64,000 nt of DNA, from assembly GCA_013214705.1 (NCBI GenBank), contig JABSRZ010000004.1, positions 434,001 through 498,000 of the forward strand, given 5' to 3'. Source of the stretch: Hyphomicrobiales bacterium. Lineage in GTDB: Bacteria > Pseudomonadota > Alphaproteobacteria > Rhizobiales > OSC116. Shown piece after piece: positions 1-64,000 of this stretch. The notes beneath the pieces were generated by a model, which saw only the letters and a list, made by a program, of their open reading frames with translations, did no database searches and was not told the origin of the DNA. Each line of letters begins with the position of its first letter. Within the stretch, counting starts at the first letter, position 1. The translations under genes were made by a program, and so were the position numbers.

Positions 1-23
1 ATATCAACTTAAAAGAGGTAAAA

Positions 24-878
24 ATGTCTAATTTCCAAATTCCAGAAATCAAAATAGCCCGACATTCCGCGCAGGCCGGCCAAGATGACGATATTGACTT
101 TGAAATTAAAGGTCAAGAAATGCAATTTGTCGAAATTGAACTCGACCCCGGCGAAAGCGCCATTGCCGAAGCCGGCGCCATGATGATGAAACATAAAGAC
201 ATCACTATGGATACTGTATTTGGCGATGGCTCTAAACAAGATCAACAAGGTGGTTTTTTTGACAAATTATTAGGCGCAGGCAAACGCCTCATCACTGGCG
301 AAAGCCTGTTCACCACCGTATTTACCCATCAAGGCAGCGGCAAAGCCAAGGTTTCGTTTGCCGCGCCTTATGCTGGGCATATCATCCCCATTAAGCTCGA
401 TAAAATTGGTGGCAAAATAATTTGCCAAAAAGACGCATTTTTATGCGCTGCCAAAGGCGTATCGATTGGCATTCATTTCCAGAAAAGAATCATGACCGGG
501 CTATTTGGTGGCGAGGGTTTTATTATGCAAAGCCTAGAAGGCGATGGCTGGGCATTCATTCACGCTGGCGGCACATTGGTCGAACACGAATTGGCGGATG
601 GCGAAGTGTTACATGTCGATACCGGTTGTTTAGCCGCTATGGAACCGACAGTAGACATGGATGTCGAACGTGCAGGCAACATTAAATCGATGATTTTTGG
701 TGGCGAAGGCATGTTTTTTGCGCGGCTACAAGGCCCCGGCAAAGTGTGGATTCAATCATTGCCATTTTCTCGTTTGGCTGGCCGGATGTTTGCCAACGCA
801 CCACAAAGGGGTGGTTCAAAAGGCGAAGGTTCACTATTAGGCGGGGTTGGTCGTCTGCTAGATGGCGACAATTTCTAG
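24..878 (+). CDS. AIM24-family (TIGR00266) protein
   Basis: A 284-residue protein of the AIM24/TIGR00266 family (PF01987), glycine-rich beta proteins of unclear biochemical role that are related to a yeast mitochondrial biogenesis factor. The family pattern is visible as EAGAMM (residues 49-54), GESLF (92-96), repeated GGEG blocks and a C-terminal GPGKVWIQSLP. There is no signal peptide or membrane segment, so it is probably cytosolic. The start follows AGAGGT with good spacing. Residues 1-30 are a non-conserved leader before the domain. It converges on pgeF with only a few bases between the stops. Family call is firm, function is not. Confidence 0.85.
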   Translation: MSNFQIPEIKIARHSAQAGQDDDIDFEIKGQEMQFVEIELDPGESAIAEAGAMMMKHKDITMDTVFGDGSKQDQQGGFFDKLLGAGKRLITGESLFTTVFTHQGSGKAKVSFAAPYAGHIIPIKLDKIGGKIICQKDAFLCAAKGVSIGIHFQKRIMTGLFGGEGFIMQSLEGDGWAFIHAGGTLVEHELADGEVLHVDTGCLAAMEPTVDMDVERAGNIKSMIFGGEGMFFARLQGPGKVWIQSLPFSRLAGRMFANAPQRGGSKGEGSLLGGVGRLLDGDNF

Positions 879-886
879 TTAACTCA

Positions 887-1690
887 CTATTTAATCATAA
901 TCACCGATAGTTGGCGGCCTTCTTTTTCTTGATTGTTGTGGGTCGCCCGCCGATGCGAATAGAATAAATCGTCATTCGCATAGGTATCTATTTGAATATG
1001 CTCAATATTTCGCACGCCGCTAGCGTATAATTTCTTGGCCGCCAACGCCGGCAAATCAAACATATAATGGCCTTCGCGTTCGGCTTTTTTGAAATGTCCG
1101 GCATAGGTAATATCTTGGCGGGTGAAACGCAATATCATTTCTTTGCCAACCTCGTAAGACTGGCCGGCAATGGCCGGGCCGACCGAAGCCACAATTTGTC
1201 TTAAATCTGCGCCCAATTCGACCATTTTTTTCAGCACATCTTCGATAATGCCGGCATAAGTGCTCGGCCAGCCGGCATGTATGGCGGCAATGATGTCGCC
1301 CTTGCCGCTGCTGAGTAGAATTGGCACACAATCGGCAGTTCTGATGCCCAAGGCTACGCCTTTTTGGGTGCTGATAATGGCGTCTGCCACCGGCTCAATT
1401 GCCACCGCGCTGATCCCAGCTTTATAAATGCCGGCTTCGTGTACTTGTTTAACCGTAATTAATTTTGCCCGCGCAATGCCAAAATTTTTGCAGACAATTT
1501 CCATATTCACATTTATGGCTTTTTCATCATCTAACGACATTTCAATTTTTGCACAATTTAAACTGCTAAATTCATGCTCAGAAACCCCGCCCAAACGACT
1601 TAAAAAACCATGCTGAATTTGGGGGATTTCAGTTAAATTTTTCGCCAGAAAACCAGGCAATTTGCCGATATTTTGTAATTTTTCGTGCAT
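887..1690 (-). CDS. pgeF: Peptidoglycan editing factor PgeF (laccase-domain, YfiH family)
   Basis: A 267-residue member of the DUF152/YfiH family. E. coli PgeF edits peptidoglycan precursors; homologues were earlier called polyphenol oxidases, and some act as purine nucleosidases or adenosine deaminases. The zinc-site residues are visible as His84 (KQVH), Cys121 (TADCVP) and His138 (AAIHAGW), and the C-terminal SHRRA block is present. Length is normal for the family. It lies downstream of midA on the same strand, separated by an 80-bp spacer of strikingly phased A-tracts, described separately. Substrate in this organism is inferred only. Confidence 0.9.
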   Translation of the reverse strand: MHEKLQNIGKLPGFLAKNLTEIPQIQHGFLSRLGGVSEHEFSSLNCAKIEMSLDDEKAINVNMEIVCKNFGIARAKLITVKQVHEAGIYKAGISAVAIEPVADAIISTQKGVALGIRTADCVPILLSSGKGDIIAAIHAGWPSTYAGIIEDVLKKMVELGADLRQIVASVGPAIAGQSYEVGKEMILRFTRQDITYAGHFKKAEREGHYMFDLPALAAKKLYASGVRNIEHIQIDTYANDDLFYSHRRATHNNQEKEGRQLSVIMIK

Positions 1691-1758
1691 TTTTGGCCCC
1701 TTTTTGGGTGTTTTTGAGCCGTTTTAAGCGTTTTTAGGCCATTTTTTGACAGTTTTTT
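1690..1758 (-). promoter_or_regulatory. Seven helically phased A-tracts upstream of pgeF
   Basis: On the minus strand, runs of four to six A begin at 1690, 1701, 1711, 1722, 1731, 1742 and 1753 (plus-strand left edges). The intervals of 11, 10, 11, 9, 11 and 11 average 10.5 bp. This is the classical arrangement for intrinsically curved DNA. It fills nearly the whole gap between the midA stop and the pgeF start, so it probably acts as an upstream curvature element or as a binding site for a nucleoid protein. Confidence 0.6.
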
Positions 1759-1771
1759 ACCTGATATCCTA

Positions 1772-2872
1772 TCATTCTAGCCCAAATCCGGCCGGTGTAA
1801 ACTGGCTTTTTATGTCTTTATGATCAAAATAATGCAAAGCCATAACTTTAAATAAATTTCCCATTTCATCTTCGGCCACCAAGCGGTTTAAAGCTTCGGA
1901 AATTTCTAATTTTTTGTCGGGGTTTTTGCGTATAAGCATTTGCGCTCGCAAACCAATGCCCAGATCATTTAAAAATTTAGCTTGCGTAACCACGGGGTTT
2001 GCCACAATATTTTGCGCCTGAGCCCGCTCTGTTAACGCGGTAAAATTCACATGTGCGGTGATGTCTTGACTGCCCAAATTTTCAAATATTTTGGCATATT
2101 CATGGTTTTTGACCGCTTGTAATGTGTCGCCAAACCCATGCCCATCATGGCCATAATCTATTATCAAGGCTATGCCTTGGTTGGTTTTCAAAATAGCCAA
2201 TATTTTATCTAAATAATATAAACTAGCCGGGCTGTCTTCAAAAATTGCCCCGTCCGCTGCGCGGTTTTTCAATATATCCGGCAGGTTTGGCTGCGCTGGT
2301 TTCATTGACAGTGTCGGCACTATTTTGCCAGCTTTTTCGCCGACCATACGTTCAAACCATTGGTCGTCTAAAAATTCATATTGCGCAATTGGCAAGGCAT
2401 CAAAAAATTCATTGGCCAAAAATATACAAGGTGCTGAATTTATAGCGCTTTTTAACTCATCTAAATCTTTATGCCAGTGGATATTCGGCTCAAACTTGGC
2501 CAATTTTTTGCGCTGCATTTCAGTCAATTTGGGGCTAATTTCAACCATATGAATGTTGACTTTAGCCTTGCCTTTAAACTTGGCCATTGAGCGCAATATA
2601 TCGGCCATTAACGTGCCACGCCCCGGGCCTAATTCAATCAGATTAAACTCTGGCTCATGTGGTAATTTCGCCATGCAATCGACCAACCAGAGGCCGATAA
2701 TTTCGCCAAACATTTGGTTAATCTCTGGCGCGGTGGTGAAATCGCCTTGTTTGCCAAACACATCTGACCTCATATAATAACCATGGGTCGGGTGCGATAA
2801 ACAGATTTGCATAAATTCAGCAAGGCTCATCAAACCCTTTTGAGCGACGTAGGATTTTAATATATTTTCCAT
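1772..2872 (-). CDS. MidA/NDUFAF7-type SAM-dependent methyltransferase
   Basis: Class I SAM-dependent protein of the DUF185/MidA family. The mitochondrial relative NDUFAF7 dimethylates an arginine of complex I subunit NDUFS2; the bacterial target is only inferred. Seen here: GDFTTAPEI near the N-terminus, the SAM motif ELGPGRGTL (about residues 80-88) and FLANEFFDALPI (about 151-162). The frame extends to 2914, overlapping lgt by 41 nt. I prefer the ATG at 2872, one base after the lgt stop, because it starts where family members start. It is probably co-transcribed with lgt, a common alphaproteobacterial pairing. Confidence 0.88.
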   Translation of the reverse strand: MENILKSYVAQKGLMSLAEFMQICLSHPTHGYYMRSDVFGKQGDFTTAPEINQMFGEIIGLWLVDCMAKLPHEPEFNLIELGPGRGTLMADILRSMAKFKGKAKVNIHMVEISPKLTEMQRKKLAKFEPNIHWHKDLDELKSAINSAPCIFLANEFFDALPIAQYEFLDDQWFERMVGEKAGKIVPTLSMKPAQPNLPDILKNRAADGAIFEDSPASLYYLDKILAILKTNQGIALIIDYGHDGHGFGDTLQAVKNHEYAKIFENLGSQDITAHVNFTALTERAQAQNIVANPVVTQAKFLNDLGIGLRAQMLIRKNPDKKLEISEALNRLVAEDEMGNLFKVMALHYFDHKDIKSQFTPAGFGLE

Positions 2873-2873
2873 G

Positions 2874-3698
2874 TTAAACTTGTTTCTGCTGGGCTGATTT
2901 TGAACTGGCAACAAAGTAAATGCCTAATAATATCATCGGTATAGACAATATCATACCCTGAGTGACAAAGCCTAAATAATAGCCAATTTGCACATCTGGC
3001 ACGCGGAAGAACTCAACAAATATACGGCTTATGCCATAAAGAATGGCCGAAACACCGGCAATATATCCCGGGCGTTTTAAACCGCCAAATTTCCACACCA
3101 AAACCCACAAAATAACAAAACTAACCAAGCCTTCTAATAAAGATTCATATAATTGGCTCGGGTGGCGCGGCACGCTGCCACCAGCCGGAAACCGCACCGC
3201 CCACGCGACATTGGTTACATGGCCATATAATTCACCATTTACAAAATTGGCGATGCGGCCTAAAAAAAGCCCAATCGGCAAAGCTGCCATTAACACGTCA
3301 AATAACTGGCGGTAATATATCTGTTTGACCCGGCTATAAACCAGGATGATAAGCGCCGAAAACAACACCCCACCATGGATTGACATGCCGCCATCCCATA
3401 CCGAAAACACCTCTAACGGGTTTTGTAAATAATAGCTGAAATTATAAAATAAAACATAACCTAACCGGCCGCCAATAAAAATGCCCAAAAAGGTATAAAA
3501 CGCCATATCTTCGACCGCGGCCGATTTTAATTGCGGCTCTGCGCTCCACAATTTGCGCGTGCTGACAAGTTTTTTAATATATAAACTGCCCAGCACCAAG
3601 CTAACCAAATAGGCCAGCCCATACCATTGAATGGATAATGGCCCGATGCTAATGGCCACAGGGTCTATATTGGGGAAAGCAAAACCAATTTCTGGCAT
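2874..3698 (-). CDS. lgt: Prolipoprotein diacylglyceryl transferase
   Basis: Inner-membrane enzyme that moves a diacylglyceryl group from phosphatidylglycerol to the lipobox cysteine of prolipoproteins, the first step of lipoprotein maturation. The 274-residue protein has several hydrophobic helices, the Lgt signature GRIANFVNGE (147-156), SIHGG with His108, and HPSQLYE (179-185). Length is typical. It heads an lgt-midA unit on the minus strand, with the upstream pseudoazurin gene insulated by an intrinsic terminator. Confidence 0.96.
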   Translation of the reverse strand: MPEIGFAFPNIDPVAISIGPLSIQWYGLAYLVSLVLGSLYIKKLVSTRKLWSAEPQLKSAAVEDMAFYTFLGIFIGGRLGYVLFYNFSYYLQNPLEVFSVWDGGMSIHGGVLFSALIILVYSRVKQIYYRQLFDVLMAALPIGLFLGRIANFVNGELYGHVTNVAWAVRFPAGGSVPRHPSQLYESLLEGLVSFVILWVLVWKFGGLKRPGYIAGVSAILYGISRIFVEFFRVPDVQIGYYLGFVTQGMILSIPMILLGIYFVASSKSAQQKQV

Positions 3699-3770
3699 AA
3701 ATTCTGCGCCTTATTTATTGCGAATAATTGCGGCCATCTTATAGTGATTTGGCCAAAATAACCAAACAAA

Positions 3771-3805
3771 AAAAGCCTGCAAGGAGGGGATGCAGGCTTT
3801 GTTTT
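3771..3805 (-). terminator. Intrinsic terminator after pseudoazurin gene
   Basis: The stem GCCTGCA (3775-3781) pairs with TGCAGGC (3791-3797) across a 9-nt loop. On the minus strand it is followed by seven T, as expected for the 3' end of the pseudoazurin transcript. A weaker T-run on the other side could make it bidirectional, but no plus-strand gene ends here. Confidence 0.85.
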
Positions 3806-3833
3806 GGCAATGTTTTTTGCTAAATAGCTATAG

Positions 3834-4298
3834 CTATTCCATTGCATCTACTTCGGCGTAGAGTTTTTCGTAAACTTTTTTGGCTTTGCTTTTTTGTTTG
3901 GTGGCTTTCACGTCTTCATAATTGACTTTATAATCGCCAACTAAAATTAAACCCACCATGCCAAGGCCACGATGTGGGGTACAAAAATAGCCGTATGTGC
4001 CATCCACAGTGTAGGTAATTTCATAATCTTTGCTAATTTTGCTTTTCCAATTTTCCGCACCTTCTGGAATGGCTTTTTTGTCAGACTGGCTATTATGACC
4101 TTTGTCTGCTGAAATGAATTTAACTGTATCGCCCAATTCAATTTTCAAAACCGCGGGGTAAAATACCATACGTTCTTTTTTATTGTCGGGGTTTTTGTTA
4201 TACATCAACACTTCATAGGTGGCTGCCCATACTGATGAAAAGCTCACTGCTGATGCTATAACTGCTATTGCTGAAACTGCTAATATTTTACGTAACAT
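3834..4298 (-). CDS. Pseudoazurin (type 1 blue copper protein)
   Basis: Periplasmic electron carrier; in known systems it donates electrons to copper nitrite reductase or nitrous oxide reductase during denitrification. The 154-residue precursor has a signal peptide ending VWA (cleavage about after residue 25). All four type 1 copper ligands are visible: His68 (DKGHN), Cys106, His109 and Met114 in FCTPHRGLGM. Length and the alpha-helical C-terminal tail fit pseudoazurin rather than amicyanin. It is monocistronic, with a terminator downstream and an FNR-type box about 60 bp upstream, which points to oxygen-limited expression. No denitrification reductase is in the window. Confidence 0.92.
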   Translation of the reverse strand: MLRKILAVSAIAVIASAVSFSSVWAATYEVLMYNKNPDNKKERMVFYPAVLKIELGDTVKFISADKGHNSQSDKKAIPEGAENWKSKISKDYEITYTVDGTYGYFCTPHRGLGMVGLILVGDYKVNYEDVKATKQKSKAKKVYEKLYAEVDAME

Positions 4299-4357
4299 TT
4301 TATTTCTCCGTGGTTGATATGCCTACTTCTTGATTGAATATTGGCATGTAGAGAAAA

Positions 4358-4371
4358 TTGATGCAAATCAA
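4358..4371 (-). promoter_or_regulatory. FNR/FixK-type box upstream of pseudoazurin
   Basis: TTGAT-GCAA-ATCAA is a perfect match to the FNR/FixK/Anr consensus TTGAT-N4-ATCAA. Its centre is about 66 bp upstream of the pseudoazurin start. A TATTCA sequence on the minus strand at 4340-4335 could serve as the -10 region, which places the box near -40, the usual activating position. This fits a redox protein used under low oxygen. Confidence 0.8.
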
Positions 4372-4553
4372 CAAAAATGATAAAATTGTTTATATTACAT
4401 ATAGTTAAACTAGATATTGTACATTAATGACGCAGTTTTCGTTTTTTTTACAGCGGTGGAAAACTTTATATCTTTAAAATTCTACAGCGCGCCCCATATG
4501 TATTTTAACAATTATTGAAACCTAATAAATAGATTTTTCGGAGAATATAAAAA

Positions 4554-4853
4554 ATGAATGACCCACAGGTAGCGCAAAAAATGATGGCCTATGATGCGGC
4601 AAAAAAAGATGTGGTTTTGGCCTATATCATTTGGTTCTTTTTAGGTACATTTGGCCTGCATAGAATTTACATGGGCTACACATTCTCCGGCGTATTTATG
4701 GCGTTGTTGCACATTATTTCTTGGGCGCTCACCATTGTTTTTATCGGGTTTATTGGCCTTGGCATAATATGCCTTTGGTGGTTGATCGATGCCATAAGGT
4801 TAATGGGCTGGGTCGAAAATCACAACCAGCGCCTAGCCGCACATATCGGTTAA
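4554..4853 (+). CDS. TM2 domain membrane protein
   Basis: A 99-residue protein with a TM2 domain: a first helix containing FFLGTFGLHRIYMG (about residues 28-41) and a second and third hydrophobic stretch ending in an IDAIR-like motif. TM2 proteins are small inner-membrane proteins of unknown function. The start follows CGGAG with good spacing. It is divergent from the pseudoazurin gene and alone in its transcription unit. Confidence 0.85.
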   Translation: MNDPQVAQKMMAYDAAKKDVVLAYIIWFFLGTFGLHRIYMGYTFSGVFMALLHIISWALTIVFIGFIGLGIICLWWLIDAIRLMGWVENHNQRLAAHIG

Positions 4854-4936
4854 GCACATAGATGCCGCGTAATAGCCGCTTAATAAGCTGGGATAAATCT
4901 ACAGACTGAAGCCCATATCATTTAATAACTTGATTA

Positions 4937-4987
4937 AACACCATAATTTGTGTCACATGATGAAGTGCGACGGCACAAATTGGTGTT
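4937..4987. promoter_or_regulatory. Imperfect inverted repeat upstream of VOC gene
   Basis: AACACC plus ATTTGTG on the left (4937-4952) pairs with CACAAAT plus GGTGTT on the right (4974-4987), with a small bulge and a loop of about 20 nt. There is no T-run, so it does not look like a terminator. It could be a 5' leader hairpin or a protein-binding site for the gene starting at 5018. Confidence 0.4.
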
Positions 4988-5017
4988 TACTCACAATTTT
5001 TAAATGACTGTTTTACT

Positions 5018-5437
5018 ATGGACGACCCAAATAACAACCGTAAAGGCCATATTGTTGGTTTTGGTGGGGTGTTTTTTAAAGCCCAAAGACCAGCCGATTT
5101 AGCCCAATGGTATAAAGAAATACTAGGAATACCGGTCAGTGACGCCGGTGTGGCTTTGTTCAAAAGATCGAGAATAGATGATTTCGCGCATAATGAAATA
5201 ACTCTATGGGCGCCGTTCGAGCATAATAGCCAATATTTTGCGCCTTCTGAATCTGGATTTATGATAAATTATCTGGTTGATGATTTAAATATATTGCTCG
5301 AACGGCTCAAAAGCCGCGGCATATTGCCGGTTCAACCCATCGAAATTACCAAAGACGGTAAATTTGCGTGGATTATGGACCCTGAAGGCAATAAAATAGA
5401 GCTGTGGCAACCCCTGCGCCCCGAAGATGAAGCTTAA
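5018..5437 (+). CDS. VOC-superfamily (glyoxalase-like) protein
   Basis: A 139-residue single vicinal-oxygen-chelate protein. Visible elements are the N-terminal strand FGGVFFKA, the RPADLAQWYKEILG helix typical of these folds, and the C-terminal DPEGNKIELWQP with the conserved metal-ligand Glu. The family includes glyoxalase I, dioxygenases and resistance proteins; the substrate cannot be read from the sequence. Its stop codon directly touches the ATG of the following membrane-protein gene, so the two are probably one operon. The ribosome-binding site is weak. Confidence 0.8.
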   Translation: MDDPNNNRKGHIVGFGGVFFKAQRPADLAQWYKEILGIPVSDAGVALFKRSRIDDFAHNEITLWAPFEHNSQYFAPSESGFMINYLVDDLNILLERLKSRGILPVQPIEITKDGKFAWIMDPEGNKIELWQPLRPEDEA

Positions 5438-5851
5438 ATGCCAATATTGATTTACATCTATTGTGCGCTGATTACATTTTCGGCTTTATACGGCATTCAT
5501 ATCTTAAAACCCAGACCCGCATATTTGGCCGGCGTGGCATTATTTGTTAGTTTTTGTTGGCTGATTTGCATCGACTATTATGCAGCTGATTTGCCGATAT
5601 TTAGGTCGCAAGTAACGCTAGCCATTTATTTTTTATGTGCCGCCCTGTGGCAAATCATTGAAATGAAATCGCTACAAGCCCAACTGAACAGCCAAAAAAA
5701 CAGTAACAGTGCCAGATTAGAAGCTTTGCAACAAGAGTTTAATGGCCAAAGTTTCGGCCGCCTGACCTATATATTAATGGCCATCGTGGCTATATTTTAC
5801 ATCCCGATTATCTATATGGGTGTTGATATATTCATCAACATACCAAGCTAA
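5438..5851 (+). CDS. Hypothetical four-helix membrane protein
   Basis: A 137-residue protein I do not recognise. It has four hydrophobic segments (about residues 3-23, 28-48, 58-75 and 107-132) and a polar, glutamine-rich stretch (about 80-103) between the third and fourth that could form a short coiled coil. It starts immediately at the stop codon of the VOC gene, which suggests translational coupling. Repeat locus A begins about 20 bp after its stop. Confidence 0.65.
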   Translation: MPILIYIYCALITFSALYGIHILKPRPAYLAGVALFVSFCWLICIDYYAADLPIFRSQVTLAIYFLCAALWQIIEMKSLQAQLNSQKNSNSARLEALQQEFNGQSFGRLTYILMAIVAIFYIPIIYMGVDIFINIPS

Positions 5852-5871
5852 CATTGTGAACTAAAACAGCC

Positions 5872-6420
5872 TCTGAGTTTCCGTCTGCCCGCAAGCACCC
5901 CTGTGTTTCGACGAGTGCGCCCAGAAGCCGTCAGGCAAACTATGTGGCCAACGCGCGGAGGCTAGCTGACACTTGCGGAGCAAGGGGCTGCGCACGCAAG
6001 TGCCAACAGTGAGGCGAAGCCGAACGTATAAATGGGAGTACCCGTAAAATCGGCAGGAGTGCTAACTTTCTATGTCTTAGCAGCATCAACAGCTGGCTCA
6101 ATCTCCGAAACTCCAGCGCAAAATCTCAACTTCACTGCTTTTCAGCAGCCTCAGGGGCGGCGCTCCTGCCAACACTCTGGAAGTCTGCATTTTTACGCCC
6201 ACCTTTCGGCGGGCTAGTCGTACCTGCGGGCGCACGCCTCCGCGTGCTTGCTACGCCCTAACGGGCGGCCTCAGTCGGCAAGTTCGCCAACGAGTTGGCT
6301 CGCCCCTTTTACCCAAATTCATTCTGAGTTTCTGTCTGCCCCTCGCATCCACACAACGTGCCATCCGCTTTCGCACTCACCGAATCACTGGGGTGCTTGG
6401 AGGTAGACGCAAATGCCGAG
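5872..6420. repeat. Structured repeat locus A (modules 1, 1', 2, 3)
   Basis: Fills the gap between two convergent genes. It contains a full plus-oriented module 1 (5872-6117), a truncated inverted module 1 (about 6118-6244), an inverted module 2 (about 6245-6312) and a self-contained mini-element (6323-6420) whose two ends are inverted copies of the module 1 terminus (TCTGAGTTTCTGTCTGCC type). Internal hairpins include GCC-GTCA-GGC, CTTGC-GGA-GCAAG, GGC-GAA-GCC and GCACGC-GGAG-GCGTGC. Open frames through it are not conserved between copies, so I do not call genes here. Confidence 0.8.
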
Positions 6421-6431
6421 TTTTCTGCTAT

Positions 6432-6965
6432 TTATGCGCCGTCAAACGCGCATAGGGCTGATACGATGATGCCATCGTCGGCGAGTCTTTTGCTACCACC
6501 TAGCTCTGGTAGGTCGACAATAAACGCTGCATGTTCGACAATGCCGCCCAAACGTCTGATGAGTTTAATGCCGGCAAGGGCGGTGCCGCCGGTGGCTAAT
6601 AAATCATCTAACAATAGAATTTTTTGGCCTTTTTTTAAGGCATCTTCATGAATTTCGATGATGGCGCTGCCATATTCTAGATCATATTCTTCGGAAATTA
6701 CATCGGCTGGTAATTTGCCTTTTTTGCGAATCGGTATAAAGCCTTTGCCCATTTCTATCGCCAACGCGCCGCCGATGATGAAGCCGCGGGCGTCGATGCC
6801 GGCAATCAAATCAAATTCTTGATTTTTATACAGTTCGGCAAGTTGTTGCACCACCTCACGCATGCCATTGGCATCGCCAAATAGCGTGGTGACATCGCGA
6901 AACATAATACCTTTGTGCGGGTAGTCGGGAATGGTACGAATGAGCGGTTTGATATCAAATGACAT
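6432..6965 (-). CDS. apt: Adenine phosphoribosyltransferase
   Basis: Purine salvage enzyme converting adenine and PRPP to AMP. The 177-residue protein has the PRPP-binding motif LLDDLLATGGTA (118-129), the N-terminal IPDYPHKGIMFRDVTTL block and the GIDARGFI motif (56-63) that binds the base. It is directly downstream of mtnP, with 10 bases between; MTA phosphorylase releases adenine, so the pair forms a coherent salvage operon. Repeat locus A begins about 12 bp after its stop. Confidence 0.96.
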   Translation of the reverse strand: MSFDIKPLIRTIPDYPHKGIMFRDVTTLFGDANGMREVVQQLAELYKNQEFDLIAGIDARGFIIGGALAIEMGKGFIPIRKKGKLPADVISEEYDLEYGSAIIEIHEDALKKGQKILLLDDLLATGGTALAGIKLIRRLGGIVEHAAFIVDLPELGGSKRLADDGIIVSALCAFDGA

Positions 6966-6974
6966 AATGGGTTC

Positions 6975-7844
6975 CTATAACACTCTGCCAGCAACGGCAT
7001 CTAATTTAGCGATTAATTCAGGGTCTCTAGCTTCTGGTGCGGTCATAATGGCGAATTCTAGCGCGCGGTCTGAGCCAATTGAGCAAGCCTCATGCTGTTT
7101 TGGAAAGCTCTCTAACAATTTAAGCACTAGTTTTGAGGCGTTTTCATTATTTTGTTTTAGCACGGCCATAATTTTGGGGATGTCGACCTCGCCATGCTCG
7201 GGGTGCCAACAATCATAATCGGTAACCATCGACACGGCGGCATAGCAAATTTCGGCCTCGCGGGCGAGTTTTGCCTCTGGCTGGTTGGTCATGCCGATGA
7301 CATCACAACCCCACGCGCGGTACATATTGCTTTCGGCCAAACTGCTAAATTGCGGCCCTTCCATGGCTAAATATGTGCCGTTTAAATGGGTTTTAATTTC
7401 AAGCGTTTGCGCCGCGTCATAAACCCGTTGTTGCAAATTGGGGCTAATGGGGTAAGCCAAGGAAACATGCGCCACACAGCCTGAACCAAAAAAGCTTTTA
7501 TGGCGATTTACAGTGCGGTCGATAAATTGGTCGATGATGACAAAATCGCCGGGTGCATACTCTTCTTTAAGTGAACCAACGGCGCTTAGCGAAATAAGAT
7601 CGGTAACGCCGGCGCGCTTTAAAACATCTATATTGGCGCGATAATTAATGTCTGTCGGGCTAATTTTATGGCCACGGCCATGGCGCGGCAAAAACACCAA
7701 TTTCATGCCGTTATATTCGGCAATCAGCAATTCATCTGACGCCTCGCCCCATGGGCTGTTAATTTTGACCCATTGTTTATGGGTAATTTGCGGCAAATCA
7801 TATATGCCACTACCGCCGATAAACCCCAAAATAGTTTTTGTCAT
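6975..7844 (-). CDS. mtnP: S-methyl-5'-thioadenosine phosphorylase
   Basis: Cleaves methylthioadenosine with phosphate to adenine and 5-methylthioribose-1-phosphate. Visible motifs: GFIGGSGIYDLP at the N-terminus, FLPRHGRGH with the phosphate-binding residues, SLSAVGSL, AMEGPQFSS and GMTNQPEAKLAREAE. I choose the ATG at 7844 (289 residues), preceded by AAGGG. A longer frame to 7862 adds six residues and would swallow that ribosome-binding site. It is followed by apt in one operon. Confidence 0.95.
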   Translation of the reverse strand: MTKTILGFIGGSGIYDLPQITHKQWVKINSPWGEASDELLIAEYNGMKLVFLPRHGRGHKISPTDINYRANIDVLKRAGVTDLISLSAVGSLKEEYAPGDFVIIDQFIDRTVNRHKSFFGSGCVAHVSLAYPISPNLQQRVYDAAQTLEIKTHLNGTYLAMEGPQFSSLAESNMYRAWGCDVIGMTNQPEAKLAREAEICYAAVSMVTDYDCWHPEHGEVDIPKIMAVLKQNNENASKLVLKLLESFPKQHEACSIGSDRALEFAIMTAPEARDPELIAKLDAVAGRVL

Positions 7845-7896
7845 AATTTGCCCTTTAAACAAATCTCACTGTAACCAGATTCGCAACCAATTGCAC

Positions 7897-7926
7897 AAAA
7901 AAAGAGGCCACAAAGACCTCTTTTTT
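7897..7926 (-). terminator. Intrinsic terminator of the petABC operon (bidirectional form)
   Basis: A-run, then AAAGAGG, an 8-10 nt loop, and CCTCTTT followed by a T-run. It is symmetrical, so it can act on both strands. It lies downstream of petC on the minus strand and upstream of mtnP, insulating the two units. Confidence 0.75.
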
Positions 7927-7987
7927 ATTATTTTGTGACTAAATTCAGAGCATCAAACGCTTAATTTGTAAACATTCGAATTACTAA

Positions 7988-8053
7988 GGTGTTGTAGGCG
8001 AAGCCTGAACAAATGAACAACTAGTTCATGTGAAGGGTTCAACGCCCAACACC
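7988..8053. repeat. Short palindromic repeat, second family, copy 1
   Basis: GGTGTTG (7988-7994) pairs with CAACACC (8047-8053). Nested inside are GGCG/CGCC and ATGAAC/GTTCAT stems. It shares its skeleton (TGTTGTA on the left; ACGCCCAACA then GACGT on the right) with the copy at 17475-17541, but the outer stem differs in a compensating way. It lies between the petC stop and the terminator. Confidence 0.6.
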
Positions 8054-8062
8054 GACGTAATT

Positions 8063-8938
8063 TTAGTGCTTGATGTTTTCCCAGATGCGGCGTTTAACTG
8101 CATACATTAGCCCTGCAAGGATGATCAGGTATAACAACACTTTGATGCCGATGGATTTGCGTTCTTCCATTTTTGGTTCTGCTGCCCAAATTAGGAACGA
8201 GGTTACGTCTAGCGATTGTTGCTCTAACGTAGCGACGGTGCCATCTGTATAGGTTACAGAATCTTCATATAATGGTTGCGACATCGCAATTTTATAACCA
8301 TCGAAGAAATTGTTGAAATTGCTATCGCCAAGCTCAAAATGGGCATCTGCATTGGTGATATATTCTGGCACTTCATCTTCATAACCGACTAATAAATTAT
8401 AAATATAGTTCGAACCACCAGTTAGGCCATCACGCCCCATAAACAGGTCTTTAAAGCTATAATGACCACGGGCTTTGGCGATAAGTGACAAATCTGGTGG
8501 CAGTGCACCACCATTAGAGGCTTTGGCCGCATTGTTATTAGCAAACGGTGCTGGCATGGCGTCTTTAGGCAAACGCGGGCGCATGAACATTTCGCCCTCG
8601 ACATCTGGGCCGTCTTCAATTTCATATTCGGCAGCCAAGGCTTTAACCGCAGCTTCAGAAAATTCTGGGCCGCCAGCATCGCTAAGGTTACGGAATTTTA
8701 CCAAATCCATACTATGGCAACTGGCACACACTTCTTTGTAAACTTGGTAGCCACGTTGTAGCTGCGCCCGGTCAAACGTGCCAAACACGCCAGCCCATGA
8801 CCAATCCACATGTTCGGCTTCTGGTGCGCCCTCGACCTTGCTGGCGGCAAAAGCTGCGCCAGTAACTGATGTAGCGATTAACAACGCCAATGCAGTTTTG
8901 CGAATAACGGATGTTATATTTTGTGATAGATTATTCAT
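8063..8938 (-). CDS. petC: Cytochrome c1 of the bc1 complex
   Basis: Membrane-anchored c-type cytochrome of ubiquinol-cytochrome c reductase; passes electrons from the Rieske protein to soluble or membrane cytochrome c. The 291-residue precursor has a signal peptide ending AFA (about residue 31), the haem site CASCH (Cys71, Cys74, His75), a later AMSQPL with the likely axial Met, and a C-terminal transmembrane anchor (about 267-285) followed by basic residues. Last gene of petABC. Confidence 0.97.
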   Translation of the reverse strand: MNNLSQNITSVIRKTALALLIATSVTGAAFAASKVEGAPEAEHVDWSWAGVFGTFDRAQLQRGYQVYKEVCASCHSMDLVKFRNLSDAGGPEFSEAAVKALAAEYEIEDGPDVEGEMFMRPRLPKDAMPAPFANNNAAKASNGGALPPDLSLIAKARGHYSFKDLFMGRDGLTGGSNYIYNLLVGYEDEVPEYITNADAHFELGDSNFNNFFDGYKIAMSQPLYEDSVTYTDGTVATLEQQSLDVTSFLIWAAEPKMEERKSIGIKVLLYLIILAGLMYAVKRRIWENIKH

Positions 8939-8948
8939 TATAACCCCC

Positions 8949-10244
8949 TTATGCTTTGGCGTCTACGGCGGCAAGATCGGCTGCTTCTTCGGCAGCTCCC
9001 TCTTCGCCCAACACGGCTTCGGATATACTATTTGGCAGCGGTTTGGTTTTCTCTATCAGCCCCAGTAATGGCAATACGACCACAAAGAAAGCAAAATAGT
9101 AAAAGGTAGAGAAACGCGACACAATTAAGTTAGTAATGCCATCAATGCCCAAGAAATTATCGGTGGTTGACACTTGGCCAAAATAACCAAGCAATAGGCC
9201 ATTAAATACAAATATCCAGAAGAAGATACGATAAGCTGGGCGGAACTTAGCACTACGCACTTTTGATGTGTCTAACCATGGCACAACAAACATAATGAGA
9301 ATAGCGCCAAACATACCCGCTACCCCCATAGCTTTGTCTGGAATGGCACGTAAAATGGCATAGAAGGGTAGGTAATACCATTCAGGCACGATATGTGCTG
9401 GCGTTACCAATGGGTTGGCCGGAATATAATTATCTGGATGGCCCATAAAGTTGGGGTTAAAGAATACAAAATAGAATAATATGATGGCAAATAACACAAT
9501 GCCATACAGATCTTTCATAGTGAAATAAGGATGGAAGCTCAATGTATCTTGCTTGGTTTTAGCCTCGACACCCAATGGGTTGTTTGAGCCCGGTACATGC
9601 AATGCCCAAATGTGCAAAACCACCACCGCCACAATAACAAATGGCAGCAAATAATGCAGTGAGAAGAAACGGTTGAGGGTTGGGTTATCGACTGCAAAAC
9701 CACCCCAAAGCAGAATGCGAATGTCATCGCCAATAAACGGCACAACTTCGAAGAAGTTAGTGATAACAGTGGCGCCCCAAAAACTCATTTGGCCCCAAGG
9801 CAATACATAGCCCATAAAGCCAGTGGCCATCATTAAGAAGTAAATCAGCATGCCTAGCAGCCACAAAACCTCGCGTGGGGCTTTGTATGAACCATAATAC
9901 ATGCCGCGTAATATATGAATATACACCGCGATAAAGAACATAGAGGCGCCATTGGCATGGGTGTAGCGCAATAGCCAACCCCAGTTAACATCGCGCATGA
10001 TATGCTCGACACTGTTAAACGCCATATCGGCTTGCGGGGTGTAATGCATAGCCAGCACAATGCCAGTTACAATTTGCACAATGAGCATAAACATGGCGAT
10101 GCCGCCAAATACCCACCAATAGTTTAAATTTCTGGGGTTAGGCATAGAAACTGCCGCACTGTGCATGAGGCTAATTATCGGCAATCGCTTTTCGAGCCAT
10201 TTGCCAGCGTCACTTTTAGGTACATAAGTAGCGTGTCCACTCAT
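8949..10244 (-). CDS. petB: Cytochrome b of the bc1 complex
   Basis: Membrane core of ubiquinol-cytochrome c reductase, carrying two b haems and the two quinone sites. 431 residues. The haem ligands are His96/His110 and His197/His211, each pair 14 residues apart as expected. The Qo-site motif PEWYY is present in place of the usual PEWYF/PEWY. The N-terminal and C-terminal domains are in one polypeptide, and an acidic alanine-rich tail follows the last helix. Middle gene of petABC with about 10-bp spacers. Confidence 0.97.
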
Positions 10245-10254
10245 AATTTTCTCC

Positions 10255-10776
10255 CTAACCTATTTTGATTTTTGTGTCTGAAAGAAATTCATAAGCCGGA
10301 ATTTCCATATTTAATGGTGCTGGGCCTTTGCGGATACGGCCTGCAGTGTCATAAGCTGAGTTATGGCATGGGCAAAACCAGCCATCATATTCGCCAGCTT
10401 CACCAAGTGGAATGCAACCTAGATGGGTACAAACGCCAACCATTATTAGCCATTCTGGCCGCTCAGCTCGTTGGGCATCGGTTTCTGGGTCTTTAAGTTC
10501 TGACATGGGAACATCTATTGCCGCTTGAATTTCGGCCGCTGTTCTGTGGCGGATAAATACCGGCTTACCGCGCCAACTAACCGTAATTGATTCGCCTTCG
10601 CCAACTGATGAAATATCGACCTCGATAGACGCCAAGGCTTTTACCGATGCGTCTGGGTTCATTTGATCGATTAATGGCCACACGCCAATACCAACCCCCA
10701 AAGCACCAAATGCGCCGGTTGCGATGTATAGAAAATCGCGGCGGCCAGGTTTATCTAACTTACTTGCGTCAGCCAA
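10255..10776 (-). CDS. petA: Rieske iron-sulfur protein of the bc1 complex
   Basis: The [2Fe-2S] subunit that takes electrons from ubiquinol. 173 residues. Cluster ligands are Cys116 and His118 in CTHLGC and Cys135 and His138 in FCPCHNS, with Cys121-Cys137 forming the usual disulfide. The N-terminus has a twin-arginine-like [14 protein letters not shown] signal that also serves as the membrane anchor. First gene of petABC; the 267-bp gap to the divergent trmL must hold the promoter. Confidence 0.97.
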
Positions 10777-11043
10777 TATCTTATCCCTTCAACTCACAGC
10801 TCCGTTTAACGCGAAGCATTGTGTCACGCCCAGACCATAATCTAGACTTATTTATTCTACTTTTGCCATTGAAAACCCCCAATGTCTAGAGTCAATCTAA
10901 TGTTTCCCCCAAAAGGGACTTTATGTCGCAGCGTTTTTGAACAAAAACTTCATTAAACCAACAATAACCGCGTATTTTCGTTGTATATTTGGCCGAACCG
11001 CCTTAACTAACGTTAAATTAAACCCAAAAATATAGGCAAATCT

Positions 11044-11520
11044 ATGCATTTAGCCCTCTACATGCCTGACATACCGCAAAATACCGGCACCATAATGCGT
11101 ATGGCCGCGTGTATGAATTTAACCGTGCATATTATAGAGCCAACTGGCTTTAGGATGGATGCCAAGGGTTTGAAACGTTCGGGTATGGATTATTTGGCCA
11201 AAACCGTCATGCAACGCCATGTAGATTGGCAACATTTTAACAACTGGCGATTAGACCAAGGCAAGCGTTTAATTTTATTGACCACCAAGGCCAGCACGCC
11301 TTATTGTCAGTTAAAATATAGCCCAGATGACGTATTTTTATTCGGTCGAGAATCAGTGGGTGTACCGCAAGATGTGCATGACACCGCCGATGAAAGGGTG
11401 ATTGTGCCGATGAAGGCTGGCACCCGCTCGTTAAACCTTGCCATGACCACGGCATTTATAATGGGCGAATATTTACGCCAAATGGATGCATTCCCGACAA
11501 ATACAAACGCCGCAATATAG
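11044..11520 (+). CDS. trmL: tRNA (cytidine(34)-2'-O)-methyltransferase
   Basis: SPOUT methyltransferase that modifies the wobble base of tRNA-Leu species. 158 residues. Diagnostic parts are the N-terminal PDIPQNTGTIMR (residues 8-19), LFGRESVGVP, and the C-terminal trefoil-knot signature MKAGTRSLNLAM. It is followed after 9 bases by hemF on the same strand, so the two probably share a transcript. Divergent from petABC. Confidence 0.93.
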   Translation: MHLALYMPDIPQNTGTIMRMAACMNLTVHIIEPTGFRMDAKGLKRSGMDYLAKTVMQRHVDWQHFNNWRLDQGKRLILLTTKASTPYCQLKYSPDDVFLFGRESVGVPQDVHDTADERVIVPMKAGTRSLNLAMTTAFIMGEYLRQMDAFPTNTNAAI

Positions 11521-11529
11521 AGATGACCG

Positions 11530-12411
11530 ATGACCAAAACATTAGCTGAACAAAAAACCCAAACTTATGCATGGTTTCAAAATTTGCAGAGCCAAATTAT
11601 AGCCGAATTTGAAACCATAGAACGTGAATATGCCGGCCAGGGCGATGATTTGCCAATTGGTAAATTTGTCAAAACCCCTTGGCAGCGCCAACAAGACGGC
11701 ATTGCCGATGCGGGCGGCGGCACTATGGCATTGATGAGCGGCCGGGTGTTTGAAAAGGTCGGCGTGCATGTATCTTGTGTTAATGGTAAGTTTTTGGGCG
11801 ATTTTGCCAAACAAATTGATGGCACAGAAGAAGACCCGAGCTTTTGGGCGGCGGGCATTTCATTGATCGCCCATATGCACAACCCTAATGTGCCAGCTGT
11901 GCATATGAACACCCGATTTGTGGTGACCAGCAAAAGTTGGTTTGGCGGTGGTGGTGATTTGACCCCGGTTTTAGCTGCTAGACGCACCCAGAAAGACGCA
12001 GATTCGATAGAGTTTCATGCCGCGATGCGCGCCGCATGTGATGGCCATAAAGTGGCCGATTATGCAAAATATAAAAAATGGTGTGATGATTATTTTTACT
12101 TGCCGCACAGAGACGAGCCACGCGGCATTGGTGGCATTTTTTATGATCGCTTAAATAGTGGTAATTTTGATGATGACATGGCATTCACCAAAGATGTCGG
12201 GCTTAAATTTTTAGACATCTACCCAAAGTTAGTGCGCAAAAATATGGCCTTAACATGGTCTGATGAGCAACGCCAACAGCAATTGGTGCAGCGTGGCCGC
12301 TATGTTGAGTTTAATTTGCTTTATGACCGCGGCACTATTTTTGGGCTTAAAACCGGCGGCAATATTAATTCTATATTGTCTTCCATGCCGCCAGTTGTAA
12401 AGTGGCCGTAA
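11530..12411 (+). CDS. hemF: Oxygen-dependent coproporphyrinogen III oxidase
   Basis: Converts coproporphyrinogen III to protoporphyrinogen IX with O2 in haem synthesis. 293 residues, near full family length. Conserved blocks: [53 protein letters not shown] and, at the end, [13 protein letters not shown]. Second gene after trmL. The last four codons and stop region (14 nt) are repeated 40 bp downstream, part of the gene-end duplications noted in findings. Confidence 0.96.
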
Positions 12412-12488
12412 GGACAGCTTTACATTTTGGTGGTGTGTAAAGTGGCCGTGAAAATATATTAAATCTGTGGCAGAAAATTAAATCTGTG
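12396..12488. repeat. Paired gene-end duplications between hemF and cca
   Basis: Two separate short direct repeats lie in this convergent junction. TGTAAAGTGGCCGT occurs at 12396-12409, overlapping the hemF 3' end, and again at 12436-12449 (40-bp offset). TTAAATCTGTG occurs at 12478-12488, covering the stop of the minus-strand gene, and again at 12459-12469 (19-bp offset). Both genes thus have an extra copy of their own terminus just beyond the stop. Confidence 0.75.
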
Positions 12489-13659
12489 ATAATAACCAAG
12501 TTTTAGTGGGTTTAAAATCTTGTTCCAGCCACAACGCCACAAGCCGTTTTAAGGCTTTGCCCAATTCTGGCCCGGCCTCATAGCCTACTGCCATTAGATC
12601 TTGGCCATTAATTGGAAATATGGGCAGGTCAAAAGTCTCAACAAAGTCTAATTTTTGCGTCAAAATATCATGGTCCAGATTGTGCAAACCAGCGTAATAT
12701 AACAAATTATCACGCACAATCACCGCCCCAAAGCGGTAAATATTTTTGGATAATTCGGTTAAATCATCAGTCAAAATATTTGGTAACTGATTCAAATATT
12801 TAACCATTTTACGCTGTTTATTGGATATTTTTAAAGTCTCCACTAGACTATCTGCGTCAATATTAGGGAATGATAAGAGGAATCTAATCAACCAGATATT
12901 GTTATAACTTAATGTCGATTTTTGGAAATATGTCGCCGCATCTCGCCGCGCGGATAAACCAAATAATGGCTCGAATATCAAAACCTCAGACATTAATATC
13001 AACGCTTGGTTTAAATACTCTCCCGCAAAAAGCCGTTTCAATTCGGCATATATTCTTTCGGCCGACAATTGCTTCAGACCCAACACTAATGGCGCGATTT
13101 GCGCGCATTCATCGGCATCAAAACTTAGGTCATAACAGGCGATAAACCGAAAATAACGCAATATGCGTAAATAATCTTCTTCTATTCGTTGCTTGGGCTG
13201 GCCGATAAACCTAATTTGTTTCTGTTTTATGTCATGCAGGCCACTGCCCAACGGGTCAAAAACCTCGCCATTCGCAGCCATATAAAGCGCATTTATAGTA
13301 AAATCGCGCCGCAAAGCGTCTTGCTGAAAACTTGTGCCATATTGCACCAAAGCGTGGCGGCCGTCTGTTTTGACATCTTCTCGAAGGCTGGTAATTTCAA
13401 ACGCTTGGCCATCAACAACCCATGTAACCGTGCCAAATTCGACCCCAGTTTCGATATATTTAACCCCATTTTCTTGGGCTAATTTGATAATTTGCTGGGG
13501 GTTATGAGTGGTGCAAAAATCTATATCGCCCAAATCCAAACCCATTAAATGATCGCGCACCGCGCCACCAACAATGCGCCCCTCGCCACCATTAAGCGCC
13601 AGCAAACTAAAAATTGTTTGAACATTGCTGGCCTTAAGCCAATGCGGTAGTAGGGTCAT
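12478..13659 (-). CDS. CCA tRNA nucleotidyltransferase / poly(A) polymerase family
   Basis: Class II nucleotidyltransferase. 393 residues. The head domain has GGAVRD (31-36) and the metal-binding DxD at Asp45/Asp47 (GDIDFC), followed by RRDFTINAL and the ERIYAELKRL neck region. No HD phosphohydrolase domain is present. In alphaproteobacteria this position, next to a DUF6111-like gene and a Nudix hydrolase, is usually the CCA-adding enzyme; sequence alone does not separate CCA-adding from poly(A)-adding members, so I give no symbol. Confidence 0.9.
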   Translation of the reverse strand: MTLLPHWLKASNVQTIFSLLALNGGEGRIVGGAVRDHLMGLDLGDIDFCTTHNPQQIIKLAQENGVKYIETGVEFGTVTWVVDGQAFEITSLREDVKTDGRHALVQYGTSFQQDALRRDFTINALYMAANGEVFDPLGSGLHDIKQKQIRFIGQPKQRIEEDYLRILRYFRFIACYDLSFDADECAQIAPLVLGLKQLSAERIYAELKRLFAGEYLNQALILMSEVLIFEPLFGLSARRDAATYFQKSTLSYNNIWLIRFLLSFPNIDADSLVETLKISNKQRKMVKYLNQLPNILTDDLTELSKNIYRFGAVIVRDNLLYYAGLHNLDHDILTQKLDFVETFDLPIFPINGQDLMAVGYEAGPELGKALKRLVALWLEQDFKPTKTWLLSQI

Positions 13660-13671
13660 ATTGTTATATTG

Positions 13672-13932
13672 TCATTCAAAATGGGCTGGGATTTCGACTC
13701 CATCGACAACTGCGGCCGGCACATAGGTACCGGTAAGGTCTTTGCTGTCCAAACTAGAAAGATACATAGCGCCAATGGCCGAACCGGCAACACCAATGGC
13801 AATTAAGATGGTTAATACCCTTAAATTTAACGCCTCGATTGCCTTTTTTTTGTGAAAAATACGAACATATAAAAGAAACAAAAAAATCGGCGCAAAAAAC
13901 ACCAAAATTTCGACAACCACAAAACGACCCAT
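13672..13932 (-). CDS. DUF6111-like small membrane protein
   Basis: An 86-residue protein with two transmembrane helices (about residues 5-25 and 40-60) separated by a basic loop, and a short C-terminal tail with GTYVPA and an ending in PAHFE. Both the tail and the position between a Nudix hydrolase and a CCA-transferase match DUF6111 proteins of alphaproteobacteria. Function unknown. It is 12 bases from the downstream gene, in the same operon. Confidence 0.7.
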   Translation of the reverse strand: MGRFVVVEILVFFAPIFLFLLYVRIFHKKKAIEALNLRVLTILIAIGVAGSAIGAMYLSSLDSKDLTGTYVPAAVVDGVEIPAHFE

Positions 13933-13967
13933 AACATTTCCTTAGAAATTAATTGCAAAACAGCGGC

Positions 13968-14570
13968 TCAATAATTTAGCATATCTCGCATATTGTTTAG
14001 CATGCCCGCGGTTGCGCCCCATATTTCATGCTGTTTATATTTTAACGCATAATATTGCCGCAGTTTGCCACGCCACACTTTACTATGCAATTTTAAATTG
14101 GTTTGTGCCATTAAAAAATCAAGGGGCACTTCGAATATTTCATCCACTTCATTGGGGTCGGCAGTCAATTTGAAACCCGGGCTAACCAGTGCCACAACTG
14201 GGCAAATTTTAAAGCCCGAACCAATATGATAAATATCCAAACAGCCCAATATATTTACATATTTTGGGTTTAGGCCAATTTCTTCTTGCGCTTCGCGCAG
14301 TGCCGTATGTTTGGCATCGGCATCTTGAGGTTCCAATTTACCACCCGGAAAAGACACCTGACCCGCATGTTTATCCATATGCATGGGGCGGCGGGTAAAA
14401 ATAACACTGGGGTTTGCCTTGTCTATAACCGCCACCAGCACCGCGGCATGGCGAAACTCCATATCTTCCATCGGCCAATCATCGCCATGATCTGAGACGG
14501 TGGTAGAATGATATTCATCGGGTATATTTTTGTGCAAACCATGAGCGGCTTTTTGCAGAAAATCTGGCAT
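13968..14570 (-). CDS. CoA-pyrophosphatase type Nudix hydrolase
   Basis: 200 residues. The Nudix box runs from residue 76 to 100 (GGKLEPQD, then LREAQEEIGL), and the preceding SFPGGK is characteristic of the CoA pyrophosphatase subfamily (NudL/PCD1-like), which splits CoA and acyl-CoA to 3',5'-ADP and phosphopantetheine. The substrate assignment is by subfamily only. It lies between DUF1285 and DUF6111-like genes in a minus-strand operon, a conserved alphaproteobacterial arrangement. Confidence 0.88.
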   Translation of the reverse strand: MPDFLQKAAHGLHKNIPDEYHSTTVSDHGDDWPMEDMEFRHAAVLVAVIDKANPSVIFTRRPMHMDKHAGQVSFPGGKLEPQDADAKHTALREAQEEIGLNPKYVNILGCLDIYHIGSGFKICPVVALVSPGFKLTADPNEVDEIFEVPLDFLMAQTNLKLHSKVWRGKLRQYYALKYKQHEIWGATAGMLNNMRDMLNY

Positions 14571-14578
14571 AAATAAAA

Positions 14579-15151
14579 CTAAACCGTGAAATTAAAATTG
14601 TCACTGATTAATGTGGTTTTACCATTTATTTCAACCATATAATCTGCCAATTGATAGCATAAAGACCTCGATAATTTGGCTTCCAGCCCATAGCGTATGC
14701 CTACATAGGCCTTGAATTGATTGTTGGCATGGCAAAACCGAACCGGGTTATTTTTGCCAATTAACACTTGGCCAGCTAAGTCGGTCTGGATGGCTATTTT
14801 TTGCCCATCGCCCTGCCCCGAAACCAACATGTCGGTGCCGACAAACCCGACATCGGCCACTTTGATTTTGATTTTTTCAGCCGGGGTGATGAGATAATGC
14901 GCGTCATCAATTTCGGTATTATGCCCCATCGAATCGCGCCACAACGCATCGCGCCATAAAACTGTGGCAAACAGCGCGATTAGTTTTTTTCGTTTTATCT
15001 CGCTGCCCATATAATGCCATACGCCGTTGGCTTTAATTTCTAAATCAATTTCGCCGCAATATTCTGGCGACCATTGCTCGACCGGGGCATGACCAATTTT
15101 TGCAGCCTCGCCAATTTTTTGAGCCAATTCAGTTAAAATATCGGTCATCAT
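14579..15151 (-). CDS. DUF1285 family protein
   Basis: A 190-residue protein matching DUF1285, a cytosolic family of unknown function common in proteobacteria. It contains the CGEIDLEIKANGVWHYMGSEI block near residues 28-48, with the W-HY-GS-I pattern typical of the family, and YFLVTPAE-like YLITPAEKIKIKV further on. Its ATG overlaps the stop of the upstream GNAT gene (TAATG), so translation is coupled. Confidence 0.85.
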   Translation of the reverse strand: MMTDILTELAQKIGEAAKIGHAPVEQWSPEYCGEIDLEIKANGVWHYMGSEIKRKKLIALFATVLWRDALWRDSMGHNTEIDDAHYLITPAEKIKIKVADVGFVGTDMLVSGQGDGQKIAIQTDLAGQVLIGKNNPVRFCHANNQFKAYVGIRYGLEAKLSRSLCYQLADYMVEINGKTTLISDNFNFTV

Positions 15152-15753
15152 TAGCCTTTAAAGTTAGGTTTATTTAACAACATTGGCAGTTTGGTTTGCG
15201 ACATTAGGTTATGCAAGCCATTGTTAGCTATATCCAAATATAAAATTCTGTTTGGATCTGTTGGTTGTGGGTAATCTAAAGCGCCCAAAGGCACCCGTTT
15301 GAAACCAATTTTAGCATAATAATCTAAATCGCCAATCAATATAATAAATTGCCATCTATCCGCTTTGGCATTCACTTTAGCTCTGGCGATGGCTTGGTTT
15401 ATAGTTGCGGCCATCAAGTAATGCCCAAGCCCCTGCCCGCGAAAATTAGCGTCTACCGCCAACGGCCCGAGTAATAGGGCTTTTGCGTTACCAACCTGCA
15501 TTTGCGAAAACGCAATGGTGGCGGCAATTATGCTTGGTTTATCGCCATCATTGTGCAAAACAACCTGGCTAAGCTCGGGAATATCTTGGCAAGTTTCGCG
15601 CAGTTTATAGCTAGATTTATTGTGTCTATCTGCGCCAAATGCGGCATCGAGTAAGCCGCTCACTTGGTCAACATATAAAGGTTTAAAACTAGTTAGCGAG
15701 AGTTGGTTTGTAGCAATAGCAGAGTTTAAACTGCTGGATAAAATAGGGTTCAT
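15151..15753 (-). CDS. GNAT-family N-acetyltransferase
   Basis: 200 residues. The acetyl-CoA binding motif A is clear: LGPLAVDANFRGQGLG, with R105-G110 as the pyrophosphate loop. A second GNAT-like feature is YYAKIGFKRVPLGALDYPQP near the C-terminus, common in YhbS-like acetyltransferases. The acceptor is unknown. First gene of a five-gene minus-strand operon running GNAT, DUF1285, Nudix, DUF6111-like and CCA transferase. Confidence 0.88.
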   Translation of the reverse strand: MNPILSSSLNSAIATNQLSLTSFKPLYVDQVSGLLDAAFGADRHNKSSYKLRETCQDIPELSQVVLHNDGDKPSIIAATIAFSQMQVGNAKALLLGPLAVDANFRGQGLGHYLMAATINQAIARAKVNAKADRWQFIILIGDLDYYAKIGFKRVPLGALDYPQPTDPNRILYLDIANNGLHNLMSQTKLPMLLNKPNFKG

Positions 15754-16004
15754 GGGGCATCCAAAACATAAAAATAAAACTTGAGTGGGTGGTTAAGATT
15801 TATTTTTTCGTCGTAATAACATGAATATAGCCTATTTTTTGAATTGCCGCACAGAATTAGCATATTAACCCTGTGGTCACAAGTAAAAATATGGGGGTTT
15901 ATTTTAAAAACCTTCCATGGCATAATTAATATGATATTGATTAAGTTGTCACACTCACCTACACACTGGTTTGGTGAAAATTTAATCGTCTGGGCGGAGA
16001 AAAA

Positions 16005-16414
16005 ATGCAAGCAATGTTTGGTGCAGGTTGTTTTTGGGGTATTGAAGACAGCTTTAGAAAATTAGACATGACGGATGTGGCTGTGGGCTATAGTGGTGAC
16101 CATAAAGCCGAGCCAACATATGAACAGGTTTGCCAAGGCAATACCGACCATTTCGAAGTGGTGCTGATAGATTATGATGAAAATATCATCTCTTTTGAGC
16201 AATTGCTGACTAATTTGTTTGAGTGCCACAACCCCACCCCAATAAATAGACGGGGCCCAGATGTCGGCAGCCAATATAAACAAAAATTAGACGCGAGTGG
16301 CCAATTTAAGCAACCATTGCCACCATCATCTCCCCCGCCACAACCTTTTGTCGCGCCGAGGAATATCACCAACAATATTTTGAGAAAAACAACATTCAAT
16401 ATTGCCCGACATAA
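16005..16414 (+). pseudogene. msrA: Degraded peptide-methionine (S)-S-oxide reductase (msrA)
   Basis: The first 91 or so codons are clearly MsrA: GAGCFWGIE with the catalytic Cys9, then EPTYEQVCQGNTDHFEVV and GPDVGSQY. After GSQY the reading passes straight to KQKLDASGQF, so roughly 20 residues normally found there are missing. At about 16315 one base is lost. The correct C-terminus (AEEYHQQYFEKN, then QYCPT and stop at 16412-16414) continues in another frame. The unshifted frame runs on to 16442 with unrelated sequence. The catalytic start is intact, but the protein as encoded should not fold normally. Confidence 0.85.
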
Positions 16415-16443
16415 GCTAACAATATCGCCCCAGATAAGCTAAC
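16411..16443. repeat. 10-bp direct repeat at the msrA end
   Basis: ATAAGCTAAC at 16411-16420 spans the ancestral msrA stop codon and recurs at 16434-16443, 23 bp on, where it supplies the stop of the shifted frame. It belongs to the set of gene-end duplications. Confidence 0.6.
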
Positions 16444-16486
16444 TGGCGCTAAACAGTAGATTCAACCCATTAATTGAAAACAATAT

Positions 16487-17443
16487 ATGCATAATTTTAG
16501 GCTCGCACATTTTTCAGACATCCATATGCCGCCCATGCCAAAGCCGACATTTTTGGAGCTAACCGGCATCCGGTTATTGGGGCTTTCATCTTGGCAAATT
16601 AGCCGCAAGCATATCCATAAATTAAGCGTATTAAGCGCTTTTGAAAAAGACATCAAACAACAAGAAGTTGACCATTTTGCCTTTTCTGGTGATTTGGTCA
16701 ACATCGCCTCGCGGGCTGAAATTAAACGCGCCACCAAATGGCTGCGCGGGTTTGCACCCCCCAATAAGATGTCTTATGTGCCGGGCAACCATGACGCGTA
16801 TACCGAGGATGCCATTGCCAACATATTATACCATTGGCAAGATTATATGAAACCTTGCGACCTTGGCGCGGAAATGCTGGCAAGTTTGAATATAGATTTA
16901 GATGCAGGCGTGCCGCATGGTCCGTTTCCCTATATACGCATATTTGGCCGTGTGGCGCTGATCGGCATTTCATCGGCTGTCGCATCGCCGCCATTTATGG
17001 CCACCGGCGAATTGGGCAAAAAACAGCGCCGGCGCTTAACCCGCATATTGGCTTACCTTAAAAAAGAAGGTTATTTTAGAGTGGCGATGATACACCACCC
17101 GCCTTTGCCGCGCTTAACCCAAAACCCACGGGCTATAAACGATGTGGCCGAACTGAAAGCTATTTTAACCGATGAAGGCGCTGAATTAATATTATATGGC
17201 CACAACCATAAAAACCAGCTGACCCAAATAAAAAATAAATATGGCCCTAGCTTGGTGATTGGTGTGGCCTCTGCCACCGCCATCGCCACCGCGCACAAAC
17301 CAGCGGCGAGTTATAACCAAGTGTTGATTGACCAAAGCCAAAAAGGCTGGCAGGTGAATTTGCTAAAACGCCAATATAATGGCGATGATAATTGTTTTGA
17401 AGAGACCGAAGTGACGCCACTTGGGTTTTGGCACATAACATAA
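16487..17443 (+). CDS. Calcineurin-like metallophosphoesterase
   Basis: 318 residues with all five motifs of the class: FSDIH (Asp11, His13), FSGDL (Asp69), GNHD (Asn101-Asp103), a HHPP motif near residue 203 and YGHNH near 237. The arrangement resembles class III phosphodiesterases such as CpdA, but no cyclic-nucleotide specificity can be read. No signal peptide. It converges on uvrB, and a palindromic repeat of the second family fills the junction. Confidence 0.9.
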   Translation: MHNFRLAHFSDIHMPPMPKPTFLELTGIRLLGLSSWQISRKHIHKLSVLSAFEKDIKQQEVDHFAFSGDLVNIASRAEIKRATKWLRGFAPPNKMSYVPGNHDAYTEDAIANILYHWQDYMKPCDLGAEMLASLNIDLDAGVPHGPFPYIRIFGRVALIGISSAVASPPFMATGELGKKQRRRLTRILAYLKKEGYFRVAMIHHPPLPRLTQNPRAINDVAELKAILTDEGAELILYGHNHKNQLTQIKNKYGPSLVIGVASATAIATAHKPAASYNQVLIDQSQKGWQVNLLKRQYNGDDNCFEETEVTPLGFWHIT

Positions 17444-17474
17444 AACCGCAAGCATCAAATGAAGTTTTCACTAA

Positions 17475-17541
17475 ATTGTTGTAGTTCAAGCCAAGCGAAG
17501 CGGGTAGCAAACCCATGAGCGCGGCTTGAACGCCCAACAAT
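17475..17541. repeat. Short palindromic repeat, second family, copy 2
   Basis: ATTGTTG (17475-17481) pairs with CAACAAT (17535-17541); an inner TTCAAGCC (17485-17492) pairs with GGCTTGAA (17523-17530), and GGGT/ACCC closes the centre. It shares its skeleton with 7988-8053. It lies between two convergent genes, where it could work as a shared transcript-end structure. Confidence 0.6.
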
Positions 17542-17553
17542 GACGTGAAAAAA

Positions 17554-19752
17554 TCATTTGCGGCTTCTAGGGGTTTTGAAGGATCGGTTGCCTGCTCTGC
17601 CGCTGGTGGAACGGCCTTTTGCCATGCCGGGGGTGGGTTTTTTCTCAGCCTTATTATAGTTGAACTGTCTGGCCAACGGGTCATCTAACACCATGAGCTC
17701 GTTCTGTTCTAGGCGTTTCACCTCATCACGGATTTTGGCCGCCTGTTCAAAATCTAAATTTTCGGCAGCGTCTAGCATTTGTTTGCGTAAAGATTTTAAA
17801 TGGGTTGCTAAATTCTTACCCACCATATGGCTTGGCGCCAGTTCGCCCATATCGGCGGTTACATGGTCACCCTCGGACATGCTTTCGATAATTTCGCCAA
17901 TTTTTTTCTTAATTGATGTTGGGGTGATGCCATGTTCTACATTATAGGCCTCTTGTTTCTCGCGGCGGCGATCTGTTTCGGCCATCGCCCGCTCCATACT
18001 GCCGGTTATCCGATCGGCATATAAAATAACCCGTCCCTCGACATGCCGCGCTGCCCGGCCAATTGTTTGCACCAAGGAGGTTTCACTACGCAAAAAGCCT
18101 TCTTTATCGGCATCTAATATGGCCACCAGCGAAACTTCGGGTATATCCAAACCTTCACGCAGCAGGTTAATGCCGATCAGCACATCAAACACTCCGAGGC
18201 GCAAATCGCGGATAATCTCAATCCGCTCCAACGTATCAATATCACTATGCAAATAACGCACTTTAATGCCCTGATCATGCATATATTCGGTTAAATCTTC
18301 GGACATGCGTTTGGTCAGAGTGGTTACCAAAACCCGCTGACCTTTGGCCACGATTAAATGGCATTCGGCCAACAAATCATCGACCTGCGTGCCAACTGGC
18401 CTTATGTCAATTTGTGGGTCGGTAAGCCCGGTCGGGCGAATGACTTGCTCAGAAAATACCCCGCCGGTGCGTTCTAGCTCCCACTTGCCCGGCGTGGCCG
18501 AAACAAACACACTTTGGGTGCGCATAATGTCCCATTCTTCAAATTGAAGCGGTCGGTTATCCAAACAACTTGGCAACCTGAAACCATGTTCGGCCAATGT
18601 GGTTTTACGCGAACGGTCACCTTTATACATAGCGCCCAATTGCGGTATAGTGGCGTGGCTTTCATCGACAAATACCAAACAATTATCGGGTATATATTCA
18701 AACAAAGTCGGTGGTGGTGAGCCGGCGGGGCGGCCGGTAAGGTGGCGAGAATAATTTTCGATGCCGCTGCAAAAACCTTGTGCCTCTAGCATTTCGATGT
18801 CAAAACTAACCCGCTGCTCAAGCCGTTGGGCCTCTAGCAATTTGCCTTGCTTATGCATATCGGCCAAAGTCACTTGTAGCTCAACTTTAATGGTCTCGAT
18901 GGCGCGCAGTAAATGCGGGCGCGGCGTGACATAATGCGAATTGGCATAAATACGCTCTGAGTCTAATTGTTTGAGTTTTTTGCCGGTCAACGGGTCAAAT
19001 TCGGCAATCGATTCCAATTCATCGCCAAAAAATGAAAACCGCCATGCTGCATCTTCATAATGGGCTGGCCAAATTTCTATAATGTCGCCGCGCACCCTAA
19101 ATGTGCCACGAGTAAAGGCAGTGTCATTGCGGGTATATTGCAAATCCACCAATGTGGTGATGACTTTGCGCACATCATATTCATCACCGACCTTAAGGTC
19201 CATAATCATCGCGCTATAGCCTTCGACCGAACCCAAGCCATAAATGCAAGACACCGATGCCACAATAATAACGTCATCCCGCTCAAGCAATGCCCTGGTG
19301 GCAGCGTGCCGCATGCGGTCAATCTGCTCATTCACGCTGGCATCTTTTTCAATAAAAGTGTCGGTGCGCGGCACATAGGCCTCGGGTTGATAATAATCGT
19401 AATAGGACACGAAATAAGACACTGCATTGTCTGGAAAAAAAGTTTTAAACTCGCCATATAGCTGCGCCGCCAGCGTTTTATTATGCGCCAAAATAAGTGC
19501 TGGCCGGTTGGTTTGCTCGATAATTTTGGCCATAGTAAAGGTTTTACCACTGCCCGTTACGCCCAATAAAACTTGGTCTCGCTCGTTACCATCAATGCCT
19601 TTGACCAGTTCGGCAATGGCCGTTGGTTGGTCACCCGCCGGTTCGAAATCCGACTCCATTCTAAACCGAATGCCACCCTTAACTTTATTTTCGGCCGGTA
19701 AATCTGGCCTTGTGAGCATATCAATATGGGCTATGTCTAGCATTTTGGTCAT
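17554..19752 (-). CDS. uvrB: UvrABC system protein B
   Basis: Damage-verification helicase of nucleotide excision repair. Walker A GVTGSGKT (about residues 64-71), the beta-hairpin region [20 protein letters not shown], and the C-terminal UVR motif [13 protein letters not shown] are all visible. A basic serine-rich tail follows. The frame extends upstream to a TTG at 19770 without a ribosome-binding site. I choose the ATG at 19752 (732 residues), with a weak AGCGGA in front. The 118-bp upstream gap holds an imperfect hairpin (GGTTCAGAC/GTCTGACC type). Confidence 0.96.
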
Positions 19753-19889
19753 ATATAAATCCGCTGGCAAAGTTATGGTTCAGACTATAACAGGTCTGAC
19801 CCCGAATGGAAGTTGTTTGTTCTCTATTTGTACCAAATCCGCATCGCCAAAACAGCCCTTGCCATCACAGACATTGCCAACCAAATTGG

Positions 19890-21431
19890 TTAGCTGGCCT
19901 TGGCATTTTTATAGGCAGCAATATAAGCGTCTAAGGTCTTTACAATCTTGGCATCAATATGCAGGCCTAAACGGGTGCGCCGCCAGATAAAATCATCGGT
20001 GCAGGTTACCCATTCATGGTCAACCACATAATCAACTTCGGCGGCATAAATATCCGCACCTAAATGCGTGCCTAAATGCTCAATTTGCGTGGCGTCGGCT
20101 AAGATGTCGAAGGTTTTGCTGCCATAATGGGTGGCCAATCGCAAAATATAGGCAGCCGGTAAAAAACTGTATTTTTGCGCTAATTTATTAACAAAGGCAG
20201 CCATATCGCCATTTGTGCCAATATCCCCATCTCCACCAATGTCGCCGCCGGGCAATATCGCGTGTCGCGTCCAATCCAAGCCCATATGTGGCAAGAAAAT
20301 GCGTAACCGTTGGCAAACCTGTTGCCCCAAATGCCGAAATGTGGTTATTTTGCCACCATAAACTGTCAGCAACGGGGCAGATTCTGGGTTTTTTTGATCA
20401 CGTTGGATGTCTAGCCGATAATCGCGGGTTACGGCTTTTGCATCTTTTTCGTCATCATCAAACAGCGCCCTTACGCCGGTAAAACTCCATTTTACATCGG
20501 TCGGTTTTATTTGTTTTTCAAAATATTGATTGGCCACATCGCACAAATAGGCGGTTTCCGCGGGTGATATTTTCGCCTGACTTGCATCGCCTTCAAATGG
20601 GATATCTGTGGTGCCAACCATGGTGAATTTATGCTCGTATGGAATGGCAAATACCACCCTATTATCTGAGTTTTGAAACAGGTAACATTGATCGCCATCA
20701 AATAGTTTTGGCACGATGATGTGGCTACCGGCGATAAGCCGCGTACCGCCTTTTACATCGAGTTTTAGCTTATCTTGGTTGATGCCTTCTATCCAAGGCC
20801 CAGCGGCATTAACCAGAGTTTTGGCCTGCACAATATGGGTTTTGCCATCCGCTGTTTGATAGCTGATTTCCCAGACATTATGAACTCGCTTGGCCGATGT
20901 AAATTTGGTCTGGGTGAATATTTCAGCCCCGTGCATGGCGGCATCTTGCGCGTTTAGCACCACCAAGCGGCTATCATGCACCCGGCAATCGCTATACACA
21001 AAACCAGATTTATAACCCGGTTTTAAGTCAGTGCCATAAGCTTCGGTCTGCAAATTAACCGCGCGGCTAGATTTTAATTTTTTGCCTAAATATAAGCTGT
21101 CATACAGAAATAACCCCAGCCTTATCAGCCACTTTGGCCGCTGAAACTGGTTATGCGGTATGACAAAACGTGTCGGCCAAATGATATGCGGCGCACTTTT
21201 GAGCAGTAATTCGCGTTCAATGAGCGCTTTGCGCACCAAGGAAAATTGATAATATTCTAAATATCTTAACCCGCCATGAATTAATTTGCTGCTGGCAGAT
21301 GAGGTTGCCGACGCCAGATCATTCTGCTCGACCAATATAACCGAAAGCCCGCGCCCTGCGGCATCGCGCGCGATACCAGCGCCGTTAATGCCGCCGCCAA
21401 TGATAAACATATCAATTAATTTTTTCGTCAC
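19890..21431 (-). CDS. glpD: Aerobic glycerol-3-phosphate dehydrogenase
   Basis: FAD enzyme oxidising glycerol-3-phosphate to dihydroxyacetone phosphate and feeding electrons to ubiquinone. The N-terminal FAD motif is FIIGGGINGAGIARDAAGRG, followed by SSASSKLIHGGLRYLE, the family signature. The C-terminal domain is full length. The frame opens at 21473 (TTG), with an ATG at 21443. I choose the GTG at 21431 because GAGG lies 6 bases before it and the FAD motif then starts where it does in relatives. No glycerol kinase or transporter is nearby. Confidence 0.93.
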   Translation of the reverse strand: MTKKLIDMFIIGGGINGAGIARDAAGRGLSVILVEQNDLASATSSASSKLIHGGLRYLEYYQFSLVRKALIERELLLKSAPHIIWPTRFVIPHNQFQRPKWLIRLGLFLYDSLYLGKKLKSSRAVNLQTEAYGTDLKPGYKSGFVYSDCRVHDSRLVVLNAQDAAMHGAEIFTQTKFTSAKRVHNVWEISYQTADGKTHIVQAKTLVNAAGPWIEGINQDKLKLDVKGGTRLIAGSHIIVPKLFDGDQCYLFQNSDNRVVFAIPYEHKFTMVGTTDIPFEGDASQAKISPAETAYLCDVANQYFEKQIKPTDVKWSFTGVRALFDDDEKDAKAVTRDYRLDIQRDQKNPESAPLLTVYGGKITTFRHLGQQVCQRLRIFLPHMGLDWTRHAILPGGDIGGDGDIGTNGDMAAFVNKLAQKYSFLPAAYILRLATHYGSKTFDILADATQIEHLGTHLGADIYAAEVDYVVDHEWVTCTDDFIWRRTRLGLHIDAKIVKTLDAYIAAYKNAKAS

Positions 21432-21490
21432 ACCTGACCTCATATAAATAAAATATGACTTATATATAGGCAAATTAGTAGAAATTAAAA

Positions 21491-21540
21491 CTATTTTCTA
21501 ACCAAAGAAAAAACATCGCGGGTTGTGACGTAATTTGGGC
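21491..21540 (-). pseudogene. C-terminal remnant of a second flavin reductase gene
   Basis: The minus strand encodes SPNYVTTRDVFSLVRK and a stop, matching the last 16 codons of the intact flavin reductase next door (GPNYVTTRDSFSLIRK) at 13 of 16 residues. Many synonymous positions differ (for example CGC versus AGA for Arg, TAC versus TAT for Tyr), so this is an old paralogue that had been under selection, not a recent copy. Everything upstream of this fragment has been replaced by repeat locus B. Confidence 0.75.
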
Positions 21541-21910
21541 TGGAGTTTCCGACGCAGAGCCAGCAGTTGAAGCTGTTAAGACACTGGCAGTTAGCGCTCC
21601 TGCCGGTGCACTGGAAGTCTGCATTTATACGTTCTTTCGGCTTCGCCTCTTTCACTGTTATCACTTGCGTGCGAACCCACACACTAGCGTGTGCGTCTTC
21701 TAGCCTCCGCGCGTTGGCCTCAGAGTTTGCCGTACGGCTTCTGGGCGCACTCGCCGAATCGCAGGGGTTCTTGCGGGTAGACAGAAACTCAGCATAGGTT
21801 TGCCGAATATCATGGGAAAAGGGGCGAGCCAATTTATTGGCGAACTTGCCGACTGAGGCCGCCGTTAGGCGTAGCAAGCAAACGGAGTTTGCGCACGCAG
21901 TGTTAAGCAA
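21539..21910. repeat. Structured repeat locus B (inverted module 1 plus module 2)
   Basis: Contains a full minus-oriented module 1 (21539-21793) whose inner end, AACTCCAGC, abuts the flavin reductase remnant, and a plus-oriented module 2 (about 21819-21910). Hairpins here are CACAC-GCTA-GTGTG, GGC-GAA-GCC, GCC-GTAC-GGC and, in module 2, CAAAC-GGA-GTTTG. It lies between genes that run in the same direction, unlike loci A, C and F. It ends about 10 bp from the intact flavin reductase stop. Confidence 0.8.
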
Positions 21911-21919
21911 AAAACTTGA

Positions 21920-22519
21920 TCATTTGCGAATAAGGCTGAAGCTATCTCTCGTAGTGACATAATTTGGGCCAGAACCACGCCCGACCGCGTCGAGCTTTTG
22001 CATGTCTATTTTTGGGTAATCGATAATCTCATCATCAACCTCGATGTATAATATATCGGCTAATATAAGATGGCTCGCGCTTTGCGCGCCAAACTCATGC
22101 AAATGCCTAAATTTACACTCAAAGCTCACTTTGGCGGCCGCCACTTTAGGCGCATCAATATGGCGGCATTCGGCTTTTTTAATATCAAGCTCGGTAAATT
22201 CGTCCACCTCAGCTTCAAAAGCCGTGCCACATTTGTGCATAATTTCGCGCATATCGTGGCTGACGATTGACACCGAAAAATATTTGGTTTCCAAAATATT
22301 TTTCAGGCTATCTTTAGGCTCACCACTAGGTTTGTTTGAAATTGAAATTGATACAACCGGCGGGTTGGTGCTGGCCACGTTAAAAAATGAAAATGGCGCC
22401 AGATTATCCACCCCATTGGCATCTCTGCTGCCGACCCACGCAATGGGGCGCGGCAAAACAGAACCAATTAGCAGTTTATACATCTCGTCGTGTGACGCAT
22501 TTTTGGCATCTATCAGCAT
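21920..22519 (-). CDS. Flavin reductase-like, FMN-binding split-barrel protein
   Basis: 199 residues of the flavoredoxin/DIM6 flavin reductase family, which bind FMN in a split barrel. Family blocks are SVLPRPIAWVGS near residue 20 and NLAPFSFFNVASTNPP (about 42-57). I choose the ATG at 22519, overlapping the stop of the upstream ABC transporter (TAATG) with GAGGT in front. A longer frame to 22576 lies inside the transporter gene. Coupling to the exporter suggests a joint role, but the physiological substrate is unknown. A decayed paralogue lies downstream. Confidence 0.85.
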   Translation of the reverse strand: MLIDAKNASHDEMYKLLIGSVLPRPIAWVGSRDANGVDNLAPFSFFNVASTNPPVVSISISNKPSGEPKDSLKNILETKYFSVSIVSHDMREIMHKCGTAFEAEVDEFTELDIKKAECRHIDAPKVAAAKVSFECKFRHLHEFGAQSASHLILADILYIEVDDEIIDYPKIDMQKLDAVGRGSGPNYVTTRDSFSLIRK

Positions 22520-24369
22520 TATTGCGCTACCTCTGCGGCTTCTTCGAGTAAAAAACCACCCGATTGCCGTTTCCATAAATCGGAATAAATGCCGTTGCCA
22601 TTAGCCAGCTCTTCATGCGTGCCATCTTCTATAATCTCGCCTTTGTCGAGCACAATGAGCCTGTCCAAGGCCGAAATGGTCGACAATCTATGCGCGATGG
22701 CAATGACGGTTTTGCCAGCCATAAGCTCTAGTAAATTTTCTTGGATGGCAAATTCAACTTCGCTATCTAATGCCGATGTGGCTTCATCTAACACCAATAT
22801 CGGCGCATCTTTTAAAAACACCCGCGCGATGGCAATACGCTGGCGTTGGCCGCCAGAAAGTTTTACCCCGCGCTCGCCAACCAAAGTGTCATAGCCAGAA
22901 TTGCCTTTGTCATCCACCAGATCGTGAATAAACTCATCGGCATTGGCGCGTTTGGCGGCGGCAATCACTTGCTCGCGGGTTGCGCCCTCCACACCATAAG
23001 CAATATTTTCGGCCACGCTACGATGGAATAAGCTGGTATCTTGGGTCACCACACCAATATTTTTGCGCAAACTATCTTGATCGATTTGCGAAATATCCCG
23101 GCCATCGACTGAAATTTTACCGCCCTCGACATCATAAAGCCGCAACAGCAGGTTTATCAAGGTCGATTTACCCGCACCAGAACGACCAACCAGACCGATT
23201 TTTTCGCCATGTTTTATATGCAGCGACATATCGTCGATAATGCCACCCGCTTTGCCATAGTTGAATTTCACATGCTCAAATTTAATATCGCCTTTTTGCA
23301 CGTTTATTTGCGGCGCGTTGGCTGTGTCTAGCACTTCGCGCGGTTGGGCCAATGTGCCCATGCCATCTTGCACTGTGCCAATTTGTTCAAACAATGCCGA
23401 AACTTCCCACATAATCCAATGTGACATGCCGTTCATGCGCAATACTAGGCTAATGGCCACGGCGAGCGCACCGACGCTAATGGCATCGGCAAGCCAAAAC
23501 TGCAATACCAAAAACGAAATGGCAATCAGTTGCACCATATTTATAACGCTGAGCCAAGTTTGAAATTGCGTAACCAGACGCATTTGCGCATGCACAGTGC
23601 GCAGAAATTCATCCATGCCTTCTCTGCCATAATCGGCTTCCATTTTGGAGTGCGAAAAAAGCTTTACCGTGGCAATGTTAGAATAGCTATCGACCACCCG
23701 GCCGGTCATCATCGAGCGGGCATCGGCTTGGGCTTTAGATATATCTCGCAACTTGGGAATGAAATAATAAATCATGAAAATATAGGCTGATATCCATACG
23801 GCCATTGGCACTAATAAACGAATGTCGGCGCTGCCTAAAATGGCCACAATGCCAAAAAAGTAAACCACCACAAACACCATGACATCGAGTAATTTCATCA
23901 CCACTTCGCGCACTGCCAAGGACGTTTGCATAACTTTTGCGCCAATGCGGCCCGCAAATTCATTGTTAAAAAAGTTTAGGCTTTGCTTTAATAAATATCG
24001 ATGCGCTTGCCAACGCACTATCATCGGGTAATTGCCCAACAAAGACTGGTGCATAATTGTAGATTGGGTAAAAATTATAATTGGATAAATAACCAGAACC
24101 AGAACCACAAGCCACGTTATATTGGTCGCATGATCTTGCCAAAAACTCTGCTTGTCCGTTGTCGATAGCCAGTCAACAATATTGCCCATAAATGCATAAA
24201 GATTCACCTCTATCACTGCAATGACTGCGGTTAAGAAAGCCATTAACAACAGCAGTGGCCAAAGGCCTTTGGTGTAATGGTTGCAAAACGCCCAAAGCCC
24301 TTGCGGTGGTTCCGTCGGCTCTTCCGCTGGGTATGGCTCAACAAGGTTTTCAAAAAATTTAAATATCAT
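22519..24369 (-). CDS. ABC exporter, fused permease and ATPase
   Basis: 616 residues: a six-helix type I exporter domain (about 35-330) and an ATPase domain with Walker A GRSGAGKS (395-402), the signature LSGGQRQRIAIAR, Walker B ILVLDEATSALD and the switch His in IAHRLSTI. It is a half-transporter and so should work as a homodimer or with a partner. The family covers lipid, drug and peptide exporters; sequence gives no substrate. Overlaps the flavin reductase start by one base. Confidence 0.9.
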   Translation of the reverse strand: MIFKFFENLVEPYPAEEPTEPPQGLWAFCNHYTKGLWPLLLLMAFLTAVIAVIEVNLYAFMGNIVDWLSTTDKQSFWQDHATNITWLVVLVLVIYPIIIFTQSTIMHQSLLGNYPMIVRWQAHRYLLKQSLNFFNNEFAGRIGAKVMQTSLAVREVVMKLLDVMVFVVVYFFGIVAILGSADIRLLVPMAVWISAYIFMIYYFIPKLRDISKAQADARSMMTGRVVDSYSNIATVKLFSHSKMEADYGREGMDEFLRTVHAQMRLVTQFQTWLSVINMVQLIAISFLVLQFWLADAISVGALAVAISLVLRMNGMSHWIMWEVSALFEQIGTVQDGMGTLAQPREVLDTANAPQINVQKGDIKFEHVKFNYGKAGGIIDDMSLHIKHGEKIGLVGRSGAGKSTLINLLLRLYDVEGGKISVDGRDISQIDQDSLRKNIGVVTQDTSLFHRSVAENIAYGVEGATREQVIAAAKRANADEFIHDLVDDKGNSGYDTLVGERGVKLSGGQRQRIAIARVFLKDAPILVLDEATSALDSEVEFAIQENLLELMAGKTVIAIAHRLSTISALDRLIVLDKGEIIEDGTHEELANGNGIYSDLWKRQSGGFLLEEAAEVAQ

Positions 24370-24496
24370 GGCATGCTCGATTCTTATGTTGCATTCACAA
24401 AAAATGCAAGATTTCAGCAGTAAGCCTATATTTAGGATTTGGCAAGATAATTCAAATCAATTGAATTTATGGATGGATTTGTTTTATTGATGCATT

Positions 24497-24527
24497 AAAA
24501 ATGCCGCAGCGAGGGCACGCTGCGGCA
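24497..24527 (-). terminator. Intrinsic terminator after the GST gene
   Basis: A nine-pair GC-rich stem, GCCGCAGCG (24503-24511) with CGCTGCGGC (24518-24526), has a 6-nt loop and is followed by five T on the minus strand. It is a strong, textbook terminator for the gene ending at 24562. Confidence 0.9.
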
Positions 24528-24561
24528 GTCTCTGGAGGGAGGGCCAGTGAATAGAGTTTTA

Positions 24562-25245
24562 TTAGGCCAGTTTTTTGCCCATAACACCGTCAAAATCAAC
24601 AATAAACTGTTTAATCAATTGGTTGAAATTTACCGGCACAACCGCTTGCACCGATTGCCTATTGCGCAAAGCATTCTGCCATTTTTTCACATGTTTTAAG
24701 CCTTTAATAATGTCCAAATCAAGTTCTTTTTCGAATATGTCTAAATACCTGAATACCGGTGCATATACAGCATCAACCGTCGAGAATTTATCACCGGCAA
24801 ATAAATCGCCCGATGGGTTTTTGGCAAGTTCGGCATCTAGCAAGGTGAATTTACTGACAATGTCGGCTTGTGCCACATCAACCGCAGCTTGATCTGTTTG
24901 GGTGTAATAGGCCCACATTGTCATGGCCAAGGCGCTGGCAAATTCGTTCCAACTTCTATGGCGCGCACGCTCTAGGGCATCTGTTGGGTGCAGTTTTGGC
25001 ACGGTTGTGTCTTCTAAATATTCTAAAATCACATTGGATTCGAAAATCACCACATCATCCTTGCCATCTTCACTTACAATCAGCAACGGCACTTTGCCCA
25101 GCGGGGAGATTTTTAAAAACCAATCTGGCTTATTTTTCAAATCGATGTCTTTACGTTCGAATTCTACGCCTTTTTCGGCCAATGAAATGGCAGCACGTTG
25201 CACAAATGGGCATAAAGTGTGGCTGATAAGAGTTAATTTTGACAT
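24562..25245 (-). CDS. Glutathione S-transferase family protein
   Basis: 227 residues with the GST N-terminal thioredoxin fold: LISHTLCPFVQRAAI (Cys12 in LCPF), then SPLGKVPLL with the cis-Pro, and FESNVILEYLED, which binds the glutathione gamma-glutamyl group. A helical C-terminal domain follows. It is transcribed divergently from a MarR regulator across a 113-bp region with three evenly spaced palindromes, so it is probably the regulated target of that MarR protein. Substrate unknown. Confidence 0.9.
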   Translation of the reverse strand: MSKLTLISHTLCPFVQRAAISLAEKGVEFERKDIDLKNKPDWFLKISPLGKVPLLIVSEDGKDDVVIFESNVILEYLEDTTVPKLHPTDALERARHRSWNEFASALAMTMWAYYTQTDQAAVDVAQADIVSKFTLLDAELAKNPSGDLFAGDKFSTVDAVYAPVFRYLDIFEKELDLDIIKGLKHVKKWQNALRNRQSVQAVVPVNFNQLIKQFIVDFDGVMGKKLA

Positions 25246-25272
25246 TCATTATCTTTCTGAATTGATATTTCG

Positions 25273-25338
25273 ATGCAATTGCATGAAAACCAAATATAGA
25301 TGCAGTTGCATGCATTGTCAAGGTTGATGTAATTGCAT
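25273..25338. promoter_or_regulatory. Three evenly spaced MarR-type operators
   Basis: ATGCAATTGCAT (25273-25284, perfect palindrome), ATGCAGTTGCAT (25300-25311) and ATGTAATTGCAT (25327-25338) start exactly 27 bp apart between the divergent GST and marR genes. Each is preceded by G and followed by G or C. Size and symmetry suit a MarR dimer. The equal spacing suggests cooperative or stepwise occupancy covering both promoters. Confidence 0.85.
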
Positions 25339-25358
25339 CTATATGCTATTCAGTTAGC

Positions 25359-25799
25359 ATGAATGAAAACAATATTAGCGATTGCCAAATATCTTGCCAA
25401 GCTTGGGCGCAATTTATGCGTGTGTCTGGCAATTTATTGCAAAAGGTAGAAGCCGACTTAAAAGCCGCCGATTTGCTGCCGCTAGCTTGGTTTGACGTGT
25501 TGTCAGAAGTGCGGCGCGCACAGCCAAAATGGCTGCGCCCGATAGACATTCAGGAAAAAATGCTGGTAAAGCAATATAATATGTCGCGGTTAATTGAGCG
25601 CTTGGCCAATGAAGATTTGGTAGAACGCAAAAGCTGCGATTGCGACAAACGCGGCATGTATATTGTGCTGACCGCCAAAGGCAATGCAGCGCTGGACGAT
25701 ATATGGCCAGTGTATAAAGCCGCAATTGACCAACATTTCGGTGATAAATTAAGCCCTAATGAAATAAGCAGTTTGATGAAAATATTGGGCAAATTGTAA
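25359..25799 (+). CDS. MarR-family transcriptional regulator
   Basis: 146 residues with the MarR winged helix: PIDIQEKMLVKQYNMSRLIERL (recognition region), VERKSCDCDKRGMYIVLTAKG (the wing with the conserved DxR) and flanking dimerisation helices. Cysteines in CDCDK next to the wing could sense oxidants, by analogy with redox MarR proteins; this is inference. It is divergent from a GST gene and probably represses both genes through the three palindromes between them. Confidence 0.9.
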   Translation: MNENNISDCQISCQAWAQFMRVSGNLLQKVEADLKAADLLPLAWFDVLSEVRRAQPKWLRPIDIQEKMLVKQYNMSRLIERLANEDLVERKSCDCDKRGMYIVLTAKGNAALDDIWPVYKAAIDQHFGDKLSPNEISSLMKILGKL

Positions 25800-25806
25800 A
25801 ACCACA

Positions 25807-26269
25807 CTCAGAATTTCTGTCTACCTCCAAGAATCCCAGTGATTCGATGAGTGCGACCAGAAGCTGCACGGCAAACTATGTGGCCAACGCGCGGAGGCTA
25901 GAGAGCGGAGCGAACGCACGCAAGTGTCAACAGTGAGCGCAGCGAACGTATAAATGCAAACTTCCAGAGCACTATCAGGAGTGCCAACTGGCTATGTCTT
26001 TACAACCTCAAACACAGATCCACCGGCCGCAACTCCAGCACAAAATTTCAACTTCACAGCTTTTCAGCAAACTCAGGGTGGCGCTCCTGCCTACGCTCTG
26101 GAAGTCTACATTTTTTCGCCCACCTTTCGGCGGGCTAGTGGCACTTGCGTGCGCTCGGCACGGCCTCGCTGGCCTCCGCGCGTTAGCTGGCAGCGGCTTC
26201 GAACGGCGGCATTCGCACTCACTGAATGGCACGTTGTGTGGATGCGAGGGGCAGACACAAACTCAGAAT
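25807..26269. repeat. Structured repeat locus C (inverted module 1 pair plus module 3)
   Basis: Fills the gap between convergent marR and a TPP-enzyme gene. It has a plus-oriented module 1 (25807-26039), an inverted truncated module 1 (about 26040-26188) and a module 3 end (about 26189-26269). The extremities are inverted copies: CTCAGAATTTCTGTCTACC on the left, and the complement of GATTCTGAGTTTGTGTCTGC on the right. The right end reaches the last base of the TPP-enzyme stop codon. Hairpins include GGC-CGT-GCC and CCCGCC-GAAA-GGTGGG. Confidence 0.8.
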
Positions 26270-27928
26270 CTACCCTTCTAACTGCTCCAACTGCACCATT
26301 GGCCCCAGTGCATTAGGATCTATGCGCATTTCGATGATGGCGGGTTTTTTGGCGGCGCGGGCTTGAGCGAACGCCTCTCTGAACTCGGCATCGGTTTCGA
26401 CCACTGCGCCAAACGCCCCATAGGCCTCAGCCAGCGCCGCAAAGTTTGGGTTAAAAATGTTTGTCCCGCTTGGGCGTTTTGGAAACTTTTTTTGTTGGTG
26501 CAAGCGAATGGTGCCATACATGCCGTTGTTTGAAATCAAAACGATCAGGTTGGCATTATGCTCACAGGCCACACCAAATTCTTGCATAGTCATCTGAAAA
26601 CAGCCATCACCGGCCATGCAAATAACCTCTTGGTTGGGGCGCTCGATTTTTGCGGCCACTGCGGCTGGCAAGCCAAAGCCCATAGAGCCGCTGGTGGGGG
26701 CTAGCTGGGTTCGGTAATTGCGATAGCGGTAATAACGGTGCAGCCATGCCGCATAATTTCCGGCTCCATTGGTTATAATGGCGTCATCCGCCAGCACATC
26801 GTTAAGATGCGCGATGACGTTTTCCATTTTTAATTTGCCGGGTGTTGCCACTGGTTTTTGCCAAGTTTCATAATCTTGTCGTGCCTCTAGCGTCCACGCG
26901 CTGGCGGTTACTGGCGGTGTATCTGCTAGCCGCTGCGCGATCTGCTCGATGAACAAGCCAGCATCGGCGGCGACGGCGTAAGTTGGGTGAAATACCCGCC
27001 CAAGCTCGTTGGCATCGCCATGTATATGCACCAGTTTTTGGCTCGGCACTGGCGATTGCACCAAACTATAGCCGCTGGTGGCTATCTCGCCCAAACGCGC
27101 ACCAATGCAGAAAATATAATCGGCATCACGCACCCGTTGCGCCAGTTTTGGGTTGATGCCAAGGCCAATATCGCCAATATAATTGGGGTGGCGGTTATCG
27201 ATAAAATCTTGACAACGGAATGATGCCCCAACCGGCAAATCGAGCGTTTCTGCCACCTGCGCCATAGCTTTAGCCGCCGACTGAGACCAATTGCCACCGC
27301 CCAAAATAACCAATGGCCGTTTGGCAGCTTGCATATGCGCCAGCACCGCATCGACATCTGATTCGGCCGCTTTGCCCGATGGCAGCACCGCAAGCGGGGT
27401 AGCAACGGCTTCGCACACGGCTGATAACATATCTTCGGGCAGTGCCAAAACCACCGGCCCCGGGCGGCCAGACTGCGCGGTTTGGAACGCGCGCGCCACA
27501 TATTCTGGTATTCTATCAACCCGGTCAATTTCGGCCACCCATTTGGCCAAAGGGCTGAACATGGCGCGGTAATCCACCTCTTGAAACGCCTCACGATCCC
27601 GCTGGTCGCTGGCGATTTGGCCAACAAATAAGATCATCGGGGTTGAATCTTGAAACGCCACATGCACGCCAGCAGAGGCGTTGGTGGCGCCGGGCGCGCG
27701 GGTGACAAAGGCCACACCTGGCTTGCCAGTTAGCTTGCCATGCGCCACCGCCATCATGGCCGCGCCGCCTTCATGCCGGGCGACAATATTCTCAATCCCG
27801 GCATCATACAGGCCATCTAACGCGGCCAAAAAGCTCTCGCCCGGAATGCTAAAAACCCGGTTCACACCTTGCATTTCAAGCGCTTCTATCAGCACTTTGC
27901 CGCCATGTTTAATTTGCTTCATATTCAT
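26270..27928 (-). CDS. Thiamine-pyrophosphate enzyme, acetolactate synthase-like
   Basis: 552 residues with the three domains of the acetohydroxyacid synthase/POX family: an N-terminal Pyr domain with the catalytic Glu53 (RHEGGAAMMA), a central domain, and a C-terminal PP domain with the TPP motif AGDGCFQMTMQE followed by ISNN. It is not a canonical biosynthetic IlvB: no small-subunit gene is adjacent, and it stands alone. Relatives annotated as thiamine pyrophosphate-binding protein act on various 2-keto acids. The exact reaction is not determined. Confidence 0.88.
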   Translation of the reverse strand: MNMKQIKHGGKVLIEALEMQGVNRVFSIPGESFLAALDGLYDAGIENIVARHEGGAAMMAVAHGKLTGKPGVAFVTRAPGATNASAGVHVAFQDSTPMILFVGQIASDQRDREAFQEVDYRAMFSPLAKWVAEIDRVDRIPEYVARAFQTAQSGRPGPVVLALPEDMLSAVCEAVATPLAVLPSGKAAESDVDAVLAHMQAAKRPLVILGGGNWSQSAAKAMAQVAETLDLPVGASFRCQDFIDNRHPNYIGDIGLGINPKLAQRVRDADYIFCIGARLGEIATSGYSLVQSPVPSQKLVHIHGDANELGRVFHPTYAVAADAGLFIEQIAQRLADTPPVTASAWTLEARQDYETWQKPVATPGKLKMENVIAHLNDVLADDAIITNGAGNYAAWLHRYYRYRNYRTQLAPTSGSMGFGLPAAVAAKIERPNQEVICMAGDGCFQMTMQEFGVACEHNANLIVLISNNGMYGTIRLHQQKKFPKRPSGTNIFNPNFAALAEAYGAFGAVVETDAEFREAFAQARAAKKPAIIEMRIDPNALGPMVQLEQLEG

Positions 27929-28009
27929 ACCTTTATATTTAGCCAGCTAGGCCGTTCGCCCCTAGCTAAAATGTTGGCTTTCGCCCTATCGCATCTGCGC
28001 ATACGCTTA

Positions 28010-28432
28010 TTATTTGGGCGCTACGCATCGAAAAATTGACTCAAAAGAATCCACCATTATACCAGTCTTTTTATCTGGAAACGAGCCATGACCTTGGTTA
28101 TATTCACAACCTAAAATGAGTATATTTTCACCCTCAAATTTGTCAATGTAAATACCCAGCCCAAGCTTGAGCATGTCGGCATAATCAGGGTTTAAATTTG
28201 ATATTTCTTGCACCAACGCTTCATAAGCTTCTGGGTTATTATTTTGCAATGCCCAAAGGGCGATGGTCAACACAGCTTGCGCATGTTCGTTTTCACTACC
28301 GCTAAAGACAGTGGTCGAACTAGAATTTTCAGTATTTTCGGTAAAAATCCGCTCTTCTGCAACCGCCGCAGCCCCAAAAACAACCAAACCAAGCCCAATG
28401 AAGAACCCAATTAATGACTTTCGAACACCCAT
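28010..28432 (-). CDS. Hypothetical secreted protein
   Basis: A 140-residue protein I do not recognise. An N-terminal signal peptide (KSLIGFFIGLGLVVFG, cleavage likely after AVA, about residue 25) predicts export. The mature part is acidic, has a helical stretch around residues 50-85 (AVLTIALWALQNNNPEAYEAL) and two cysteines (in GCEYNQ and FRCV) that could pair. It is flanked on the left by the TPP-enzyme gene and on the right by repeat locus D. No functional motif seen. Confidence 0.6.
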   Translation of the reverse strand: MGVRKSLIGFFIGLGLVVFGAAAVAEERIFTENTENSSSTTVFSGSENEHAQAVLTIALWALQNNNPEAYEALVQEISNLNPDYADMLKLGLGIYIDKFEGENILILGCEYNQGHGSFPDKKTGIMVDSFESIFRCVAPK

Positions 28433-28524
28433 AAAAACCCCCTAAAAATTAAATCACCTTAGGTGGTAGAATATGAATAAGTCAACAATTTGGCCAACGC
28501 CAAACACCCAACACATATCGCACC

Positions 28525-28720
28525 TTTCCGCATACCCCCAAGAATCCCTGCGATTCGGCGAGTGCGCCCAGAAGCCACAAGGCAAACCCAGCGGCCAACG
28601 CGCGGAGGCTAGCCGACACTTGCAAAGCAAGTGGCTGCGCACGCAAGTGCCAACAGTGAAGGAGGCGAAGCCGAGAGAACGTATAAATGCAGACTTCCAG
28701 AGCATTTGCAGGAGCGCTAC
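28525..28720 (+). repeat. Structured repeat locus D (single module 1, plus orientation)
   Basis: One plus-oriented module 1, from CCCCCAAGAATCCC to GCAGGAGCGCTA. The outer TCTGAG terminus is missing. Hairpins: GCC-ACAA-GGC, CTTGC-AAA-GCAAG and GGC-GAA-GCC. It lies just downstream of the TIGR04141 gene and faces, in inverted orientation, locus E on the other side of that gene. Confidence 0.8.
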
Positions 28721-28763
28721 CTATAAACACCATAAATAATTCAGATTTTTGACATATAAACCA

Positions 28764-30494
28764 CTACGCTGCAGCTTTTACCCGCTTTGTGAAATTTGTC
28801 TGAGTAACGGGGATCATACAAATCGTGACTGATTTATATTTTCGATCATTCCTTAACAACTCATACGTCAACTTTAGCTCGTATTTTGCCATTAACGGTA
28901 AGCCCATTTTATCAGGTTTACCTTTACTTTTATTGTAAAGAATCCAAAGTTTTAGATTGTAATCGCGCCCATTTACCTCAGAACGATCCTCTTTAATATA
29001 ATTTAAAAAACCAATTTTATTTGGATGCTTTGATTCTAAAATGTGTTCGCGTATTTCTTCTAAGAAGACATCATCATTTAAAAAAAACTCGCTATAATAC
29101 CGAGCCTGTGAAAACAAATGGTTTAATGAACTCGACCCACCATGCCTCTTTACATGAATAATATTCATTTCTTGCTGATGTTGATTATATTCCAGTATGT
29201 CACAAAACTCATTATTTTTATTCCCAAGGCTAATTTTCAGTTTTGCCCCGTCAAACTTAATTGCGTTAGCATTTAGAGCACAATACCGCTTATTAAATAT
29301 TGCTTCTCTATTTTGCTCCCATTTCTGGTCATAAATATATATATTTTTATACTGATCTGAAATAGTTTCTTCTACTAATATATTTTCAATAAAGTCGTTA
29401 ATTTTAGCGGCAAAATCATCATCTACCTTTTTCCAAAAACCATTTGAAAGTATGAAATAATCCCCACCTAATTGGACTTCAGCAACTACGCAATTATACA
29501 ATTTCCAAAATTTATAACCTAAAACTTTTTCTTCCACCGAAGAATATGCGTATATTTTTCTGTTCTTTAAACCTGAAATTACTAATTTATCAATATTTAA
29601 AATTTCCTTTAAATGCTCAATATCAATATGTCCGTATAAAATATTCTCTTTTGTCTGGTGATTACTATAGGTAAAACCAAATTCATCATCAGCTATAAAT
29701 TCCGGTATTGCTAAATGAATTTTGTCAAACCGCTGCGCCCGTATAGCGTCCACCAATATCTCGTCTAACTCGCCCATTTTTTCTTTGGAAACGTCTTTTA
29801 AATTTGGATAATTGGGAAATAAATCTTTATAAATTTCGGATGCATATCCAGCGATAAATTTTTTACCATATGCTATTAGTTTGTCCCATGACAACTTTTC
29901 CTCACCAATAATTTTAATAGTTAAGTTATTTTTTCCTTGTAATGAGACCTTATTATCGCCCGATAAATTTGCTGAGACATACTGCAATATTTCAGCTTCA
30001 TTCATTCTAAGTTCATAGGCACCAGAAGGTTTACTAATCTGCCTGTCAATATGTTGGGTATTTAACGCATGGGTTCTGCTTTTAGTTTGTCGGACATTCT
30101 CATTGCCGCACATATTCATTGCTGTAATAATACCAAAATCTTGATAAAAATTGTCCATTTCCAACCAACTTTTGCTAGAAGTGCCAAAACATGCAGCCAA
30201 GACTGTATTTTCAATTTGCAACAATAACAAACCGCTGGGTCTGGTATTTTTTGAAGTAAAATTAATTTTATCGCTATCCAGTTTTTGGTTTATAAAATCC
30301 AACCAAACAGGAACATCGTCTTGAGTTACTGTTTTTTGCTGACAGAAAAATCTTAAGTTCACTTCATCAATATCAAATTCTCTGGACTGAAAGTATGTAC
30401 CTTGTTCTGGCAGTTTACCATCGTTAATTACGTCTTCAAAACTTAGATTTTCTTTTGCTAAGTAAAAAGATATATTGCTTAATTCTCTAGCCAC
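28764..30494 (-). CDS. TIGR04141/DUF6119 sporadically distributed protein
   Basis: A 576-residue protein resembling the TIGR04141 (DUF6119) family, large proteins found patchily on bacterial chromosomes and often in defence or mobile regions; biochemical role not established to my knowledge. The family hallmark is visible near residue 435-460: EFCDILEY, then MNIIHVKRHGGSSSLNHLFSQ. The D(x)n-HVK spacing resembles a PD-(D/E)xK nuclease core, but this is inference. It starts at GTG with AAAGGTGG in front. It is visibly more AT-rich than its neighbours, bracketed by inverted repeat arms and close to a tRNA gene, so transfer is likely. Confidence 0.8.
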   Translation of the reverse strand: MARELSNISFYLAKENLSFEDVINDGKLPEQGTYFQSREFDIDEVNLRFFCQQKTVTQDDVPVWLDFINQKLDSDKINFTSKNTRPSGLLLLQIENTVLAACFGTSSKSWLEMDNFYQDFGIITAMNMCGNENVRQTKSRTHALNTQHIDRQISKPSGAYELRMNEAEILQYVSANLSGDNKVSLQGKNNLTIKIIGEEKLSWDKLIAYGKKFIAGYASEIYKDLFPNYPNLKDVSKEKMGELDEILVDAIRAQRFDKIHLAIPEFIADDEFGFTYSNHQTKENILYGHIDIEHLKEILNIDKLVISGLKNRKIYAYSSVEEKVLGYKFWKLYNCVVAEVQLGGDYFILSNGFWKKVDDDFAAKINDFIENILVEETISDQYKNIYIYDQKWEQNREAIFNKRYCALNANAIKFDGAKLKISLGNKNNEFCDILEYNQHQQEMNIIHVKRHGGSSSLNHLFSQARYYSEFFLNDDVFLEEIREHILESKHPNKIGFLNYIKEDRSEVNGRDYNLKLWILYNKSKGKPDKMGLPLMAKYELKLTYELLRNDRKYKSVTICMIPVTQTNFTKRVKAAA

Positions 30495-30680
30495 ATTAAC
30501 CCACCTTTACTTCAAAGTAATAGTTTCAATAATCCATAATTAAATAAATAATAGTATAGATCAAATAAAATGCAATATTATATTTTAATAAAATAAACAA
30601 ACTGGAATGAAGACTCCATCTTATTTTGCAACAGAGTTGGGTAAAAACCAATTCTCTCCAGCAAACACCCACCCACCAGC

Positions 30681-31035
30681 CTGCCCACACTCTGGAAGTC
30701 CCATTCATACGTTCCCACGGCCTACGGCCTCGTCACTGTTAGCACTTGCGTGCGCTCCACCCACTAACGTGGGCCTCGCTAGCCTCCGCGCGTTAGCCAC
30801 AGAGTTTGCCTTACGTCTTCTGGGCGCACTCATCGAATCACTGGGATTCTTGCGGGCAAACAAAAATTCTGAGATTGTTTCTATGAATTCCCAAGTGACC
30901 GCAGCGGCTTCGAACGGCCGCACTCGCACTCGCCGAAACACCGGGATTCATGGGGATATACGAAAAGGCACAATATGTGTTGGCCGCGCCCTGAATATCA
31001 CGTTGTGTGGATATGGAGCGGTGTGCAAACAATAA
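30681..31035 (-). repeat. Structured repeat locus E (inverted module 1 plus module 3 variant)
   Basis: A minus-oriented module 1 (30681-30873) ending in the TTCTGAG terminus, followed by a diverged module 3 (about 30895-31030) with the CACGTTGTGTGGAT block. Hairpins: CCCAC-GTTA-GTGGG and GGCC-GTA-GGCC. It stops about 15 bp from the CCA end of tRNA-Met. With locus D it forms an inverted pair around the TIGR04141 gene. The preceding stretch 30495-30680 is AT-rich with no gene seen beyond the promoter region. Confidence 0.8.
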
Positions 31036-31048
31036 TAAAAAAGGGAAA

Positions 31049-31125
31049 TGGTGACGGAAGAGGGATTTGAACCCCCGACACGTGGATTATGATTCCACTG
31101 CTCTAACCAACTGAGCTACTCCGCC
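31049..31125 (-). tRNA. tRNA-Met (CAT), elongator type
   Basis: A complete 77-nt cloverleaf with encoded CCA. Acceptor stem GGCGGAG with TTCCGTC; D arm GCTCAGTTGGTTAGAGC; anticodon stem GTGGA/TCCAC with loop ATCATAA giving anticodon CAT; T arm GGGGG/CCCTC. The absence of initiator features (A1-U72-like mismatch, GGG/CCC in the anticodon stem) and the AATCATAATC loop context fit elongator tRNA-Met rather than tRNA-fMet or the lysidine-type tRNA-Ile. Its 3' end faces the TIGR04141 island. Confidence 0.93.
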
Positions 31126-31226
31126 AAAAGATATGGCTTTTATAGTCACTATTGCCAAAAGGTCAACTTAAGATTTTAAAAATCCTGAGTTTTCCCAAAT
31201 GATCATTAACTACGCTTAGTTTTGAA

Positions 31227-31811
31227 TTAAATTTCAGTTCTTGAATATACCCATACGGTGGCAGGTGGTACATTTTGGGCGACATAAGCTTTGCGGCAGG
31301 CGTTAAAACCGGCTGTGGTTTTAAAACTACGGGGGAATGGCTCGTTAACCGCATAGGTAAATTGAATAATGTGGCCATTTGGCCGCAAAATCATATCATA
31401 TTGCTCTAAAATATTGGCACAAACCGCTTTGGGCAAGCTTTTAAACGGCAGGCTAGAAATGATTTTAGACACTTTGCCCACGCCCAAACTGGTCAGGTGT
31501 TTTTGCATAAATTGCGCATCGCCCTCGATGATATGCGCATCGGGAAATTGCACCTTTAGCTCGGGTATAAAACTAGCTTCATTTTCAAACAAATACAGGT
31601 TTTTTTGCGGTATGCCTGCGGCCACAAGTTGCCGCGTTACCACGCCCGTGCCAACCCCCACTTCGACCACAATATCATCGGCATTTATGTCGGCTGCGCG
31701 CACCATGGCGCGGCATAGCTTTTTGCCACTGGGCATCACAGCGCCAATGGCTTGTGGCGATTTAACCATTTTCTTAATAAAAGAAGATGCTGATTGAATT
31801 TTACTGAGCAT
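31227..31811 (-). CDS. PmtA-like phospholipid N-methyltransferase
   Basis: Class I SAM methyltransferase of the rhizobial PmtA type, which methylates phosphatidylethanolamine towards phosphatidylcholine. Seen: FIKKMVKSPQAIGAVMPSG at the N-terminus, SAM motif I VVEVGVGTGVVTR, FENEASF (motif II acidic residue), the SSLPFKSLP motif that stands where rRNA dimethylases have NLPY, and a QFTYAV block. I choose the ATG at 31811 (194 residues); the frame is open to 31871. Distinguishing PmtA from an rRNA adenine dimethylase relative is by the SSLP motif and length. Confidence 0.82.
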   Translation of the reverse strand: MLSKIQSASSFIKKMVKSPQAIGAVMPSGKKLCRAMVRAADINADDIVVEVGVGTGVVTRQLVAAGIPQKNLYLFENEASFIPELKVQFPDAHIIEGDAQFMQKHLTSLGVGKVSKIISSLPFKSLPKAVCANILEQYDMILRPNGHIIQFTYAVNEPFPRSFKTTAGFNACRKAYVAQNVPPATVWVYSRTEI

Positions 31812-31929
31812 GAACGAGTTTCGCCCCTCCGCGATACAAATACGTTTTACAGTTGCTTTTGTTAATATCAATGTAGTCTATCAATTGTATATTTCAATAT
31901 TAAATAATAAATTTTTAAAAAAAATTGGC

Positions 31930-33129
31930 CTAATTTTCCAGCGCCAAACCTTGGTCTGTTTTGGCAATCCAACCACCGCCTAACACTTGGCGGTCGTCTT
32001 TGCCACCATATATAACGCAGGCTTGGCCAGAAGATATGCCCATTTCGCCATCGGCCATTTCGATATATATTGACCAATTGTTTATTTTTAATTTGGCTGG
32101 TGCAGGTTTCGCTGTCGACCGCAAGCGCACCAACACGTCTAGGCCTTGTTTAGCGGCACTCTCTACATCGCCCTCGCCCAGCCAATTAATGTCTTTAATA
32201 TATATTTGTTTGGCCAGCAATGCCTCGCGTGGGCCGACCACAACTTGGTGTTGATCGGGGTTTAAACGCACCACAAATAGCGGGTCGCCACCGCCAATGC
32301 CCAAGCCTTTGCGTTGGCCAATGGTATAGCTAATAATGCCCTGATGTTGGCCCAAAACTTTGCCCTGCAGATCGACAATATCGCCCGCGGTTAATGCGCC
32401 GGGGCGGAGTTTTTCGATCACCGATTTATAATTGCCATTTGGCACAAAACAAATGTCTTGACTGTCGGGTTTGTCAGCCACAATCAGGCCATATCTGCTG
32501 GCCATTTCGCGCACTTCGGTTTTGGGCAAATGCCCCAACGGAAACCGGATAAAATCAAGCTGTTTTTGGGTGGTGGCAAATAGGAAATAGCTCTGATCGC
32601 GGTTATCATCCGCCGCCCGAAATAAACGAGCGCCAACCGCATCGCCTTGGCGCTTTACATAATGGCCAGTGGCCATGCAATCTGCGCCTAAATCCTCGGC
32701 TGTGCTGAGCAAGTCTTGAAATTTTACCGTTTGGTTGCATTTAACGCACGGGATAGGCGTTTCGCCGCGCAAATAACTATCAGCAAAATCATCGATAACT
32801 TTTTCTTTAAACCGGCTTTCATAATCTAACACATAATGTGGAATGTTGAGCAATTCGGACACGCGGCGGGCATCATGTATGTCTTGACCCGCGCAGCAAG
32901 CGCCTTTTTTGGCCAACGCTTGGCCATGGTCATATAATTGCATAGTGATGCCAATCACTTCATAGCCCTGTTCGTGCAAATAAGCCGCGACCACGCTGCT
33001 ATCCACCCCACCAGACATAGCCACCACCACGCGCGTTTCCGCCTCGGGTTTTTTAAAACCCAAACTGTTAATGCCATCGGTGGCAAAGAGCGGTTTGGCT
33101 ATATTGGTTTTTACAAGGCTTTGAGACAT
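31930..33129 (-). CDS. mnmA: tRNA-specific 2-thiouridylase MnmA
   Basis: Thiolates U34 of tRNA-Lys, -Glu and -Gln. 399 residues. The N-type ATP pyrophosphatase P-loop is SGGVDSS (39-45). PCVKCN carries the first catalytic cysteine and DICFVP the second, and the [10 protein letters not shown] block is present. The N-terminus is about 30 residues longer than in E. coli, common in alphaproteobacteria. It is divergent from the flagellar cluster starting with fliK. Confidence 0.95.
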
Positions 33130-33155
33130 TTTTTTGACTTTAAATTACATGCTAT

Positions 33156-33186
33156 CGGCATTTTTTACCTAATGCAGGCGGCATTT
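33156..33186 (+). promoter_or_regulatory. Two CGGCATTT direct repeats upstream of the fliK promoter
   Basis: CGGCATTT occurs at 33156-33163 and 33179-33186, 23 bp apart and about 80-110 bp upstream of the sigma-54 type promoter. This is where an enhancer-binding protein such as FlbD would bind. Resemblance to Caulobacter ftr half-sites (CGGCA core) is only partial. Confidence 0.3.
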
Positions 33187-33263
33187 GTCAATTCATTCCT
33201 ACCATCATCATCAAACAAATATATGAAGTCTATATATAACAGGCACTTACTCGTTCATATTTA

Positions 33264-33280
33264 TTGGCACATTTGTTGCT
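33264..33280 (+). promoter_or_regulatory. Sigma-54 promoter upstream of fliK-flgD
   Basis: TTGGCACATTTGTTGCT has the -24 GG and -12 GC separated by exactly 10 bases, and matches TGGCAC-N5-TTGC in full. Transcription would start near 33291, about 30 bp before the fliK ATG. The cognate activator FlbD is encoded 8 kb downstream in the same cluster. Confidence 0.75.
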
Positions 33281-33321
33281 TATTAACCTGTAGATCTAAT
33301 TAATTTTGCAAAGTTTTATAA

Positions 33322-35274
33322 ATGTATCAACTTCCTGCTATGCCGAAAATGGTTCCAAAAACCACTGCAGCTGCCAAAGCGCCTCTATTAGACCGAAAAC
33401 CCCACGCGGCAAAGCCAAATACACCAGCCCATGGACAAAACAGCCAAGCTCATAAAAACCCGGCGCGTGAAGCCCATAAAGCCCGTGTCCCCGCGCACGA
33501 CCATACGCGCACTGAGCGTAATGAAGACCCAAATGAACCAACTGAAAAGCTTGATTTTTCTCACCTTTTGGCCGGAGCAGCTAGCGGCCAAGCCAAACAA
33601 CCCAAAGCCACTGCAGTTAAGGCAAATGCCGTTAACGCAGATGAACTTAAGCCAGATGAACTCCAAGCCAATGCAGAAATCGCCGCCAGTGAGCCAGAGG
33701 CTGAAACTAATGCCGCAGCCACAGCGCCCGTGCCGCAAAATGTTGAGCCTCAAATCGCTCTGAATGCCAATAAACTAGCTGAGCTGGACATTAGCCAACG
33801 CGCCGCGGCTAGCCAACCAGATCAGGCCGAACAAGCCACTGTAGATGTTAAAACTGAGCCACAAACTGCTGATAGCCCGGTTGATGATAGCCTAGTTGAT
33901 AGCAACCTAATTAATGCCAACCCAAATAATGATGAGCTAAAAACCAGCTCATCAGAGCTACCGCACAAAATCACCAGCGAAATGGCAGAAATTATAGCCA
34001 AGCTTGGCAATGTTGGTGAAGTGAGCGGCGAAAAAAACCCAATAGCAGCCGATAAAAATACAAATATTGCGCTGGTTAACCTTGCAGATGTGAATTTAGC
34101 CGATGCTGAAGGTCCCAATGGGTTGAAACAAGTGATTGGCCGCATATTGGAAGGCCTTGCCAACTTATCGGCTGAAGCCATCGATAAATCGGGCGTCGCG
34201 CCAGACCTTGCGGCTAAACTCACCAGCCAATTTCATAAAATAGTCGACAATTACCGCCAAAACGGCGCTAGCGATGAGGTTAAGGCGGATTTTGTTAAAT
34301 TCTCACAAATTTTGGCCGAAAGCGCCAAAATATTGAACCCGCGCGCTAACCCAACATCTCCCGCTAACCCAACATCTATTGACCTGACCCAAGCCGATCA
34401 AAAAGCTTTAGATTTACCGACAGCAAAAGCCAACGAGGTGCTGCAAGCTTTGGCGCAAAAAACTGGCGAGCCGACCAGCAAAGCGCAATCCGCCCAAAAC
34501 CAACATGCCGAACCGCAAAACAACCTTGAACTCAATAAATATGCTGGCCGGTATAATAAAAGCAATTACAATGCCCAAGCTGACGCGCCAACCAATGCAC
34601 AACCAACCACCGAAACCAGCGCCAAAAACCGCTTAGGCACAGCTTACACCGCCGCAGCTTCGGCGCGTGATTTAAACAACAGCACAGCCACATCGGCTTT
34701 GGCTAAAATAAACCAAACCAGCCCGATGGATTTTTTGAGCCAAATGCAAGCCAATTTGGGCAACCAACAATTTGACGCTCATAACCAAGATAATGTGGTG
34801 AATGTGAAATTGGCCATCCAAAACGGCCGATTGGGGCAGAACCTACCGGTGAATGGCTTGGCATTTCAAATTGGCAAACAGTTGAACAAAGGCAATAGCC
34901 AGTTCCAAATTAGGTTAGACCCAGCTGAACTGGGCCGCATTAATGTGAAGCTAACCGTTAAACAAGGCGGCGATGTAAAGGTTCATCTGGTGGCGGAACG
35001 CAATGATGTATTTGAGCTATTGCAACGCGATGCACGCGCATTAGAGCGGGCTTTGGCCGATGCCGGGCTAGAAGGCCAAAATATCGACTTAGAATTTTCG
35101 CACGCACAGGGTGGCTTTGATGGGCAAGATTTTGCCGACAATATGGCTGACGAAAATAATGAAAATGGCAACGGTAAATTGTCAAAGCCTGAAATGGATG
35201 AAGACATGGTGGATATGGTGGCCAACCACATTCCACTACACGTCACATCAAACGCAATTGACCGCAAAATATAA
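33322..35274 (+). CDS. fliK: Flagellar hook-length control protein FliK
   Basis: 650 residues. Two-thirds is a low-complexity region rich in Ala, Asn, Glu and Pro, as expected for the molecular-ruler part. The C-terminal Flg_hook domain (about 510-600) is clear: FQIRLDPAELGRINVKL, then VHLVAERNDVFELLQRD and LEFSHAQGG. It switches export specificity from hook to filament proteins. Followed by flgD, the hook cap gene, after 55 bp. No strong ribosome-binding site precedes the ATG. Confidence 0.9.
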   Translation: MYQLPAMPKMVPKTTAAAKAPLLDRKPHAAKPNTPAHGQNSQAHKNPAREAHKARVPAHDHTRTERNEDPNEPTEKLDFSHLLAGAASGQAKQPKATAVKANAVNADELKPDELQANAEIAASEPEAETNAAATAPVPQNVEPQIALNANKLAELDISQRAAASQPDQAEQATVDVKTEPQTADSPVDDSLVDSNLINANPNNDELKTSSSELPHKITSEMAEIIAKLGNVGEVSGEKNPIAADKNTNIALVNLADVNLADAEGPNGLKQVIGRILEGLANLSAEAIDKSGVAPDLAAKLTSQFHKIVDNYRQNGASDEVKADFVKFSQILAESAKILNPRANPTSPANPTSIDLTQADQKALDLPTAKANEVLQALAQKTGEPTSKAQSAQNQHAEPQNNLELNKYAGRYNKSNYNAQADAPTNAQPTTETSAKNRLGTAYTAAASARDLNNSTATSALAKINQTSPMDFLSQMQANLGNQQFDAHNQDNVVNVKLAIQNGRLGQNLPVNGLAFQIGKQLNKGNSQFQIRLDPAELGRINVKLTVKQGGDVKVHLVAERNDVFELLQRDARALERALADAGLEGQNIDLEFSHAQGGFDGQDFADNMADENNENGNGKLSKPEMDEDMVDMVANHIPLHVTSNAIDRKI

Positions 35275-35329
35275 GCGGTTGCGGGTGGTTAATGAAAACC
35301 ATAAGAGCCGCATAAGAAAGGGATAAAAC

Positions 35330-35986
35330 ATGTCTATAGCCTCAGTTTCAGCCGCAGCCGGCGCAAGTTCAGCTTCAACGGTCGACAAAGCGACAATTGC
35401 CGATGATTTTGACATATTTTTGAAATTGTTGACCGTTCAATTGAAAAATCAAGACCCGCTTGAACCGTTGAAAACCAGCGAATTTACTCAGCAAATGGTG
35501 CAATTTACCCAAGTTGAACAGCAAGTTAAGTCCAACAAGAATTTAGAAAATTTGATCAGAATGTCCCAACAAGCGGCATTCACTTCGAATGTGAATTACA
35601 TCGGCAAATCCGTGCTGGCAGAAGGTGATACAACTTCGCTTAAAAGCGGAGCTGCAAATTGGGATGTTAATTTTGATGAAACGCCCGAAGAAAACAGCGT
35701 TGTCATTACCAATACGGTTGGCAAAGTTGTATATAGCGGCGTAACAGATTTTAAATTTGGCTCTAACTCATTCAGTTGGGACGGCAAGAATAACGGCGGC
35801 CAAGACCAGCCAGAAGGGTTATACACGATTAAAATCAACGCCACAAACGCCGATGGCGAACTTATTGATGCCAACACTTTAATATCCGGCACAGTAACCG
35901 GTGTGGATATGACCGGCGAATATGGCATGTTATTGCTTGGTGACCGCAGTGTGAAGATTGAAAACGTTAGGAAAATAGAGGCTTAA
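35330..35986 (+). CDS. flgD: Flagellar hook-capping protein FlgD
   Basis: 218 residues. The N-terminal conserved region is FLKLLTVQLKNQDPLEPLK followed by FTQQMVQFTQVEQQ. The C-terminal part has the FLIG-like and tudor-like folds with GKVVYSGV and SWDGKNNGGQ. It caps the growing hook and is exported without a cleaved signal. AAAGGGA lies at proper distance before the ATG. Second gene after fliK. Confidence 0.95.
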   Translation: MSIASVSAAAGASSASTVDKATIADDFDIFLKLLTVQLKNQDPLEPLKTSEFTQQMVQFTQVEQQVKSNKNLENLIRMSQQAAFTSNVNYIGKSVLAEGDTTSLKSGAANWDVNFDETPEENSVVITNTVGKVVYSGVTDFKFGSNSFSWDGKNNGGQDQPEGLYTIKINATNADGELIDANTLISGTVTGVDMTGEYGMLLLGDRSVKIENVRKIEA

Positions 35987-36065
35987 ACGGCTTCATTAAT
36001 TTTTCGTAAATTCCATCATTCTGCCACAATTAAATGTCAAAATCTCAAATGTTTCCAAAAGCTTA

Positions 36066-36081
36066 ATAAGAATTTTCTTAT
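36066..36081. promoter_or_regulatory. Perfect inverted repeat upstream of sciP
   Basis: ATAAGAA-TT-TTCTTAT lies about 85 bp upstream of the sciP ATG. It is too AT-rich to be a terminator and could be an operator. A TTAA-N7-TAAA sequence at 35996-36010 is a partial match to the CtrA consensus. Confidence 0.35.
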
Positions 36082-36164
36082 CAACCTTTCGTTTACCCTA
36101 TGCGTTAGTCAATTTTTAAACCCGATCCTGTAATCTCTGCTTAAACAAGTTGAAAGTATGAGTT

Positions 36165-36455
36165 ATGGGAAATCAGTATCGTTCTAGAGTAAACTATGTC
36201 ATCGGCCCAGATGGCAGCCCACTTACAGTCAATGATCTACCACCGACCAATACCCGTCGTTGGGTTATACGCCGCAAAGCAGAAGTGGTTGCGGCCGTGC
36301 GCGGGGGACTATTAAGCTTAGAAGAAGCTTGCAGCCGTTACACACTAACTGTTGAAGAATTTTTAAGCTGGCAACGTTCCATCGATAAACACGGCCTTGC
36401 TGGCCTGCGCACCACGCGCATTCAAAAATACCGCGCCGACGGCAGTGCGTTTTAA
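36165..36455 (+). CDS. sciP: CtrA inhibitory protein SciP (DUF1153)
   Basis: A 96-residue helix-turn-helix protein. The DUF1153 core is RWVIRRKAEVVAAVRGGLL, then EEACSRYTLTVEEFLSWQ and GLAGLRTTR. In Caulobacter SciP binds CtrA and DNA and blocks CtrA-dependent transcription in G1. Here it lies inside the flagellar cluster between flgD and fliF, and ctrA is 12.5 kb away. Family call is firm; its regulatory direction in this organism is inferred. Confidence 0.92.
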   Translation: MGNQYRSRVNYVIGPDGSPLTVNDLPPTNTRRWVIRRKAEVVAAVRGGLLSLEEACSRYTLTVEEFLSWQRSIDKHGLAGLRTTRIQKYRADGSAF

Positions 36456-36994
36456 ACCCAAAATGCCAATCATATCAATAATGCCAATAATAGATTTTTA
36501 TTATTGAGCGACAGTTAGAAGCAATAGTATTGCGTACGCTTCTATCAATACCAAGATGAATAACCATTGTGCGGTTGTTTTTCTTGGTTTTTTTGTGTCT
36601 GCAATACAGTTTCCCAAATATTTGGCGATTTTTTGAGCCGCCGGTTAAATTGCGACAATTGGCAAAGTGATTTGTTTTTGAACAGATTTTTAGCCTGATT
36701 TGTGCTGATTTAGACGATTCTGGTTTGGTGATTTACAACCTATAAGAGAAATTTTGTGGGTAACACGGCTTTTCCACACCTAATTATGTCTTTAATGCGG
36801 CAATAATTTCCTAGTTAGTGAAAATCGTTAATACTCTGTTTACCAAAAGGTGGGTAAAATTTACCTAGCCAATCGCAAGTCAACAACAGACAGTTCAAAA
36901 CGGCTTTGGATGCGATGGTTTAAGCAATAAATCTACGGGGAATGCGGCTTAATCTTGGCGGATAAATAAGCGGCTTAAAAGAAAAAAGAGGCAT
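36456..36994 (+). promoter_or_regulatory. 539-bp intergenic region before fliF
   Basis: No gene seen. It holds an AT-only hairpin (CAATAATA-GATTTT-TATTATTG, 36485-36506) that could mark the end of the sciP transcript, a pair of GTAAA/TTTACC inverted motifs near 36840-36866, and a TTAA-N7-TTTA sequence (36828-36842) that half-matches a CtrA box. No sigma-54 consensus was found. The promoter of the fliF operon should lie in the distal half. Confidence 0.4.
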
Positions 36995-38686
36995 ATGTTT
37001 GAGTTTCTACAAAAATTAGGTGTGGCACGTGTGGGTGCTATGGTGGCGGTAGCTATAGGCCTAGTTGGCTTTTTTGGCTTTATAATGGTGCAGGTAAACT
37101 CACCAATATATGTGCCTTTATATACCGACCTGTCGATGCGAGACATGCAGGCAGTGGTAAAAAGCCTCGATTCTAAAGTCATCCCATATGAATTAAAAAA
37201 TGACGGCACCACCATTTGGGTGCCAAAAGACAGTTTGCAAAAGCTCAAAATGTCGTTTGCTTCCGAGGGCTTGCCAACCGGCGGCAGTGTTGGTTATGAA
37301 ATTTTTGACAATACCGATAGTTTGGGTGTGACATCTTATGTGCAAGACCTAAACCACAAACGAGCCCTAGAAGGCGAATTGGCCCGCACCATAACTTCGT
37401 TGCGCCAAGTGGCTGCCGCAAGGGTACATCTCGTGTTGCCAGAAAAAAAGCTATTCTCGCGCGAAACCGCACAACCAACCGCGTCCATCACCATCCGTAT
37501 TTTGGGCGATATGGACCAATCCACCGTAAAGTCCATTCAATATTTGGTGTCATCATCGGTTAAGGGGCTTAAAACTTCTTTTGTTGCCATTATTGATGAG
37601 CGCGGCAGAACCTTAGCCTCGGGCAATGGCGAAGAAGCCGGCCTTGGCATGGCCAACAGTTTTGATGAGCGTTCAAGCGCGATTGAAACCAGGTTAAAAA
37701 AGCAAATTGAGTTTTTAGTCGGTTCAGTTGTTGGCGACGACAAGGTGCGGGTAAAAGTAAATGCTGACTTGCAACTTAACAGCATCACCCAAAAAACCGA
37801 AACATTCGACCCCGATGGCTCTGTCGTTCGTTCCACCGTATCGAGCGAAAACGCCAATAATAGCCAAAATAACGAAGGTACAAATGCGGTGTCTGTCGGC
37901 AATGAATTGCCAAACGCCGCTGCCAATAGTGACAATGGTAACAAATCGAGCGCAGCCGGCAACAGCACCAGCGAAACCATTAATTATGAAATTTCCAAAA
38001 CCCTAAAAACCGAAGTGATTGCAGCTGGCAATGTGAAAAAACTGTCTGTCGCTGTGTTGGTAGATGGTGTTTACACCATAGATGCTGATGGCAAACCGGT
38101 TTATGCCCCACGCCCCCAAGCAGAGTTAGATAAAATAACCGCTTTGGTGCGTACGGCCATTGGTTTTGACGCCAGCCGCAATGATGTGGTCAATGTGATT
38201 AACCTGCAATTTATATCCAACGATCTAGTGCCAGAGGAAATTGCTGAAGTCGGTATATTTGATTTTACCAAACAAGAAATGTTTCGCATGGCCGAATTGG
38301 GCACATTATTCTTTGTCGCCATCATCGTATTATTCATGGTTATCAGGCCGTTGATTAGACGCATATTAAGCCCCGAAGACATGGAACAACCGCTGCTGAT
38401 GGACCCAGCCACAATTACCCACACGGTGAATGATGCTGGCCAACCGGTGGCTGTTCTGGCCGATGGAACTGAGGTTTCACCCGGTGTGATTGCGGCGATG
38501 GACAAAGAGCCCAAACGGGTCAAAATTTCTGCCAAGTTAGAAACCGCCTTGGCCACCGGCGATTTGCAATCATCGACCATTAAACATGTTGGTGAAATTG
38601 TGAATAACAACCCAGATGAAACTTTAAGCATCATCCGTGGTTGGTTAAATGAAGGCGAAGAAGAAAGACGCGCTGTGCCGCTTTAG
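36995..38686 (+). CDS. fliF: Flagellar MS-ring protein FliF
   Basis: 563 residues. Two transmembrane helices (about 15-36 and 433-452) enclose the periplasmic ring-building domain with YVPLYTDLSMRDMQAVV and ALEGELARTI. The C-terminal cytoplasmic tail that binds FliG ends in IRGWLNEGEEE. A serine- and asparagine-rich insert lies around residues 285-325. AGAGG precedes the ATG closely. First gene of the fliF-fliG-fliH-fliN-flbD-flhA-flhF run. Confidence 0.96.
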   Translation: MFEFLQKLGVARVGAMVAVAIGLVGFFGFIMVQVNSPIYVPLYTDLSMRDMQAVVKSLDSKVIPYELKNDGTTIWVPKDSLQKLKMSFASEGLPTGGSVGYEIFDNTDSLGVTSYVQDLNHKRALEGELARTITSLRQVAAARVHLVLPEKKLFSRETAQPTASITIRILGDMDQSTVKSIQYLVSSSVKGLKTSFVAIIDERGRTLASGNGEEAGLGMANSFDERSSAIETRLKKQIEFLVGSVVGDDKVRVKVNADLQLNSITQKTETFDPDGSVVRSTVSSENANNSQNNEGTNAVSVGNELPNAAANSDNGNKSSAAGNSTSETINYEISKTLKTEVIAAGNVKKLSVAVLVDGVYTIDADGKPVYAPRPQAELDKITALVRTAIGFDASRNDVVNVINLQFISNDLVPEEIAEVGIFDFTKQEMFRMAELGTLFFVAIIVLFMVIRPLIRRILSPEDMEQPLLMDPATITHTVNDAGQPVAVLADGTEVSPGVIAAMDKEPKRVKISAKLETALATGDLQSSTIKHVGEIVNNNPDETLSIIRGWLNEGEEERRAVPL

Positions 38687-38717
38687 GCACATGAATGGAA
38701 ATTGAGACTGAATAATT

Positions 38718-39761
38718 ATGAGCCAAATTGTTAGCATAGAGACCGAACAAGAAGAAAAAACCTACGACCAGCTTGAAGGTAAGCAAAAGGCCGCCTTGTT
38801 GATGATGGCTTTGGGCACCGAACATGGTGCGCGCATATGGGAAGCCCTTATTGACGAAGAAATTAAAGAGCTGTCTTTGGAAATGAGTAGAATCGGCAAC
38901 ATTGCGGCGGGAGTGATTGAAGATTTGCTGATCGATTTCATTGGTCAAATGTCGGCATCTGGTGCATTAACCGGCAGTTTTGAAGCCACCGAACGCTTGC
39001 TTAAAAAATTCCTACCGGGTGACCGCGTGTCATCTATTTTAGAAGAAATTCGTGGCCCTGCTGGCCGTAATATGTGGGAGCAGTTATCTAATGTTCAAGA
39101 AGATGTGTTAGCTAATTATTTAAAAAATGAATATCCGCAAACGGTATCGGTGGTTTTGTCTAAATTACGCTCTGACCAAAGCGCCAAAATACTCGGCATT
39201 TTACCCGATGATTTTGCGCTTGAAGTTGTTAACCGGATGTTGACTATGGAAGCGGTGCAAAGAGAAATTCTCGACCGTATCGAAGATACATTGCGCATAG
39301 AATTTATGTCTAGCTTAGCCCAAACCAATAGACGCGATGCGCACGAACAAATGGCCGATATATTCAACTCATTCGACCGCCAAACCGAGGCGCGATTCTT
39401 AACCTCATTAGAAGAAGAAAACCGAGAATCTGCCGAGCGCATTAAACATCTTATGTTTACATTTGAAGATTTGGGCAAATTAGACACCACAGGGTGCCAA
39501 GTGTTATTGCGCGACACGCCAAAAGACAAATTGGCCATTGCGCTTAAGGGCACTACCGACACAATGCGTGATTTCTTTTTTGAAAATATGTCACAACGGG
39601 CGGCTAAAATGTTGCGCGATGATTTGGAAATTATGGGCGCTGTGCGGCTTAAAGATGTTGATGAAGCGCAATTACACATGGTCAACTTATGTAAAGACTT
39701 GGCCGCCAAGGGCGAAATTATGCTGAATAATGACGCCGATGGTGATGACTTTATTTATTAA
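38718..39761 (+). CDS. fliG: Flagellar motor switch protein FliG
   Basis: 347 residues with N, middle and C domains: [21 protein letters not shown] at the start, the [13 protein letters not shown] motif (an EHPQ-type motif with Tyr at position 2) in the middle domain, and the charged torque helix [22 protein letters not shown] near the end. It couples stator force to the MS ring. Lies 31 bp after fliF. Confidence 0.96.
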
Positions 39762-39846
39762 TCGTTAGGCCGCCAAACATGGCAAGACAAAAACTGTACT
39801 GATAGAAATTGGGTTTTGAGTGAGACGAAATTTAAACGAGATTAAA

Positions 39847-40740
39847 ATGGCTGAACCGCTAAAATTTACCTTTGACACCGCTTTTGGCACCCGTTCCGAA
39901 GATGTGCGGTTGCGCGAACCGGTGCGGATCATCAGCCAAGATGATGTTGATGCGGCGCGCACTCAAGGTTTTATTCAGGGCCGCATAGACGGTTTGGCCG
40001 AAGCTGAAACCCAATATAAAGCCGAATTTAAAACCACGCTCGACCAAATGGTTGGCCAATTTGAAAACCTGTTAACTGGCCAGACCCAAGCGCATAATGA
40101 GGCCATGGATAAAGCCCAAAATTTTGCCATATTAATCGCCAAAAAAATTGGCCAATCGGCGTTAGAGCAACACCCGACAAAAACAGTGACAAAATTAATT
40201 GCTGATTGCTTATCGCACATTAACAATATGCCGCATTTGGTGGTGCGGGTGAACCCTGAGGTTAGCCAACTTACCAAGGATGAATTGCAACCGCTTATCG
40301 AGCAAAAAGGTTTTGAAGGTAAGCTGATGATCATGGGCGAAGAAAACATCGCGTTAGGTGATTGCGCGATAGAATGGGCCGATGGCGGTGTGGCGCATAA
40401 TAGCCAAGCCATAATTAGCCAAATAAACCAACTGCTGAACCAGTATTTTGGCATCGAAATTAACCAGCAAGCTGTGCCCGAAATAGCCGTTGAGCCACAA
40501 GCAGAGCCAGATATAGCGGTTGAAAATTCACCCGCGCAAGACAGCCCGATGTTAACTAAAGATGAGCCAGATGAAGCAGCTGTTGAAGCAGCTGAAGAAA
40601 TTATGCCTCAGGATATGAGCGCAAGTGAGTTAATGCCACATCCACAAGCGGCTGAAGAAAAGATGCCGCAAGATATTGAAACATCAAGAAACACTGAGTC
40701 TAACCCCGATTTAGATTTGGAAGGAAAAACCAATGAGTGA
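39847..40740 (+). CDS. fliH: Flagellar export regulator FliH
   Basis: 297 residues from the ATG at 39847; the frame opens at a GTG at 39820. The middle part (about 25-200) fits FliH, which binds the ATPase FliI and FliN, with a helical region followed by VRVNPEVSQL and a FEGKLMIMGEENIALGDCAIEW block typical of the C-terminal domain. An unusual acidic tail of about 80 residues contains two EE-x-MPQD repeats. Overlaps fliN by 8 bases. The family match is good for the core, weaker for the tail. Confidence 0.85.
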   Translation: MAEPLKFTFDTAFGTRSEDVRLREPVRIISQDDVDAARTQGFIQGRIDGLAEAETQYKAEFKTTLDQMVGQFENLLTGQTQAHNEAMDKAQNFAILIAKKIGQSALEQHPTKTVTKLIADCLSHINNMPHLVVRVNPEVSQLTKDELQPLIEQKGFEGKLMIMGEENIALGDCAIEWADGGVAHNSQAIISQINQLLNQYFGIEINQQAVPEIAVEPQAEPDIAVENSPAQDSPMLTKDEPDEAAVEAAEEIMPQDMSASELMPHPQAAEEKMPQDIETSRNTESNPDLDLEGKTNE

Positions 40741-41077
40741 CCAAAATTCAGATGACGGCGTTGAACTTAACCAATTTGATGAAGAGAATGATTCCGATAA
40801 AAAGCTGCCCAGCGCGCCCGAACAAGACCGCACGGCATCAGATTTGGAAGCCATATTTGATGTGCCGGTCACTGTGAGCGCCATTTTAGGCCGTTCAATG
40901 ATGGATGTGAGCGAATTGTTGAATATGGAAGAAGGCTCTATCATCCCATTAGATAGAAAAGTTGGCGAAGCCATCGATATATTTGTCAACAACCGCCATG
41001 TGGCGCGCGGTGAAGTGGTGATGAGCGAAGGCCGTTTGGGCGTTACCATGACAGAAATTATAAAAAGTGAAACCTAG
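40733..41077 (+). CDS. fliN: Flagellar motor switch protein FliN
   Basis: 114 residues. A charged N-terminal extension of about 35 residues is followed by the SpoA/C-ring domain: DVPVTVSAILGRSMMDVSELL, then GEAIDIFVNNRHVARGEVV and LGVTMTEII. It forms the C-ring base with FliG and FliM; no fliM is in this window. It overlaps the end of fliH, implying translational coupling. Confidence 0.94.
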   Translation: MSDQNSDDGVELNQFDEENDSDKKLPSAPEQDRTASDLEAIFDVPVTVSAILGRSMMDVSELLNMEEGSIIPLDRKVGEAIDIFVNNRHVARGEVVMSEGRLGVTMTEIIKSET

Positions 41078-41127
41078 AACCAAGGCAAATTTTAGCCTTT
41101 CCTTTAATATGAGATGAGTGAACCAAA

Positions 41128-42504
41128 ATGAGATTGTTAATTATCGGCACGTTAAACGGACAATTGACCACCGCCACTAAAATGGCAATGGATAAGGGCG
41201 CAAAAGTAATTCATGCCGAAAACATCATAAAGGCTATGCACATTGTGCGTAGTGGCAAAGGCGCAGACCTCGCCATGGTTGATGTGGGCTTAAACATCAA
41301 GCAGCTCATCGATTCGTTAGAAAGCGAACATATTCACATACCGGTTGTGGCTTGCGGGGTTAAAAATGATGCCGCTGCCGCGGTGGCCGCCATCAAAGCT
41401 GGGGCTAAAGAATATATACCACTACCGCCAGACGCCGAACTCATTGCCGCCATCATTGCCGCTGTGAGCGAAGAGAGCCACCGGATGATTAGCAAAGACA
41501 TCGCTATGGAGCGGGTGGTCGAGCTGGCAAAACAAGTCGCGCCAAGCCAAGCGTCGATATTAATCACTGGTGAAAGTGGCACTGGCAAAGAGGTGATGGC
41601 ACAATATATTCATCAAAAATCTAAGCGCAAAGACAAGCCGTTTATCTCTATCAATTGTGCAGCCATTCCTGAACATTTGATAGAATCTGAATTATTTGGC
41701 CACGAAAAGGGCGCGTTTACTGGCGCGATAGCCCGCCGCATTGGCAAATTTGAAGAAGCCGATGGTGGCACCTTATTGCTCGATGAAATTAGTGAAATGG
41801 ACATCCGCTTGCAAGCCAAGTTATTACGTGTGGTTCAAGAGCGTATGGTCGACAGAGTTGGTGGCACAAAGCCCATCCCAGTTGACATCAGAATAATTGC
41901 GACATCCAACCGTGACCTGCCCCAAGCTGTCCGCGATGGCATATTTAGAGAAGATTTGTTATTTAGGTTAAATGTGGTGAATTTAAAACTACCGGCATTG
42001 CGCGAACGCCCGGCTGACATAGCTTTATTGGCCGAACATTTCATTAAAAAATATTCCGAAATGAATGGCATAAATGTCAAACCGTTGGAGTTAAAGGCAC
42101 TTAAATGCCTGCAACAAGGCGCATGGAAAGGCAATGTACGCGAGTTAGAAAACACCATTCACCGCGCCGTTTTGCTATGCACTGATGATGAAATTACCGA
42201 ACAAAATCTGCGCACACCAGAAGGTTATAAAATTGGCGAACACGAAAACCAAAACCCGGCCACCCGCGCGGCATTGACCGCCGAAGCGGCAAGCTCGGCA
42301 CTTATTGGCCAAACCGTTGCCGAAGTGGAGCAAGGCTTAATTTTAAAAACCCTTGGCCATTGTTTGGGCAACCGCACCCACGCGGCCAATATTTTGGGCA
42401 TTTCAATTCGCACGTTGCGCAACAAGCTCAAACTATATGGCGATTCAGGCGCTGAAATACCGCCACCAAATGCTGGCGAAAGCATGCCCCGCCCTTACAT
42501 GTAG
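41128..42504 (+). CDS. flbD: Sigma-54-dependent flagellar activator FlbD
   Basis: 458 residues: an N-terminal receiver-like domain (1-115), an AAA+ domain with Walker A GESGTGKE (148-155) and the sigma-54 contact loop GAFTGA (195-200), and a C-terminal Fis-type helix-turn-helix (NRTHAANILGISIRTLRNKL). Asp52 is present, but the acidic pair normally at 8-9 is absent, so classical phosphorylation is unlikely, as known for Caulobacter FlbD. It should drive late flagellar genes, including the sigma-54 promoter at fliK. Confidence 0.93.
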   Translation: MRLLIIGTLNGQLTTATKMAMDKGAKVIHAENIIKAMHIVRSGKGADLAMVDVGLNIKQLIDSLESEHIHIPVVACGVKNDAAAAVAAIKAGAKEYIPLPPDAELIAAIIAAVSEESHRMISKDIAMERVVELAKQVAPSQASILITGESGTGKEVMAQYIHQKSKRKDKPFISINCAAIPEHLIESELFGHEKGAFTGAIARRIGKFEEADGGTLLLDEISEMDIRLQAKLLRVVQERMVDRVGGTKPIPVDIRIIATSNRDLPQAVRDGIFREDLLFRLNVVNLKLPALRERPADIALLAEHFIKKYSEMNGINVKPLELKALKCLQQGAWKGNVRELENTIHRAVLLCTDDEITEQNLRTPEGYKIGEHENQNPATRAALTAEAASSALIGQTVAEVEQGLILKTLGHCLGNRTHAANILGISIRTLRNKLKLYGDSGAEIPPPNAGESMPRPYM

Positions 42505-42568
42505 AGCCTTTTAAACATAGTAATATCCAATTAATCAAACATAAATGTCTAGAATAGATGAGCCTTGA

Positions 42569-44773
42569 ATGAGTGAATTAACCACAGCAGATACTAATGA
42601 CAGCGCTCAAATACCTAAGCCTATTGGTGCTGCTGGGGCCAATGCTGCTGGGGCTACTGATGCCGCTGGGTCTGCGCCAAAAATATTTATAATTCCAAGT
42701 CTGAAACAATTGCTTGGCCGTGCCGACATCGGCTTTGCCTTTGCCATTATGGCCATTTTGACGGTTATGATTTTGCCGTTGCCAACTTATTTGATGGATT
42801 TCGCCCTAGCTATATCCATCACGTTCAGCATATTGATTATGATGAATGCTTTATTCATTTCAAAACCATTAGAATTTTCGGTGTTTCCCACCGTATTGCT
42901 CATCGCCACATTGTTACGGCTGGCGTTAAACTTGGCCTCCACCCGACTTATTTTGGCCAATGGCCATGAAGGCCCTGCCGCTGCTGGCAAGGTGATCGAA
43001 GCTTTTGGCGCATTTGTTATGCAGGGCAATTTCATCATCGGCATCATTGTATTTTCTATTTTGGTATTGGTGAATTTTGTAGTGATCACCAAAGGTTCTG
43101 GCCGGATTGCCGAAGTGGCTGCCCGCTTTAGCCTAGATGCCATGCCGGGCAAACAAATGGCCATCGATGCCGACCTTTCATCCGGCATTATCGATGAAAA
43201 AGAAGCCAAACAAAAACGCATCGATTTAGAAGCAGAATCAGCTTTCTTTGGCTCTATGGACGGCGCCAGCAAATTTGTCAAAGGCGATGCCATTGCCGGG
43301 CTTATCATCACTTTCATCAACGTTTTGGGTGGTATAATTGTGGGCGTTGTGCAAAATGACATGTCGATGGGCGATGCCGCCGAAGCCTATACATTGCTAA
43401 CCATTGGCGATGGCTTGGTAAGCCAAATTCCTTCGTTAATCGTGTCGGTATCGGCCGGTCTTTTGGTTTCAAAAGCTGGCGTAACTGGCAGTGCAGACAA
43501 AGCTTTAATTCAACAATTAAGTGCCTACCCCAAAGGCCTTGGCGTTGTCTCTTCGATGATGATTGGCATGGCATTTTTGCCCGGCATTCCGATGATACCA
43601 TTTTTCATAATGGGCGGCTTGGCGGGTTACGGAGCCTATAGTGCCACCAAAAAACACAAATTGGCTCAGCTTAAGCGACAAGCAGCTGTTATGGCCGAAG
43701 AGCTAACAACCACCAAAGACGCAGAAGATGAACCAATTGCCTCGGCGCTAAAAATGGATGAATTGCGGCTGGAAATTGGCATTAACTTACTGCCGCTGAT
43801 CAAACACCGCGATAGTGAAGATGAAGATGATCGCCTGACCCAACAAATTAAAGCGTTGCGCCGCCAACTGGCCACAGATATGGGCTTTATTATGCCTTCC
43901 GTGCGGATTTTAGACAATGTGCGGCTAGACGGCAATGCCTATAGCATCCGCATAAAAGAAGTTGAAGCTGGCACAGGCACTATATTTATCGACCAACTTA
44001 TGGTGATGGAACCAACTGGCGCGCCGATAGAATTACCCGGCACCCACACCACCGAGCCAACCTTTGGCATACCCGCGACATGGGTGGCCGAAAGCCTGCG
44101 CGATGAAGCCAATATGCGCGGCTACACTGTGGTCGACCCGGCAACAGTGCTCGCCACCCACATTACCGAAACCATTAAAAACAATATGGCCGATCTATTA
44201 TCTTATGGTGAAGTGAAAGGTTTGTTGCAAGAATTGCCTGAAAATCATCAGAAATTACTCGAAGACATCAGCCCATCATTAATTAGCGTCAGTGGCATAC
44301 AACGGGTATTGCAAACCTTGCTCACCGAGCGGGTGTCTATTCGGGATTTACCCACCATATTAGAAGCCATTGCCGAAATTATTGGCGTATCGCAAAACCC
44401 AGCGGTTATAAGTGAACATGTCCGCACCCGTTTGGCGCGCCAAATTTGCGCGGTAAATAGTGATGTCGATGGAAATTTGGCCTTCATCACCCTAAGCCCG
44501 GTATGGGAGCAGAATTTTGCCGACAGCATTGTCGGCCAAGGTGATGACCGCCAACTGGCCATGGCGCCGAGCCAATTGCAAGATTTTATAACTTTGGTTA
44601 GAGACCAGTTTGAACAAGCCGCTGCCGCGGGCGACAACCCGGTATTGTTAACCAGCCCCAGCGTGCGGCCTTATGTGCGTTCGATAATTGACCGTTTTAG
44701 AAACCAAACTTTTGTGATGTCACAAAATGAAATTCACCCGCAAGCTAAGTTAAAAACCGTTGGTCAAATTTAG
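42569..44773 (+). CDS. flhA: Flagellar export gate protein FlhA
   Basis: 734 residues. An N-terminal membrane half of about eight helices includes the FHIPEP-type region around LRLALNLASTRLIL and GSGRIAEVAARFSLDAMPG. The cytoplasmic half binds export chaperones. A short alanine- and glycine-rich repeat (GAAGANAAGATDAAG) precedes the first helix. The gene's last codons and stop are part of a 30-bp unit repeated three times in the gap before flhF. Confidence 0.96.
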   Translation: MSELTTADTNDSAQIPKPIGAAGANAAGATDAAGSAPKIFIIPSLKQLLGRADIGFAFAIMAILTVMILPLPTYLMDFALAISITFSILIMMNALFISKPLEFSVFPTVLLIATLLRLALNLASTRLILANGHEGPAAAGKVIEAFGAFVMQGNFIIGIIVFSILVLVNFVVITKGSGRIAEVAARFSLDAMPGKQMAIDADLSSGIIDEKEAKQKRIDLEAESAFFGSMDGASKFVKGDAIAGLIITFINVLGGIIVGVVQNDMSMGDAAEAYTLLTIGDGLVSQIPSLIVSVSAGLLVSKAGVTGSADKALIQQLSAYPKGLGVVSSMMIGMAFLPGIPMIPFFIMGGLAGYGAYSATKKHKLAQLKRQAAVMAEELTTTKDAEDEPIASALKMDELRLEIGINLLPLIKHRDSEDEDDRLTQQIKALRRQLATDMGFIMPSVRILDNVRLDGNAYSIRIKEVEAGTGTIFIDQLMVMEPTGAPIELPGTHTTEPTFGIPATWVAESLRDEANMRGYTVVDPATVLATHITETIKNNMADLLSYGEVKGLLQELPENHQKLLEDISPSLISVSGIQRVLQTLLTERVSIRDLPTILEAIAEIIGVSQNPAVISEHVRTRLARQICAVNSDVDGNLAFITLSPVWEQNFADSIVGQGDDRQLAMAPSQLQDFITLVRDQFEQAAAAGDNPVLLTSPSVRPYVRSIIDRFRNQTFVMSQNEIHPQAKLKTVGQI

Positions 44774-44841
44774 TTTGAGCACATATAAAAGATCAAATTT
44801 AGTTTGAGCACAATAATAGCGGTCAGATTTAGGTATAAACC
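44762..44841 (+). repeat. Three tandem copies of a 30-bp unit spanning the flhA stop
   Basis: Units start at 44762, 44791 and 44821. The first two share CAAATTTAGTTTGAGCACA almost exactly; the third (GGTCAGATTTAGGTATAAACC) is shorter and diverged. The first unit contains the real flhA stop, so the following copies repeat the last codons and stop codon into the flhF leader. Confidence 0.85.
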
Positions 44842-45948
44842 ATGGCAACTCATATTTTTAGAGGCAGCAGCAAGCAAGAAGCTTATCAAAATCTCCACGC
44901 TATGGTGGGCGATGATGTATTCATCATTCGAGAATTTGTCGATCAAGAAGGTCTATATTGCATAGAAGCCGCGCCAAAAGTTTCGAGCCGCAGCGTGAAA
45001 CAAAATGCCATACCGCAAAACGCCACTCCGCAAAATACCACCCTCAACCCACAGCCAGAAGTTGCCCGCAGCTTAAGCCCGCAACCGCAAGATACCGCAG
45101 ACCGCTACACAATATCGCAATTGTTAAGCCAGTTACGCTTGGCTGGGTTTCCTGAACCGACCTTAAGGCAATTTATATATTGGGTGAAAAATCAGAATGA
45201 AAACAACCCCAGCGCCAATTTAAACCGCCCCAAAGACATAGCTTTATACAAATTTGCCGAATATTTGGAGCTGCAAAAAGTAATTGCCCCTATTTTGGAA
45301 GTGCCGCACACCCCCATTTTATTGGTCGGCCCGCCGGGCAGTGGCAAAACCGTAACCACAGCAAGGCTGTGCGCGCGGGCATTGATGCAAGGCCAAGAGG
45401 TTGAATTTGTAACTTTAGATTGCGTGCGCACCGGCGCGGTTGAACAAGCCCGCTCGCTGACCCAGTTTTTGGACATTAAACTGGTAGAAATTAACAATGT
45501 CAGCCAATTCCAAAACTGGATGAATAAATTTAACCGCGATTTAAACCAAAGCATCACCTTTATCGACAGCCTGTCGACCAATATATACGACATGCAAGAT
45601 ATGCGCTGGTTGTTAGATTATATGGAAGCGGCTGAGCAAAATGATGTAAAAATTGAACCAATATTGGTGATTAGCGCCACCACTGACGCCACCACAATTG
45701 GCGATTATGCCACAACTTTTAAATCTATGGGTATTGACCGCGCCATATTGACCTGTTGGGACATTGCCAGCAAACCAGCCGGAACGTTTAGTGCCATTAT
45801 CGACGCCGGCATGCAAATATCCATGGTGTGCGATAGCCCATATTTAACCGGCGGCATGGAAAAACTAACCAATTTGACCCTAGCCAAAAAACTAGTCGCC
45901 AAAAAAGGCATGCCCGCATGGCTAGCCGAAATCGGTAAGTTGAAATAA
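44842..45948 (+). CDS. flhF: Flagellar GTPase FlhF
   Basis: 368 residues of the SRP-GTPase family that sets flagellar number or position. An N-terminal B domain with a proline- and glutamine-rich stretch (about 50-85) leads into the N and G domains: P-loop GPPGSGKT (163-170), then LDCVRTGAVEQ in the position of the usual DTYRIGA and FIDSLS where DTAGR is normal. The G3 and G2 replacements mean nucleotide hydrolysis could be altered. Ends the plus-strand flagellar run. Confidence 0.85.
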   Translation: MATHIFRGSSKQEAYQNLHAMVGDDVFIIREFVDQEGLYCIEAAPKVSSRSVKQNAIPQNATPQNTTLNPQPEVARSLSPQPQDTADRYTISQLLSQLRLAGFPEPTLRQFIYWVKNQNENNPSANLNRPKDIALYKFAEYLELQKVIAPILEVPHTPILLVGPPGSGKTVTTARLCARALMQGQEVEFVTLDCVRTGAVEQARSLTQFLDIKLVEINNVSQFQNWMNKFNRDLNQSITFIDSLSTNIYDMQDMRWLLDYMEAAEQNDVKIEPILVISATTDATTIGDYATTFKSMGIDRAILTCWDIASKPAGTFSAIIDAGMQISMVCDSPYLTGGMEKLTNLTLAKKLVAKKGMPAWLAEIGKLK

Positions 45949-45956
45949 GACCTACA

Positions 45957-46650
45957 TTCTGAATTTCCATCTACCCCCAAGAATCCCTGTGATTCGTCGA
46001 GTGCGCCCATAAGCCGCAAGGCAAACTATGTGGCCAACGCGCGGAGGCTAGCTGACACTTGCGGAGCAAGGGGCTGCGCACGCAAGTGCCAACAGTGAAA
46101 GAGGCGCAGCCGAAAGAACGTATAAATGGGAGTACCCGTAAAGTCGGCAGGAGCGCTAAATGTCTATGTCTTAGCAAAATCAACCGCAGGTTCAATCGCT
46201 AAAACTCCAGCGCAAACTTTCAACAGCACAGCTTTTGGATAATTTCGGGGTGGCACTACTGCCCATACACTGGAAGTTTGCATTTTTACGCCCACCTATC
46301 GGCGGGCTAGTTGCACTTGCGTGCGAAGCCACACACTCGCGTGTGCTTCTTCTAGCCTCCGCGCGTTGCCCACATAGTTTGCCTTACGGCTTCTGGGCGC
46401 ACTCGTCGGATCACTGGGATATTTGGTGGCAGACAAAAACTCAACACAAAATGCCGAATATAATGAAAAATAGGGCGAGCCAACTTGTTGGCGAACTTGC
46501 CGACTGAGGCCGCCGTTAGGCGTAGCAAGAGAGCGGAGCGAGCGCACGCAGTGTTAAGCGCAAAGCGCATAGCAAGCAAACGGAGTTTGTGCACGCAGTG
46601 CAAGCAAAAATGTGCGTAATCAGCTCGCAAAGCGAGCAGATTACGCAAGG
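45957..46650. repeat. Structured repeat locus F (full inverted pair plus module 2)
   Basis: The largest locus, between convergent flhF and fliJ. Plus-oriented module 1 (45957-46211) is followed by a complete inverted module 1 (about 46212-46442), a plus-oriented module 2 (about 46473-46560), a partial second copy of its end (46561-46610) and a terminal hairpin. The two arms are inverted copies over about 200 nt but carry different hairpin stems: CTTGC-GGA-GCAAG in one arm, CACAC-GCGA-GTGTG in the other. Confidence 0.85.
46613..46647. terminator. Long hairpin at the edge of locus F
   Basis: TGCGTAATC, one mismatch, GCTCGC, AAA loop, GCGAGC, the paired mismatch and GATTACGCA. This gives 15 base pairs interrupted only by an A-A mismatch. 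There is no T-run, so a Rho-independent role is uncertain; it lies 50 bp beyond the minus-strand fliJ stop and may protect or end that transcript. Confidence 0.4.
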
Positions 46651-46697
46651 CATCAATGATGCACTTGCGTTTGAGAATAGAGAAGAGATGCGATTAT

Positions 46698-47114
46698 TTA
46701 CCGGCCAAAACGACGGTGTAAATTACGGGCAACTTCATCCATATCGGCAGCTTCGCGTTTGGCAAGCATGGTGCGATTGGCTTTTTTCTCTTTTTCTTCA
46801 AGCAGCTCAACCCGCTTCAACTCTTCATAGCTTTCTGCCAAATCGTTTTTAGCTAAGTCATGCTGACCTTGCAAACCATCGACAGTTACCTGAATGTTAT
46901 CAGCGCGGTCTTTTGCAGATTTTGCAAAAGTCGGATACGCATAATGCGTTATATCCGTTATGCCGCTGCGCTCTTGCTCAAAGCGCACCTGTTCGTGCAG
47001 GTCAAATTGCTTTTGTTGCAAATCCCGCATCATCATTTCTATTTCGTTCACTTGACGCTGCTTTTCTTCGACTTGGAAGCGACGCAGCCTTATTAAAGAT
47101 TGTCTTGATTTCAT
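46698..47114 (-). CDS. fliJ: Flagellar export chaperone FliJ
   Basis: A 138-residue, almost entirely helical coiled-coil protein (heptad pattern from about 5 to 125) rich in Glu, Lys, Arg and Gln, ending in VARNLHRRFGR. Sequence conservation of FliJ is low; the call rests on size, coiled-coil character and position directly after fliI. It acts as the central stalk of the export ATPase. Confidence 0.8.
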   Translation of the reverse strand: MKSRQSLIRLRRFQVEEKQRQVNEIEMMMRDLQQKQFDLHEQVRFEQERSGITDITHYAYPTFAKSAKDRADNIQVTVDGLQGQHDLAKNDLAESYEELKRVELLEEKEKKANRTMLAKREAADMDEVARNLHRRFGR

Positions 47115-47124
47115 CTACTCTACT

Positions 47125-48573
47125 CTACTCATTAAAACCAAAGGGGTTACCAGATTTCCCATTGGTTTCGGTTACACTCTGACCGTCTGGTGTTTGGTCA
47201 GTACTCTCTCCAACATTACCCTCTGGAGAATTCAAAATATTCTGTAGCATTTCATAACCTTCAATCAAGCCAGTTTGCTCGTCTTTTCTTTGGTTTAAAA
47301 ATGCCTCTAACGGCTCATGATATAATATCGCCTCGTCTACTTCGGGGTTTGTGCCTTGGCGATAAGCGCCAAGCCTAATCAGCTCTTCCATATCGGTATA
47401 AGTCGCCATTAATTTTTTGGCTCTTAAAATCAGCGGTTGCCACTCATCAGGCACGCAGCCCGGCATGGTCCGTGAAACCGATTTTAACACATTTATCGCC
47501 GGAAAGCGCCCGCGCTCGGCAATCGCCCGTTCCATCACTATATGGCCATCCAATATGCCCCGCACCGCATCGGCCACCGGTTCATTATGGTCATCACCAT
47601 CTACCAACACCGTAAACAAGCCGGTTATAGAGCCTGCTATGGGTTCATCATTATCATTGGCAATGCCTTCTAGATATTCGCCGGGCCCTGCCCGCTCTAA
47701 CAATTTTGGCAATTCCGAAAACACTGTCGGTGTATAACCTTTTGAGGTTGGCGGCTCGCCTGAGCTTAGGCCAATTTCTCGTTGTGCCATGGCAAAACGG
47801 GTGACACTATCCATAAGACACAATACTTTTTTGCCTTGATCGCGGAAATATTCTGACAATGCCAAAGTCATATAAGCCGATTGCTTGCGCATTAACGCAC
47901 TTTCATCGCCAGTTGCTACTACAACAATAGATTTTTTAAGCCCTTCTTCGCCTAAATCATCTTCGATAAATTCTTGAACTTCGCGGCCACGCTCGCCAAT
48001 TAGGCCGATTATGGCCACATCTGAATCAGTATATCTGGCCAACATAGATAGCAACACAGATTTACCCACGCCACTGCCGGCAAAAATGCCCATCCGTTGG
48101 CCAACGCAACAGGTGGCAAAACTGTTTAAACATCTAACCCCTAAATCCATCGGCGGGCCAATCCGCGCGCGTTTATTGGCTTTAGGTGGTTTGTTGCGCA
48201 GCGCTATTGGCACATCGCCTTTGGGAAGTGGGCCTTTGCCATCTATCGGCTCGCCCAAACCATTGACCACCCGGCCTAGCCAACCATTATTTGGCAATAC
48301 CACCGGTTCGGCGGCTAACAGCAAGGCCTTGCAACCCATACGCACGCCATCTATTTCGCCAAATGGCAAACATAGCGCCACATTATCTTTAAACCCGACA
48401 ACTTCGCAAATAACTGAATGGTCATCTTTGACCATAATTTCCAAATGCGCACCGACATTCATGGCATATAATGGGCCGATAATTTCGACCAGCAAACCCT
48501 GTACTGAGACCACGCGGCCCCAATATTCTGTCACTGTGATATTTTCCAACTCATTTACCAAAAGACAACCCAC
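47125..48573 (-). CDS. fliI: Flagellum-specific ATPase FliI
   Basis: 482 residues. Walker A GSGVGKS (166-172), [10 protein letters not shown], and Walker [21 protein letters not shown] are clear. The start is a GTG at 48573. The C-terminus carries about 40 extra residues rich in Gln, Thr and Asn. The stop lies in a CTACT triple pentanucleotide (plus strand 47114-47130) that bridges to the fliJ start 10 bp on. Divergent from ctrA across 388 bp. Confidence 0.96.
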
Positions 48574-48961
48574 ACATGATTAACAAAATAACTTCATAAT
48601 TAAGCTTACAAGCAAATTAACTATTTTTAATAATTATTTTCTAACCACATTATGCGGCCTAACATTTAAGTTTCGGTAAATATTGCATCAAAAAAAACCT
48701 TAAAATTCAGTTACTTTTGCCAAAACATGGTTTATTTTTAATTAGCGCAGCATTAATGAACTGGTAAAATTTATTAACAATAAGGGATTAAATCTTTACT
48801 TTGATTAGGATTTGTTAACTAAATGGCTTTAGCTTACTGATTCGAGACATGTGTTTATTTTACGTGTAGAATCGATTAACTAAAAATCTCGAGGCCAAGA
48901 GTTTTATGGGTAATTATTTGGTAGGCGACATTCAGGGATTTAGCGGCAAAAGGGGTTACTG
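48574..48961 (+). promoter_or_regulatory. Shared fliI/ctrA regulatory region
   Basis: A 388-bp divergent region. TTAA-N7-TTAC at 48700-48714 is a close match to the CtrA binding consensus, and TTAA-N7-TAAA at 48666-48680 a partial one. Two GANTC sites (GATTC 48839-48843, GAATC 48869-48873) could be CcrM methylation targets, as in the Caulobacter ctrA promoter. AAAAGGGG gives a good ribosome-binding site 7 bp before the ctrA ATG. Confidence 0.5.
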
Positions 48962-48962
48962 A
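48906..48962 (+). CDS. Possible 18-codon leader ORF overlapping ctrA
   Basis: An ATG at 48906 opens an 18-codon frame encoding [18 protein letters not shown] whose TGA overlaps the ctrA ATG by one base (TGATG). Its first twelve residues look like the start of symmetrical Ap4A hydrolases (M-x-x-Y-L-I/V-G-D-I/V-H/Q-G), then similarity ends. It could be a coupled leader peptide, a gene remnant or chance. GAGG lies rather far upstream (12 nt). Confidence 0.3.
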
Positions 48963-49675
48963 TGCGAGTTCTTCTAATTGAAGATGATAGTGCAACTGCA
49001 CAGAGTATTGAGCTTATGCTCAAGTCCGAAGGTTTTAACATTTATGTGACCGACCTCGGCGAAGAAGGCGTAGATTTAGGTAAATTATATGATTACGACA
49101 TCATTTTATTGGACCTTAATTTACCAGATATGAGCGGCTATGAGGTGCTTAAAGCACTGCGGCTAGCTAAGGTAGCCACTCCTATATTAATTCTTTCAGG
49201 CCTTGCAGGCATTGAGAATAAAGTGCGCGGCTTAGGCTTTGGTGCAGACGATTATATGACCAAGCCATTCCATAAAGATGAATTGGTGGCGCGTATTCAT
49301 GCCATTGTTCGGCGCTCTAAAGGCCATTCACAATCGATCATTAAAACGGGTGATTTGGCAGTTAATTTGGACAATAAGACCGTTGAGATTGACCAACAGC
49401 GTGTTCACTTAACCGGTAAAGAATACCAAATGTTAGAACTGCTTTCATTGCGTAAGGGCACAACCCTAACCAAAGAAATGTTCTTAAACCACCTTTATGG
49501 CGGCATGGACGAGCCTGAACTTAAAATTATTGATGTGTTTATTTGCAAATTGCGCAAAAAACTATCAGCTGCAACTGGCAATGACTATATCGAAACCGTT
49601 TGGGGTCGTGGTTATGTGCTGCGCGAAATTGAAGAAGAACCATCTAACGATATGGCATTTAGCGAATCTGCTTAA
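48962..49675 (+). CDS. ctrA: Cell-cycle response regulator CtrA
   Basis: 237 residues, OmpR family. Receiver with acidic Asp8/Asp9, phospho-acceptor Asp51 and Lys101; winged-helix C-terminal domain with [30 protein letters not shown]-like core split as in all CtrA proteins, and [11 protein letters not shown]. The master regulator of flagellar, division and methylation genes in alphaproteobacteria. The tail ends in ESA instead of the ClpXP-type AA of Caulobacter. Adjacent to fliI and upstream of the chemotaxis operon. Confidence 0.96.
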
Positions 49676-49692
49676 ACCCCATATCCAGCTTA

Positions 49693-49734
49693 TTGGCAAC
49701 TTGTTTGGCGCCACATCGCCGAACAAATTGCCAA
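49693..49734. other. Long hairpin after ctrA
   Basis: TTGGCAA (49693-49699), one unpaired C, TTGTTTGGCG, a 6-nt loop, CGCCGAACAA, one unpaired A and TTGCCAA (49728-49734). It lies 10 bp before the intrinsic terminator and may stabilise the transcript end. Confidence 0.6.
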
Positions 49735-49743
49735 CCAAAATAA

Positions 49744-49774
49744 AACCCACCTCAAATTCTGAGGTGGGTTTTTT
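49744..49774 (+). terminator. Intrinsic terminator of ctrA (shared with cheR)
   Basis: AACCCACCTCA pairs with TGAGGTGGGTT around a 5-nt loop and runs into TTTTTT. It is nearly symmetrical, and the minus-strand side also has T residues, so it can serve the convergent chemotaxis operon too. Confidence 0.9.
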
Positions 49775-49813
49775 GTGCTTAAAATTGTAAATTTATAAAG
49801 TGATGTTTTGGGT

Positions 49814-50629
49814 TTATCTAAATTTGTAGAGACCACGCGCGCCTTTAACCGCTTCAAACTTGTCGCAAATTCCCATGACGGTTTCGGCGGCGCCGAGTAA
49901 TAGATAGGAGTCTGGCTCCATTTGAAGGGATATTTTTTCCAAAACCTTCTTTTTGGTTTCAAGGTCAAAATAAATCAACACATTTCGGCAAAACACGATG
50001 TCAAACTTGCCGACATTTGCAAAGTTTTCTAGCAAGTTGCTTTCTTTATATTTCACCATGCGGCGGACGTTTTCATTTAACACCCAGTTTTCGCCTTGCT
50101 GAGTGAAATATTTAAGCAATAATTTAATCGGCAAACCACGTTGCACTTCAAATTGGGTATATTGGCCGGCAGTGGCTTTTGTGAGTACGGTTTTAGAAAT
50201 ATCCGTGCCTAAAATGTCAAAATTCCAACCCGCCAATTTTGCGCCTTGCTCCTTTAGCGACATGGCAATTGAATATGGCTCTTGGCCAGTCGATGCAGCC
50301 GCACACCATATGCGCAGACGTTTTCTGACTTTGCGTTGCTCCAAAAAATACGGCAGCATAATATTGTCTAGATGCTCAAACGGGGTTTTGTCCCGAAAGA
50401 AAAGTGACTCATTTGTGGTCATGGCATCTGTAACGGTGTCCCTTAACTCCAACGCAATAGCCGATTTCATGCTGCTCACCAATTCGGAAATTGACTCCAT
50501 ACCCCTAGAGCGCGCCAGCGGTTCTAGCCGGCTTTTTAGCAGATATTCTTTTTCGGGTTTCACCACCAAACCAGAACTCTTCATTAAAAAATCTCTTAAA
50601 TATTCGAAATCACGACTATCAATACTCAT
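49814..50629 (-). CDS. cheR: Chemotaxis protein methyltransferase CheR
   Basis: 271 residues. The N-terminal helical domain is followed by the SAM-binding part with WCAAASTGQEPYSIAM, GTDISKTVLTKATAG and FDIVFCRNVLIYFD, all diagnostic. It methylates glutamates of chemoreceptors. Its ATG overlaps the cheB stop by one base (TAATG). Last gene of the chemotaxis operon. Confidence 0.95.
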   Translation of the reverse strand: MSIDSRDFEYLRDFLMKSSGLVVKPEKEYLLKSRLEPLARSRGMESISELVSSMKSAIALELRDTVTDAMTTNESLFFRDKTPFEHLDNIMLPYFLEQRKVRKRLRIWCAAASTGQEPYSIAMSLKEQGAKLAGWNFDILGTDISKTVLTKATAGQYTQFEVQRGLPIKLLLKYFTQQGENWVLNENVRRMVKYKESNLLENFANVGKFDIVFCRNVLIYFDLETKKKVLEKISLQMEPDSYLLLGAAETVMGICDKFEAVKGARGLYKFR

Positions 50630-52020
50630 TACACTTTACCTCGAACTATACGCGAAACTCTCGCTCCAATTTTATTTAGTGGCAATATTTCACACACCAC
50701 CCCAGCATCCACCGCCGCACCTGGCATACCCCACACCACACTTGACGCCTCATCTTGCACAAGAACCGTGCCGCCCTGTTCAATTATTTGTCCCGCACCC
50801 GGTGTGCCATCATTGCCCATTCCGGTTAAAATAACCGCCAATAAGGTCTTCCTATAAATGCCTGCCGCAGTCATAAATAATGGGTCGACAGAAGGTTTGC
50901 AAAAATTTATTTGCGGGCCATCACTTAACTTAATTTTAACTGACAAACCGGTGCTGGTTAAGCTCATATGTTTGCCGCCCGGGGCCACATAAATCACCCC
51001 TTTTTTGACCAATTCGCCATCGATAGCTTCCCGACAAACCCGATTGACCACTTTGCTAATATGTTGCGCCAATATTTTGGTAAAGCTAGCTGGCATATGT
51101 TGAGTAATAAATACCGGTATATGATCTATTGTTGAATCGATGGCTTTGGCAATCTCTAATAATGCCGGCGGCCCGCCGGTGCTGCTGCCAATGACCACGG
51201 CCTTGGGCAACGTTTTTGAAATGGCGTGAAAACTGCCTACCCCCTGCCCAGCTTTTGGTTTGGCGTGGCCAACCAAAGAAGGTGCTGTCTCGGCCAAATT
51301 TTTACGTAACGAACGAATGACTGGGGCTTTGCGAACGACCGGGGTTTTGCCTGTGTCTGGGGATTTGCTAGTGACTGGGGATTTGCTAGTGACTGGGGAT
51401 TTGCTAGTGAATGGGGCTTTGCGACTAGATGGCGCATCGGCACCAGAGCTTGCCTTTAAGCTGGTTCTAGCGTGAGCGCGAGAGCGTGATGCCGTTGCGC
51501 CTGCCATGGAAGGGCGCACCGCTCCAGAAGCTCTAAAACTAGAGCTGCCAGCACCGCCAGCTTGGCTTGGGTCGACCACACCGCCAAATACCCGAATTTT
51601 TTGCAACAATTCTTGTTTGAAATCGGTCGCGCCGGCTAAGCCACCAACGCCGGAAGGCTTGGCCACATAATCCACTGCGCCAAGTGACATTGCTTTAAGG
51701 CTAATTTCGGCGTTGCGCGTGGTTAAGGTCGAAGAAATGATTATTTTGGCTGAAGGGCATTTTTCTAGCAATAATGGCAAAGCTGTAATGCCATCCATTT
51801 CTGGCATTTCTATATCCAGCAATACCACATCAGGCTTATCTTCGGCAATGTTATCGACCGCAATTTTTCCGTCGCGATGTGTCGCGATGACTTCAATGTC
51901 AGCCAGCCCGGTCAGCCACTTACTAAACATTCCGCGGACAACAACACTGTCATCTACAATCATCACCCTAACTTTGTTGCCAAAGTTTCGGGTTTTCATA
52001 TATTTATCACTAACGCTCAT
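50629..52020 (-). CDS. cheB: Chemotaxis methylesterase CheB
   Basis: 463 residues: receiver (Asp69), a long linker (about 145-275) and the methylesterase domain with GSSTGGPPALLEI (catalytic Ser), TQHMPASF (His) and LTGMGNDG (Asp). The linker holds a 108-bp minisatellite of six 18-bp units that encode Ser/Thr-Lys-Pro-rich hexapeptides (TSKSPV type). I choose the ATG at 52020, with GGAG in front; the frame opens 15 bases earlier. Confidence 0.93.
   Translation of the reverse strand: MSVSDKYMKTRNFGNKVRVMIVDDSVVVRGMFSKWLTGLADIEVIATHRDGKIAVDNIAEDKPDVVLLDIEMPEMDGITALPLLLEKCPSAKIIISSTLTTRNAEISLKAMSLGAVDYVAKPSGVGGLAGATDFKQELLQKIRVFGGVVDPSQAGGAGSSSFRASGAVRPSMAGATASRSRAHARTSLKASSGADAPSSRKAPFTSKSPVTSKSPVTSKSPDTGKTPVVRKAPVIRSLRKNLAETAPSLVGHAKPKAGQGVGSFHAISKTLPKAVVIGSSTGGPPALLEIAKAIDSTIDHIPVFITQHMPASFTKILAQHISKVVNRVCREAIDGELVKKGVIYVAPGGKHMSLTSTGLSVKIKLSDGPQINFCKPSVDPLFMTAAGIYRKTLLAVILTGMGNDGTPGAGQIIEQGGTVLVQDEASSVVWGMPGAAVDAGVVCEILPLNKIGARVSRIVRGKV
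51319..51426. repeat. 18-bp minisatellite inside cheB, six units
   Basis: Units of 18 bp start at 51319, 51337, 51355, 51373, 51391 and 51409. Units 3-5 are nearly identical (GACTGGGGATTTGCTAGT type); the outer ones diverge, so the array grew in its centre. All units keep frame, giving hexapeptide repeats in the linker between receiver and esterase. Confidence 0.9.
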
Positions 52021-52106
52021 GGGAACTCCATACAAACAAAGCGTTTACTCAATACTGTCACTTGGCCAATTGCTCGGCCATTCTACCAGTTACACGGCAG
52101 ATATTT

Positions 52107-52475
52107 TTAAAGCAACCCTACTTCTTGGAATTTATTTTCCAAAATTTCGCGATCAAAAGGTTTCATTATATATTCATCGGCACCAGCTTGAACCGCTTGG
52201 GCGATGTGCGAAATATCATTTTCTGTAGTGCAAAAAATCACTTTAGGTTTTTCGCCATTGGCAGTAGAGCGGAGTTGGATCAAAAATTCTAATCCATCCA
52301 TGACCGGCATATTCCAATCTAACAGAATAGCTTCTGGCATCTCCACTTTACATTGATCCAATGCTTTTTGACCATTCTCCGCTTCCAGAATTTCAAAGTT
52401 CAATTCTTCCAACACGCGGCGCGCAACTTTACGAATCACACTAGAATCATCTACCACTAAACATTTTTTCATCAC
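52107..52475 (-). CDS. cheY: Chemotaxis response regulator CheY
   Basis: 122 residues: a single receiver domain with Asp9/Asp10, phospho-acceptor Asp53 (LLDWNMP) and KPFDREIL near the end. AAGGAG precedes the start. It lies between cheB and cheW, so it is most likely the motor-binding CheY, although a phosphate-sink role is possible since CheA also has its own receiver. Confidence 0.92.
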   Translation of the reverse strand: MMKKCLVVDDSSVIRKVARRVLEELNFEILEAENGQKALDQCKVEMPEAILLDWNMPVMDGLEFLIQLRSTANGEKPKVIFCTTENDISHIAQAVQAGADEYIMKPFDREILENKFQEVGLL

Positions 52476-52484
52476 TAACTCCTT

Positions 52485-52979
52485 CTAAGCGGCTTGCAAA
52501 TGCAAGACATCTAGCACTTTTTTGACATCCAGAATTACCAGTAGTTGTTTTTCCATTCTGAACACACCAGCCGAAACTTGTGCCCATTTTGGGTCTAAAT
52601 TCACTGGGTTGGCTTCAAATTCTTTCATGTTTAAATTCAAAACTTCGCCAACATCGTCAATAATCAAACCGTAAGATTCCGATTTATATTCGATGCCCAC
52701 GGCCATAATTTCACTGTTTTCGGAGTCTTCTGAAACCCCCAAACGGCGGCGCATGTTTATGGCAGTTACGATGCGGCCGCGCAAATTTAGCACGCCTTCA
52801 ATTTCGAACGAGCTTAACGGCACACTGGTTATGGTTTCTGGCATAAATACATCTTGCACTTCTAAAATCGGCAAACCAAATAACTGGTTGGCAATCATCA
52901 CGGTGATATATTCCTGCGTTCCGCTAACATCTGAGTCTTCTACAGGTGGTTTGTTGTTATTTTGTTTGAGTGAGCTCAT
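52485..52979 (-). CDS. cheW: Chemotaxis adaptor CheW
   Basis: 164 residues with the CheW fold: EYITVMIANQLFGLPILEVQDV, ISVPLSSFEIEGVLNLRGRIV-like region and YGLIIDDVGEVL. It couples receptors to CheA. Overlaps the cheA stop by 4 bases (ATGA type), indicating coupling. Confidence 0.94.
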   Translation of the reverse strand: MSSLKQNNNKPPVEDSDVSGTQEYITVMIANQLFGLPILEVQDVFMPETITSVPLSSFEIEGVLNLRGRIVTAINMRRRLGVSEDSENSEIMAVGIEYKSESYGLIIDDVGEVLNLNMKEFEANPVNLDPKWAQVSAGVFRMEKQLLVILDVKKVLDVLHLQAA

Positions 52980-55759
52980 GCCGCTTCTCCTTTTACTTCT
53001 AAGGTTTCTTTCAGTGCCGTTACCAGACCTTCACGGTCGAATTTGGCTACATAATCATAAAAGCCCACTTCGCGCCCTCGCTCTATGGCTCCAGGTGAAA
53101 TATGCGACGACAGAGCCACAATCGGCAAGTCCTTCAAGGCCTCATCATTATTAATGGTTTCAGCAAACATAAAGCCGTCCATTTCTGGCATTTCAATGTC
53201 GCTGACAATGATATCAAAATCGCTGTCTTGACCACGCAAAAGTTTAAGCGCTTCAATCGGGTTTTCTGCGGTTATCACGTCATAACCAGCGGCTGATAAT
53301 ACTGGCGACAGCATATTTCTAAAGAAAGCGCTATCATCAACTAGTAACAAACGTTTTTGTTTGAATTTATCGCCTTGTTCACGGCGCTCGAACCAATCAT
53401 CAAACGCTTGCGGTAGGTAATAACCCACATCCATAATTTCTGTGGCCTGACCGCGTATGAGCGCGCTGCCCAAAATACCCGGTTGTGGCACCATAATCTC
53501 GATGTTTAACGGGGTTTCGATAATGTCTAAAATCTCATCAACCACCAAACCCATTGAGCGGTCATCATCTGAAAATACCAACACTGGTTGGCGGCCAGAC
53601 TCGCGCATCTCGTTATGCCCCTCTACATATAGCAATGGCATCAATTGGCCACGATATTGCACAAGGTCACGCCCAGCAGAAGGTTCAATGTCTTTGACAT
53701 TAATTTCTTCTAGCCTTGTCACCAACGACAGAGGCACGGCTTTAGGTTCATCTCCGCCAGCTTTAAACATCAACATAGATGTGGTTTGCTCGGCGTAATT
53801 TTCTTTTTTGGTTTCTTCTTCTTCTTCCGCAGCTTGGGTGTCGGCCATTTCATTAGAAATATGGTTGGCCATACCGTTCGGGTCGATAATCATAATCACA
53901 CTGCCATCGCCCAAAATCGTATTGCCCGAGAACATATCAATGGTCCGCAACAGAGCTGATTTTGGTTTGACCACAATTTCTTCAGTATCAAACACTTTAT
54001 CAACAACAATACCAAAGGTTTGCGGGCCAACCTGAATAACCACGATAAAACCATTTTCTTCTAAGTTATCGTCAATTTCAGCCGCCGCTTCGCCATCGGT
54101 TGGCACTATAATGCGTTCCAATTCTAAAATATCATCTAGGCGAATGAGCGGTAATAATTTGTTACGCAAGCGCAACACCCGGCTATTGTTGATTTTTTCA
54201 ATCCGATGTTCGCTGTCACCATGCGCTCTGACCAGCTCTACCACCGCCAATTGTGGGATGGCATACCGATGATCATTTACCCCAACGATAAGGGCAGATA
54301 CAATGGCCAATGTGAGTGGAATTTTGATTTTAAAGGTCGAACCTTTGCCAGTCACCGACACCAAGTCTACATTGCCACCAATCACCTCGATATTTGTGCG
54401 CACCACATCCATGCCAACACCACGGCCAGATACAGACGTCACAACATCCGCGGTTGAGAAACCAGCCGCAAAAATATGCTTATGAATTTGGTTTTCGGTC
54501 ATTTGGCTCAGTTCTTCTTCTGTCGCCAATTTATTAAGCAGAATTTTTTGTTTAATTTTTTCGGTGTTTAAGCCACGGCCATCATCTTTAATTTCGATGA
54601 TGATATGCCCGCCTTCATGATAAGCGCTTAACTTAACTTTGCCAATCTCACTTTTGCCAGCGGCAATCCGTTCGGCGGTAGATTCTAGGCCATGGTCGGC
54701 GCTATTCCTCACCATATGGGTGAGTGGATCTTTTATCATTTCAAGAACTTGGCGGTCAAGTTCGGTGTCGGCACCAATCATTTCTAAATCGATTTTTTTG
54801 TCTAAATCGTTAGCTAAATCGCGAATGATGCGGGGTAGTTTTTGCCATGCATTGCCAATGGGTTGCATGCGGGTTTTCATAACCCCTTCTTGCAATTCAG
54901 CCGTTACATTCGACAAACGTTGCAAAGGCACTTTAAATTCATTGTCACCTTGGCGGCGCAAAATTTCTAGCAATTGGTTCCGGGTAAGCACCAGTTCACT
55001 GACCATAGTCATCAGCTGCTCTAAGGTATCTACATTCACCCGGATAGATTGTGGGGTCAGTGCCTTGTCGCGTTTTGAGTTAATCTCGTCATTATTCGCT
55101 GTAGGCGTGGCTTCATTTGTTTCAGGCGATGCTTCCATAGGGGGGGGGGTGTCCTCGGTTGTGGCCGTATCTGCAGCCGGCGTCTCGATATCATCAGGCC
55201 CGGGCGCAGATAGGAATGCAGCTTCCAAATCATCTAAGGTCACCTCGCCGGGCTTGAGTTCACGCTCTACTATTTTAATTGCCGATGAATCATCTATTTC
55301 GCCATCGCTAGCTTTAACTGACGTGGCAGCGGCTTCAACCTTAGACTGCCCACTGGCAGCGACTTCACTTGCATCGGTTAGCTCTTTGCCCTCCGATAGA
55401 ATATGTAATTGGGCGATGAGGCCATCATCATTGCCAACCGGTTCGGCTTCATTTTCGGCAAGTTCAGCCAATATATCTTTAATAGCATCTAGCGATTTTA
55501 AGATAATGGTAACGCCATCGGTGGTTACTGGGGCACCATCTCGGTATTTGCCCATTAAGGTTTCACCAGCATGAGCCAAAGCTTCTAGCCTTGGCAAGCC
55601 AAGAAAGCCGCAGGTTCCTTTAATTGTATGAACCAAACGGAAGATATTCCCCAATATATCTTTATTGTTAGGATCTTTTTCAAATCTTACCAATTCAACG
55701 TCAACAACGTCTAGACTTTCAACTGTTTCGGTTAAAAATTCACTGAGTAAATCATCCAT
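52976..55759 (-). CDS. cheA: Hybrid chemotaxis histidine kinase CheA with C-terminal receiver
   Basis: 927 residues. HPt domain with His44 (LVHTIKGTCGFLG), an acidic linker (about 130-240), dimerisation helices, the HATPase domain with VRNSADHGLE, two CheW-like domains and a C-terminal receiver with phospho-acceptor Asp854 (VSDIEMP). No obvious P2 (CheY-binding) domain in the linker. A C10 homopolymer in codons about 204-207 (TPPP) is a slippage hotspot that would truncate the kinase. First gene of the che operon. Confidence 0.93.
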   Translation of the reverse strand: MDDLLSEFLTETVESLDVVDVELVRFEKDPNNKDILGNIFRLVHTIKGTCGFLGLPRLEALAHAGETLMGKYRDGAPVTTDGVTIILKSLDAIKDILAELAENEAEPVGNDDGLIAQLHILSEGKELTDASEVAASGQSKVEAAATSVKASDGEIDDSSAIKIVERELKPGEVTLDDLEAAFLSAPGPDDIETPAADTATTEDTPPPMEASPETNEATPTANNDEINSKRDKALTPQSIRVNVDTLEQLMTMVSELVLTRNQLLEILRRQGDNEFKVPLQRLSNVTAELQEGVMKTRMQPIGNAWQKLPRIIRDLANDLDKKIDLEMIGADTELDRQVLEMIKDPLTHMVRNSADHGLESTAERIAAGKSEIGKVKLSAYHEGGHIIIEIKDDGRGLNTEKIKQKILLNKLATEEELSQMTENQIHKHIFAAGFSTADVVTSVSGRGVGMDVVRTNIEVIGGNVDLVSVTGKGSTFKIKIPLTLAIVSALIVGVNDHRYAIPQLAVVELVRAHGDSEHRIEKINNSRVLRLRNKLLPLIRLDDILELERIIVPTDGEAAAEIDDNLEENGFIVVIQVGPQTFGIVVDKVFDTEEIVVKPKSALLRTIDMFSGNTILGDGSVIMIIDPNGMANHISNEMADTQAAEEEEETKKENYAEQTTSMLMFKAGGDEPKAVPLSLVTRLEEINVKDIEPSAGRDLVQYRGQLMPLLYVEGHNEMRESGRQPVLVFSDDDRSMGLVVDEILDIIETPLNIEIMVPQPGILGSALIRGQATEIMDVGYYLPQAFDDWFERREQGDKFKQKRLLLVDDSAFFRNMLSPVLSAAGYDVITAENPIEALKLLRGQDSDFDIIVSDIEMPEMDGFMFAETINNDEALKDLPIVALSSHISPGAIERGREVGFYDYVAKFDREGLVTALKETLEVKGEAA
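55140..55149 (-). repeat. C10 homopolymer inside cheA
   Basis: Ten consecutive G on the plus strand (C on the coding strand) encode Thr-Pro-Pro-Pro. It is in frame here. Loss or gain of one base would end translation between the HPt and kinase domains. Such tracts are known phase-variation sites in other bacteria; sequencing error is the alternative. Confidence 0.9.
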
Positions 55760-56027
55760 AATGTATCCGCACCTTATACTTAGCTAATTGCTTACAAGTC
55801 TAGTTTGCGACGAAAGGGTTAATTTTGAATTGACTTAATTCCAAAATGATACAATTATAAAATTATCGTTTAAAATCAGCATATTACATGCATATAATTA
55901 ATTAACAACATTAACGTTGGGTATCAATAAGAAATAAATTCGCCCATCCGACACTAATATTGAAGTAAAAATTATATATATTCGAAATAATCTTCACACC
56001 CCCATCAATACTTTAGTCTTATAAATA

Positions 56028-56672
56028 TTATTCTTTAGCCACCGCACCAACGGTAGCCTCTTCACCATCAATGTCTAAAATGACATCCATGTCTATTTCA
56101 CGTGCGATCAGGCCGGTATAATATACCTGCACATCGCGTGCATCAATTTCGTCCGCATCTATTTCGGCATGTAGCAAAGCGTTTAAATTCGGCTGAATTT
56201 TGGCGGCTTTGCCTTTGGCTTTGAGTAAAAATGCTGGATTTTCAACATCATCATCGACAGAAATATCCAAATGGCCACCACGTGGTATCGTGGTCAGCGC
56301 GATCAGCACTAAATTTAGCAATAGTTTAACTTTATTCTTGCCCATTGTTGCCACTGGCGCTTGCCAAGACATTGTCACTTTTTCGTTGCCGATAAAGGCT
56401 TCAGTAACATATTTTGCATCCATAAGGTCAATATGCGCGCCGGCAGAGCCAGCAGCACCAAATGCCAACCGGGCAAATTGTAATTTCGCCGAGGCTTGCG
56501 TGGCAGATTTCTTGATCAGATCCATCGCAAACTCTTTCATTTGCTCATCTTTTTCATCTTCTAACACTTCTAAGCCATTGGCAATTGCACCCACCGGGCT
56601 GATAACATCGTGGCAAACCCGGCTGCAAAGAAGGGCAGCAAGTTCTAGCTCACTTAAATTGGTTTGGCTCAT
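56028..56672 (-). CDS. chpT: Histidine phosphotransferase ChpT
   Basis: 214 residues. The HisKA-like helix carries the phospho-acceptor His21 in SRVCHDVISPVGAI, followed by a degenerate ATPase-like domain (KVKLLLNLVLIALTTIPRGG). ChpT passes phosphate from CckA to CtrA and CpdR. I choose the ATG at 56672 because GGAG lies 8 bases before it; the frame opens at 56702. It is 270 bp upstream of cheA on the same strand and close to ctrA, linking cell-cycle and motility genes. No cckA in the window. Confidence 0.9.
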   Translation of the reverse strand: MSQTNLSELELAALLCSRVCHDVISPVGAIANGLEVLEDEKDEQMKEFAMDLIKKSATQASAKLQFARLAFGAAGSAGAHIDLMDAKYVTEAFIGNEKVTMSWQAPVATMGKNKVKLLLNLVLIALTTIPRGGHLDISVDDDVENPAFLLKAKGKAAKIQPNLNALLHAEIDADEIDARDVQVYYTGLIAREIDMDVILDIDGEEATVGAVAKE

Positions 56673-56799
56673 GAAAAGCTCCTCATTGATTCTAATTGGC
56701 ATTTAATAGAAAAATACTTAACAAAATGCTTCTAAGCTTGTAACAATTTTGGATTTTGGTATAAAATTGTGGCACGTTAAATTAATTTTTAGGCAAGCT

Positions 56800-57618
56800 A
56801 TGAACCAGTATCTTCAACAATTATCCGCACTTGCTATAGATGCCGGGCGCAGCATAATGAAAATATACGCGCAAGATTTTGCAGTATATACCAAACAAGA
56901 TCTAAGCCCAGTGACCGAAGCCGACCAGTTGGCCGAACAAATTATTGTGGCCGGGCTGCAAAAACTGACCCCGCACATTCCGATCATCGCCGAGGAAATG
57001 GCGGCCGAGGGCAGATTACCCAATTTAACCGGCAAATTAGACCAAGCTTTTTATTTAGTCGACCCGTTAGATGGCACCAAAGAATTTATCAATAAGCGTG
57101 ACGAATTTACTGTAAATATAGCCCTGATTGACCAAAATAAAGCCATCATAGGCGTGGTGTTTGCGCCCGCCCTCAGCCTACTTTATGTGGCAGATGTGGC
57201 AAAAAATATTGCCATAATGTACAAGCTGAATGATGATTTTAATTTGGCCAAGCCAGTTAGTGAAACAGACTTAACTGCCAAAAACAGCGCCAACAAACCC
57301 TATACAATATTGGCCAGCCGCTCACATATGAATGTTGCAACCGAGCAATTTATTGACCAAGCCAAGGCACAACATGCCGGGCTAGAAGTTATGCACATTG
57401 GCTCATCGCTCAAACTTTGCCTGTTGGCACAAGGCGTTGCCGATATCTACCCCAGATTTGGCCCAACAATGGAATGGGACATTGCCGCTGGCCATGCCAT
57501 TTTAAGCGCCGCTAACGGCCAGTTGACCACCGACACTGGTGATGACTTTTTATATGGCGACCAAAATAATCAGTTCCGCAATGGCAACTTTATTGCCCAC
57601 GCCTACAAGCAAATCTAG
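56800..57618 (+). CDS. cysQ: 3'(2'),5'-bisphosphate nucleotidase CysQ
   Basis: 272 residues of the inositol monophosphatase superfamily. Metal-binding motifs: AEEMAAEG (Glu), LVDPLDGTKEFINK (Asp-x-x-Asp-Gly-Thr) and EWDIAAGHAIL near the C-terminus. It removes the 3' phosphate of PAP, a by-product of sulfate assimilation. The GTKEF variant is characteristic of CysQ rather than SuhB. I choose the ATG at 56800; the frame opens at 56749 without a ribosome-binding site. Confidence 0.9.
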   Translation: MNQYLQQLSALAIDAGRSIMKIYAQDFAVYTKQDLSPVTEADQLAEQIIVAGLQKLTPHIPIIAEEMAAEGRLPNLTGKLDQAFYLVDPLDGTKEFINKRDEFTVNIALIDQNKAIIGVVFAPALSLLYVADVAKNIAIMYKLNDDFNLAKPVSETDLTAKNSANKPYTILASRSHMNVATEQFIDQAKAQHAGLEVMHIGSSLKLCLLAQGVADIYPRFGPTMEWDIAAGHAILSAANGQLTTDTGDDFLYGDQNNQFRNGNFIAHAYKQI

Positions 57619-57627
57619 GTTTTGCAA

Positions 57628-58389
57628 TCAGCGTTGGTCTTTGAAATATTTACCCGCTGCGCCCATTCTTGAGGCGCTGTTTAAAGACCCATTTATCCCA
57701 AGGCGTGCTTGTTCAGCTTCGGCTTCAGCTATGGCCATTTCATCGATGGTCATTTCGGTTTTCAAGTCTTTCTGCAACGCCAGTTGGGCTTGGTTTTCTG
57801 CCATTAATATGGCATCTGCCTGCAATAAAGCTTCGGCATTTTTTGCCGCTATTTCGGCAAAATTTAACTGGTCTTCAACAAAATTCTTTTCGATGCCAAA
57901 GTAATTTAAATTTAGCCAGTTAACTTGCGCACTTTTTACAAATTTGCGTTTGCTGTTATTCCAGTCATCTAACAATTGTTTGGAATGAAATAGATAAAGC
58001 CGGTTTTCATAGACATCGCTATATTTAGGGTTGGGTGAAACTTTTAAATTTGCCGCCATTTTTGTGGCGCCATGGCCACCAAATTGTGGCGCATAGGTAA
58101 GGGGTGAGCCTCTAAATACCAATAAATTGCCTTCATTTTGAAACCGCCAAACCGCGCCTTTCCAATAATATTCATATTCGCGGCTGCCTCTAAAACCAAT
58201 GCCACTTAAAAAATAGGATGTCGGGTCAAACCCAGCCATAGCCACGCCGGTTTGGCTATCGACCCAAAATACAGTTTCATCTGCATGACTTGGTTGCCCA
58301 AAAAAAATAGCCGCAATAACCGTTAAACTGGCCCAAATTTGTTTGCTAGTTTTTGCATTTGTCGGGGTGGTATATTCTAATCGCTGCAT
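57628..58389 (-). CDS. YHS-domain secreted protein
   Basis: 253 residues. An N-terminal hydrophobic segment (about 20-36, ending in a Ser-His-Ala cleavage-like site) predicts export. The YHS-like part (about 46-125) has MAGFDPTSYFLSG, YYWKGAVWRFQNEGN and YAPQFGGHGA, the usual succession of a YHS domain. The C-terminal 90 residues form an acidic helix. YHS domains are linked to metal binding; the conserved Cys is replaced by His/Gly here. Converges on cysQ, diverges from eipA. Confidence 0.7.
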   Translation of the reverse strand: MQRLEYTTPTNAKTSKQIWASLTVIAAIFFGQPSHADETVFWVDSQTGVAMAGFDPTSYFLSGIGFRGSREYEYYWKGAVWRFQNEGNLLVFRGSPLTYAPQFGGHGATKMAANLKVSPNPKYSDVYENRLYLFHSKQLLDDWNNSKRKFVKSAQVNWLNLNYFGIEKNFVEDQLNFAEIAAKNAEALLQADAILMAENQAQLALQKDLKTEMTIDEMAIAEAEAEQARLGINGSLNSASRMGAAGKYFKDQR

Positions 58390-58530
58390 GCGGATGCCTT
58401 ATTTCTGCTCTAATCGCTATGCATTATATTATGCAGCAAATAATATAAAATTCTGGTTAATCTTTACGATTTTTCAACCATAATTGCCCAAGTTAGTTAT
58501 ATATCTGGCAGCATAAAAACCGAGGTGAAC

Positions 58531-59154
58531 ATGCTTTTTAAGACTTTAAATTTATACAACAACACCATGCGAATTATGGCGTTGTTGGCCTTAGTCGGTG
58601 CTACCCAGCTAACCGCAATGGCCGCCGAAAATAATTTTAAAAATTCCGATCAAACCCGCATAACCGAACAAAATAAATTTGATGTCAAAGAAATAATGGC
58701 CGAAGGGCATAAGTTTTTTGGCGGCGCAAGCGCAAATATCGCCTCGGTTGTTGAGAATGTATTTTCGCAATTCGGCAAACCCTCGGCTTATATTATTGGC
58801 GAGGAAGGCTCGGGCGCATTTTTCATCGGCTTAAGATATGGCGAAGGCTATATTTATTTTAGAGATGGCACCCGCTATAAAATATTTTGGCAGGGCCCTT
58901 CATTAGGCTTTGATATGGGGGCAGATGGTTCTAAAAGCATGGTTTTGGTATACGGTGTAAATAACCCCAATGAATTGATAGACCGCTTTCCGGGGGTTGA
59001 TGGCAGCGCCTATATAATTGGCGGTGTTGGCGTAACTTACCAGCAAAATGGGTCTATTATTTTGGCAGTGATTCGCACCGGTGTGGGCGCGCGTTTGGGG
59101 GTAAATATTGGCTATCTAAAATATTCTGCCCAGCCAGATTGGAACCCGTTTTAA
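58531..59154 (+). CDS. eipA: EipA/DUF1134 envelope integrity protein
   Basis: 207 residues. A signal peptide (about 1-28, ending TAMA) leads to a compact domain with GFDMGADGSKSMVLVYG, GVDGSAYIIGGVG and a C-terminal TGVGARLGVNIGYLKY, matching DUF1134. EipA is a periplasmic protein needed for envelope integrity in Brucella and Caulobacter. The ATG at 58531 has GAGG 5 bases before it; a GTG two codons upstream is the alternative. Confidence 0.88.
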   Translation: MLFKTLNLYNNTMRIMALLALVGATQLTAMAAENNFKNSDQTRITEQNKFDVKEIMAEGHKFFGGASANIASVVENVFSQFGKPSAYIIGEEGSGAFFIGLRYGEGYIYFRDGTRYKIFWQGPSLGFDMGADGSKSMVLVYGVNNPNELIDRFPGVDGSAYIIGGVGVTYQQNGSIILAVIRTGVGARLGVNIGYLKYSAQPDWNPF

Positions 59155-59192
59155 ACCTAGCCATAACCATCATATAACTGAGTAACCACCCA

Positions 59193-59549
59193 TTATTGAC
59201 CAATGACAAAGCGGCCAATCTCGTTGCCATTTGTGGCGCTTAAAATTATTATCAAATTGCCGATATTGTCATCACTTTTCACATAAACAATGATACGAAA
59301 ATCTTCATATTCGACCTGTTCAATATGTTGGCTTGGCAACAACTTAATGTTGAAATCTGGAAATTTCTTACCTTCAGGCAGAACAACCAAAGTTTCGCCG
59401 GTGACCGATTTTTTCTTATCAAAACCGACAATCAGGCCATAGCCAATGGCAATGATTAAGCCAACAATGCCAATGCCCATGCCGTAAATAATCACATAAA
59501 GCCAAGTTGGCGGTTTTTTAACCGGAATAATTTGTTCGTTATTTTGCAT
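59193..59549 (-). CDS. DUF6476-like single-pass membrane protein
   Basis: 118 residues: a proline-rich cytoplasmic start, one transmembrane helix (about 17-40), and a beta-rich periplasmic domain with LPSQHIEQVEYEDFRIIVYV. Position next to rluD and near rpoH and the general layout fit DUF6476, an alphaproteobacterial family of unknown function. I rely mostly on context. Divergent from rluD. Confidence 0.6.
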   Translation of the reverse strand: MQNNEQIIPVKKPPTWLYVIIYGMGIGIVGLIIAIGYGLIVGFDKKKSVTGETLVVLPEGKKFPDFNIKLLPSQHIEQVEYEDFRIIVYVKSDDNIGNLIIILSATNGNEIGRFVIGQ

Positions 59550-59589
59550 TTAATCTTGCTCCGATGGCTTGCATGTGCAACATGGCGTT

Positions 59590-60591
59590 ATGGAAGCACT
59601 TGTAACAGGAAATAAACATATTGGGAAACGCTTAGATGTGGTTTTGGCACAGGAATTTGAGGTCTTAAGCCGGTCGCGTTTAAAACAGCTGATAAAGTCT
59701 GGCCAAGTTACAATTAACCAATTGCCAATTGCCAAACCCAACCACCGCATTGAAGCTGGCGACGTCATTAACCTTACCCTGCCAGACCTTGTCGACCCCG
59801 ACCCAGAGGCCGAAGACATCGCGCTTGAAATTATCTTTGAAGATGATGACCTGATTGTGATTAACAAATCGGCCGATATGGTGGTGCACCCTGCCCCCGG
59901 CCACTGGAGCGGCACTTTGGTGAACGCTTTATTGTTCCACTGCGGCGCCACATTATCGGGCATTAACGGCGTCAAACGTCCCGGCATTGTGCATCGGTTA
60001 GACAAAGAAACCACCGGCCTGATGGTGGTGGCCAAAAATGATGCCGCCCATAGAGGTTTGGCCGAACAATTTGCCGACCATGGCCGCACCAATAATTTGG
60101 AACGCACTTATCAAGCGGTAATTTGGAGCAACCCACCCAGATCATCGGCAAAAATTGAAACCCGTATCGGCCGCGCGCCTAACAACCGCATTAAAATGGC
60201 GGTGTTAAAAAACCCGCAGGCTGGCCGCCATTCGGTAACTCATTACACCATTGTCAAACAATTGGGCAAACAAGATAAAAACGGCAGCCCGGTGGCGAGC
60301 CTCATAGAATGCCGATTAGAAACTGGCCGCACCCACCAAATTCGCGTGCATATGGCACATATTGGCTGCCCTTTATTGGGCGATCCGTTATATGGCACGG
60401 CGTTTCAAACCCGCGCCAATAAGCTATCCGATGAAGCTAACTTAGCCCTGACAGCGCTTAACCGCCAAGCCCTACATGCCAAAATGTTGGGCTTTGACCA
60501 CCCAATAACCGGTGAACATCTAAAATTTGAAAATGATTTGCCATTAGACATGCAAGCCCTAGTCGATGCCATCGAAAAACCCATCGCTTAA
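59590..60591 (+). CDS. rluD: RluA-family rRNA pseudouridine synthase (RluD type)
   Basis: 333 residues from the ATG at 59590 (the frame opens at a TTG at 59569). N-terminal S4 RNA-binding domain (RLDVVLAQEFEVLSRSRLKQLIKSG), then the catalytic motif HRLDKETTGLM with the active-site Asp, and ECRLETGRTHQIRVHM. RluD-type enzymes modify the 23S helix 69 loop. In alphaproteobacteria this gene sits upstream of rpoH, as here with the Pit gene between. Confidence 0.9.
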   Translation: MEALVTGNKHIGKRLDVVLAQEFEVLSRSRLKQLIKSGQVTINQLPIAKPNHRIEAGDVINLTLPDLVDPDPEAEDIALEIIFEDDDLIVINKSADMVVHPAPGHWSGTLVNALLFHCGATLSGINGVKRPGIVHRLDKETTGLMVVAKNDAAHRGLAEQFADHGRTNNLERTYQAVIWSNPPRSSAKIETRIGRAPNNRIKMAVLKNPQAGRHSVTHYTIVKQLGKQDKNGSPVASLIECRLETGRTHQIRVHMAHIGCPLLGDPLYGTAFQTRANKLSDEANLALTALNRQALHAKMLGFDHPITGEHLKFENDLPLDMQALVDAIEKPIA

Positions 60592-60627
60592 GGTTTTCAT
60601 TGGTTTGGTTCGTTTGATTTAAACAGC

Positions 60628-62214
60628 CTAGAATATGCTGCGCAGAATAAGGAAGAAAATTGCGGACATGGCGCCAGCTGCTGGCAGAGTTACAATCCAA
60701 GCGAGGCCGATGGGTTTCATCAATGCCCAGTTTGCATCCATGTTGACCATGCCGACGCCCAACACGGCACCGATGAGAATATGGGTGCTTGAAACCGGCA
60801 AGCCCATGACCGATGCGGCCATAACCACGGCGGCGGCGGCCAGCTCGGCCGCAAAACCCGATGCGGGGTGCATTTTGGTTAAATTATGCCCAACGGTTAA
60901 AATAACTTCTTTGCCGATAAACCACAGGCCAACAATCAGCGCCACGCCAAAAGTAATCATCGCAATCGGCGGCACAGCGGCTGTAGAGCCAATTTCGCCA
61001 GTGCGCAAAATATCTAAAATAGCTGCAAACGGCCCAATTGCATTGGCAATGTCGTTAGAACCATGGCTAAAGGCAAAACCAGCGGCGGTCAGCACTTGCA
61101 GCCATGCAAACATCCGAAAAGTCGATTTTTCAATGTCTTTGCCTTGCAGGGTTTTGGCAAAAATAGCGGTTGCCAACCAAAAGGCAGCGCCAATCATACC
61201 AACAATTAACATGCCAGACACGTTGGATAACCCCAACTCCATGTTTTTGAGGCCTTTGACCAATAACATGCTGGTGATGAGCATACTGCCTAGTGCGGCA
61301 AAGAAAGGCGCATATTTTTCCAGCGCTTGGGTAGCGTTTATCGCGCGCTTCTGAACTTTAAATTCTTGGCGTTCTCTGTAATAATCGGTTTCAAAATCTT
61401 CTGGGTCAAAATCATTTTCTTGTAACGCATAGGCATCACGCGCCATAGCGCCAGCGTAAGACACTTTTTCCTCATGTTCCATAAGGTCAAAATTAGTTCT
61501 ATGTTCTATTTTATGAGCTTTTTTAGTCTTTTTAAGCGCCGCAATTTTAACTGCAGCCTTCTCGTTATAATTTAATATCAAACGTTTAATTTGCCCATAA
61601 ATTACATAGGCCACAAAACCACCCAAAACTGGCGACAATACCCAAGAAAAAGCAATCGTGCCGATTTTATCCCACTTCACCACGCTCAAGCTGGTATCTG
61701 CGCCGCCAATGACAAAGCCCAATGTCAGGCTAGAACCAACTATACCGCCAATGATGGCGTGGGTAGTCGATACCGGTAAGCCGCGTTTGGTGGCAATTAA
61801 CAACCAAATGGCCGCAGCAAATAAAGCCGCCATCATGATGAACACAAATTGCATCGGGTCGATGTCTATAACCGACAAATCGACAATGCCTTTGCGGATG
61901 GTTTTAGTAACCTCGCCGCCAGCAATAACCGCGCCACTAACCTCGAATATGGCGGCAACCAATAAGGCTTGTTTAATGGTTAAAGTGCCAGCACCAACGC
62001 TGGTACCAAACGAATTTGCGACATCGTTACCACCAATATTAAACGCCATAAACACGCCAAAAAAAGTGGCCAAAATAAACAATGTGGTATTGTTATAATT
62101 GGTATAACCCAAGCCCCAAAAAATAAAATAACCAACCATGGCGGCTAGGCCAACGGCAAAGGCTAAACTGAGTTTGGTGTCTTTATAGCCGCTAGATATG
62201 TCTGATATTGCCAT
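60628..62214 (-). CDS. Inorganic phosphate transporter, Pit family
   Basis: 528 residues with two homologous membrane halves. Family motifs [14 protein letters not shown] in the first and [16 protein letters not shown] in the second. A charged cytoplasmic loop of roughly 95 residues lies between (about 220-315). It imports phosphate by metal or proton symport. The frame opens at 62271; I choose the ATG at 62214, since the upstream residues are charged and not part of the family. Divergent from rpoH. Confidence 0.92.
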
Positions 62215-62369
62215 TTTTTTCCATGCTTTTAAACAATGATTGACCCTATTAAATAACCTAAATAACCCCAAATCTGTGCTTGAGTGCCATTTGCCGCATT
62301 ATACCCATAATGCCATTCAAAACTAGAGTTAAAAAAATAATCCCCAGCCTCTTTAAAACCATATTGATA

Positions 62370-62387
62370 CCATCTATATATAGATGG
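62370..62387. promoter_or_regulatory. 18-bp perfect palindrome upstream of rpoH
   Basis: CCATCTATATATAGATGG is fully self-complementary. It lies 46 bp upstream of the rpoH ATG, where promoter elements or a leader would be. It could be an operator or, in RNA, a hairpin; the central TATATA could also serve as part of a -10 region. Confidence 0.55.
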
Positions 62388-62433
62388 CTGATGCTTTTAA
62401 GGTCAGTGGCAACAACGGCAACAAGAGTAAATT

Positions 62434-63312
62434 ATGTCAAAGAGTAATCTACCTATTATATCTAGCGAGGCTGGATTATCGCGTTATTTAAGCGAAATTC
62501 GCAAATTTCCGCTGCTAAAGCCAGAAGAAGAATATATGCTAGGCAAACGGTTTAAGGAACATCAAGATCCAAAAGCCGCCAAAAAATTAGTCACCAGCCA
62601 TTTGCGTTTGGTCGCCAAGATAGCCATGGGCTATCGAGGTTATGGCTTGCCAATTTCTGAAGTTATATCCGAAGGTAATGTCGGACTGATGCAAGCGGTT
62701 AAAAAATTTGAACCCGACAAAGGCTTTAGACTGGCCACCTATGCGATGTGGTGGATTAAGGCCTCCATTCAAGAATATGTGTTGCGCACATGGTCTTTGG
62801 TAAAAATGGGCACAACCTCGAGCCAGAAAAAACTATTTTTTAATTTACGCCGCATTAAAGGCCAAATTAAAGCCCTTGAAGATGGCGACATGCGCCCCGA
62901 CCAAGTGAAGCTTATTGCCGATAAATTAAACGTACCCGAAGCCGATGTTATATCGATGAACAGGCGTTTATCGGGCGATGCATCGCTTAACGCACCGGTT
63001 AGCGCCGAAAATGGCGGCGGCGAATGGCAAGATTGGCTAACCGATGAAGAAGCCGCCGACCAAGAAACCGTTTTGGCCGAAAAACAAGAAATGAACCAAC
63101 GCCATAAAATGTTAGTATTGGCAATGGAAGATTTGAACGAGCGTGAACAGGCGATATTTAAGGCCAGACGTTTGACCGACAAAGCCATAACTTTAGAAGA
63201 ACTAAGCCAAGTATATGGCGTTAGCCGCGAGCGCATCCGCCAAATTGAAGTGCGGGCATTCGAAAAAGTACAAGACGCGATGAAGAAAATGGCCGCTGAA
63301 ATGCTGCCTTAA
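62434..63312 (+). CDS. rpoH: RNA polymerase sigma-32 factor RpoH
   Basis: 292 residues. Region 2 is SEGNVGLMQAVKKFEP, then RLATYAMWWIKASIQEYVLR, the RpoH box SSQKKLFFNLRR follows (about 128-139), and region 4 is LEELSQVYGVSRERIRQIE. It directs heat-shock genes. No typical thermosensor fold is obvious, but an 18-bp palindrome lies in the upstream region. The stop region shares a 10-bp repeat with the end of putA. Confidence 0.97.
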   Translation: MSKSNLPIISSEAGLSRYLSEIRKFPLLKPEEEYMLGKRFKEHQDPKAAKKLVTSHLRLVAKIAMGYRGYGLPISEVISEGNVGLMQAVKKFEPDKGFRLATYAMWWIKASIQEYVLRTWSLVKMGTTSSQKKLFFNLRRIKGQIKALEDGDMRPDQVKLIADKLNVPEADVISMNRRLSGDASLNAPVSAENGGGEWQDWLTDEEAADQETVLAEKQEMNQRHKMLVLAMEDLNEREQAIFKARRLTDKAITLEELSQVYGVSRERIRQIEVRAFEKVQDAMKKMAAEMLP

Positions 63313-63335
63313 TCCTCAGCAGTCATTAATCCTCA
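63309..63335. repeat. 10-bp repeat shared by rpoH and putA ends
   Basis: TTAATCCTCA at 63309-63318 spans the rpoH stop; the second copy at 63326-63335 is the reverse complement of the last codons and stop of putA. The offset is 17 bp. Two convergent genes thus share the same terminal decamer. Confidence 0.7.
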
Positions 63336-64000
63336 CCGCTGTTGGCGATCAAGCTGGCTATGCCGCCAGCGGCTGCGGTGTTATAACTCACCACTTGCTC
63401 GCCGATAAACCGGTTTAGATAAAGCCGGCCGCCAGCTTTTGGCCCGGTGCCACTAAGCCCCATGCCACCAAACGGCTGTACCCCAACCACCGCACCGACC
63501 ATATTGCGGTTTACATAGATATTGCCTACCCGCGCATGGTCTATAATATGCTGAACTTGGGTGTCTAAGCGCGAATGAATGCCCAAAGTCAACCCAAAGC
63601 CAGTGGCGTTTATTTCGGTTATTATTTTATCAATCTCATCCGATTTAAACCGAATAATGTGCAAAACAGGCCCAAACACTTCGGCTTTTAAATCTGCCAT
63701 AGTTTGGATTTCAAAAATATGTGGCGCTACAAAATGCCCATGTCTTTCAACATTTACACCGGCATAAAGCAAAGTTTTACTATCGCTAAAATTTGCAATA
63801 TGAACCATTAATGCGTCTTTTGCCGCTGCGTTTATGACCGGGCCAATGTCGGTATCTACGCGCGCTGGGTCACCCATTTTTAATTGTTCAGCCGCGCCAA
63901 TTATCATCTCTATCTGTTTGTCGGCAATGTCATCTTGAATGTATAAAACCCGTAAGGCACTACACCGCTGCCCGGCACTTTTAAACGCCGAATTAATCAC
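63326..64000 (-). CDS. putA: PutA proline dehydrogenase / P5C dehydrogenase, C-terminal part
   Basis: 224 residues of an open frame running off the window edge. The catalytic Cys of the aldehyde dehydrogenase domain (QRCSALRVL, Cys13 of this fragment) and the C-terminal hallmark NIYVNRNMVGAVVGVQPFGG, then LSGTGPKAGG, identify the P5C dehydrogenase part of PutA. A separate RocA-like enzyme would look similar here, but the VNRNMVGAVVGVQPFGG form is typical of PutA. The rest lies beyond 64000. Confidence 0.88.
   Translation of the reverse strand: MINSAFKSAGQRCSALRVLYIQDDIADKQIEMIIGAAEQLKMGDPARVDTDIGPVINAAAKDALMVHIANFSDSKTLLYAGVNVERHGHFVAPHIFEIQTMADLKAEVFGPVLHIIRFKSDEIDKIITEINATGFGLTLGIHSRLDTQVQHIIDHARVGNIYVNRNMVGAVVGVQPFGGMGLSGTGPKAGGRLYLNRFIGEQVVSYNTAAAGGIASLIANSGED

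Follow-up and report, generated by a model that had tools for sequence, protein, structure and literature searches.

The 113-bp gap (25246-25358) that separates a divergent glutathione S-transferase (GST) gene on the minus strand from a marR gene on the plus strand would be a two-promoter switch under the control of its own MarR repressor: bound to three 12-bp palindromes, the protein would occlude both promoters, from which a ligand would release it. To this explanation as a whole we assign a probability of about 0.8. The palindromes, which follow one another at start-to-start steps of 27 and 27 bp, lie exactly where the initial annotation of the window (the whole 64,000-nucleotide stretch analyzed) had placed them (Table 1), and it is very probable that the divergent MarR uses them as operators. 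The evidence, obtained by computation from sequences, comprises the sites themselves, their conservation, their fixed register with -35-like hexamers, the linkage to GST genes and the covariation of the sites with residue 72 of the repressor.

Table 1. Coordinates of the genes, putative operators and predicted promoter elements of the GST/marR locus in the window.
Feature	Position	Strand	Sequence	Remarks
GST gene	24562..25245	-		227 aa; SspA/omega-like, CPF motif; presumed regulated target
Operator 1 (op1, putative)	25273..25284		ATGCAATTGCAT	about +3 to +14 relative to the predicted GST transcript start
GST promoter -10 (predicted)	25293..25298	-	TATATT	from the promoter scan of the window
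Operator 2 (op2, putative)	25300..25311		ATGCAGTTGCAT	within the GST promoter's spacer (17 bp)
GST promoter -35 (predicted)	25316..25321	-	TTGACA	TTGAC conserved
marR promoter -35 (predicted)	25324..25329	+	TTGATG	2-bp gap to the GST -35
Operator 3 (op3, putative)	25327..25338		ATGTAATTGCAT	bases 1-3 form the second half of the marR -35; remainder in the marR spacer
marR promoter -10 (predicted)	25347..25352	+	TATTCA	weak; separated from the -35 by 17 bp
marR repressor gene	25359..25799	+		146 aa; PF12802, 45.8 bits (cut-off 27)
Gln72 codon	25572..25574	+		in the predicted recognition helix; counted from the start at 25359

The identity of both genes was confirmed by domain models. The GST carries the N-terminal (PF13409, 71.2 bits) and the C-terminal (PF13410, 36.3 bits) domains of the family, PF13417 and PF02798 also scoring above their cut-offs, and its nearest solved structures are SspA and GST omega-1. 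The regulator is recognized as a winged-helix MarR protein by PF01047 (27.2 bits, cut-off 24.6) as well as by PF12802 (Table 1), and it falls outside the E. coli MarR orthologue model NF008565 (34.8 bits at a cut-off of 240). Its relationship to SCO3205/AbsC-type proteins extends over the whole domain (residues 15-143; 1.8e-13 for PDB 3zmd and 3.1e-08 for PDB 3zpl): the actinobacterial AbsC of Streptomyces coelicolor (3zmd) is the best solved sequence match, with 54 bits over about 130 aligned residues, and SCO3205 of the same species (3zpl), also of the MarR family, is the second best.

The rarity of the cluster depends on how strictly the motif is defined. Within one mismatch, ATGCAATTGCAT occurs at 34 places in the 3.5-Mb genome, op1-op3 being the sole cluster, and at this density chance would give about 0.009 pairs at distances of up to 27 bp, and about 5e-6 triples spanning no more than 54 bp. 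With the loose motif TGCANNTGCA (at most one of eight positions wrong) the window holds 35 sites, the simulation mean being 61, and triples within 100 bp appeared in 10 of 60 Markov-simulated windows, so that the loose motif alone is insufficient to establish the significance of the cluster. The reality of the sites is settled instead by their conservation upstream of marR. Homologues of marR were collected from the same genus and order and from named genomes, for which the 80 best of the 559 confirmed stretches were used; among the genus and order matches that had no locus, 20 were added, and the analysis passed over the others, in the main weak hits or second ones. The resulting 156 loci were reduced to 139 distinct ones by identity of the sequence around the marR start. 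Of the 139 loci, 137 carry a loose-motif site in front of marR, whereas a control stretch of the same length taken from within the gene contains one in 7 of 139. Since the Bradyrhizobium-type loci are numerous and alike, the counts were repeated with the proteins clustered at 80% identity, and the proportions persisted (74/75 for the site, 6/75 for the control). A locus was labelled as having three sites when it showed exactly two gaps under 60 bp, one of them of 26-30 bp; L033 and L079 were counted among the two-site loci spaced 26-30 bp because of an extra overlapping fourth match.

The collection also brought to light a homologue without a recognizable site in an entry titled Oceanobacillus sp. 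HTM 045 (Bacillota; L065), which groups with alphaproteobacterial proteins and may reflect contamination or transfer. Fragments of marR were encountered in genomes of the same genus (G005:C109:1164-1310 and G001:C3:9791-9922), one of them with an internal stop, which suggests decay or extra copies.

Elsewhere in the genome, single copies of the 12-bp site were inspected at 11 loci, none of which showed clustering; eight lie inside a reading frame of at least 100 aa and three (L010, L173, L175) do not, and a wider regulon is not claimed from them. An LdtR-like MarR gene (L004:1474-1983; 246.9 bits, just below the cut-off of 250) has a perfect ATGCAAATGCAT at its 5' end, which may be the gene's own operator.

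The gap between neighbouring sites has a conserved content of its own. Both TTGA and TCAA are present in 68 of the 86 gaps between site pairs spaced 26-30 bp, where shuffled gaps would give 0.4, and in 29 of the 38 pairs spaced 26-28 bp that remain after 80% clustering. The exact register TCAA-NN-TTG|ATG at a site was found in 103 of the 139 loci and is absent in 36, the next commonest offset accounting for 8. Among the 103 register-anchored loci the marR-strand hexamer is TTGATG in 82, and the hexamer on the opposite strand begins with TTGAC in 91 (TTGACT in 44, TTGACA in 32, TTGACG in 13 and TTGACC in 2). We read these hexamers as two back-to-back -35 elements of sigma-70 type. In the window scan the predicted GST promoter, TTGACA-17-TATATT, matched at 11 of 12 positions; the putative marR -10 matches at 3 of 6 only, and this promoter was not among the calls of the generic window scan. 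In the three-site loci, the mean number of TATAAT matches plotted against spacer length gives a shallow peak at 17 bp on both strands, and in the two-site loci spaced 26-30 bp the corresponding peaks are at 18 bp (marR) and 16 bp (GST).

The position of the marR start codon points to a further peculiarity. In the window the ATG comes 6 nt after the predicted -10. Counted from where the marR -35 begins, 29 of the 32 three-site loci have an in-frame start codon at a distance of 33-37 nt, at which transcription should itself begin, and on this ground the marR mRNA of the three-site class is predicted to be leaderless. A Shine-Dalgarno-like sequence precedes 4 of the 41 starts found at this distance in all site classes. 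Among the two-site loci spaced 26-30 bp a start at 33-37 nt is present in 6 of 41, and the usual one is situated about 20 nt further on.

From this anatomy a mechanism may be proposed. The GST promoter and the marR promoter (TTGATG-17-TATTCA) would be arranged back to back, their -35 elements being 2 bp apart. A MarR dimer on op2 would cover the spacer of the former, a dimer on op3 the -35 and spacer of the latter, and a dimer on op1 the first transcribed bases of GST, so that RNA polymerase would be excluded from both promoters; two sites would thus guard GST and one marR. A ligand or an oxidant, perhaps a GST-related toxicant or conjugate, would free the DNA of MarR, and both genes would be induced. 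As to the nature of the ligand, Trp16, invariant in alignment A1, matches the Trp of the AbsC/SCO3205 salicylate pocket (Trp18 in AbsC, according to the accessible part of PMC3737563), which hints at a small aromatic compound.

The promoter layout also accounts for most of what is regular in the spacing. The initial annotation had correctly equated 27 bp with about 2.6 helical turns and had proposed that an exact 27-bp period favours wrapping or stepwise binding of the dimers. This proposal finds no support in the homologous loci, as the 27/27 arrangement is confined to the window among the 32 three-site loci (28/27 being the arrangement in its two congeneric relatives), and an exact 27-bp periodicity was accordingly rejected as a conserved design. 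The step from op1 to op2, on the GST side, measures 19-22 bp, placing the two sites near the same face, in 28 of the 32 loci, and 27-28 bp in four, three belonging to the window's genus and the fourth being L083; the second 27 is thus close to being restricted to this genus, and on the protein tree the group with the 27-28 bp step requires two changes. Free drift around the GST start region explains the op1-op2 spacing best. The step from op2 to op3 measures 26-28 bp because both sites flank the back-to-back -35 hexamers, and it is best explained as one operator fitted to each promoter. A repeat spacing that resembles a rule of protein assembly would then be a by-product of promoter layout.

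The closest competing account is compatible with this best explanation and adds a second constraint to it: the promoters would set the coarse distance between op2 and op3, and the dimers would gain some cooperativity at 27-28 bp. We consider this addition possible but rather unlikely. The tightness of the spacing speaks for it, as 79 of the 82 adjacent pairs that lie 26-28 bp apart (2.5-2.7 turns; four of them op1-op2 pairs) are at 27 or 28 bp, and the single-dimer footprint of about 22-24 bp, given for SCO3205 in the accessible part of PMC3737563, would leave neighbouring dimers 3-5 bp apart. However, the alternation between 27 and 28 bp comes down to a single base in the interval from op2 to the GST -35, and the loci tolerate the turn of about 34 degrees that this base gives the dimer.

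A stronger version, in which the 27-bp step is itself a design for protein-protein contact or DNA bending and dimers on opposite faces cooperate or wrap the DNA, appears improbable to us. It can invoke the same 82 pairs and the two dimers of Mycobacterium tuberculosis Rv2887 seen on a single 30-bp duplex, on faces almost opposite to each other (PMC5526998, in the part available), but it is at odds with the short op1-op2 step of most three-site loci. Moreover, where op2 is missing, the op1-op3 distance ranges over 40-50 bp and many helical phases, and the back-to-back -35 elements are often retained there (L028, L031, L161, L167); the loci with TTGCAA-type sites, mostly devoid of the back-to-back promoter layout, drift through spacings of 26, 29, 30, 31, 34, 37 and 38 bp.

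The assignment of the sites to the neighbouring MarR, rather than to some other protein, receives support from the predicted recognition helix. Residue 72 is Arg or Lys in 12 of the 139 proteins, all 12 of which are accompanied by TTGCAA-type sites, and it is Gln in all 116 loci with clear ATGCAT-type sites; of the other 11 loci with Gln72, nine have mixed sites or no usable ones, and in two (L040, L041) the only site is a poor one that resembles TTGCAA. Gln72 aligns without gaps with Arg72 of SCO3205 (identified by its sequence TRSRLSH), which in the solved complex touches a DNA base or the backbone, as stated in the accessible part of PMC3737563; the same part gives for SCO3205 the consensus TTnAAnnnTCAA, which starts with TT, and this combination with Arg72 is consistent with the residue-72 rule. 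Residues 100 and 65 covary with the site type as strongly as residue 72 does; in the alignment with SCO3205 the counterpart of residue 100 is Gln100, which contacts the backbone (PMC3737563, in the part available). The minimum number of site-type changes on the tree is three, and the well-supported branches force only one, so that independent support for the rule is limited. Should the residue-72 code hold, one could predict the operator type of regulators in this MarR branch from their amino acid sequence.

Together with the conservation of the sites, this covariation makes the proposed role of the palindromes as operators of a GST/MarR divergon very probable. That a different regulator reads them, the neighbouring MarR being incidental, is highly improbable, since the sites accompany marR in nearly all loci and their outer base tracks residue 72 of MarR. 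Its one attraction comes from the same genome, where the only other tandem site pair was found beside a different MarR (L177), its similar TTGCAAATGCAA sites indicating that related sites are not unique to the GST-linked MarR. In this second MarR divergon (L177:1008-2957, C16) the regulator, an unassigned MarR, stands opposite homogentisate 1,2-dioxygenase (hmgA, 643 bits), and the two TTGCAAATGCAA-like sites, located at 1501-1539, are 29 bp apart with TTGACT between them. Some MarR-family proteins are activators, and MarR could conceivably be mainly an activator or dual regulator of GST acting from op3 with op1 and op2 for fine-tuning, a very improbable reading, as op2 in the GST promoter spacer and op1 at the GST start region occupy the positions expected for blocking the polymerase and the Bradyrhizobium-type two-site loci retain op2 along with op3.

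MarR-family proteins characteristically recognize a pseudo-palindrome in their own promoter region and leave the DNA under the control of a ligand or of oxidation, and the locus would be one of the already known self-repressing MarR divergons. In E. coli, the marO operator bound by MarR lies between the -35 and -10 hexamers and mediates self-repression. The promoter-internal operator and self-repression would be shared with the window, whereas E. coli MarR controls marRAB, with neither a GST nor back-to-back promoters. SCO3205, as would be the case for the MarR of the window, acts in a divergent intergenic region; it has two operators there instead of three, and the accessible part of PMC3737563 names no GST partner. 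Its consensus, which is also that of the AbsC type, is not followed by the sites of the GST/MarR locus, which are ATGCANNTGCAT-like. Rv2887 is a MarR repressor as well, with a 27-bp DNase I site; its two dimers take 15 bp each of one duplex (PMC5526998, in the part available), whereas the palindromes of the window are separate and promoter-tied. In the literature searched we recognized no paper that dealt with the MarR-GST switch, with the use of ATGCANNTGCAT as an operator by a MarR protein or with residue 72, which does not demonstrate absence from print.

A divergent GST accompanies marR in 123 of the 139 loci, and by the test used the other 16 show none. Two kinds of GST take this place: one like that of the window and, in Bradyrhizobium and relatives, an orthologue of GstA (representative L088, 247 bits, cut-off 198). 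Some loci also have a DoxX or a Rieske gene in between or alongside. As two different GSTs are coupled to the same switch, we infer that the regulator serves GST chemistry rather than one enzyme. We see about even chances that these loci represent one widespread, self-contained alphaproteobacterial MarR-GST detoxification switch, characterized by operators set into back-to-back promoters, a predicted leaderless repressor mRNA (in the three-site class), the swapping of partners between two GST kinds (plus DoxX and Rieske) and a residue-72 code in which Gln reads ATGCAT and Arg or Lys reads TTGCAA. The analysis provides a precise, testable regulatory anatomy for the MarR-GST pair across many alphaproteobacterial families, and the pair is a candidate biosensor for GST substrates.

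Apart from the switch, two short open reading frames of the window, 21491-21910 and 28473-28739, have the translated phrase VKEAKP..RINADFQ in common. The stretch that follows marR (25850-26250) resembles 21491-21910 and 28454-28739 by eye, and the three may be copies of a dispersed intergenic repeat.

Follow-up and report, generated by a model that had tools for sequence, protein, structure and literature searches.

A genus-restricted family of gene-end palindromes that look like docking cassettes for swappable, mostly conflict-type genes

Defence and toxin-antitoxin genes of bacteria gather in islands and integrons. In chromosomal integrons, each gene cassette pairs one accessory gene, which may be of the toxin-antitoxin or defence type, with structured hairpin DNA (attC). 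Palindromes of the REP/BIME type, which are associated with RAYT transposases, are lineage-restricted and lie at gene 3′ ends.

Two described systems come closest to the units reported here. Mobile insertion cassettes (MICs), such as MIC231 and mic-qnrD, carry varying passengers between two inverted repeats and have no internal transposase; they usually show a target duplication, and it is the transposase of IS231A, acting in trans, that mobilizes MIC231 (PMC3913671). The Tn3-derived TIMEs are short non-autonomous inverted-repeat elements with larger forms that carry unrelated genes – in the latter, TIME-COMP, a complete TIME lies at each end and 5-bp duplications are present (PMC4133298).

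We analyzed a 64,000-nucleotide stretch of Hyphomicrobiales DNA (the window), which sits in contig C34 of a 3.5-Mb genome (G000), and compared it with five sister genomes (G001 to G005). By analogy, the arm units identified here may work like the transposase-less insertion cassettes MIC and TIME-COMP. As in MICs, inverted repeats bracket a passenger and the units have no transposase of their own, but the repeats are ~200-bp mosaic strings of hairpins, no consistent target duplication accompanies them, and no matching IS was met in the loci examined. As with TIME-COMP, short inverted-repeat forms exist alongside larger gene-carrying ones; an arm-unit end, however, is half a palindrome, content changes inside one palindrome, and there is no consistent 5-bp duplication. 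Arm units also resemble integron cassettes in holding single accessory genes beside hairpin DNA, yet they are dispersed single sites with two inverted arms each, and the six genomes gave no integron-grade IntI match. They are, finally, lineage-restricted palindromes at gene 3′ ends like REP/BIME, but their arms are many times longer and hold cargo inside, and no Y1 transposase was found in G000, G001, G002, G003 or G005.

The DUF6119 unit beside tRNA-Met

The original prediction proposed that inverted arms bracket an AT-rich TIGR04141 gene near tRNA-Met, and our analysis bears this out. Inverted arms of ~200 bp flank the TIGR04141/DUF6119 gene at 28508-28722 and 30680-30983, pairing over 79 nt (28535-28613 with 30778-30856; 85% complementary), 59 nt (28508-28566 with 30925-30983; 83%), and 34 nt (28637-28670 with 30722-30755; 82%). 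The arm profile placed the left arm at 28525-28720 (E 1e-56) and the right arm at 30680-30873 (E 7.5e-50), and detected a further piece outside the latter at 30903-30971.

The cargo gene (28764-30494, minus strand; 1.7 kb, 576 aa, GTG start) has a GC content of 32.5%, compared to 44.9% for the window, and its product exceeds curated cut-offs over its full length for both DUF6119 (328 bits; cut-off 27) and TIGR04141 (252 bits; cut-off 35). Its 5′ region (30495-30660), also AT-rich, lies within the unit, and a promoter search there returned weak promoter-like matches only, no more than in shuffles. A conserved E-x-C-D ... H-x-K ... S..LxHLFxQ motif in the DUF6119 protein resembles a nuclease core, which suggests that DUF6119 may be a nuclease; an AlphaFold model of the protein as a single sequence had a mean pLDDT of 34, too low to inform on the fold. 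DUF6119 has a sporadic distribution – it is present in 10 of 385 genomes of the class, and none of the five sister genomes carries the TIGR04141/DUF6119 gene. DUF6119 genes occur on conjugative plasmids, the nearest plasmid relative being from Rhizobium etli (42% identical), and on an Actibacterium plasmid (L119, 2967-9094) a TIGR04141 gene has hsdS-like genes on one side and the R subunit gene of a type I restriction system on the other. A literature search on TIGR04141/DUF6119 returned nothing useful. The cargo gene looks like a putative phage-defence gene.

The right side of the unit had been taken for a single arm but is in fact doubled. The left arm (28508-28722, plus strand, read from its outer to its inner end) begins with a private outer tail (28508-28534) and ends in GCAGGAGCGCTAC, an L-type inner end that meets the cargo at ~28720. 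On the other side, an inner arm (30661-30875, minus strand; 30680-30873 by profile) adjoins the cargo through an R2-type inner end, GGGCAGGCTGGTGGGTGGGTGT; it is followed by a truncated outer arm (30890-30983, minus strand) and by a degenerate short piece of a further outer arm (30994-31016, minus strand), ATATCACGTTGTGTGGATATGG, which on a reading of its sequence is of the ‘b’ type. Positions 30957-30983 of the truncated arm match the private tail of the left arm. This 27-nt tail, CCAACACATATnGnnCCTTTnCGnATA, was found only at the two outer ends of the DUF6119 unit, with no occurrence in shuffles and none elsewhere among the loci compared by then. Since the outer tails match privately, the two outer ends of the unit are partners. 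The simplest reading would be that one unit lies nested inside another and that their left arms have merged.

The neighboring tRNA-Met gene (anticodon CAT; 31049-31125, minus strand) is intact, not duplicated, and oriented with its 3′ end toward the unit. The repeat had been placed about 15 bp from this end, but the last clear arm base (30983) is 66 bp from it (31049), and the degenerate scrap, which extends to ~31016, leaves 33 bp.

A palindromic repeat family with unrelated cargo

The arms belong to a larger family. The arm core, AACGCGCGGAGGCTAG, occurs in 89 copies in G000 at up to two mismatches, compared to one for a control pattern, and the arm profile identified 104 arm pieces in this genome, mostly in the order plus then minus. 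The consensus of arm-unit ends is RCANNYTCWGARTTTC and the arm-unit end sequence is RCANNYTCWGARTTTCYG. Small hairpins follow one another along each arm; their sequences vary among copies, but the ability to form hairpins is mostly kept. Arm pairs come in two forms in G000: 28 are compact, with a loop of 88-93 bp in nearly all, and about 10 inward-facing pairs enclose 0.6-2.9 kb of genes. The likening of the arms around the TIGR04141 gene to the facing pairs at three other loci (A, C, and F) was apt: those pairs are of the compact form, and their loops measure 89-92 bp. Compact palindromes related to the DUF6119 unit lie in the window at 5870-6421 (loop ~92 bp; on the right, an outer arm piece is nested), at 25806-26270 (loop 89 bp), and at 45955-46446 (loop 90 bp). 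The second of these ends exactly at the stop codon of a thiamine-pyrophosphate enzyme gene (26270-27928), and the third folds far better than shuffles (DNA folding z-score -12). A single related arm is present at 21590-21795 (minus strand).

The palindromic repeat family is genus-restricted: it is present in all five sister species, and searches found no copies in 35 other genomes of the order, in 384 of the class, or in plasmids. One exact match to a 16-nt core in a viral contig lies inside a gene and was attributed to chance. We also considered whether the compact element encodes a protein, as the ~90-bp loop has a long open reading frame in some copies; this was rejected because the three codon positions show about the same variation and the frame is disrupted by 1-nt indels.

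The arms often have another palindromic repeat, module 2 (CCGTTAGGCGTAGCAAG ... GCACGCAGTG), directly beside them. It follows the single arm (21801-21913) and comes directly after the compact palindrome at 45955-46446 (46452-46600), with a further copy at 6264-6313; two of the sister species, G001 and G005, have very many copies of it, arranged as inverted pairs ~217 bp apart. At 51318-51425 the window also has an 18-bp unit, TGACTGGGGATTTGCTAG, that is imperfectly repeated five times in tandem.

The genes enclosed by the arms of G000 include several of conflict type – a TIR gene of the ThsB type, a KAP ATPase that matches PDC-S49, a phage-defence candidate, and an HD-CE/HSP90-like ATPase (HD-CE + HATPase) – along with a Tle1-like hydrolase, a protein that weakly matches methyltransferases, a VOC/glyoxalase protein, and genes without a family assignment. 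Cargo in sister species includes a PIN toxin, a YefM antitoxin, a ParD-like antitoxin, and an AAA_33 kinase. Cargo genes are mutually unrelated and, judged by eye, often of conflict type, with some that are housekeeping-like (the VOC protein and methyltransferase). At 19 of 20 cargo-facing ends, the cargo starts in the final 20 of the arm's 207 positions or past them in the loop, and the cargo-facing arm ends are either L type, GGCAGGAGYGCTAAS, or R2 type, GGCnGGCTGGTGGTGTGT, with R2-type ends seen solely beside cargo or doubled arms. The family recurs, then, with unrelated cargo and with precise junctions at the inner arm ends.

Arms and interiors at orthologous sites

Orthologous sites were compared among sister species. 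At the leuD 3′ site, all four species compared carry arms, but around differing interiors. G000 has a 569-aa gene there, G005 and G001 each have a PIN toxin together with another gene (235 aa in the former, 229 aa in the latter), and G003 has antitoxin genes. From the flank into the left arm, G000 and G005 show continuous homology. At the ThsB site, G000 has a cargo unit, G005 a compact one, G001 a ~110-bp mini-palindrome, and G003 no arm. At C23:741620, cargo in G000 corresponds to a compact element in G001, and homology runs from the flank into the right arm. The presence of arms around differing interiors at three orthologous sites means that arms persist while the interior turns over. Whole elements can also be missing: the compact element at C42:149657 is missing from the orthologous place in G001 and G005, and that at C41:8813 from its counterpart in G003.

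At the leuD 3′ site (L082, L083) we also observed four to five arms in series with differing small genes between them, an array-like nesting.

The notion that a repeat pair carries cargo is supported by the ~10 gene-bearing pairs, the private matching tails of the DUF6119 unit, and the orthologous arms with differing interiors.

Routes of cargo change and rival explanations

We favor, as fairly probable, the explanation that the DUF6119 unit belongs to a family of cassettes, specific to the genus and lacking a transposase, in which the interior of the palindrome is the exchange site. A unit is a long imperfect palindrome with two arms, each built of exchangeable small hairpins, and sits directly 3′ of a gene stop codon. 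Its interior is either a fixed loop of ~90 bp or holds a gene (sometimes a few) of probable horizontal origin, in this case TIGR04141/DUF6119. New cargo may enter or be swapped inside an existing palindrome by recombination through the arms of another unit; alternatively, a whole unit may insert at the hairpin apex. Insertion or exchange inside a palindrome would also explain why arms are doubled, or nested, in places, as they are to the right of the DUF6119 cargo. Cassette movement is read here from comparison rather than from an observed excision, circle, or transfer, and the explanation would cover changes of content, the first spread of the arms lying outside it.

The composition of the arms bears on how cargo might change. 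Distant arm modules assort independently and neighboring ones are only partly linked. Judged by identity, joint copying of partner arms was not seen: partners are no more alike than unrelated arms (identity 0.728 within a unit versus 0.747 between units). That arms are mosaic and partners not more alike points to exchange between arms of different loci, which would make recombination through the arms or apex insertion the likeliest route of cargo change. Counting against the cassette explanation, an arm identity of ~75% is low for efficient homologous recombination. More tentatively, the palindromes could form an enzyme-less recombinational system, in which those at gene 3′ ends dock single conflict genes, mosaic arms serve as portable homology, and loci and strains swap interiors. 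If true, dispersed 3′-end palindromes docking single conflict genes would be another route of gene turnover – one that repeat annotation would miss, because the repeats look like junk – and candidate defence genes could be found by reading palindrome interiors.

An unlikely alternative is that the units are mobile insertion cassettes in the strict sense, that is, non-autonomous transposons whose long inverted repeats are recognized in trans by a transposase encoded elsewhere and whose cargo genes are passengers. Inward-facing inverted arms enclosing passengers without a transposase, the element-free sites in sister species, and the likeness of compact copies to MITEs all fit this account, as would a possible 12-bp duplication at one site (C42:149657), which hints at transposition but is not significant. 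Across 38 units, however, target-site duplications did not exceed chance (mean score 6.14, compared to 6.02 for mismatched flanks), and no Y1 (Y1_Tnp) transposase was found in G000, G001, G002, G003, or G005, with three in G004. No insertion sequence with matching ends was met in the loci examined. The lack of greater likeness between partner arms and the change of interiors within retained arms likewise speak against it. Classical transposition is thus not supported by target duplications or Y1 transposases, nor is integron recombination supported for the arm units: across the six genomes, matches to the integron integrase model TIGR02249 reached at most 78.6 bits against a cut-off of 265, the same as in control genomes. 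Because the duplication test failed and the Y1 and IntI searches found no mobilizing enzyme, we keep the arm units apart from MIC and TIME-COMP.

The siting of the units raises two further accounts. We observed that 79 of 90 element ends face a gene stop codon, at a median distance of 9 nt, and that none of ~51 element sites is placed between divergent genes, compared to 10 of 57 adjacent ORF pairs in the window. Together with the strong folding, this fits static 3′-end repeats – perhaps BIME-like terminators or mRNA stabilizers – with acquired genes settling in the same tolerant intergenic spaces, at times inside a palindrome. We nevertheless think such passive landing quite improbable, as cargo junctions cluster at the inner arm ends instead of falling anywhere in the arm, the two outer tails of the DUF6119 unit match privately, and interior turnover repeats at three orthologous sites. 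Far less plausible still is a genomic island formed by site-specific integration of the gene at the tRNA-Met 3′ end, which the original prediction had suggested as a landing site. The unit does lie 66 bp from that end, and gene order breaks just beyond the tRNA in those sister genomes that have sequence there. Yet the tRNA 3′ end does not recur in the 64 kb even with up to three mismatches, which leaves it without a direct repeat there. We also found no integrase by reading among the listed ORFs around the unit and no arms at the tRNA-Met site of G001, G003, or G004, while the same units occur at many other gene ends. With units at gene 3′ ends generally and the tRNA 3′ end not duplicated, the tRNA-Met neighborhood needs no tRNA-specific step. 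Of the composite unit originally proposed, then, the cargo between repeats stands and the tRNA landing does not.

The sister tRNA-Met neighborhoods provide no clean empty site for the DUF6119 unit, as all sequence beyond tRNA-Met differs. Just past the tRNA-Met 3′ end, at the gene-order break (L033 1-258, L030 5200-6338, L031 3412-4907), G003 and G004 carry acetyltransferase-like genes. G004 also has a transposase-like fragment past this end, and CGCTACAGT motifs are present there in G001 and G003.
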